NCBI GenBank assembly: GCA_030618545.1
Contig: JAUXDH010000007.1
Span: forward strand, 1-35,621
Direction of reading: 5' to 3'
DNA from: Chlorobiota bacterium
GTDB taxonomy: Bacteria > Bacteroidota > Bacteroidia > Bacteroidales > F082
DNA length: 35,621 bases
This document shows positions 1 to 35,621 of the stretch, piece by piece (the first letter of the stretch is position 1; each line of letters begins with the position of its first letter). Made by a program: the position numbers and the translations under genes. The notes under the pieces were generated by a model that did no database searches, had not been told where the DNA came from, and was given only the letters and a program-made list of their open reading frames with translations.

Positions 1-843
1 CGTGAAGAAATCCAGAATTCATTTTCTATTGGGAAGGATGGGGTTTATATTGTTTCCAATTATGCTTTATACAAACTACATTTTAACGAGGAGAACAAAC
101 AGATTGAGCTTGATCCAAAATGGGTTGAAGCATACAAGGAAGGTGACTTGGTTTATAACAACGATAGACAGGTCAAGCCCGGCCAGTTGAATGCCGGAAG
201 CGGAACTACCCCCACCCTGATGGATGATCGCTTTGTGGCCATTTGTGATAACGACTCACTCCAGGTAAACCTTTGTATTTACTCGCAGGAAACCGGACTG
301 CTGGTCTCTAAGCACAAATTATTTACCAATGCCGGCGCCGCGGTAGAAAACTCAGTTGTTGCCTATGACAACAGTTTCATTCTCGCTAATACTTATGGTT
401 ATGAGGACCCGTTTGAAGACAATATAACCCCCGGTGGCATCATGCGCTTTGATTACAATGAGACGAAAGGAATTTTTGAAGTGGTTGAAAACTGGCCGGC
501 AAGTGGCAATTACGACTGCAAAACAGCCACTCCGAAATTATCCACACCGGTAGGGATGATGTATGTGTACAACCGTTCGGATGACGACTACGATGGCCAT
601 TACGACTGGCAAATCACCGGTATTGATTACAAGACAGGATTAAGGGTGTTTTACATCAAACCATATTTCGAAAAAGGTCATTTTGGTGACAACATCAATT
701 TCCTGCTGAAGTGGGGGTCTCTGGGCTCAAAGCATTACGACCGCAAAGTGTTTAATAACATCTGGGGTACTTTTACTTTCGGCCCGGGCAATAGTTTTTA
801 CATCGGCGCTTATCGGGGATTTATAAGAGTATCCTCTGATTAG
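1..843 (+). CDS. 3' part of a secreted/periplasmic hypothetical protein (5' end outside window)
   Basis: Frame 1 is open from base 1 (REEIQNSFSIGKDGVYIVSNYALYKLHF...) into the 148..843 ORF and stops at 841-843. The 62-aa ORF at 2..190 is a different frame and is not used. Family not recognised; possibly beta-propeller-like. Confidence 0.75.
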   Translation, partial: REEIQNSFSIGKDGVYIVSNYALYKLHFNEENKQIELDPKWVEAYKEGDLVYNNDRQVKPGQLNAGSGTTPTLMDDRFVAICDNDSLQVNLCIYSQETGLLVSKHKLFTNAGAAVENSVVAYDNSFILANTYGYEDPFEDNITPGGIMRFDYNETKGIFEVVENWPASGNYDCKTATPKLSTPVGMMYVYNRSDDDYDGHYDWQITGIDYKTGLRVFYIKPYFEKGHFGDNINFLLKWGSLGSKHYDRKVFNNIWGTFTFGPGNSFYIGAYRGFIRVSSD

Positions 844-872
844 GCCGGTTTTTCTTCCTATGATGATTACTT

Positions 873-1100
873 TTACTTTGTTTGTTTATTGTTTAGTTTA
901 TCTATTTCCATTACTTTAAGAACTATCCATAGCAAAGTCCAAAAACCTATAAGAATTAATATTATAGTTCCTGTTCTTATGGTATTGGATAACCAATAGT
1001 AAAATTCAACCTGATCCCAGAAATAAACAATACTTATTACCGCTAATACAATTAGACCGGTTTGGAAAATAATAGTCTCAATTTTAATTTTCTTATTCAT
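873..1100 (-). CDS. small membrane protein, hypothetical (two predicted TM segments)
   Basis: 75-aa ORF, MNKKIKIETIIFQTGLIVLAVISIVYFW...TGTIILILIGFWTLLWIV; hydrophobic segments; no overlap with other genes. Confidence 0.55.
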   Translation of the reverse strand: MNKKIKIETIIFQTGLIVLAVISIVYFWDQVEFYYWLSNTIRTGTIILILIGFWTLLWIVLKVMEIDKLNNKQTK

Positions 1101-1135
1101 CTTTCTACTTAATTTGGTTGTTTCTTTAAAAAGCA

Positions 1136-1159
1136 GAGGAGCCCTGTGAGGGGCTCCTC
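1136..1159 (-). terminator. intrinsic terminator downstream of the T9SS protein gene (possibly bidirectional)
   Basis: Perfect 9-bp stem gaggagccc (1136-1144) / gggctcctc (1151-1159), followed on the minus strand by tgcttttta. Confidence 0.75.
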
Positions 1160-1185
1160 AAGAAAAAGCAAAGTTGAATTGGACA

Positions 1186-4100
1186 TTATTTAACAATGCT
1201 CACACGTGAAGTCATCACCGCACCACCTTCAGAAATTTTTATAATATAGTTCCCATTCTGAAGAAATGACAGATCGACTTTGTATTTACCATAAATGCCC
1301 TCATCATTAATCACCAATGCTCCTACAATGCTATAAATCCTGATGTTCGCTTTATCAAGATTTTCTATCCAGAGTGTATTTTTCGCCGGATTAGGATAGA
1401 TTTTAATTTTCCGTGCCAGTTCTTCATTGATGCCGGTAGTTTGCATTTCAACACCAAGGCTTATGTCTGAACCATTCACAGTCAGGTTACCACTAACTTC
1501 AATATAGTCGGTTGCAATTACAGTATAGGAATATGTGCCGTCAGCCAACCCACTGATCATTGCTTTACCTTCCGCATCAGTAGTTACAGCATCAAAACCC
1601 GAAATGGTTATAGTTGCATTCGCAATTGGATTGCCTCCATCAAGATCTGTTACATTAAATGCCGCTTTGTAAGTTGCGACTTCTGTAATCTCCTCTACAA
1701 CCCAAACATCATCAAGATTCCAATTATTTATTTTATCAGAATCGCCCGAAAAGCGGAATGCAATTTGAATACTACCTGCAGTGAGATATTCTTCTCCAAG
1801 TTCAATTTGAAGAATTTCAGGATCAATATTCTTGGGAATTGTTGACCATAATGTATTCCAGCCATCTCCAGTTGAGGCAAGAATAAAAAGTTCATAATCT
1901 TCCGCAGTTTCCCCCTGGTAATTACTCACATACTGTTTCAAAATGAGTGAGGCATTGCTACGGCCTGTGAGATCCACAACCGGGGTAATAAAATCAGACT
2001 CTCCAATAGTTGCCGGATACCAACTGAACATTAACTCAGGTGCTGTGCCTCCTGCAGCCGCAGTTTCGCTTTGATACCAATTATCAGGAAGGTCACCAGT
2101 TAATTCCCAGCCAACCGGAGGCCAGTTATTAGTATCTGCAAAATCTTCACTGAAGATGATGTTAGCCAGAATCAATTCAACATTAAATTCCAGATTTTCT
2201 AACCTTACCACTTTCGTACTGGAAAGCCCGGGTAAATAGCCTGCTTTTCCATAAGAAAATAAATAGGGACCGGGTTCCACATCAGCGAAAGTTACCTGAC
2301 CTTCGGTATTTGTTAATTCTGAAAGTTCTCCGAAGTGGACAAGTACACCTTCTAATGCCGAACCATTATTGTCCACAGCAGTGACATTAACATCAGCAAA
2401 TTTTTCAATTTCTTTAACCTCCACCTTGTCTGCATTAAACACCTCTTTTGTTGCGGTATGCTGAACATAAACAACTACTTCACATAGTTCAGGTACCCAG
2501 GTAACGTCCAAAGTAAATTCAATAGGAACAATTTGCTGGCCTCCTGATAAGTCCAGTGGATAACCATTAGCCCCGTTGAACATTGCCCGGTCCACATGAT
2601 TCATTTCAAACTGGGTTTGCCAGGCGTAATCAATGTGTGATTCGGTGATAACAGCATACAATACAATTTCACCTTCAGGAAATATACTTACCGGATTAAT
2701 GTTTACATCGGCAGTAAAAGTAGTACCATCGAAGTTTACATCTTCAAGATCAACCTTAATAGGGGTTGGCATGGCCATACGATCTTCTACTATTGGAATA
2801 TAGTTATCAATCATTGATTCTGTGGCAGAACCACCGATAAACTCCTGAACACCGTCAAATTTTACAGTTGGGAATCCGGTTATTTCATAAAAGTCCTCTC
2901 TTGCAGCACTTTCCTCGGTTACATAGGGATCGCCATTATGGAATGCGATAGCGGCTACATCATATCCAAGATGTAACAGATCATCAATACCCATTGCTGC
3001 ACCCGGACAATAACCACACCATGCACCGGTAAAATCTTCGGCAACAACCATATTCCTGAACACACCATCAATTACAGTAAAATTATAAGTAGTTGTATCG
3101 TTTGCTGTATTTTCATCGCCATCCAGCATAGTCACAACAGTAGCTTCCATGTTTCCAACTTCAGTAATCCATGAATCGAAACCTACAGTCATTTCTTCAA
3201 AACCTGCAAGATCATCCATTGCCTGGATAGATTCATAAACATCATCTGAACCATTGTTAATGGTCATCTTGATATCGAAAGTGACAGTATTGCCTGAAAG
3301 GTTTTTCACAGTTACACCGGGGAGTACTTCTTCATCAACATTCATCATTGGTACGAAACCTGTAATTCCATAAGGGGTTACATCGCTTTGGGGAGGCTCC
3401 CTCAATACAATATCATCAATATGCCAGGAATTAATAAAATCACTGTTGCCTTCGAAAGTATAAGCCAGTTGGAAAGTTTCGCTTCCAACATCATCATTCG
3501 AAAAACCAAGTACTACAAATTCAGCATCAATACCTTCCTGCACATCATAAATTGCCCATATTTCATTCCAGGAGGTTCCTCCATCACTTGTGGTCTCAAT
3601 TTTTAGATTATAACCGCCTGCGTAAAGATCTAAATATTGCCTGAACTCAAGCGAAAATTCTGTATAAGCACTTGCATCAACAACAGGCGATACAAAGCGT
3701 GATACGCCATCAAAAATAGGTGAATAGGAGAATGCCAGTTCAGGAATACTGCCGCCGGCAGCATTTGATGATAAAACATTCCAGTTAGCCTCGCCATCAC
3801 CCATTACCTGCCAGTCTCCGGCTCCATTTGTAAAATCCTGAAAGAGCAATGTGCCGGCCAATACTGAAAATGAATAACTGATCTCATCGTTGTCAGGGTT
3901 TTCATCGCCATTAAGCATGCTAGTAACATAGACGGTAAATTGCCCTTCAACTGATGTTGTCCAGGAGTCAAAAGTGGCTGTTGCAGATTCAGTTGAACCA
4001 AGATCGGTTATGGTAGCGGTTGAAGTGTAAACATCGGATGTGCCATCATTGATCCGTATATTAACATCGAAACTAACTGTTTCGCTTCCGTAATTGAAAA

Positions 4101-4821
4101 CATCTGCTGTTGGAGTCAGTTCAATCCCAACATCATTAACAATATCAATGCCTCCAATTGAAGTGGGGGCAACATCTTTTTCAAGGCTTTCCTCTAACAG
4201 GACATCATCGATGCTCCAGCCATCAGTAAAATCACTATTTCCATCATAAGTAAAAGCAATCTGAAAAGTCTCTGAACCAACATCTGCATTATCAATTCCA
4301 ACTAAAACTGCTTCCGGTCCTACATCACCCCCAGCTATATAAAGTGACCAGGCTTCATTCCAGTTGATACCATCGCTTGATGTTTCAACCTTTATGGTGT
4401 AATCAGCAACATAATCATTCAAATAATGTTTGAATGACAAAAGCAGTGCGGTCATTCCAGATGTATTCACTGCTGTAGAAGCTAATTTGGAATTTCCATC
4501 AAATACAGGCGCATATTGAAGTCTGGCTTCAGGAGACTCGCCACCGGCCGCATTTGTTTCAGATACAATCCAATTATCCTGTCCATCCCCAATAATTGCC
4601 CATCCTTCAGGAGGGAAAACCCCACTCGAGAAATCTTCGTCAATCAGACCTGCTCTGTCGCGCAGATTGGAGATTGTTGTAAGATCAGAAGTAATCTTTG
4701 TTACCCCAAAATCCGCCTGGATTCTGTGTTTGGGCAAAGGTTCATGTCTTTGCCCGTACGCACCGGCAAAAAATGACAGGGCAATAAGCCCGATAAATAA
4801 TCGTAAAAAATCTTTTTTCAT
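1186..4821 (-). CDS. large secreted T9SS cargo protein: repeated choice-of-anchor-J/MAM-like domains, Omp28-like thioredoxin-fold module, carboxypeptidase-regulatory-like domains, C-terminal type A sorting domain
   Basis: Signal peptide MKKDFLRLFIGLIALSFFAGAYGQ; repeated 'W.v.gdg..NW...s.aAGG..PE' modules; CxxC in 'VVAEDFTGAWCGYCPGAAMG'; C-terminal 'IKIYPNPAKNTLWIENL...NGNYIIKISEGG'. Confidence 0.88.
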   Translation of the reverse strand: MKKDFLRLFIGLIALSFFAGAYGQRHEPLPKHRIQADFGVTKITSDLTTISNLRDRAGLIDEDFSSGVFPPEGWAIIGDGQDNWIVSETNAAGGESPEARLQYAPVFDGNSKLASTAVNTSGMTALLLSFKHYLNDYVADYTIKVETSSDGINWNEAWSLYIAGGDVGPEAVLVGIDNADVGSETFQIAFTYDGNSDFTDGWSIDDVLLEESLEKDVAPTSIGGIDIVNDVGIELTPTADVFNYGSETVSFDVNIRINDGTSDVYTSTATITDLGSTESATATFDSWTTSVEGQFTVYVTSMLNGDENPDNDEISYSFSVLAGTLLFQDFTNGAGDWQVMGDGEANWNVLSSNAAGGSIPELAFSYSPIFDGVSRFVSPVVDASAYTEFSLEFRQYLDLYAGGYNLKIETTSDGGTSWNEIWAIYDVQEGIDAEFVVLGFSNDDVGSETFQLAYTFEGNSDFINSWHIDDIVLREPPQSDVTPYGITGFVPMMNVDEEVLPGVTVKNLSGNTVTFDIKMTINNGSDDVYESIQAMDDLAGFEEMTVGFDSWITEVGNMEATVVTMLDGDENTANDTTTYNFTVIDGVFRNMVVAEDFTGAWCGYCPGAAMGIDDLLHLGYDVAAIAFHNGDPYVTEESAAREDFYEITGFPTVKFDGVQEFIGGSATESMIDNYIPIVEDRMAMPTPIKVDLEDVNFDGTTFTADVNINPVSIFPEGEIVLYAVITESHIDYAWQTQFEMNHVDRAMFNGANGYPLDLSGGQQIVPIEFTLDVTWVPELCEVVVYVQHTATKEVFNADKVEVKEIEKFADVNVTAVDNNGSALEGVLVHFGELSELTNTEGQVTFADVEPGPYLFSYGKAGYLPGLSSTKVVRLENLEFNVELILANIIFSEDFADTNNWPPVGWELTGDLPDNWYQSETAAAGGTAPELMFSWYPATIGESDFITPVVDLTGRSNASLILKQYVSNYQGETAEDYELFILASTGDGWNTLWSTIPKNIDPEILQIELGEEYLTAGSIQIAFRFSGDSDKINNWNLDDVWVVEEITEVATYKAAFNVTDLDGGNPIANATITISGFDAVTTDAEGKAMISGLADGTYSYTVIATDYIEVSGNLTVNGSDISLGVEMQTTGINEELARKIKIYPNPAKNTLWIENLDKANIRIYSIVGALVINDEGIYGKYKVDLSFLQNGNYIIKISEGGAVMTSRVSIVK

Positions 4822-4999
4822 AATAAATAAATTTTAATTGTTAAATAAATCCACGGGCAAAAGTATTGGGATGTATAATGCTATTAGTAAAAACAGGCGG
4901 TACAGTACCAAGACATGGATAAAAAACTACCGGGACATTACCGGGACAAGATTTGCATGATGCAGATAACTAATGAATTAATAATGATCTTGCTTGATA

Positions 5000-6622
5000 T
5001 TAGTAAGATTGCAGGAAAGAGGAAAGATTTGTCTCGCTTCCGGTTAAATTCAACTTTTTCCTTAACCGCGTGCGTGCCTTTTCAACACTCGGTATTTCGA
5101 GATGGGAAATTTCTGAAATCTCTTTGCTGTTCATATTTAATTTAAGGAATGCACACAAACGTTTTTCATTTTGTGTCACCTCAGGAAAATCGATACTTAG
5201 CTTTTCAAAAAAAGATGGATGCACCTCTGTAAATTCCTTATCAAAAGACTCAAGAATATTCGTTTTCTTGTTCATTTTAAGACTGGCAACAATTTCGTTT
5301 ATATTCTTTTGGTTCTCTTCTTTGAAATCCACTCCCGGTGAAGAGAGTCTGTTAAGTATATCATTAATCATTTCGTTCATGCTGCTTAAATGCATGGTTT
5401 TCGTAATTAACTCACGTGATTTAGCATCAATCTCTTTTTTAAGAAGTTCTTTTTCAATCTCAAGTTTTTCCTTTACAAGCTGATCTTTTTTTGATTTAAG
5501 TCGTTGCAGATAAAAAAGGGCAAATGCAATACTCACCGTAAATACCAGTAAAGTGATAATGGTCCAATATAAAAGGGTCTGGTTTTTATGTTTTAACTCC
5601 GACAATTTAATTTCTCTCTCAAACTTATAAACCATATTTAACCTGTCAATTTCGCTAAGCCGGTTGTTTTGCATCAGCGAATCGCTTTTTGCTTTTATTT
5701 GATTCAGCAATTGATAAGCCGTTTTAATATCCCCTTCTGATTCATAGATTTCTTTTAAATGCAACATGGCTTTGATCTCCATGTCACGATTGCTCATTAA
5801 TTTTGATTTTTCAATCGCCATCAAAGAATAGTGTTTTGATTGTTTCAAATCATTGATTCTGAAATAATAGATCCCCATGTTGTTGTAAATCCATGGCAAC
5901 AAACGATCAAAGTCATATTCCAGAGCTAATTGCAGACTGCGATTCAAGTATGTTATAGCCTGCTCCATTTCGCCTGATGCGTTATAAATGTTCCCGATAT
6001 TCATATAATTGGTGGATAACCAGAGCCGGTTTTTACTTTTTTCATTTATTTCAGCAGCTTTTTCGTAGTAGATAATGGCGATGCTGTCGTTGCCTTTTGA
6101 AGCATAAGCAACTCCAAAATTATTATATAAGGCTGCTATAAGTGAGTCGTTTTCGATTGTTTTAAAAGCCTCTAATGCCTGGTTGTAATAGGCAATCTCT
6201 TCATCGTATAAGCCTAAACTATTTTTCAGGTTACCGATGCTGTTGAAAAGTTTGCCCTGAAGGTATTTGTCATTAATGTTTTTCGCAATAACCATTGATT
6301 CAAGTAAAAACTTTTCAGCAATATCATAATCATAATCAATAAATATCCGGGCCATAAAAAAATTGCCATAAGCTATTCCTTTCTGATTATTACTTTTCTT
6401 TGATAAAACAAGTAGCTGATCCGCATAATCTCTTGTCTTATCCGGATCTTTCCACACATAAAATTCTGCCAGTTTAATGAGGATCTCGATTTTTTCTTCA
6501 ACATTATCTGTCGTTACTAACTTTCGGTCAAGACTATCAGGATTAAATGCTCCATTAGCGTTACCCGCACTGGTAAAACCAAATAAAAAAGCGAACAATA
6601 TAAACCACAATTGATATAACAT
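5000..6622 (-). CDS. membrane-anchored TPR transcriptional regulator (TPR - TM - coiled coil - C-terminal HTH)
   Basis: Signal peptide, repeated TPR-like motifs (LFNSIGNLKNSLGLYDEEIAYYNQALEAF...), TM segment TLLYWTIITLLVFTVSIAFALFYL, LuxR-like C-terminus (LKLNMNSKEISEISHLEIPSVEKARTRLRKKLNL). Confidence 0.8.
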   Translation of the reverse strand: MLYQLWFILFAFLFGFTSAGNANGAFNPDSLDRKLVTTDNVEEKIEILIKLAEFYVWKDPDKTRDYADQLLVLSKKSNNQKGIAYGNFFMARIFIDYDYDIAEKFLLESMVIAKNINDKYLQGKLFNSIGNLKNSLGLYDEEIAYYNQALEAFKTIENDSLIAALYNNFGVAYASKGNDSIAIIYYEKAAEINEKSKNRLWLSTNYMNIGNIYNASGEMEQAITYLNRSLQLALEYDFDRLLPWIYNNMGIYYFRINDLKQSKHYSLMAIEKSKLMSNRDMEIKAMLHLKEIYESEGDIKTAYQLLNQIKAKSDSLMQNNRLSEIDRLNMVYKFEREIKLSELKHKNQTLLYWTIITLLVFTVSIAFALFYLQRLKSKKDQLVKEKLEIEKELLKKEIDAKSRELITKTMHLSSMNEMINDILNRLSSPGVDFKEENQKNINEIVASLKMNKKTNILESFDKEFTEVHPSFFEKLSIDFPEVTQNEKRLCAFLKLNMNSKEISEISHLEIPSVEKARTRLRKKLNLTGSETNLSSFLQSY

Positions 6623-6931
6623 GCCTGATCTGAGATGATTTGCAGATACTCAAAAGTAGACTTTTTTCAAAAACAGATTCATTATACATTCCAAAATGCA
6701 TACTTTCGCTTATGATCAGGAATTGGAAATATTACTAGCTTGCCGGTGCGTACTCAGGATATCAATAAATCAGCGCTCGTTTTACTCTCAGTATACCTTT
6801 TGTATACTCCAAATATTATGTGCAATCAAATAATTTCAATTTCTTTATTTTCTTATTTTTATGGTTTTAGGGCTGGACTCATGTTTTTGTATTTCCCGAA
6901 TTCAATTAATCTCAAATAAAATAGTTTAACA

Positions 6932-8008
6932 ATGGAAACAAACGACAAAGTTTACAGATTTACCATCCGCCTTGTTCTGGCTATGTTAATCGTTTACATC
7001 CTGATTATCGGAAAATCATTTTTGACGCCCCTGGTATGGGCTATTGTTATTGGGCTGGCAAGTATTCAGTTCATCGAAAAGATCAAGCAAAAATCAAAAA
7101 TGCCTGTCGGTCTTATCATCTTATCTTATCTGTTGATGATCGTTACCGTTATTTTCCTGACCTTTTATTTCTTCTATGTTGAGTTAAGCCACATTATTGC
7201 GGACCTGCCGGAAATAAATGACAAAATAACTTCCAGCCTGCATAGTATTTCTGTAAGTCTGCAAGGCTCCGGTATACATGTCCCTGATCATATCGATAAA
7301 CAATTGATCAATGGATGGGTGGAAAATAACTCCGACTCAATTTTCGGATTTATCAGCGGTTTTGGTGAAAGCATCGGGCACCTGGTTTTAGGCGCTTTTT
7401 ATTTGTTCTTTATTCTTTTTTACGGTGACCTGGTTCCGCAATTTTTTGAAAACAAAATAAAAAATGAAAAGAAAAGGGAAGCTTTGAAAGAAAATACCAA
7501 CAAAGCCATCAGTATTATTAAAAGTTATATCGTAGGATTATTGATACTGGCTTTAATAACCGCCGTGTTTGTGTATATCATCTTACTTATATTTGGAGTG
7601 GAATATGCAATATTTTTTGCTGTGTTACTCGGGGTGCTGAGTTTAATTCCCTTTATCGGCAACCCAGTCGGAATTATTATTGTTGGGTTATTTACATTGC
7701 TGACAAAAGACTCACTCACAACTCCGATCCTCGTTGTGGTCTTTATCTGGATCACAAATGTTATCCATGAAAATGTGATCAGACCGTGGCTGATGGGCGA
7801 CAGGCTGCAAATAAACGCCTTCGTAGTTTTCATCTCTGTAATTATCGGAGGATTGTTGTGGGGAGTATCGGGTATGATTTTGTTTATCCCACTGGCAGGT
7901 ATTATTAAAGTGGCCCTGATGTATAGCGAAGAAACCTCGCATTATGCAATTTTACTTGGTGAAAAGCCTAAAAAGGAAAAACGGAAGCGGGTAAGAAAAG
8001 GGGTATAG
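6932..8008 (+). CDS. AI-2E family transporter (PerM/TqsA-like)
   Basis: 358 aa, multiple TM segments; conserved region 'FGVEYAIFFAVLLGVLSLIPFIGNPVGIIIVG' and 'NVIHENVIRPWLMGDRLQINAFVVFISVIIGGLLWGVSGMILFIPLAGIIK'. Confidence 0.9.
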   Translation: METNDKVYRFTIRLVLAMLIVYILIIGKSFLTPLVWAIVIGLASIQFIEKIKQKSKMPVGLIILSYLLMIVTVIFLTFYFFYVELSHIIADLPEINDKITSSLHSISVSLQGSGIHVPDHIDKQLINGWVENNSDSIFGFISGFGESIGHLVLGAFYLFFILFYGDLVPQFFENKIKNEKKREALKENTNKAISIIKSYIVGLLILALITAVFVYIILLIFGVEYAIFFAVLLGVLSLIPFIGNPVGIIIVGLFTLLTKDSLTTPILVVVFIWITNVIHENVIRPWLMGDRLQINAFVVFISVIIGGLLWGVSGMILFIPLAGIIKVALMYSEETSHYAILLGEKPKKEKRKRVRKGV

Positions 8009-8145
8009 AGGTATATGGTTATAAGAGTATATGGGTATAAGGGTATAGGGGTTATATTCCCGTATAACCCTATACCCCTATACCCCCTATTCCTTTATAC
8101 CCCTATTCCCTTTATACCCCCTATTCCCTCTATAACCTATCCCCC
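8000..8145. repeat. low-complexity GGGTATA/TATACCC repeat with large imperfect inverted-repeat structure
   Basis: G-rich half (ggggtatagaggtatatggttataagagtatatgggtataagggtataggggttata) followed by C-rich half (tataaccctatacccctataccccctattcc...). Confidence 0.85.
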
Positions 8146-8223
8146 TTATCCTGGAATTCAACAATAATTTTTGATAAGAAAGTTTCAGTTTTAATTTAGT
8201 ACTGATTAGACACAACCGATAAA

Positions 8224-8868
8224 ATGAATTATCTTAAGAAAATCCTAACCATCCTTCTGATATCAATATTAATGATATCGTGCAGTACCAGCACAAAAGT
8301 TATTGGCACCTGGAAGAAAAGCGAAGAGAAGATTTATGATTATAGTAAGATTGTTATTCTGGGAATAGCCCACGATGCGGCTACCCGGAAAGTGTTTGAG
8401 ATGGCCATTGAAGAACGTATGCTCGCCGATGGATATGCTGCTGAGGGTGCACTGGATTTCCTGCCTCCCAATGCCAATGAAGACAACACTTCTCCTGAAG
8501 TAGTGATGGCGTTCTTTAAATCGGCGAAAGTAGATGCCGTAATGACAATCAGTTTGATGGAAGTTGATGATAGCAGACGTTATGTTCCGGGAACCGTTTA
8601 CTTCTTCCCCTATTACAGTACTTACACATTCTACGATCACTATGTCGAGTACTATGATTATGTTTATGTACCCGGATTCTACACCGGAGAGATGGATGTA
8701 TTTCTGGAAGCTAACCTGTTTGATTTTGAAACAGGCGACCTGATCTGGTCGGCGCAAACCGAGACAATGGATCTTAACAGTATTTCAGAAATTGCAAACA
8801 GTTATGCTGATGTATTGGTTGATGACCTGCTAAACAGCAAAATATTAATTTCATCCACTAATAAATGA
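8224..8868 (+). CDS. putative lipoprotein
   Basis: MNYLKKILTILLISILMISCSTSTKVIGTWK: lipobox LMISC; 214 aa, uninterrupted. Confidence 0.8.
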   Translation: MNYLKKILTILLISILMISCSTSTKVIGTWKKSEEKIYDYSKIVILGIAHDAATRKVFEMAIEERMLADGYAAEGALDFLPPNANEDNTSPEVVMAFFKSAKVDAVMTISLMEVDDSRRYVPGTVYFFPYYSTYTFYDHYVEYYDYVYVPGFYTGEMDVFLEANLFDFETGDLIWSAQTETMDLNSISEIANSYADVLVDDLLNSKILISSTNK

Positions 8869-8895
8869 TATTTTCACCCATTCAATTTTTTGACG

Positions 8896-9972
8896 ATGAA
8901 CCACCATTTAGAAGGAATAAAAAAGAGAATCAGAATCAAGAGACGATCGAGAGATCCGTTCAGGATAGAGTTTGTCGGTGATCAATACTTAGATAATCCG
9001 GATCTTCAGTTGATTACTTATGATAAAAGCCAGTTTCAGGAATTAAAAGATATTAACCTGTCGCATATTCCTGAATTTGATAATCGGAAAAATGTGTATT
9101 GGTTAAATGTGCATGGTATTCACGAAGCGGAATTAATTAAAAATCTTGGTCTGAAGCATGGCATTGACCTTCTCGTACTGGAGGACATTCTTGACACTAC
9201 GGAACGGCCGAAGATGCAGAATTACGACGATTATCTGTTCTTCACAATCAAGTCAATACTACCTTTGGAAGGCAGCGAATTAGAAACAGAGCATATCAGT
9301 TTTATCCTTGGGAAAAACTATCTGTTGTCTTTCCAGGAACGCAAAGGAGATCACTTCGAACACATTCGGAACAGAATTCGCCAGAACCTGGGACTGGTGA
9401 GGGAACAGGGCTCCGACTTTCTTTTGTACATGATGCTTGAGGCGATACTTGATAATTATTTCAGTACAATGGAAAACCTGGAAACTGAAATTTATGAATT
9501 GACCACCATGGATGAATCGGATCCTGATCCGGATATTGTCCGTGAGATTGAGAGATACAAAAAGCTGCTATACTTCATTAAAAAGTCACTGTTTCCTTTA
9601 AAAGAGGCGGTAGGTGGAATTGAAAAAGGAATGTTTGACCTGGTCGCGAAACAACACTTCAAATATTACAACGACCTGAAAGAGCAGGGAATGCAACTGC
9701 TGGAAAATATTGAAACTTTGAACATGCGTTTGGAGAGCGGGCTCAACCTGTTTTATTCGTTGCAGGGTCACAAAATGAACCAGATCATGAAGACCCTGAC
9801 AGTGATTGCAACGATATTTATTCCACTTACTTTCGTAGCAGGTGTTTATGGGATGAATTTCAGAAATATGCCGGAATTGGTCTGGGAATGGGGATACTTT
9901 TCCACCTGGGGAGTCATGATCACGATGGTGATCGGTATGATGTTTTACTTTAAGAAAAAGAAGTGGTTTTAA
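8896..9972 (+). CDS. corA: CorA family magnesium/cobalt transporter
   Basis: C-terminal 'VATIFIPLTFVAGVYGMNFRNMPELVWEWGYFSTWGVMITMVIGMMFYFKKKKWF' with the YGMNF motif. ATG at 8896 preferred over TTG at 8890. Confidence 0.93.
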   Translation: MNHHLEGIKKRIRIKRRSRDPFRIEFVGDQYLDNPDLQLITYDKSQFQELKDINLSHIPEFDNRKNVYWLNVHGIHEAELIKNLGLKHGIDLLVLEDILDTTERPKMQNYDDYLFFTIKSILPLEGSELETEHISFILGKNYLLSFQERKGDHFEHIRNRIRQNLGLVREQGSDFLLYMMLEAILDNYFSTMENLETEIYELTTMDESDPDPDIVREIERYKKLLYFIKKSLFPLKEAVGGIEKGMFDLVAKQHFKYYNDLKEQGMQLLENIETLNMRLESGLNLFYSLQGHKMNQIMKTLTVIATIFIPLTFVAGVYGMNFRNMPELVWEWGYFSTWGVMITMVIGMMFYFKKKKWF

Positions 9973-10109
9973 TGTACCTAAAAAATTCATCATCAGTTTG
10001 CCATATCCAAGGCAAGATCCTGTGCTTCTGATGTAAAAAAAATCCTTTTCTAACGATACTGAATAAATTTGTAATTTTCAAATCCATTTGGTCTGAAACC
10101 ACACTTTTT

Positions 10110-10949
10110 ATGATCATCAGAAATAGGCATATTATTTTCTTTCTGTTTCTCATTCTGTCTTTAAACGTTTTTCCTTTAAACTGCGATAAATCATCTTTAG
10201 ATAGCCTCAAGCAACTCGCATTTTCAAGAGAAGTTGACAGCCTATCCAAAATTCTAACTGAACGAATACTTACCAAAACAGATCGAGCACTCCTCTACGC
10301 TACATTAGCTGAGGCGTATATGGAACTAAACAATGACTCCTCTTTTGCTATGGCAAAACGAGGTCTTGATCTGGCAAAAGAACTAAATGATTATAAGGCT
10401 TTAGCCGAGAATTATAAAGTACTGGGAATGCTAGCGTATTTAAATGATAGTCTTCATACCGCAAAACTTTACTATTTATTAGTAGAGGATCTTTTTGATA
10501 AATACCAGTCCGATGATCTAAAATTACACACATGGATGATGCTCGGGCTAATTTTTGAGCTGCAGGGCGATTTCGATAAAGCCTTGCATTACGATCAGAA
10601 AGGTTTAAGATTAGCAGATTCAACTAATAATAAAATTTTCTCAGCTAAATTTTATAACAATACTAGTATTGTTTATTCAGTTACTGAAGATTATAGAAAT
10701 GCGATAGTTTATGCCGAAAAGGCGGGTAAATTATTTAAAGAACTCGGTGATGAAATTCATTATGCTAATACGCTGGTGAACCAGGCTTCTGAATACTTAA
10801 GTTTAGGAAATAATGATAGCGCGAGGTTTTATATAGACACAGCGATAATTGCGCAATATGGTTTAAATCACTACTATGGATTGATCAATGTTTATGCAAT
10901 TGCCGGCGAATTGTATTTATTTGGAAAAACAATAATTCACACGAAGTAA
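10110..10949 (+). pseudogene. truncated TPR sensor/regulator; last ~15 codons run out of frame through HigB-derived DNA
   Basis: Signal-peptide-like N-terminus and TPRs (ALHYDQKGLRLADSTNNKIFSAKFYNNTSIVYS...). The C-terminus is abrupt (AGELYLFGKTIIHTK*), and bases 10904-10972 in another frame encode a HigB-like C-terminus. Confidence 0.6.
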
Positions 10950-10972
10950 CAATTATAGACTATCATAAATAG
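10904..10972 (+). pseudogene. C-terminal remnant of HigB (RelE-superfamily) toxin
   Basis: Frame of cgg cga att gta ttt att tgg ... tat cat aaa tag = RRIVFIWKNNNSHEVTIIDYHK*. This resembles the HigB C-terminal pattern R-I-x-F-x-W...-x-V-x-I-x-DYH and ends 7 nt before the higA ATG. Confidence 0.7.
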
Positions 10973-10979
10973 TAAAAAA

Positions 10980-11294
10980 ATGGAAAGACTGGAGAACATA
11001 CACCCCGGAGAAATATTATCAGAAGAATTTTTGAAACCAATGCGGATATCTGCATATAAACTCTCAAAAGAAATTAATATTCCCCAGACAAGAGTTTCAC
11101 AAATCATCAAAGGAAACAGAAGAATCACAGCAGACACAGCATTGAGGTTAAGTTCTTATTTTGGCAATTCTGCTAAATTCTGGTTAGGATTACAAGACGA
11201 TTATGATATTGAAGATGAAAGACAAAAAAAGACTGAAATATTCAGGAAAATCAGAATCTTAAGAAAAAACGTATCCCCGCTAGCGAAAGTCTGA
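10980..11294 (+). CDS. higA: HigA family addiction-module antitoxin (XRE HTH)
   Basis: MERLENIHPGEILSEEFLKPMRISAYKLSKEINIPQTRVSQIIKGNRRITADTALRLSSYFGNSAKFWLGLQDDYDIE: canonical HigA signature. Confidence 0.92.
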   Translation: MERLENIHPGEILSEEFLKPMRISAYKLSKEINIPQTRVSQIIKGNRRITADTALRLSSYFGNSAKFWLGLQDDYDIEDERQKKTEIFRKIRILRKNVSPLAKV

Positions 11295-11353
11295 AGCGAT
11301 GACCGGCGTATAGGCTTACCCATCAGATTCGCCAGTTGAAGGATTAATGATTA

Positions 11354-11470
11354 TCAGTTAGTAATCAGTATTTTATCGTCTTTAACTTGATAAATCAGTC
11401 TGTGTTCGCTATCAATTCTCCGTGACCAAAATCCTTTATACTTATATTTCAAAGGTTCTGGTTTTCTTTA
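11354..11470 (-). pseudogene. C-terminal remnant of a Txe/YoeB family toxin
   Basis: The minus strand reads KPEPLKYKYKGFWSRRIDSEHRLIYQVKDDKILITN* (stop at 11354-11356), matching the YoeB C-terminal pattern 'GKPEPLK...GxWSRRIxxEHRLVYxVxDDxxxI'. An in-frame stop lies just upstream and no N-terminal half is visible. Confidence 0.75.
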
Positions 11471-11641
11471 AATAGGGAGTAACTGGCGTATAAAAGCCAC
11501 GAATTCGCTAATTATTAAACATTAACATTTTTTTAACATTCACTAAGTGTAAGCAAATGATAATAATAATCGTCTAATATGCACAATATGATTAATGAAT
11601 AGTTAAAATGACTTGACAAAATAAATTAAAAACATACGATC

Positions 11642-12148
11642 ATGACACTTCACGAATTTAACCACAGGATGCTCGGCCTTCAGGAAAGTCTCCAATATTA
11701 TGCTTACTCATTAACCTCTAACCCGGATGATGCCTGCGATCTTCTGCAGGATACCTTTTATAAGGCTCTTTCAAATAAAGATAAATTTGATCCTGCCACA
11801 AATATGAAAGCATGGACTTACACCATAATGAAGAATACCTTTATTAATAACTACAGGAAAGCACAAAGGGCAAATACCATTATTGATGATTCTCAGGATT
11901 TGTATTTCATCAACAGCAATCAGAAAACGATCAGTATCAGCCCGGATTCTGAGTTCAACCATGGTGAAATTATGAAGTCGATAAGAAGTCTGGAGGATGA
12001 TCAACGTGTTCCATTCGAAATGCACATTGAAGGTTTTAAGTACAGGGAAATTGCTGAGGAATTAAACGTGCCCATTGGAACAGTGAAAAGCAGGATCTTC
12101 CTTACCAGAAGAAAACTCTCTGAAAAATTGAAAGACTATCAGAACTAA
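11642..12148 (+). CDS. ECF-type RNA polymerase sigma factor
   Basis: 168 aa; region 2 'NPDDACDLLQDTFYKALSNKDKFDPATNMKAWTYTIMKNTFINNYRK' and region 4 'FKYREIAEELNVPIGTVKSRIFLTRRKL'. Confidence 0.95.
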   Translation: MTLHEFNHRMLGLQESLQYYAYSLTSNPDDACDLLQDTFYKALSNKDKFDPATNMKAWTYTIMKNTFINNYRKAQRANTIIDDSQDLYFINSNQKTISISPDSEFNHGEIMKSIRSLEDDQRVPFEMHIEGFKYREIAEELNVPIGTVKSRIFLTRRKLSEKLKDYQN

Positions 12149-12212
12149 AAACTTATTGGTAAAGCAATACCACCTTTGACAGAAATGGAGTTGACATTGT
12201 TGGCTCTTTTTT

Positions 12213-12295
12213 TTCACGCAGAGGCGCAGCGGCGCAAAGAATTGTTTTTAGGGTTTCACGCAGAGGCGCAAAGGCGCGGGGAAAGAAAAACAATT
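12213..12295. repeat. two tandem copies (42-bp period) of a CACGCAGAGGCGCA-type repeat, second copy bracketed by a 10-bp inverted repeat
   Basis: ttcacgcagaggcgcagcggcgcaaagaa (from 12213) and ttcacgcagaggcgcaaaggcgcggggaa (from 12255); aattgttttt (12240-12249) / aaaaacaatt (12286-12295). Confidence 0.85.
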
Positions 12296-12299
12296 AACG

Positions 12300-12998
12300 T
12301 TACTTCAGCCCCTTCACTTTCGGAACTCCCGCTACAAAATCCTTCAGGTAAAAAGGCTCGAAATAAGCCACGTTTTCGAATTCGTTTTCGCTGAAATGTT
12401 GCTCTGCAAGATCAATCAGAAATGTTGCTGAGGGTAAAAGGTTATCCTGAAACAGCGCATTCGGGTTGCTTTCAAGGGCAGCTTTACATTTTTCAGCTCC
12501 ATCGCCGGCGAAGGCTATTTTGTGTTTATCGAGTAATTCTGCGAAAGAAGACTCATCAATGATTACAGCTTCGGTCTCCTTTACAGCTTGTAGCCGATGA
12601 TCAAAAATTGCAGCATAAACTTCCATTCTGCGGGCATCTATCATCGGGCAGAAAAGATATTCATGAGGGTTTTCCTGCTTTTGGATCATTCCTGCAGCCA
12701 GCGACTTTAGCGTCCCAATCGCAATGAGTGGCTTATCCAGAGCATAGCAAAAACCTTTGGCTGTGGAAACACCGATTCTTAACCCTGTGTACGAACCGGG
12801 GCCTTTAGAAACTGCGATAGCATCCAGGTCACTAAAGACTATCCCCGCCTTCTTGATTACAGATTCGGAAAACAGTGTAATATTTTCCGCATGGGCATTT
12901 TTTTCATGGGATTCTTTCAGGGAGATCAGTTCACCATCAATCGAGACAGCTACCGAGCAAACACGGGTGGAAGTTTCAATATTTAGGATCTTCGCCAT
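12300..12998 (-). CDS. tsaB: tRNA threonylcarbamoyladenosine biosynthesis protein TsaB
   Basis: MAKILNIETSTRVCSVAVSIDGELISLKE...HAENITLF...AIAVSKGPGSYTGLRIGVSTAKGFCYALDKPLIAIGTL. Start moved to the internal ATG at 12998; a TATCTTTG (-7-like) box lies upstream at 13007-13014. Confidence 0.94.
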   Translation of the reverse strand: MAKILNIETSTRVCSVAVSIDGELISLKESHEKNAHAENITLFSESVIKKAGIVFSDLDAIAVSKGPGSYTGLRIGVSTAKGFCYALDKPLIAIGTLKSLAAGMIQKQENPHEYLFCPMIDARRMEVYAAIFDHRLQAVKETEAVIIDESSFAELLDKHKIAFAGDGAEKCKAALESNPNALFQDNLLPSATFLIDLAEQHFSENEFENVAYFEPFYLKDFVAGVPKVKGLK

Positions 12999-13065
12999 AA
13001 AATATGCAAAGATAGCACTACTCTGGTTTAAGATTTGTTTAGCCACAAATTGAAGACTAATGGCT

Positions 13066-13112
13066 TATTAGCTGCGGATTCGCGAATGATCATGTTTTAT
13101 TAGCGAATCCGC
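13066..13112. repeat. intergenic palindrome (10-bp perfect stem) with ATTAGCGAAT motif
   Basis: gcggattcgc (13074-13083) and gcgaatccgc (13103-13112) are exact reverse complements with a 19-nt spacer. Confidence 0.8.
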
Positions 13113-13196
13113 GGCAAATGAAATATACGGAAATTAGTTGTAAGGACTGTGTAATATGTACGACGACTGAATCAACAATTCATAAATCATCCTTCC

Positions 13197-14564
13197 TTAA
13201 TCTTCTCCTTTAAACAAATCCTCCTTATCAACTTTCTCCACCTCATCACGATTTTTAAGGGATTTTGATACAGCCCGGTAGGGTGCGATGATAATCTCAG
13301 CGCCTTCTTCAATACCTTCGAGGATCTCGATGTGGGCATTATCCTGAACACCGGTTTTAACTTGTATGAGCATGGCGAGGTCGTTTTCAAATACAAAGAC
13401 ATACTCATTGACCTTTTCATTTTTCTTGACATCCTCTTCATCTTTCCCGGCACGTTCTTCTCTTCGTTCTCTTGCAGACTTTCTGCGACCTGATGTGTCA
13501 GCCCTGGTGGTTACTGCCTGAATAGGCACAGTAAGAACAGCATAGGCTGTTTCGGTTTCTATTTCCACTGTAGCTGACATGCCCGGCCTGAAAGGAGAAG
13601 GAATGGGGCTATCCGGTTTGATCAGGTCTTCGTATGATTTCTTGAGCATCATGATCTTCACATCAAAATTGGTCACCTGGTCAGCGCTTACACCCAGTGT
13701 ATTGGCAGAGGTAGCAATTTCAGTTACAATTCCTTTGAATTCCCGGTCAAGGTAGGCATCTACTTCAATAATGGCTGTATCCATCAGCATCACCCTGACA
13801 ATGTCATTTTCATTTACTTCAACATTCACCTCTAAAATGTCCAGGTTTGCGATACGCATAATTTCTGTACCTGCCGAAAACTGGGAAGCGCCCGTTACAC
13901 GTTCCCCTACTTCAACATTGAGTTTTGATACTGTGCCGTCGTTAGGTGCGAAAATACTGGTCCTGTCAAGGTTTTCCTTGGCCTCTTTCAAAGAAGCCCT
14001 GGCGCTGCTCACCTGAAATTGTGCCGAACGGAAACTTTCTTTTGAAGCTGTCAGGTCTGCTTCCGCGATCTGGAAAGCTGAAGTAGCCGCATCAAAATCC
14101 GCCTGCGAGATTACATCTTTTTCAAACAGTGTTTTGCTGCGGTCATAATCTAATAGCGCCTTGGTAAACTGGGCCTTACTTTGTGCGATACGGGCTTTTG
14201 CACTGGCTTCATTTGCCTGGGCAGTTTTATAAGCTGCCTCAATCCGTTCATAATTTGAAATATAAATCTCCGGATCGATCCTGGCAAGGATCTGTCCTTT
14301 GTCAACAAACTCACCCTCTCTGACGTACAATTCAACCACTTCTCCCGAAATGTAAGGGCTGATCATGACATCTTTGGCCGGCTGTATCTTGCCATTGGCA
14401 GAAACTGTTTCTACGATAGTCCTTAGTTCAGCCTGCTCAGTGGCAATTTTTGTTTTACCTGATTGCCTGCCTTTATTGATGGCCAGGCCTATGATAACGA
14501 TGAGAACAACTGCTGCCGCGATGATCAGCCAGAGCTTTTTTTTCTTAGACTTTGCCATGTTCAA
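13197..14564 (-). CDS. efflux RND/ABC-type periplasmic adaptor subunit (HlyD/MFP family)
   Basis: N-terminal TM; 'VETVSANGKIQPAKDVMISPYISGEVVELYVREGEFVDKGQILARID', coiled coil, 'APNDGTVSKLNVEVGERVTG'. Confidence 0.92.
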   Translation of the reverse strand: MNMAKSKKKKLWLIIAAAVVLIVIIGLAINKGRQSGKTKIATEQAELRTIVETVSANGKIQPAKDVMISPYISGEVVELYVREGEFVDKGQILARIDPEIYISNYERIEAAYKTAQANEASAKARIAQSKAQFTKALLDYDRSKTLFEKDVISQADFDAATSAFQIAEADLTASKESFRSAQFQVSSARASLKEAKENLDRTSIFAPNDGTVSKLNVEVGERVTGASQFSAGTEIMRIANLDILEVNVEVNENDIVRVMLMDTAIIEVDAYLDREFKGIVTEIATSANTLGVSADQVTNFDVKIMMLKKSYEDLIKPDSPIPSPFRPGMSATVEIETETAYAVLTVPIQAVTTRADTSGRRKSARERREERAGKDEEDVKKNEKVNEYVFVFENDLAMLIQVKTGVQDNAHIEILEGIEEGAEIIIAPYRAVSKSLKNRDEVEKVDKEDLFKGED

Positions 14565-14635
14565 TGGAATTAGATGGGGCTAAATTCAGGTATTAAAATT
14601 AGCTTTTATTCGCTAATGAAAATCTCGATATAGTA

Positions 14636-16015
14636 TTATTCCTCAGTCACACCTGAAATGTCATCCAGAGTGAAGGAGCGGCCCAGGTAAAAGTCAAGGA
14701 TCTTTACCTTAAAGATGTAATCGTATTTAGCTGCGGCAAGATCCGATTCGGCAGAGCTAAGCTGGATTTTTGACACATTGTAGTCGGTGGTATTCACCAT
14801 GCCCACATTAAACTTTTCTTCCATGTATATGAATGACTCACCGAATGCATCAACAGATTTGTTGCGCGAAACATAGGTCTTATAGGCTGCCAGAGCATCG
14901 GCATAAGCCGTTTCAACATTCTTCCTTAACTCGTTCTTTTCATTTTGAAGATTAAGCTGAGCCGTTTCCTGAAGAATTCGGGCTTTTCTCATATTTGTTG
15001 TGACCTGATAACCATTAAAGATGGGGATAGACAGGCCTAAGTAAAGAGCGCCATTCCTGTTCTCCCTGAACTGCTGATCAAAAGGCAGAGTGGGACTATC
15101 AAGATCAAGGGGATCTGTCCTGATCTGGTTAGATATATTCGTCCCATATTGTCCCTGTGCAAATATTCTTGGACTATTGTAACCTTTAGCTCTTGCAAGT
15201 GTCTTCTCAGCGCTCTGAACACGGTAATCAGCACTTTTAATCTCCGGCATGATCTCAATGGCTTTGCTATAAATCATGTTAACAGGAAGAAGCGAAGGAG
15301 TGCTTGTGATTTCCAGATCAGGTTTTTCAATATCAAAGTCAGAGGAAGCCTCTATGTCAAGCAATTGCATCAGGTCTAAATAGGCCAGCAAAAGATTGTT
15401 TTTTGCCGTAATAAGATTGGCTTCATCGCTCGCTTCCTGTGCCTGGATGTCATATAAACTGCCCCTTGGCAATGCACCGGCGTCCACCTGCTTTTCTGTT
15501 CTGTCCATTTGCTCAACTGAAATATCCAGTTGTCGCTGAGCATTGTTCACCAATTCAAGGTTGAACAAAATAGTCAGGTAAGATGCTGCGATATACAACG
15601 AAATATCGTTTCGGATTTTATCAGAGTCGTACTTCGATGCCAGATAGTCATACTGAAGTTTCCTGATATTGTTGATTTGTTGCAATCCCTGGAATAAAGT
15701 TATCTCAGAGTTAATTCCGAAGAATGTATTTTGTGTTTGCTGTGTAACGTAAATGTTTGTTCCCGGGTCGGGTGCACGGCCCCATCCGAAATTAAGCCCT
15801 GCAGAACTGTTGAGTGATGGAACAGTGTTAAGCTTACTCTGGAGTAAATCATGCTCAGCATCCATCACGTCCAGTTTGCTCTGTTTAATAGTCAGGTTAT
15901 TATCAAATGCATAAGTGATACACTTTTCTAATGACCACAATTCCTGAGCTATAACATTAATACTAAAAAGTACCATGCCCAGAATTATGAGCAGGAAAAC
16001 AGGCTTTTTGTTCAT
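14636..16015 (-). CDS. TolC family outer membrane protein
   Basis: Start at MNKKPVFLLIILGMV (16015), signal peptide; 'ELWSLEKCITYAFDNNLTIKQSKLDVMDAEHDLLQSKLNTVPSLN...', 'YLGLSIPIFNGYQVTTNMRKARI'. Confidence 0.9.
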   Translation of the reverse strand: MNKKPVFLLIILGMVLFSINVIAQELWSLEKCITYAFDNNLTIKQSKLDVMDAEHDLLQSKLNTVPSLNSSAGLNFGWGRAPDPGTNIYVTQQTQNTFFGINSEITLFQGLQQINNIRKLQYDYLASKYDSDKIRNDISLYIAASYLTILFNLELVNNAQRQLDISVEQMDRTEKQVDAGALPRGSLYDIQAQEASDEANLITAKNNLLLAYLDLMQLLDIEASSDFDIEKPDLEITSTPSLLPVNMIYSKAIEIMPEIKSADYRVQSAEKTLARAKGYNSPRIFAQGQYGTNISNQIRTDPLDLDSPTLPFDQQFRENRNGALYLGLSIPIFNGYQVTTNMRKARILQETAQLNLQNEKNELRKNVETAYADALAAYKTYVSRNKSVDAFGESFIYMEEKFNVGMVNTTDYNVSKIQLSSAESDLAAAKYDYIFKVKILDFYLGRSFTLDDISGVTEE

Positions 16016-16256
16016 TTGAATTGTTTTTTGGTAAATAAAATATAGGGTTATCCAAAAATGTGCCACAAATATAATTAACTGGAAGCCAAAGAAGTCCTGT
16101 TGGTAAAGGAGTTTTCAACCAACTGATTTGTCCAGTTAATGACATTGAATGTTCATAAACGTACATGCGTGAAAATATGGATTTTCCTGAACGGCTGATG
16201 TCAGTTATTCTAATGGGATGTTCTTAGCCTGATTAATTCATAAGCTGATTTGATTT

Positions 16257-16298
16257 TGCCCCGTCCTGCCCCGTCCTGCCCCGTCCTTTAGGGCGGGG
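16257..16298. repeat. three tandem 10-bp units (TGCCCCGTCC) ending in a GC-rich hairpin
   Basis: tgccccgtcc x3 (16257-16286), then ttta and gggcgggg (16291-16298). The last unit pairs as ccccgtcc/gggcgggg with one G-T wobble. Confidence 0.85.
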
Positions 16299-16346
16299 AT
16301 AATCAGAAGCTACATCTTGAAGGCTTTAGCCATTAATCAGGTTAGG

Positions 16347-16375
16347 TTTGGTTATAACCAAAAGCTGTACTTTTG
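16347..16375 (+). promoter_or_regulatory. putative Bacteroidetes sigma-ABfr-type promoter for the M1 peptidase gene
   Basis: TTTG (16347-16350) - 17 nt - TACTTTTG (16368-16375), 17 bp upstream of the ATG at 16393. Confidence 0.5.
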
Positions 16376-16392
16376 CCGTGATTTCCTGAGGT

Positions 16393-18708
16393 ATGAGAAA
16401 AGCATTTTTATTTTTATTGGCTGCCTTAATATGGCAGATTGCGCAAGGTCAATATTACGATCCCCGTATTGGGGACACCATCAGCGCTGTTCATTATTCA
16501 ATTCACCTCACAGAGATTGATACCGATGATAAGACCATACATGGTTTTACCGAAATAAAACTCACTCCTGATATCGATGGACTCAACTATATCCCTCTTG
16601 AATTACAAGACCTGACAGTAGACTCAACTTTCGTTGACGGGATTGACAGACCCTTTTCACATTCCAATGAAATTGTCAGGATTAATCCAGGTACTGCGCT
16701 CTCAATAGATGATACGCTGAATGTTAAGGTTTATTATCATGGAGAACCTTTTAATGAATCGTGGGGCGGTTTTCACTTCTCAGGAGACTATGCATTCAAC
16801 CTGGGTGTTGGATTTGTTTCCATTCCACATAACCTTGGCAAGACCTGGTTTCCGTGTGTGGATGATTTTACCGACAGGGCAACCTACGATTTTCATGTGA
16901 CTGTAGAAGATGATAAAAAAGCCATCTGCGGTGGGATGTTGCAGGATACAATTGACAATGGCGACGGAACCAAAACCTGGATATGGAACTTGCCTGAAAG
17001 GATACCGACCTACCTGGCCTCAGTAGCTACAGGAGATTATGTGCTCTATGAAGACGAATTTTATGGTGTTGAAGATACCGTTCCTATTCAGATTTACACC
17101 AGGCCTTCGGAAGCCTCCAAGGTTGCAGGTTCTTTTGTCAACCTTAAACAGATCCTTGAATGGTTTGAAGAACGATTCGGACCTTATCCCTTCGAAAGAG
17201 TAGGCTATACAGGAACAGCTATTGGAGCCATGGAACATGCTACCAATATAGCATATCCTCATTCGTCAATCAATGGCAATACATCACAGGAGTCGCTTGC
17301 CACTCATGAATTGTCCCATATGTGGTTTGGGAATAAGGTTACCTGCTCATCAGCCGAAGATATGTGGCTCAACGAAGGCTGGGCTTCCTTTTGCGAAATT
17401 TATTACCTGAATGATCTTTACAGTTATGAAGATTACCTGAGTACCATGAGGGATGTGCACTGGGAAGTCCTTCTGAGAGTCCATACCAAGGATGATGGTT
17501 ATCACGCATTAAACAACATACCCCAGGAACATACTTATGGAGCTCATGCTTACGATAAGGGAGCAACCGTCGCCAATTCTTTGCGTGCTTACCTTGGTGA
17601 TTCCCTGTTCTTTGATGCAATGACAGCCTACCTTAATCATTTTGCATACCAGTCAGTTTCTTCAGAGGATATGAGAGACATCCTTTCAGATCATACCGGA
17701 ATAGATATGACGGGATTTTTTGACTCCTGGGTACTCACACCAGGAACACCTCATTTTTCTCTTGACTCAAGTAAAGTCACAGAGGGAGACGCGTCTTACA
17801 TGGTTGATGTCTGGATGAAGTACAAACACAAAGGGGCTGATCATGTTGGCGATGACAACATTGTAGAACTCACATTTGCTGATGAACATTTCAACCTGTA
17901 TTCCGATACTGTTCATTTTTCTTCTTCCTCAACCCATTCTGTGAAATACTTCGGGTTCGAACCCAAAGCGATATTTGTTGACCTTTTTGAAAAACTCAAC
18001 GATGCCACCACTGACAGGTACCGTTATTTCACTGAACCGGAAGAGTATTCATTTCCACAAACTTACTTCAAACTTTTCATCGAACAGTTGAACGATTCCG
18101 CAATGGTTCAGGTTACCCACAACTGGGTACCTCCCGATAGTTTGAAAATGCCTGTAGAAGGGCTGACTTTATCAGATTATCATTACTGGGAGGTGAGCGG
18201 AATTATGCCGGATGAAATGGAGGCGATGGGGCGTTTTCCATACGACCGTCAAGGTTTACTGGACGGTGGCCTCATTCATTCAGACAGTGATTCAGTGATT
18301 ATTTTATACAGGGAGGGCGCCTGGGAAGAATGGCATGAGGTAGAACAAACAAGGTTCGGAACTTGGTTTTATGGCCATATTGATGTGCTTCAACTCTTAC
18401 CCGGTGAATATACCCTGGCAGTATGGGACAAATACATTGTTGGAACCGAAGACTTTCCACAGCAGGAAGATGTCAGGATATTCCCGAATCCAACAAAGGG
18501 AAGCCTGAATTTCGAATTTCAGGAAAGGGACAAATACCGGATCAAACTGTATGATGCAAAAGGCGCGTTATTGGAAGAATTTTCAATCAACTCGCGCAAA
18601 AAAACCTGGAAATGGCGTGACCAGGGTGCCTTCAGCGGGATTGTTTTTGTGCATGTGTACAGAGGCAGTGACCTGTTAACAGTGAAGAAACTCATCTTTA
18701 CCAGGTAA
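16393..18708 (+). CDS. M1 family metallopeptidase with T9SS C-terminal sorting domain
   Basis: HELSHMWFGNKVTCSSAEDMWLNEGWASFCE (HExxH-x18-E), GAMEHATN in the GAMEN position, signal peptide MRKAFLFLLAALIWQIAQGQ, C-terminal 'VRIFPNPTKGSLNFEF...'. Confidence 0.93.
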   Translation: MRKAFLFLLAALIWQIAQGQYYDPRIGDTISAVHYSIHLTEIDTDDKTIHGFTEIKLTPDIDGLNYIPLELQDLTVDSTFVDGIDRPFSHSNEIVRINPGTALSIDDTLNVKVYYHGEPFNESWGGFHFSGDYAFNLGVGFVSIPHNLGKTWFPCVDDFTDRATYDFHVTVEDDKKAICGGMLQDTIDNGDGTKTWIWNLPERIPTYLASVATGDYVLYEDEFYGVEDTVPIQIYTRPSEASKVAGSFVNLKQILEWFEERFGPYPFERVGYTGTAIGAMEHATNIAYPHSSINGNTSQESLATHELSHMWFGNKVTCSSAEDMWLNEGWASFCEIYYLNDLYSYEDYLSTMRDVHWEVLLRVHTKDDGYHALNNIPQEHTYGAHAYDKGATVANSLRAYLGDSLFFDAMTAYLNHFAYQSVSSEDMRDILSDHTGIDMTGFFDSWVLTPGTPHFSLDSSKVTEGDASYMVDVWMKYKHKGADHVGDDNIVELTFADEHFNLYSDTVHFSSSSTHSVKYFGFEPKAIFVDLFEKLNDATTDRYRYFTEPEEYSFPQTYFKLFIEQLNDSAMVQVTHNWVPPDSLKMPVEGLTLSDYHYWEVSGIMPDEMEAMGRFPYDRQGLLDGGLIHSDSDSVIILYREGAWEEWHEVEQTRFGTWFYGHIDVLQLLPGEYTLAVWDKYIVGTEDFPQQEDVRIFPNPTKGSLNFEFQERDKYRIKLYDAKGALLEEFSINSRKKTWKWRDQGAFSGIVFVHVYRGSDLLTVKKLIFTR

Positions 18709-18716
18709 TTCACTTC

Positions 18717-19406
18717 ATGCCAACTCCTGAATACCTTCAAGTTCTTGAAAGCCGCTTTATGGCTCATGCTGATGCTGAGATATCTTTGCAGATGAAAAAG
18801 TATATGAAAGACAGGTTCGAATTCTATGGTATAAAATCACCTTTGCGCAGCAAACTGTATCGTGAGCATAAAAAACAATTTGGACTTATCCCGACAGATA
18901 AAAAAAGTAAAATAGTGAGGTGGTGCTGGAATGCTCCCCAAAGGGAATGGCAGTATTTTGCGATGGAGTTTCTGGGTAAAGAGACAAAGAAAGCTGACCA
19001 ACAACTTATAGAATTGTATGAGTTCATGATTGTCAATAAAAGTTGGTGGGATAGCGTCGATTACATAGCAGTCAATCTTGTCGGTCCTTTTCTTCAAAAG
19101 TTCCCTGAGAGAATTTCGGGCTTAACGGAAAAATGGATGGACTCGGGAAATATGTGGTTGCAGCGAACGTGTATCCTGTTCCAGTTGAAATATAAAAGTA
19201 ATACCGACACTGAATTGCTTGAAAGATTTATCATCCGGCTTATGGATTCAAAAGAGTTTTTTATTAGAAAAGCCATCGGCTGGGCTTTACGTGAATACTC
19301 AAAAACCAATCCTGAATACGTAAAAGAATTTGTCTTAACTCACCAACTCTCAGGGCTCAGCCATCGTGAAGCGCTTAAATGGATGGAAAACAAAGGAATG
19401 ATTTAA
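18717..19406 (+). CDS. DNA alkylation repair protein (AlkD-like HEAT-repeat glycosylase family)
   Basis: MKKYMKDRFEFYGIKSPLRSKLYREH..., 'NKSWWDSVDYIAVNLVGPFLQKFPE', 'FFIRKAIGWALREYSKTNPEYVKEFV...LSGLSHREALKW'. Confidence 0.92.
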   Translation: MPTPEYLQVLESRFMAHADAEISLQMKKYMKDRFEFYGIKSPLRSKLYREHKKQFGLIPTDKKSKIVRWCWNAPQREWQYFAMEFLGKETKKADQQLIELYEFMIVNKSWWDSVDYIAVNLVGPFLQKFPERISGLTEKWMDSGNMWLQRTCILFQLKYKSNTDTELLERFIIRLMDSKEFFIRKAIGWALREYSKTNPEYVKEFVLTHQLSGLSHREALKWMENKGMI

Positions 19407-19480
19407 ATCGTCCGCTTACATTTCAACCTTATTAATTCATACAATATTTCCTGTCTATTCCGTTATATTTGCGGCCTTTT

Positions 19481-20701
19481 ATGCTGAGCAACCTGATTAC
19501 ATATTTGTCACAATTATACATTCTCATTGGATTTTCTATCCTTATGCTTTTTACTTCGTGCACCGAGACACCTGAAAAGGTGAATGAAGTTGAAGTGATC
19601 CCGGAAGTTGATAAGGGTTTATTCATTAACCTGGATAGCATTATTATCAAGGAGAAATCTGAAGATCTTGACAGATTATTTTCTCGTCTGCAAAAAAGAA
19701 CCGGATTCAACGGTACAGTGTTATATGGTGAGAAAGGAAGAGTCATCTTTAAAAAGGCATACGGTTTCAGGAATGTGCGATATAAAAAGGATAGCCTTCA
19801 ACTGGATGATGCTTTTCAACTGGCATCAGTGTCGAAGATGTTCACAGCCATGGCCATCATGATCCTGAAAAACGAAGGCGAACTGAATTACGATGAAGAT
19901 ATCAGAACCTACCTGCCTGAGTTCCCCTATGAGGATGTGACTTGCCGATGGCTGATGACCCATCGCGCAGGATTGCCCAGGTACATGAGTCTGGCCCACG
20001 ATAAGTGGAAAAACAAAGAGCTTCCGTTGGATAACGACAATATGCTTGAGTTATTCGTAGAATATCATCCGGATAAATACTTCACTCCTGACAGGGGATT
20101 TCATTACTGTAACTCCAACTATGCAGTGTTGGTAAATGTTGTAGAAGCAGTTAGCGGAGAACACTTCGAGGATTTTATGGAAGAAAAGATATTTAATCCT
20201 CTCGGAATGAACAATAGTTTTGTTTACAATATGCGTGGTGATAGCGCGGTATCCCTCTTTGTAGAAAAAGGTGTTCCGGGCTTCCGGCATAGAGGATGGC
20301 GATGGAGGGAAATGGAAAACTATTACCTGAATGGCGTGATGGGAGACAAAGGAATCTATACTTCGGTAGAAGATCTTTATAAATTCGACCGGTCGCTGGA
20401 TCAGTTTACCCTCCTTCCCGATAGCATATTGAGGGAAGCCTTTAAACCCGGAAGTAAGAAATACTGGAAACGCAAGAACAATTATGGTTTTGGATGGAGG
20501 TTACGCGACGGAATGGACAGTACCGCATACCACTTCGGTTGGTGGAAAGGATTTCGCACTTTTTACATTCGCGACATGGAACATGAGAAAACATTGATTG
20601 TTTTATCCAATAAGGACAAGGGTCCCGGCTCAGATAATTTCTGGAATATCATCAAATCCGACACATTGCCGATTGGTCCGTATACCGAAGTGATGAATTA
20701 G
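19481..20701 (+). CDS. serine hydrolase, beta-lactamase class C-like lipoprotein
   Basis: Lipobox 'LMLFTSCTE'; SxxK in 'LASVSKMFTAMAIMIL'; YxN in 'FHYCNSNYAVL'. ATG at 19481 preferred; TATATTTG box at 19464-19471. Confidence 0.88.
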   Translation: MLSNLITYLSQLYILIGFSILMLFTSCTETPEKVNEVEVIPEVDKGLFINLDSIIIKEKSEDLDRLFSRLQKRTGFNGTVLYGEKGRVIFKKAYGFRNVRYKKDSLQLDDAFQLASVSKMFTAMAIMILKNEGELNYDEDIRTYLPEFPYEDVTCRWLMTHRAGLPRYMSLAHDKWKNKELPLDNDNMLELFVEYHPDKYFTPDRGFHYCNSNYAVLVNVVEAVSGEHFEDFMEEKIFNPLGMNNSFVYNMRGDSAVSLFVEKGVPGFRHRGWRWREMENYYLNGVMGDKGIYTSVEDLYKFDRSLDQFTLLPDSILREAFKPGSKKYWKRKNNYGFGWRLRDGMDSTAYHFGWWKGFRTFYIRDMEHEKTLIVLSNKDKGPGSDNFWNIIKSDTLPIGPYTEVMN

Positions 20702-20862
20702 ATTTTAATATCAGTGTAAATGAGCTAAAGACACTTCAATCAAATTCGCCAAATGAACCCTGTTACTGGTATTGGGACACCCATAGTTAAGTTAAAGCCC
20801 TTAAATGTCAATGGTAAAATGGTCTCTTTTATTCTCGTGATGAAAACCAGAGTGATTACAAA

Positions 20863-21558
20863 CTATGGCGAAACCAGTTTAAACCCAACTCCATGCACAT
20901 TCATCAATTCTACATCAGGATCTTCTTTTAAATACTTCCTGAGTTTGGTGATGTACACATCCATCGAACGGGCATTGAAATAGCTGTCATCGTACCAGAT
21001 TTTATTCAAGGCGGCAGACCGGTCCAATACATTGTTCATGTTCTGGCAAAGCAGCCTCAGCAGGTCGGCTTCTTTTGAGGTGAGCTTTTGCTGGCTGTTG
21101 TCTGTTGTAAGCATCTGCCTGTTGTAATCGAAAACATATTTGCCAAACTTGAAAACATTATCGCTGGGTTTGTTCTTTTTACCTTCCTCGACCCTCCTCC
21201 TGATAGCCCTTATCCGCAACAATAATTCCTCCATACTGAATGGTTTGGTCAGGTAATCATCAGCGCCCAGTTCAAGACCCTGAATCCGATCCTCCTGCAT
21301 GGATTTAGCAGTGAGAAACAAAAACGGGACATGTGCATCCAGCTTCCTGACCTCTTTGGCCAACGTAAATCCATCCATTACAGGCATCATGATATCGAAG
21401 ATACAAAAGTCAAATTCATTTCTCTTGAAAGTCTCGAGGGCTTCTTTACCATCGATGCACAAAGTCGCGTTAAAACCTTTGGCTTCCAGGTATGCTTTTA
21501 ACACATTACCCAGGTTCTTGTCGTCTTCAGCAAGAAGTATTTTAGTTTTTGTCTGCAT
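20863..21558 (-). CDS. OmpR/PhoB-family response regulator, RprY-like
   Basis: Receiver domain 'KILLAEDDKNLGNVLKAYLEAKGFNATLCIDGKEALETFKRNEFDFCIFDIMMPVMDGFTLAKEV...FLTAKS...GADDYLTKPFSMEEL'; winged helix 'YDDSYFNARSMDVYITKLRKYLKEDPDVELMNVHGVGFKLV'. Confidence 0.94.
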   Translation of the reverse strand: MQTKTKILLAEDDKNLGNVLKAYLEAKGFNATLCIDGKEALETFKRNEFDFCIFDIMMPVMDGFTLAKEVRKLDAHVPFLFLTAKSMQEDRIQGLELGADDYLTKPFSMEELLLRIRAIRRRVEEGKKNKPSDNVFKFGKYVFDYNRQMLTTDNSQQKLTSKEADLLRLLCQNMNNVLDRSAALNKIWYDDSYFNARSMDVYITKLRKYLKEDPDVELMNVHGVGFKLVSP

Positions 21559-21567
21559 ATTCAGTAT

Positions 21568-22992
21568 TTAATTATTTGGCAAATCAATTGTAAATGTTGA
21601 TCCTTTTCCAGGTTCCGAATCCACAGAAACCATACCGTTATGAAGTTCTGTAGTGGCCTTCACATAATTCAGACCCAGTCCGAATCCTTTGAAGTCGTGT
21701 ACATTTCCGGTAGGGACCCTGTACAGTTTATCAAATATTTTTTTCTGCGATGATTTACCGATTCCAATTCCGTTGTCTTTAACCCTGATGAGCAATGATC
21801 CCTCATTATTTATTGTGTTAATCACCACATGAGGTCTGTTCAGGTTGTATTTAAGAGCGTTATCGATCAGGTTGATCATGATGTTTGTGAGATGAATACG
21901 GTCGCCAAGCAGTATGGACCTGGCAGCTTTCAGTTCAAGATCGATTTTTCCGCCTTTTTCTTCGGCGGCAATGTTCTTACTATTGGCTGCCTGCCGGATG
22001 ATCTCATGCATATCAACCTCACTGGTTTTGAGTTTTAATGTCCCTTTTTCCAGAACCGCGGTTTGCAGTATTTGCTCAGCCATCGTACCAAGGCGTGCAT
22101 TTTCCTCGTTTATTACTCCTACATAATTGTCGAACATAACATCAGATTCTTTGATGTCACTATCTTTCAATGCTTCACAGGCAAGAGCAATTGTTGATAT
22201 CGGGGTTTTGAATTCATGGGTCATGTTATTGATGAAATCGTTTTTCATTTCTGAAAGACGTTTCTGACGGTAAATAATAATGATGCTGAATGAGAAACTG
22301 AAAATGATGACCAGGAAAAGAAAAACGGAAACAAACAACAGTTTCCAAAGCTGTCGGACTATGAAGCTCTGTTCATTTGGAAAATATATAAGGAGCTTAT
22401 TTGGGTAGGCGTACAGACTGCCCAGCGGGGCAAGGTTGAAAAAGTAACCTTCTTCAAGCAATTCATTAGGATACTGTCCGGATTTCTGAACGATCATAGA
22501 ATTGGTTGCCGGACTGAAAATACCAAATTCATAAGCGGTGCGGATGTTTTTATCCCTTAGTTCGCGGGCGATGAGCGAATCTATTATCTTTTTGTTTGAA
22601 AAAATAAAACTAACCGATTCCTGATCGTAATAATTAAAAGTAAGCTGTTGTAATGTTTTGCTGGCAAGATTGGTGTTTCGGATAAAATGGTCGAAGTCGG
22701 AAGGGCTTTGGAGGTTTTCTATATTCATAAGCATAACCTCATTAATGGAGTCGAATGTCTCATAAATTGACTGGTTATGACTGTAAGCTTTTTTCTGTTT
22801 AATCACCCTTTCATGCAGCCTCATCCGGTCAAGTTCATACACCACCCGCAACATAGCCTGGTTTACGTCCCTGAAAAAAACAGCCTGTTTAACCTTCACG
22901 GCATCCCTTATCCAGTAAACCTGGATAATCATCAAACCAATGGTTGCTGAAGTGACAAGTGCAATAATAAGACCGGTTGTCCACTTATTCAT
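21568..22992 (-). CDS. sensor histidine kinase, RprX-like
   Basis: H-box 'MTHEFKTPISTIALACEAL', N-box 'INLIDNALKYNLNRPHVVI', G-boxes 'VKDNGIGIGKSSQKKIFDKLYR', 'GFGLGLNYVK'. Start MNKWTTGLI (22992) favoured because TATTTTTG lies at 22997-23004. Confidence 0.93.
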   Translation of the reverse strand: MNKWTTGLIIALVTSATIGLMIIQVYWIRDAVKVKQAVFFRDVNQAMLRVVYELDRMRLHERVIKQKKAYSHNQSIYETFDSINEVMLMNIENLQSPSDFDHFIRNTNLASKTLQQLTFNYYDQESVSFIFSNKKIIDSLIARELRDKNIRTAYEFGIFSPATNSMIVQKSGQYPNELLEEGYFFNLAPLGSLYAYPNKLLIYFPNEQSFIVRQLWKLLFVSVFLFLVIIFSFSFSIIIIYRQKRLSEMKNDFINNMTHEFKTPISTIALACEALKDSDIKESDVMFDNYVGVINEENARLGTMAEQILQTAVLEKGTLKLKTSEVDMHEIIRQAANSKNIAAEEKGGKIDLELKAARSILLGDRIHLTNIMINLIDNALKYNLNRPHVVINTINNEGSLLIRVKDNGIGIGKSSQKKIFDKLYRVPTGNVHDFKGFGLGLNYVKATTELHNGMVSVDSEPGKGSTFTIDLPNN

Positions 22993-23088
22993 GAAACAAA
23001 AATATGCTATCAACTCATTGATAAACAGCTTTTAACTTTTATTAACACTTGTTAATCTTGGTTAACATTTTATTATTTGTACAACATA

Positions 23089-23220
23089 TACTTTTGTATC
23101 TGAATTTATAAGTAAAGAAAAAAGCCGGTTTGTAACTGTAATTTCCGGCCTAAAATTCTGCTTAATTTCATAATTGTTGGTTTTTGGTTAGCGGCCCCTC
23201 CCGGGGCCGCGTTTTTTTTG
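23089..23220 (+). ncRNA. candidate small RNA with own promoter and intrinsic terminator (not assigned to a family)
   Basis: TACTTTTG (23089-23096) -7-like box; internal gccgg...ccggc hairpin; strong terminator at 23191-23219; no ATG between the box and the terminator; dnaG has a separate promoter downstream. Confidence 0.5.
23191..23219 (+). terminator. strong intrinsic terminator
   Basis: gcggcccc (23191-23198) tccc ggggccgc (23203-23210) g tttttttt (23212-23219): perfect 8-bp GC stem plus T8. Confidence 0.9.
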
Positions 23221-23234
23221 TGGAAAAGTTACCG

Positions 23235-23264
23235 ATTGGATACCACTGTTTTAGTTTAACTTTG
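23235..23264 (+). promoter_or_regulatory. putative dnaG promoter
   Basis: ATTG (23235-23238) - 18 nt - TAACTTTG (23257-23264), 18 bp upstream of the dnaG ATG at 23283. Confidence 0.55.
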
Positions 23265-23282
23265 TAAGCCATTTTTTAAAGT

Positions 23283-25220
23283 ATGATCAAGCCCGGAACC
23301 ATACAGCAAATCATAGAAACATCCCGTATTGAGGAAGTTGTAGGAGACTTTGTTACCTTGAAAAAGCGAGGGGCAAATTACCTGGGGTTGTGCCCTTTCC
23401 ATAATGAAAAGACACCATCATTTTCTGTTTCTCCAAGCAAGGGGATATACAAATGTTTTGGTTGTGGAAAAGCAGGTAACGCTATTGGCTTTATCATGGA
23501 ACATGAGCATTACTCCTATCCTGAAGCCTTAAAGTTAATAGCAAAGAAATATGGCATCGAGATTGAAGAAGAGGAGATGACTCCTGAATTGCAGCAGGAA
23601 CTGGATGAAAGGGAAAGCATGTTTGCTGCAAACAGTTTCGTATCAAAATATTTCAGCAAAAACCTTATTCATACCGAAGAAGGAAAATCAATTGGCCTTT
23701 CCTACCTTAAGGAAAGGGATTTCCTGGAATCGACTATCGAGAAGTTTCAGCTTGGTTATGCTATCGACAAATGGGAGGATTATTCCAGGCACGCACTCAG
23801 CAACGGATACAAGAAAGAAGTGCTGATTAGTACCGGCATGAGCATCGCTAAAGACACCAGGCTTATTGACAGGTTCAGGGGGAGGGTGATCTTCCCTATC
23901 CACAACCTTACCGGTAAGGTGATCGGTTTTGGCGGAAGGATACTGTCGTCAGAAAAATCCACCGCCAAATACATTAACTCCCCCGAGTCGGACATCTATA
24001 ATAAAAGCAAGACTCTGTATGGGATCTACTTTTCACGCGGCAGTATCGTGAAAAGCGACAATTGCTTCCTGGTAGAAGGATACACTGATGTGATCTCACT
24101 CCACCAGGCAGGGATTGAAAATGTGGTGGCCTCATCCGGAACTTCTTTAACGGTGGATCAGATCAAACTCATAAAAAGATTCACCCAAAACATCACTATA
24201 CTATTTGACGGTGACCCCGCCGGGTTGAAAGCCGCATTTCGTGGAATTGATCTTATTCTGGAAGAGGGCATGAATGTGAAAATCGTACTTTTCCCTGATG
24301 GCGAAGACCCCGATTCTTATGTCCGAAGCCATCGTTCGAGTGAGGTGGAATCGTTTATCACCAATAAAGCAGTTGATTTCATCAAATTCAAAACAAACCT
24401 TTTGCTGGATGAAACAGTGGGTGATCCTGCCGGGAAGGCAAAGCTGATCAAGGATATTGTGGAGACCATCTCATATATCCCGGATGGCATCAACAGGACA
24501 GTTTACATCAAGGAGTGCAGTGTAATGCTGGATGTGCCTGAACAGACGCTGATGAATGAGCTGAATAAAAGATTGCGTCAGCGATTCCGCAGAAGGACAC
24601 AGACTCCCGAAGCCATTATTCCTGAACCGGAGACAAAAAGAGAGATTTCGGATCAGTTAAAAATCGACCCACTTGATATAGCTGCACATGAAGAACACCT
24701 TATTCGGGTGCTGCTGTTGTATGGCAACCTGACAATCAAACTCAAAGATCCCAATGGAGAAATTGATTGGGAAGGGCCGGTTTCAGAATATATAATCAAT
24801 GACCTGGAGCATGAGCAGATCACCTTTGAAAATGACATTTTCAACGAGATCCTGGCCGAATATATAGCAGCGAAAGAAAAAGGCCTTGAAGTGGATGAGC
24901 TATACTTTATCAATCATACAAGGACAAGCCTGGCTACAACTACCATCGAACTCATTGCCAGTCAGCACAACCTCAGTGAGAACTGGAAGAGCAACAAAAT
25001 ATATGTAAAAACAGAGCAGGATCAATTGAGCAACCTCACTATTGCTTCAGTGTTATCCCTGAAATCCAGGCTTATTGGAAAACAATTAAAGCACTTGGTA
25101 GAGGATATGAAAGTGACCGAGGATGACGGACAGATATTCATCTTGCAACAGCAGTTTTTCGAGTTGAAAAGTATCGCCAACGAAATCGACGACGTACTCA
25201 GTCGGACTTTTAATTATTAG
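23283..25220 (+). CDS. dnaG: DNA primase DnaG
   Basis: CHC2 zinc finger 'LCPFHNEKTPSFSVSPSKGIYKCFGCGKAGNAIGFIM'; Toprim 'FLVEGYTDVISLHQAG', 'ILFDGDPAG'. Confidence 0.97.
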   Translation: MIKPGTIQQIIETSRIEEVVGDFVTLKKRGANYLGLCPFHNEKTPSFSVSPSKGIYKCFGCGKAGNAIGFIMEHEHYSYPEALKLIAKKYGIEIEEEEMTPELQQELDERESMFAANSFVSKYFSKNLIHTEEGKSIGLSYLKERDFLESTIEKFQLGYAIDKWEDYSRHALSNGYKKEVLISTGMSIAKDTRLIDRFRGRVIFPIHNLTGKVIGFGGRILSSEKSTAKYINSPESDIYNKSKTLYGIYFSRGSIVKSDNCFLVEGYTDVISLHQAGIENVVASSGTSLTVDQIKLIKRFTQNITILFDGDPAGLKAAFRGIDLILEEGMNVKIVLFPDGEDPDSYVRSHRSSEVESFITNKAVDFIKFKTNLLLDETVGDPAGKAKLIKDIVETISYIPDGINRTVYIKECSVMLDVPEQTLMNELNKRLRQRFRRRTQTPEAIIPEPETKREISDQLKIDPLDIAAHEEHLIRVLLLYGNLTIKLKDPNGEIDWEGPVSEYIINDLEHEQITFENDIFNEILAEYIAAKEKGLEVDELYFINHTRTSLATTTIELIASQHNLSENWKSNKIYVKTEQDQLSNLTIASVLSLKSRLIGKQLKHLVEDMKVTEDDGQIFILQQQFFELKSIANEIDDVLSRTFNY

Positions 25221-25242
25221 TTATTTCAGGTAGGACAAACCT

Positions 25243-25690
25243 ATATAAAAAACTACCGGGAACAAACTCTTGCGAATCTATTCCCGGTCACTCCCTTCTC
25301 TGCCGTAGCGTTGAAGTTTGCGGCAGGTTGTGTTATTACGGCTGTTTACTTACTTCCACCCCATAGGGCTTCTGCTTTCTTCAGGCTTTCTTCCGGTTTC
25401 CGCCTTGCGGCTTCATCCTTCATCCGTCCCGGTTTCAATGTGGCTCCTCAATTTGGCTTCCCTTGCGGGTTACCTCTTTGAGATGGGTCCGGTTCCGCTT
25501 GCGCTTCCTCTTCTCCTGCCCTGGTCCCCCTTGCGGGTTTCCTGCTTGGTCGGGTCTGGTTTCCTCCGGTTGCCCTTTGGTTCCCTTTCCCTTCCAGGTG
25601 GTCCGGTCCAACTTCTTTCCGATTGCTCTTCTGTCCGTTTTTCCTTTCCGGGCTTCATTAAAACCTGCCCTTTATCTTCACCTGCTGACA
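25243..25690 (-). ncRNA. candidate large structured RNA (~440 nt), family not identified
   Basis: Minus-strand promoter at 25691-25723; GCAA-capped hairpins (plus-strand loops TTGC at 25405-25408, 25463-25466, 25531-25534, and 25270-25273 in the terminal hairpin); long-range complementarity 25662-25669 / 25322-25329; terminator hairpin 25255-25288 followed by a T-run. Confidence 0.65.
25249..25288 (-). terminator. terminal hairpin/intrinsic terminator of the minus-strand ncRNA candidate
   Basis: Minus strand: accgggaa-tag-attc-GCAA-gagt-ttg-ttcccggt-ag-tttttt; 8-bp perfect outer stem (25281-25288 / 25255-25262). Confidence 0.75.
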
Positions 25691-25723
25691 CAAATGTACG
25701 GCGATATTTTATAGATGCGCAAA
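25691..25723 (-). promoter_or_regulatory. putative promoter of the minus-strand ncRNA candidate
   Basis: On the minus strand, TTTG (25723-25720) - 21 nt - TACATTTG (25698-25691), matching the Bacteroidetes TTTG/TAnnTTTG layout. Confidence 0.6.
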
Positions 25724-25793
25724 TTTCCATAGTGGTTAAAACACACAAGAAATTAACAGGAGTTATCAACAATTGTTAATTATTCACAACAGA

Positions 25794-26246
25794 TTAATTT
25801 TCACGTATCTTCAGGAAGAATTCCTGTAAAAGCTGTTTACTTTCTTCCTCAAGTACACCCGAAGAAATTTGGGTAGAGGGATGCAAAACCGGTTTTTTAA
25901 CGAGGGAATATCCCCGTTTTTCGTCAGAAGCACCATACACAATTTTTCCTATCTGAGTCCAGAAAGCCGCCCCTGCACACATCAGGCATGGTTCAAGGGT
26001 GACGTAAAGGGTGCAATCTTTCAGGTATTTCCCTCCAATAAATCCTGAAGCCGCAGTAAAAGCCTGCATCTCGGCATGGGCAGTCACATCAGTTAAGGTT
26101 TCGGTTAGGTTATGTGTTCGGGCAATTATCTGGTTTTTGCAAACTATGACAGCCCCCACCGGTACTTCATCTTTATCAAAAGCTTTTTGAGCTTCCTTTA
26201 AAGCTTCTTTCATAAAGTGTTTATCGGAAAAAATGGTTAATGTCAT
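25794..26246 (-). CDS. tadA: nucleoside deaminase / tRNA-specific adenosine deaminase (TadA-like)
   Basis: 'TAHAEMQAFTAAS' (HAE) and 'TLYVTLEPCLMCAGAAFWTQIGKIVYGASDEKRGY' (PCxxC). Confidence 0.85.
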   Translation of the reverse strand: MTLTIFSDKHFMKEALKEAQKAFDKDEVPVGAVIVCKNQIIARTHNLTETLTDVTAHAEMQAFTAASGFIGGKYLKDCTLYVTLEPCLMCAGAAFWTQIGKIVYGASDEKRGYSLVKKPVLHPSTQISSGVLEEESKQLLQEFFLKIREN

Positions 26247-26265
26247 AATAATTAATCACTTTGGT

Positions 26266-27756
26266 TTAAGCGTCGATGCTTAAATCCGAATCCTTTTGGT
26301 CCAATGGTTTTTCTTTGGTCATTTTAACACCGGCAATCAAAACCAGTGTCGCCAGAATAAAGGCGTAAATAAATGACGACTTGGCCGAAAACTGGTCAGG
26401 ACGCAGGATACCCCAGGTAAACAAAATCACATTAAATGCAAAAGCAGAAAGGATGCTCGCAAGGGCTGCTTTCCGGAAATGGTAAACATCTTTTTTGATC
26501 AATGCCAGGAAAGTTATGGGAGCAAACAGGGCAATGGTCGAAATTCCGACGACCATCAGATCAACGATGTGTGGGAAAACAAGCGCTACGAAAAGGGCAA
26601 TGATCCCAAATACAATGGTAGTGTATCTTATCATGCGGTAAATAGTCTTTTGATCGACCTCCTTTTTCTTACTCCATCCGGCAAAATCCTTAACTGCCGA
26701 AATGGAAATAATGTTCAAAAAGCTGTCTCCGGATGACATCAGCGCCGACAACAAACCAACCACTGCGAAACCAAGGATAACGGGTCCGAGTTTTAGTCCG
26801 TAGATCATATAATCTTCAAGATGGCGGGCAATAAACTTGTAAGCAATATCGGCCGATTCGCTGCTACTTAACTCATGATCAAGTACCAGACGCATAGCCA
26901 TACCAATGAGCGGAAAAACTATATAAAACGGCAACATGCCCAAGCCTGATATTAGGCTGACCCTTTTGGCCACCTTTTCGCTTTTTGCCGCCAGAATGCG
27001 TTGCCAGATATCCATGCGGACGATGACCGACCAGGAAAGGAAAAGAGGAAGCGCTATTAAAAAATCTATGCCAAGGGCAGTACCGTTCAGCATGTTCGCA
27101 GGCAATTCGTTCATCCTTTCAAACATTACCGTATCCTTGAGGATACCCGGAATGAAAATCAGGAGAATCATAATTACAATGGCGGCAAACTGGATCATAT
27201 CGGTAATAATTACCCCCGACAATCCCGCGATGGCGGTGTAAACAATGACAATAATTGCCGAAATAATAGCCGCTGTGAGGTAATTCAAATCAAAGGAGAA
27301 TTTTAGCAGACTGGCCATAGCCACAAACTGCGCTGCCAATAAAAAGAAAAATATGAAAATATTAACCCCGCTTACCGTAGCTGAGAAAATTTTGGCAAAT
27401 TGAGGGTTTTCCTTAGTTGTGTATTTGTGGTTCAAAAAATGCGGAAAGCTGTAAATCTTATGAGTGGCTCCGTAAGTCCTGATCTTTCCGGCAAAAAAAG
27501 ACATAATGCCAAACCCGATAACGTAAGCGATTCCAATGCCTACCGCCGCAAAGCCCGATTCGTAACCCATGGCCATTAACCCGATGGAAGTTCCCCCTCC
27601 GACAAAGGTTGCCAGTACCGTAAACACTAAGGGCAGGGTTTTGGTGCGCCTGTTGTTTACCAGATACTGTTCAAGATCTGATGTTTTGATGTGGCGTAGT
27701 GATAGAATAACAATGAGAATGAGGTAAGCGACGATCCAGAAAATCAACCAATTCAT
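26266..27756 (-). CDS. sodium:solute symporter family protein
   Basis: 496 aa, many TM segments; 'LVFTVLATFVGGGTSIGLMAMGYESGFAAVGIGIAYVIGFGIMSFFAGKIR', 'GFAVVGLLSALMSSGDSFLNIISISAVKD'. Confidence 0.92.
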   Translation of the reverse strand: MNWLIFWIVAYLILIVILSLRHIKTSDLEQYLVNNRRTKTLPLVFTVLATFVGGGTSIGLMAMGYESGFAAVGIGIAYVIGFGIMSFFAGKIRTYGATHKIYSFPHFLNHKYTTKENPQFAKIFSATVSGVNIFIFFFLLAAQFVAMASLLKFSFDLNYLTAAIISAIIVIVYTAIAGLSGVIITDMIQFAAIVIMILLIFIPGILKDTVMFERMNELPANMLNGTALGIDFLIALPLFLSWSVIVRMDIWQRILAAKSEKVAKRVSLISGLGMLPFYIVFPLIGMAMRLVLDHELSSSESADIAYKFIARHLEDYMIYGLKLGPVILGFAVVGLLSALMSSGDSFLNIISISAVKDFAGWSKKKEVDQKTIYRMIRYTTIVFGIIALFVALVFPHIVDLMVVGISTIALFAPITFLALIKKDVYHFRKAALASILSAFAFNVILFTWGILRPDQFSAKSSFIYAFILATLVLIAGVKMTKEKPLDQKDSDLSIDA

Positions 27757-27823
27757 AAGCAGGATTTAGGGAAAAAGCAAATATAGAAGGATATGTTGAA
27801 TTGCATCTTCAAAGCCTCTGAAA

Positions 27824-29407
27824 TCATTCAATCTTGAATCTGCTTTTAATATATTCGTTGATCTCTTTCAGGGAGGTGATTTCCTGGGAGGCATTTCCTG
27901 ACCGTACAAAAAACCTCTCCACTTCATGACCTTGTTTGTTTTTTATTTTTAAATACAGTGGGGAATCACCGGCAGAGAGATATATCACACAGATTATTTT
28001 TGATTCTATTTCCAAAAACTCCATCAGGATATACTTGTTGGAAAACCTTAAACTAAACTCGTTATTGATAAGTTTGCGAAGATGCAACTCAAAATAATCC
28101 ACATCTTGCTTCTTTAACGTTTTAAAATCGTGTTCAAGGCCAATGATTTTTTGTTCATCGGTAACTCCAATAAACAGTGTTCCGCCTTTGGCATTTGCAA
28201 AGGCGGAAATGCTTTTAAGTATGACGTCCTCTAATATTTTGTTTACTTTTTCTTCCCGGAAATCCCATCGGAGTGATGACTTAAACTCCACGAGTTCACT
28301 CTCACCTTTATTGATCATGCTTAATATTTCATCATCTGAAAGAGACTTCAATTTACTTATTGGTACTGATTTTTTCTTTTGTTTTTTTCGATATAGCGGA
28401 AGGAACGCAGCCACAGCAAATATCAGGAGGAGTATAGCCAGGTAGAGGTAAGCCTCATCAACTTTCCTTTTTTTCGCAATAAGGTCATTTTTTGAAATGG
28501 TAACCCCGAAGCCGCGGGCGCCAAGTGTTGGAGTCAGGGTATCTATCCTTAACCAAAATTCTGTATTGAGCGTGGCAATTGAGTAAGTAAAGGCAGAATC
28601 GGGATTCATTGTCATCCAGTTGTTAAAAACACTTTTCACTTCTGTTGTTAGTTGGTCATACACAGCGATTTTTGCAGTATCATCAGTCCGCATGGGGGTA
28701 ACTATCGAATCTCTGGTGGTTAGAATAGAAACCAGCGGATTTTCAAAGCTCAACACATTTCTAAACCTTTCGTCCAGTTCGCCTGTTCTGTACATAAATG
28801 CCACAAGATCATCGCTGCCTGTAATGCCCAACCTAAAAATATTGAAAATCAAATCCCTGTTGATATCCACATTGCTGTTGGCAGTTCTCCAAACGTGCTC
28901 GCCTTCACTTAGTACAATGTTCTTAATTGTTTCAAAATCCTCCGGGTACATGAACGAATTATAGGTGTCCATCCATCCTCCAATTTCTTCAAGCTTAGTG
29001 TTTAACCTGCTCCATTGAAGCAGGCTATCTGTTATACTGTTGTGGGTGGTCACCCAACTGTTCTCATCCTTATAAATGAAGAAATTCATATTTTCTCCCA
29101 ATACAACAACACCTTTCAGGTAAGGCTCGCTGTCAATCAGGCCGGAAAAGTAATTGTTGAGTCTATCCTTATTTATCATGTCCACATCAACCGAGCGGGC
29201 GTTTTTTTGGATTGTATCAACGGAGCCTTCAACAGTCTTGAGGAAAGATTTTAAGTCTTTTTTGAATAAATCTGAAACCTGTTCGATGACTTCATCAGCA
29301 TAGAAATCCTTTTTCTTAACAGTCAGGAACAGGATGAAACTGATAACGGCTAACATAAGGAAAGAGATGGAAATCCAGAAACCAAACTTTTTTAACATGC
29401 TTTTCAA
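27824..29407 (-). CDS. membrane protein with N-terminal extracytoplasmic sensor-like region and cytoplasmic AlbA_2 (Schlafen-like) domain
   Basis: Two TMs (residues ~10-30 and 'LYLAILLLIFAVAAFLPLYR') flank ~280 aa; C-terminal 'GESELVEFKSSLRWDFREEKVNKILEDVILKSISAFANAKGGTLFIGVTDEQKIIGLEHD' is AlbA_2-type. Confidence 0.85.
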   Translation of the reverse strand: MKSMLKKFGFWISISFLMLAVISFILFLTVKKKDFYADEVIEQVSDLFKKDLKSFLKTVEGSVDTIQKNARSVDVDMINKDRLNNYFSGLIDSEPYLKGVVVLGENMNFFIYKDENSWVTTHNSITDSLLQWSRLNTKLEEIGGWMDTYNSFMYPEDFETIKNIVLSEGEHVWRTANSNVDINRDLIFNIFRLGITGSDDLVAFMYRTGELDERFRNVLSFENPLVSILTTRDSIVTPMRTDDTAKIAVYDQLTTEVKSVFNNWMTMNPDSAFTYSIATLNTEFWLRIDTLTPTLGARGFGVTISKNDLIAKKRKVDEAYLYLAILLLIFAVAAFLPLYRKKQKKKSVPISKLKSLSDDEILSMINKGESELVEFKSSLRWDFREEKVNKILEDVILKSISAFANAKGGTLFIGVTDEQKIIGLEHDFKTLKKQDVDYFELHLRKLINNEFSLRFSNKYILMEFLEIESKIICVIYLSAGDSPLYLKIKNKQGHEVERFFVRSGNASQEITSLKEINEYIKSRFKIE

Positions 29408-29428
29408 TCTTTCAAATTCAAATGTAGC

Positions 29429-30370
29429 TTATTCCTCTAAATATCTGATATTTCTTTTCAGTTTCTGAAAAGTGGTTCTGCGGACAGCGCTATTGTTGAA
29501 CAGCCTGATGAATTCTCCCTGATTTAGATTCTCCCACTCAGTTTTATCCATTGACTTGAGTTCATCAGATAATTCAAACAGCTTTTCATTATGCGGTTCA
29601 GCATCCCGGTTCCACGGGCAAACTTCCTGGCAAATGTCGCAACCAAAAATCCAGTCTTCAAATTGACTTTTAAACTCTTCAGGGATTTCACTCCGGTGTT
29701 CAATAGTCAGATAAGAAATACATTTCCGGGCATCTAACCTAAAAGGTTCCAGTGCTTTTGTTGGACAGGCTTTGATACAAAGGGTGCAGCTCCCACAAAA
29801 ATTCTTTTCAGGATGATCGGATTCATATTCAAGTTCAAGGTCAAGTATGATATGCCCGATAAAGAAATATGATCCTCCATTTCTATTGATCAGCAGGGTG
29901 TTCTTACCAATAAAACCAAGTCCGCTTTTATGTGCCCATGCACGGTCAAGAACGGGAGCAGAGTCCACACATACACGGGCGTCACGTTTTCCTGTTTCCC
30001 TCTCGATATGCTCCAGCAGCGAATACAATTTATTTTTTACTACTTCATGGTAATCTGATCCGTAAGTATAATTGGAAAGCTTGTAATTGTTCCTGCCTGA
30101 GAGCTTTTCTTTTGGAGTGTAGTTGTAGATTACGGTTATAATGGACTTTGCTCCATCAACAAGTTTTGCCGGATTGTATCTCTTTTCTTTGTTCCTTTCG
30201 AGCCACGACATTTCGCCATGCAGGCCTGCTGCCAGCCAGGCCTCAATCCTTTCTTCATCATCTGGTAAATGCGCTGTTTTTGAAATACCACTTTTGTAAA
30301 ACCCCAAACGTTTTGCTTCAGTTTTGATCAATTGGGAATACTTCGACCGTTGCAGTGTTGAGATGACCAT
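29429..30370 (-). CDS. queG: epoxyqueuosine reductase QueG
   Basis: 'CVDSAPVLDRAWAHKSGLGFIGKNTLLI'; two 4Fe-4S motifs 'CGSCTLCIKACPTKALEP' and 'CDICQEVCPWNRDAEPH'. Confidence 0.95.
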   Translation of the reverse strand: MVISTLQRSKYSQLIKTEAKRLGFYKSGISKTAHLPDDEERIEAWLAAGLHGEMSWLERNKEKRYNPAKLVDGAKSIITVIYNYTPKEKLSGRNNYKLSNYTYGSDYHEVVKNKLYSLLEHIERETGKRDARVCVDSAPVLDRAWAHKSGLGFIGKNTLLINRNGGSYFFIGHIILDLELEYESDHPEKNFCGSCTLCIKACPTKALEPFRLDARKCISYLTIEHRSEIPEEFKSQFEDWIFGCDICQEVCPWNRDAEPHNEKLFELSDELKSMDKTEWENLNQGEFIRLFNNSAVRRTTFQKLKRNIRYLEE

Positions 30371-30392
30371 CGCAGTAAAATGAAAATACGAG

Positions 30393-31415
30393 TTAAAACA
30401 GTTTTCCCTGATCCGTTTTTTTTATTTTGCCAAGGTGCTTGTAAGCAAGTTCTGTAGCCTCCCTTCCACGCGGTGTGCGCATCAGGTAACCTTCCTGGAT
30501 CAGGAAGGGTTCATAAACTTCTTCAATTGTACCAGCCTCTTCGGCGACCGCGGTGGCAATAGTTGTTATACCTACGGGCCCTCCTTTAAACTTATCGATG
30601 ATGGTCGTCAGAATTCGGTTATCCATTTCGTCAAGCCCGTTTTTGTCGACGTGAAGAGCTTCCAGAGAATGCAAAGAAATGTCCATGTCGATGTCCCCAT
30701 TGCCTTTGATCTGTGCAAAATCCCTTACCCTTCTGAGCAGGAGATTTGCTATTCTTGGAGTCCCACGACTCCTTCTGGCAACCTCCATAGCCGCATTATC
30801 CTCAATGTCCACCTTTAGTATAGAAGCAGATCTTTTGATGATGCCTGCCAGGATAGGTGTATTGTAATAAGACAGTCGCGAATTGATGCCAAAACGTGAC
30901 CTTAGCGGTGCAGTAAGCAATCCTGACCTGGTAGTTGCCCCGATAAGTGTAAACGGGCTCAGATTTATTTGAACCGATCTTGCATTGGGTCCTGTCTCTA
31001 TCATGATATCGATCCTGAAGTCTTCCATAGCTGAGTAAAGATACTCTTCCACAACAGGACTCAGCCGATGTATTTCATCGATAAAAAGTACATCATTTTC
31101 GCTCAGATTTGTTAACAGCCCTGCCAGGTCCCCGGGCTTGTCAAGCACAGGCCCGGAAGACGTGATAATGTTAGCACCAAGTTCATTGGAGATAATATAG
31201 GATAGGGTTGTTTTTCCAAGTCCGGGAGGACCATGCAGGAGCACATGATCCAGTGCATCACCTCTTTGCCTGGCTGCTTCCACAAACACCCTGAGGTTAT
31301 TTACTACATTTGGTTGCCCGGCAAAGCTATCGAATCGGGAGGGCCTGAGGACTCTCTCCATTTCCATCTCAGTTTTGCTAAGATGATCACCGGTGGCATC
31401 AAAGTTTTCGTTCAT
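30393..31415 (-). CDS. ruvB: Holliday junction branch migration ATPase RuvB
   Basis: '[26 protein letters not shown]', Walker A '[10 protein letters not shown]', Walker B 'LFIDEIHRL', '[18 protein letters not shown]'. Confidence 0.97.
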
Positions 31416-31621
31416 CCGTTTTTACTTACCTCAACAAAAGTAACAATTAGTTATACATTTTTTGAGAAGCGATTTTGTCGTTACAGATTTCCTTGTCTTT
31501 TTGTATTTTTTGTACAGTTTATGTATTGAAAAAACCATTATATTAGCTACAAAATCAGGCCGAATTGTCTGGGTTGTTGATGTTTTCAATTGAAAATCAA
31601 ATACCTACAAACACAATAGTC

Positions 31622-32452
31622 ATGAAAAACATTCTAGTCGCCATCGATTTCTCGAAGAATGCAGAACATGCTTTAGAATACGCCCTCCTTTTTGCCGGTA
31701 AGATGGATGCCGGAATTCACCTTATCTGGGTGGATAACACCATGTCAGACGAAAGCGTTACCGATACCATTGAAGGTGATTTACGCAGGGAAAAGAAATC
31801 ATACATGAAATCGCTGATAGAAAAATATCAGCCCCAATTGGAAGGCCGTAAGATCAAGGTATTATTTAGAAAGGGGAGAGTTTACCAGGAAATAACAAAA
31901 GCTGCAAGGCACGTTGATGCCGACCTGATTTTTACCGGTACGCACGGTGTTTCAGGGTATGAACAATATTGGATCGGCAGCAATGCATACCGGATTGTTA
32001 CTCAGGCGCCCTGTCCGGTTGTTACTGTTCGCAGGGATTATGAAATCAGTGAAGGCATTAACAACATACTTCTGCCTATCGACAGTTCTTTGGAAACCAA
32101 GCAGAAACTTCCTTATACCTGTGACCTGTCCATAATGTTTAATGCGAAAATACATTTGCTGATCATTTACAATACCCCACTGAATGTAATTCGTAAGCGA
32201 ATTGACAAAATTGCTGCAGAAGCTGAAGTTTGTTTAAAAGAAAAAAGCGTAAAATACGTTTTTGAAAAACTGGAAGCAAATAATGTGGCAGCCGCGATAC
32301 TTAAATATACCGAGAAACATAACATTGACTTGCTCACGATCATGACGGACCAGGGAACTACTACAGCAAATAAGTTCCTGGGACCTTATGCCCAGCAGTT
32401 GATCAATAATTCTATGATCCCGATAATGAGTTTAAAGGCGAAAGATTTTTAA
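31622..32452 (+). CDS. universal stress protein (tandem UspA domains)
   Basis: Start MKNILVAIDFSKNAEHALEYAL; 'IFTGTHGVSGYEQYWIGSNAYRIVTQAPCPVVTVR' (G2xG9xGS signature). Confidence 0.93.
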   Translation: MKNILVAIDFSKNAEHALEYALLFAGKMDAGIHLIWVDNTMSDESVTDTIEGDLRREKKSYMKSLIEKYQPQLEGRKIKVLFRKGRVYQEITKAARHVDADLIFTGTHGVSGYEQYWIGSNAYRIVTQAPCPVVTVRRDYEISEGINNILLPIDSSLETKQKLPYTCDLSIMFNAKIHLLIIYNTPLNVIRKRIDKIAAEAEVCLKEKSVKYVFEKLEANNVAAAILKYTEKHNIDLLTIMTDQGTTTANKFLGPYAQQLINNSMIPIMSLKAKDF

Positions 32453-32465
32453 TAAAAATGATTGG

Positions 32466-32900
32466 ATGAGACATACCTTCAAAAGATCAATATTAATTGG
32501 CATAATGCTTATCGTTTGGACTGGGATGACACTGGCCCAGGAAAACAATGAAGGTGTGTTAATTGTCCATGCAGATCCTGGAATTGACAATCTCATACAA
32601 TTACATATAGCGTATAATGAAGCCTTTCCTGTGATGGATGGTTTTCGCATCCATATTTTTATGGGATCGGGAAATGAAGCGCTTGACAGGGCCGAAGAAA
32701 TAAAAATGAAGTTTGAAGAGAAGTATGATGATGTTCCCGCCTATATCACTTTTGCTGAACCTTATTACCGGGTTAGGGCAGGTGATTTCAGGACTAGGCT
32801 CGAAGCCGGGCAGTTTTTGCAGCGGATCACCCGCAAATACCCAAATGCCTGGGTGATTAAAGAAAAAATCAATTTACCAATTATACCAAAATACCAATAA
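32466..32900 (+). CDS. secreted SPOR-like domain protein
   Basis: Signal peptide; 'YNEAFPVMDGFRIHIFMGSGNEALDRAEEIKMKFEEKYDDVPAYITFAEPYYRVRAGDFRTRLEAGQFLQRITRKYPNAWVI' resembles SPOR repeats. Confidence 0.75.
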   Translation: MRHTFKRSILIGIMLIVWTGMTLAQENNEGVLIVHADPGIDNLIQLHIAYNEAFPVMDGFRIHIFMGSGNEALDRAEEIKMKFEEKYDDVPAYITFAEPYYRVRAGDFRTRLEAGQFLQRITRKYPNAWVIKEKINLPIIPKYQ

Positions 32901-32910
32901 ACAAATCATT

Positions 32911-33756
32911 ATGAGTAAGAAAATAGTAGTCGGCATCGATTTTTCAGAATGTTCAATTAACGGATTTGAGCACGCTATTACCATAGCGCAGAAAGCCAAA
33001 GCAGCTATCACGATGGTTTGGGTAAACCATCTCGATTATTCCAAAGAGATTTTCTCTGTTGAGCCAAAACAATTAACCGCGGAAGTTGCCACCAGGTTCG
33101 AGGATCTCGTTGCATCCCATAAGGATAAATTGTGGGGACAACCCCTCAACTATGTGATACGAAAGGGAAAGGTTTACAAAGAAATATGTGCAGTAGCCGA
33201 GGAGGAGAATGCATTTCTAATCGTAATTGGCACCCATGGTTCATCCGGATTTGAAGAATTCTGGATTGGAAGCAATGCGAACAGAATGGTTTCGGCCTGC
33301 CGTAAACCCATCATTACCATAAGGGGTGGAATTGATGTGGGAAAAGATTTAAAAACCATCGTTATGCCATTTGACAGCACAAAAGTTACCCGTCAGAAAT
33401 TACCGATGACGGCGCTTCTTGCCAGTTATTTTGATTCAGAAGTTCATGTGCTTGGAATGTTCACATCAAAACTTGATGACCTGAGGTACCGTATTCGCAC
33501 CTATGTTGCTCAGGCCGAAGATTATTTTAAGGAAAACAATGTGAGGTTTAAAGTTGTGTTTCTTGAAGTTGATAACATCACCGAGGCAACCTTAGAATAT
33601 GCGGATAAAGTGGATGCCAACCTGATCTCTATTATGACCGAACAGGAAACCACCACTTCCAATCTATGGTTGGGACCCTTTGCAGCCCAGATGGTAAATC
33701 ATGCCGGAATTCCGGTGATGAGCATCCATCCCGACAGATACGGGTTTGTTCCGTAG
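32911..33756 (+). CDS. universal stress protein (tandem UspA domains)
   Basis: MSKKIVVGIDFSECSINGFEHAITIAQKAKA; 'IVIGTHGSSGFEEFWIGSNANRMVSACRKPIITIR'. Confidence 0.93.
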   Translation: MSKKIVVGIDFSECSINGFEHAITIAQKAKAAITMVWVNHLDYSKEIFSVEPKQLTAEVATRFEDLVASHKDKLWGQPLNYVIRKGKVYKEICAVAEEENAFLIVIGTHGSSGFEEFWIGSNANRMVSACRKPIITIRGGIDVGKDLKTIVMPFDSTKVTRQKLPMTALLASYFDSEVHVLGMFTSKLDDLRYRIRTYVAQAEDYFKENNVRFKVVFLEVDNITEATLEYADKVDANLISIMTEQETTTSNLWLGPFAAQMVNHAGIPVMSIHPDRYGFVP

Positions 33757-33824
33757 AAAGCAATCATTTCTGACACAGGACAACCACTAATAATCATATA
33801 ATACCAGGTTAATATAAAAATGAG

Positions 33825-33982
33825 CTAGGAGACTTGAGACAGAAGACCTGAGACGCAAGAGTCAAGAGCCAAGATCCAAGACAGTGCCAAAGATGGTAGT
33901 CGGCAGGCCTGCCTATATGACCAGAAGGAGTCCATGGACCAATACTAATGACTAATTATCCAATGACCAATGACTAATGACC
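33825..33982. repeat. low-complexity intergenic tract: GAGAC/CAAGA-type and CAATGAC/TAATGAC-type short repeats around a 12-bp palindrome
   Basis: gagacttgagacagaagacctgagacgcaagagtcaagagccaagatccaag; ggcaggcctgcc (33902-33913); ccaatactaatgactaattatccaatgaccaatgactaatgacc. Confidence 0.8.
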
Positions 33983-34067
33983 CCGCCTTATTTTTTAGCA
34001 CATTATGAAATAAAAATGGTATAAGTAGTTCTGAAATTGTTCTACTGCTTTTATACTTTGTTTGTGG

Positions 34068-35618
34068 CTAGTTTTTTATCTCATCCCCGGTTTTATTGTA
34101 AAACTTGTATTTCATCAGATGGAAATTCTTCGTAGGATGGATTTTTATCCAACGTTTATATTTAATAAACCATTTCATCTGAACCGAGTTGATTCCTTTA
34201 GTAAGAAATGCAGCGATATACGGATGTACACTTAAACTCAGGTGTTTTTCATTCTGTTCCTGGATAAGATAATTGAGGTTGTTTTCAATATCATCTATCA
34301 GCATGATACTTGACTTGATCTCACCGGTTCCACTGCATGCAGGGCACTGTTCCAGTACGGTTACAGCCATTTCGGGTCTTACCCTTTGTCTGGTTATTTG
34401 CACAAGACCGAACTTACTTGGCGGCAAAATAGTATGCTTGGCGCTGTCTTTCGCCATTTCCTCTTTCAGTTTCTGATAGAGGGCCTTTCGGTTCTTGGAT
34501 TCATGCATGTCGATAAAATCAATAACGATGATTCCACCCATATCCCGTAAGCGCAGTTGCCGGGCCACTTCAGCGGCTGATTCGATATTGACAGTCTTCG
34601 CATTTTCTTCCTGCGAGTTTTCCTTGTTCACACGATGGCCGCTGTTGATGTCAATCACATGCATAGCCTCAGTGTGTTCAATGATAATGTAGACGCCACT
34701 TTTTATCGTTACGGTTTTGCCGAAAGAGTTTTTCACCTGTTTATCGATACCGAAATAATCGAATATCGGGGTTCGGCCCCTGTAACGTTTAACAATGTCT
34801 TTTTTATCGGGAGATATATTCCCGATCATGCTTTTGGCTTCTTCGTAAATTACCGGATCATTTGTGTAAATGCTGTTGAATGATTCGTTAAGGTTATCCC
34901 TTAATATTGCGGAGGTACGATCCAGTTCGCTTAAAACCTTGTGCGGTGCACTTAGGTTGGGTAATTTTGCAATGATCTTATCCCATTTGCTGAGCAGGTT
35001 TCTCAGGTCAGAATCCAATTCGGCCACTTTTTTATTCTCAGCTACCGTTCGGATGATTACACCGAAGTTATTAGGCTTAATACTCAGTATGAGTCTTTTC
35101 AGCCTGTTTCTTTCTTCTTTGCTTTTAATTTTCTGGGAAATAGAAATCTTGTTAGAGAAGGGAAGTAAGACAATATACCTTCCGGGGAAGGAAACCTCAG
35201 TGGTGATCCTTGGACCTTTAGTGGAAATTGGTTCCTTAGCGATCTGCAAAATAATTTGCTGACCTGTAGTAAGAACCTGGGTTATCTTGCCTGTTTTTTC
35301 AATGTCTTTTTCCGGTTTGAACTTGTCGATATTGATCATATTCAACCTGCTTTGAATGGCAAGCCGAGTATACTTGTTCAATGATCGAATTTGCGGACCA
35401 AGGTCAAGGTAATGCAAAAAAGCATCCTTTTCATAACCAACATTTACAAAAGCTGCATTGAGCCCGGGCATGATTTTTTTAACCTTGCCAAGATATACAT
35501 CTCCTACTGCAAAACTCTGGTTATGCTTCTCCTTATGTAATTCAACCAAAAACTTTTCTTCAAGAAGGGCAATATTGACTTCGGTAGAATTGGAATCTAT
35601 TATTAATTCTTTTGTCAA
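34068..35618 (-). CDS. rng: Rne/Rng family ribonuclease (RNase G-like)
   Basis: 'VGDVYLGKVKKIMPGLNAAFVNVGYEKDAFLHYLDLG' (S1), 'GGIIVIDFIDMHESKNRKALYQKLKEEM', 'CPACSGTG'. Apparent TTG start at 35618 lies at the window edge; the true start may lie outside. Confidence 0.93.
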   Translation of the reverse strand: MTKELIIDSNSTEVNIALLEEKFLVELHKEKHNQSFAVGDVYLGKVKKIMPGLNAAFVNVGYEKDAFLHYLDLGPQIRSLNKYTRLAIQSRLNMINIDKFKPEKDIEKTGKITQVLTTGQQIILQIAKEPISTKGPRITTEVSFPGRYIVLLPFSNKISISQKIKSKEERNRLKRLILSIKPNNFGVIIRTVAENKKVAELDSDLRNLLSKWDKIIAKLPNLSAPHKVLSELDRTSAILRDNLNESFNSIYTNDPVIYEEAKSMIGNISPDKKDIVKRYRGRTPIFDYFGIDKQVKNSFGKTVTIKSGVYIIIEHTEAMHVIDINSGHRVNKENSQEENAKTVNIESAAEVARQLRLRDMGGIIVIDFIDMHESKNRKALYQKLKEEMAKDSAKHTILPPSKFGLVQITRQRVRPEMAVTVLEQCPACSGTGEIKSSIMLIDDIENNLNYLIQEQNEKHLSLSVHPYIAAFLTKGINSVQMKWFIKYKRWIKIHPTKNFHLMKYKFYNKTGDEIKN

Positions 35619-35621
35619 AAT

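Follow-up and report, generated by a model that had tools for sequence, protein, structure and literature searches.

A ~440-nt structured RNA between tadA and dnaG belongs to a previously uncatalogued RNA family of Bacteroidota

Introduction

What occupies the gap of ~570 bp between dnaG (23283-25220, plus strand) and tadA (25794-26246, minus strand), two convergent genes of a Bacteroidota draft genome of 2.77 Mb? This question was raised by a window of 35,621 nucleotides, by which we mean the whole stretch of DNA that was analysed. A preliminary description had proposed that the gap holds a large structured RNA on the minus strand, with its own promoter and terminator, and had called for an Rfam scan, a collection of homologues and a check of covariation. 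To our knowledge, bacteria have few large structured RNAs, and the known examples have each turned out to involve an RNP, a ribozyme or an unusual assembly. Our analysis showed that the ~440-nt RNA belongs to an RNA family that had not been catalogued before and that is present across several Bacteroidota lineages.

Results

Layout of the locus

The minus strand of the gap carries, in order, an upstream element, a promoter, an RNA body of ~440 nt, a GCAA-capped hairpin and a T-run (Table 1). The gene lies downstream of tadA and has the same direction. The RNA body is purine-rich, with a GC content of 0.53-0.59 compared with ~0.40 in the surroundings, and the plus-strand AT skew falls to -0.76. 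Its 5' end was inferred from the promoter, and its 3' end was placed at the T-run. The promoter (TTTG-N21-TACATTTG), the final hairpin with its T-run and the GCAA hairpins of the preliminary description are all present. A TAnnTTTG motif (spacer +/-1) is located 5-8 nt ahead of the closing helix, P1, in nearly all homologues.

Table 1. Features of the RNA locus, in positions of the window.
Feature	Positions	Strand	Evidence or remark
Upstream element, TGT(T/G)NATAA-like units around AACAATTGTT (25777-25768)	25738..25788	-	fixed distance, unit enrichment, near-unique per genome
TGT(T/G)NATAA-like units	25788-25781, 25781-25774, 25771-25764, 25758-25751, degenerate ~25748-25738	-	
Bacteroidota-type promoter	25691..25723	-	-33 TTTG 25723-25720, 21-nt spacer, -7 TACATTTG 25698-25691; sequence
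Non-coding RNA gene body, ~440 nt	25247..25690	-	syntenic homology, covariation, no Rfam match
P1 5' strand GCAGGU, closing helix	25680..25685	-	97.1% of cells paired, two-sided changes at 4/6 pairs, 53 sequences
Core internal loop, 5' side, GAAGAUAAAG	25670..25679	-	conserved; GAGRGAUAAAA in other lineages
P2 5' strand GGC	25667..25669	-	82.4% paired (an underestimate, given misalignment of part of the P2 rows: short type, L013/L014), two-sided changes at 3/3 pairs, 53 sequences; 96.7% in close homologues
P3 5' strand GGUUUUAAUG	25656..25665	-	10-bp helix, 95% paired, 4 pairs with two-sided changes
CCC-GCAA-GGG hairpin, variable domain	25528..25537	-	100% of cells paired, compensatory CG/UA changes (helix 10)
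GC-GCAA-GC hairpin, variable domain	25497..25504	-	helix 13 of consensus fold
CCC-GCAA-GGG hairpin, variable domain	25460..25469	-	helix 15 of consensus fold
P3 3' strand CAUUGAAACC	25431..25440	-	pairs with P3 5' strand
GCC-GCAA-GGC hairpin, variable domain	25402..25411	-	GCAA loop kept in 9/9 other close homologues; stem outside consensus fold
Hairpin A, GCCC-UAUG-GGGU	25358..25369	-	100% paired (helix 19); UACG-like loop in relatives
P2 3' strand GCC	25340..25342	-	same covariation as P2 5' strand
Core internal loop, 3' side, GUAAUAACACA	25329..25339	-	conserved; RYAAUAACNGYA in other lineages
P1 3' strand ACCUGC	25323..25328	-	covariation
Hairpin B, adjoins P1, inner loop C-UACG-G	25289..25322	-	helices 20-22, 100% paired
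Intrinsic terminator, GCAA-capped hairpin and T-run	25247..25288	-	two-sided changes in 10/15 stem pairs (close homologues, helix 23)

Fold and covariation

A blastn search of 61 relatives recovered full-length homologues with 66-78% identity in five of five genomes of the same genus and, outside that genus, in several genera of the family, and tadA and dnaG flank the homologues of the same GTDB family wherever the contig reaches. RNAalifold applied to 10 full-length homologues yielded a fold of 87 pairs, 36 of which show two-sided compensatory changes, so that both the homologues and the covariation sought by the preliminary description were found. In this fold 94.7% of cells pair, compared with 31-45% after sliding of the partner strand, and none of 500 shuffles was as good, the fold being favoured over the slid versions by its derivation from the same alignment. 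In the core, which was compared over 53 sequences, 92.2% of cells are paired versus at most 44% when slid, and the 3' module shows two-sided changes in 18 of its 30 pairs. Syntenic homologues at this level of identity, together with the covarying structure, place the RNA signal beyond chance. Folding of the single sequence was mildly better than that of shuffles (z = -1.9; 3/100 shuffles equally stable) and would not have revealed the structure alone.

With regard to the closing helix, P1 covaries across lineages, with AU:31/GC:22 at one pair and CG:18/GC:17 at another (53 sequences). The 3' strand was located partly by complementarity in the multi-lineage alignment, which favours P1; two landmarks, the preceding ANAATAAC motif and the following hairpin B, also pin down the position of this strand, and RNAalifold found P1 unaided. 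The preliminary description had assigned the closing helix to GGCAGGTT (25669-25662) and AACCTGCC (25329-25322). Both segments exist at these positions, but the covariation pairs the two P1 strands instead, so the proposed helix gives way to P1, which uses another copy of its motif close by. The 5' segment is in fact split, its GGC belonging to P2 and GGUUUUAAUG to P3. The competing ctgccg/cggcag hairpin, from which two conformations had been suggested, is not conserved, whereas hairpin B in its place is.

A common architecture

The window locus possesses the promoter, P1, core loop, P2, hairpin B and terminator by which we define the new family. The same order was found in 63 loci: TAnnTTTG, 5-8 nt, P1, a GARRGAUAAA strand, P2, a variable domain, P2', an ANAAUAACNGYA strand, P1', hairpin B and the terminator. 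The 3' hairpin of the members usually has a UACG loop. Counted from P1, members range from 221 nt (L134) to 621 nt, and a long type reaches ~890-900 nt (L115, L145, L102, L112). Sequence outside the core diverges fast.

Distribution and genomic context

R1, a covariance model built on the 3'-terminal 140 nt of the RNA, had matches at E<=0.01 in 41 of the 174 genomes of the family, representing 11 of 16 genera. In the class it matched 24 of 297 genomes, some weak class-level matches being to the terminator only and left out of membership. A further count gave 33 carriers among 396 class genomes. No R1 match was obtained in genera g5, g6 and g11 of the same family (f1), for which loss and divergence are both possible. 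The distribution is patchy, and part of the absences may reflect weak models. A DNA pattern of the core, run on one genome per species, gave 69 matches, and R1 confirmed 47 of these (E<0.001). Every confirmed match is in a record whose label is Bacteroidota or Chlorobiota MAG, and among the latter several are the same contigs as those of the window's own genus. Further homologues, with other neighbours, occur in other Bacteroidales/Marinilabiliales and in Cytophagales. Named carriers include Rhodonellum psychrophilum, Mariniphaga sediminis and Mangrovibacterium lignilyticum, and related sequences are present in MAGs assigned to Roseivirga and Tangfeifania.

Two loci of family f68 (L077, L078) are possible very diverged members: they have TTTACACAAAACTTGGTGC or a similar sequence and a CACGG/TATGG hairpin, and the 5' P1 strand was not found in them.

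Some genomes hold two copies of the RNA in different contexts, for example L112/L116, L128/L138 and L147/L152, and L151/L159 is another two-copy pair; in three of these four pairs the contigs break within the RNA, which is what near-identical copies would be expected to produce. The neighbouring genes are lineage-specific: tadA and dnaG here and, by eye, SRAP, biotin carboxylase, creatininase, GNAT and PhoH-like genes elsewhere. Comparison of these neighbours revealed no partner gene common to different lineages and no partner protein. That the neighbours differ between lineages argues for a trans-acting gene. An origin in a phage or plasmid element was considered and rejected: viral scans returned chance-level motif matches only, the model match was on the opposite strand or weak, and blastn against phages and plasmids gave no match to the RNA.

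Coding potential

The window contains open frames of 100 and 58 codons, and the gene lies behind tadA with the same orientation, as might be expected of a short peptide gene or of a by-product of the convergent gap (a tadA 3' UTR or a bidirectional terminator). The frames, which the preliminary description had taken for artefacts, are broken in the homologues by stops and non-triplet gaps, and no reading frame is kept among them. In addition, the RNA has its own promoter and is present without tadA or dnaG in other lineages. Such an origin is therefore extremely improbable. Homology, covariation, the lack of a conserved frame and the absence from Rfam agree with the large minus-strand RNA first proposed, and we regard it as close to certain that the minus strand from 25690 to 25247 is a structured non-coding RNA gene.

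Comparison with known RNA families

The scan with Rfam 15 assigned no family at gathering score to the RNA, in the window or at 30+ homologous loci, and none at relaxed E-values: the window stretch had no match at E<=10, and the homologues had none at E<=5, GOLLD, ROOL and OLE included. No published description of the family was found in the open-access literature (preprints and subscription papers were outside this scope), which is weak evidence.

It is very unlikely that the RNA is a diverged form of a known housekeeping RNA, namely RNase P, tmRNA or 6S/Bacteroidales-1. RNase P RNA (RF00010) resembles it in having a core closed by 5'/3' pairing and variable peripheral domains, but is a separate gene in the same genomes: it was found elsewhere in eight of eight genomes tested, the sole match in genome G000 being at C9:4055-4470, and RF00010 has no match at the RNA. 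The window contains no tRNA or tmRNA (RF00023), and a full tmRNA is encoded elsewhere in 10 of 14 genomes; the preliminary description had likewise seen no signature of RNase P or tmRNA. The 6S role does appear vacant at the sensitivity used, since at E<=0.001 RF00013 was absent in 8 carrier genomes and Bacteroidales-1 (RF01693) was not detected in 14. Both 6S (RF00013) and 6S-Flavo (RF01685) are, like the new RNA, stand-alone trans-acting RNA genes. However, 6S RNA forms one long hairpin of ~190 nt with a central bubble, whereas the new RNA is multibranched with a two-strand conserved core, and none of the 6S, 6S-Flavo and Bacteroidales-1 models matches it. Bacteroidales-1 is also a Bacteroidales non-coding RNA with a Bacteroidota promoter, a terminator and no protein, but its sequence is quite different: by our reading it is a long single hairpin of 179 positions resembling 6S, without the P1/P2 core motif. 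Weak Bacteroidales-1 matches moreover lie at other loci in carriers (G466).

Two side observations concern 6S RNA itself. A sub-threshold 6S-Flavo match (36 bits against a cut-off of 85) at G000:C180:12476-12610 (L203) is a possible diverged 6S RNA, and sub-threshold Bacteroidales-1 matches with 6S-like hairpins are spread over many families of the Bacteroidia class sample (for example L216-L221), the best E-value being 1e-8. Possibly, the Bacteroidales-1 model in Rfam captures only part of what is a 6S RNA widespread in Bacteroidota.

The upstream element

Of 58 loci, 38 have the AACAATTGTT palindrome at a distance of 85-87 bp ahead of P1. Units of the TGT(T/G)NATA type occur at a mean of 2.4 per 140 bp of locus, compared with 0.25 in shuffles, and most loci show the arrangement TTATTAACAATTGTTNATAAC-N3-TGTTNAT...TGTGNAT upstream of the promoter. 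All exact TATNAACAATTGTTNATA matches are at the RNA (19 genomes examined, matches in 7), and the few other matches with one mismatch in these 19 genomes are in unrelated places, several inside genes. Four Cytophagales loci (L095, L098, L099, L101) have no upstream element. We read the element as a putative dedicated regulatory site. The units resemble DnaA boxes, and exact TGTGGATAA is present in L134 and L155. A replication origin, suggested by this resemblance, was rejected for genome G016, as the GC skew keeps its sign across the RNA (contig C5, 920 kb sampled).

Discussion

The boundaries of the gene, its fold, its conserved core and its independence from its neighbours emerge from sequence comparison. 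On this basis, we consider it probable that the RNA is a stand-alone trans-acting gene serving as an RNP scaffold, with an upstream element that is probably bound by a dedicated transcription factor. The comparison shows that P1 and P2 close the 5' and 3' ends around the conserved asymmetric internal loop, with the 3' hairpin adjoining P1, that the peripheral domain varies from short to very long, and that the RNA has no constant neighbour. In the proposed mechanism, the P1/P2 internal loop would be the binding site for a protein or a ligand, which would make an RNP scaffold, as in the case of OLE and 6S RNAs, the most likely role; by this analogy, we judge the scaffold role itself to be reasonably likely. 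The upstream element would set the level of the RNA through its transcription factor, for which DnaA is one candidate.

A trans-acting base-pairing sRNA, whose accessible purine-rich stretches, shielded and displayed by the closed core, would base-pair with mRNAs, would also be compatible with an independent gene, with the purine-rich single strands of the predicted fold and with expression that appears to be regulated through the upstream element. Nevertheless, the conserved part is the closed core and not an exposed seed, and the purine-rich region diverges quickly between lineages, which makes this role unlikely.

OLE is known from Gram-positive bacteria, and GOLLD and ROOL are linked to phages. 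All three resemble the new RNA in being large, independent and highly structured, with GNRA-rich peripheral domains and a biochemical role that is not known. The new RNA differs from them in its core and its chromosomal location in Bacteroidota, and it has no sequence match to them in Rfam scans. GOLLD, like the new RNA, has one conserved and one variable region, and RNA-only oligomers of the GOLLD/ROOL/OLE kind are known (PMC12286853). An RNA-only assembly or ribozyme of this kind, in which GNRA-capped hairpins make tertiary or quaternary contacts, would also accommodate the many GCAA and UACG hairpins, the 3x3 purine internal loops and a periphery expandable to ~900 nt. Given the missing Rfam similarity to these families and the lack of credible matches in the phages and plasmids searched, we consider such an assembly quite improbable, and we retain the RNP scaffold as the preferred role.

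The family is spread over several Bacteroidota families and is missing from Rfam, and its core is compact and testable. Cultured genera (Mariniphaga, Mangrovibacterium, Rhodonellum) are among the carriers, so the RNA is open to deletion, pull-down and structural studies, and for the last of these the minimal Cytophagales members of ~220-250 nt are of a realistic size. Through the fixed upstream element, the regulator of the RNA could be approached directly. A bolder reading, which is conceivable but doubtful, is that the family represents an ancient new class of Bacteroidota RNA machine, in which the P1/P2 loop core would bind a protein or catalyse a reaction, lineage-specific domains of 100-800 nt would be attached to it, and the dose would be set via the DnaA-box-like element at its fixed distance. 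If this were true, such a dosing element would couple the RNA machine to the cell's state of replication or growth.
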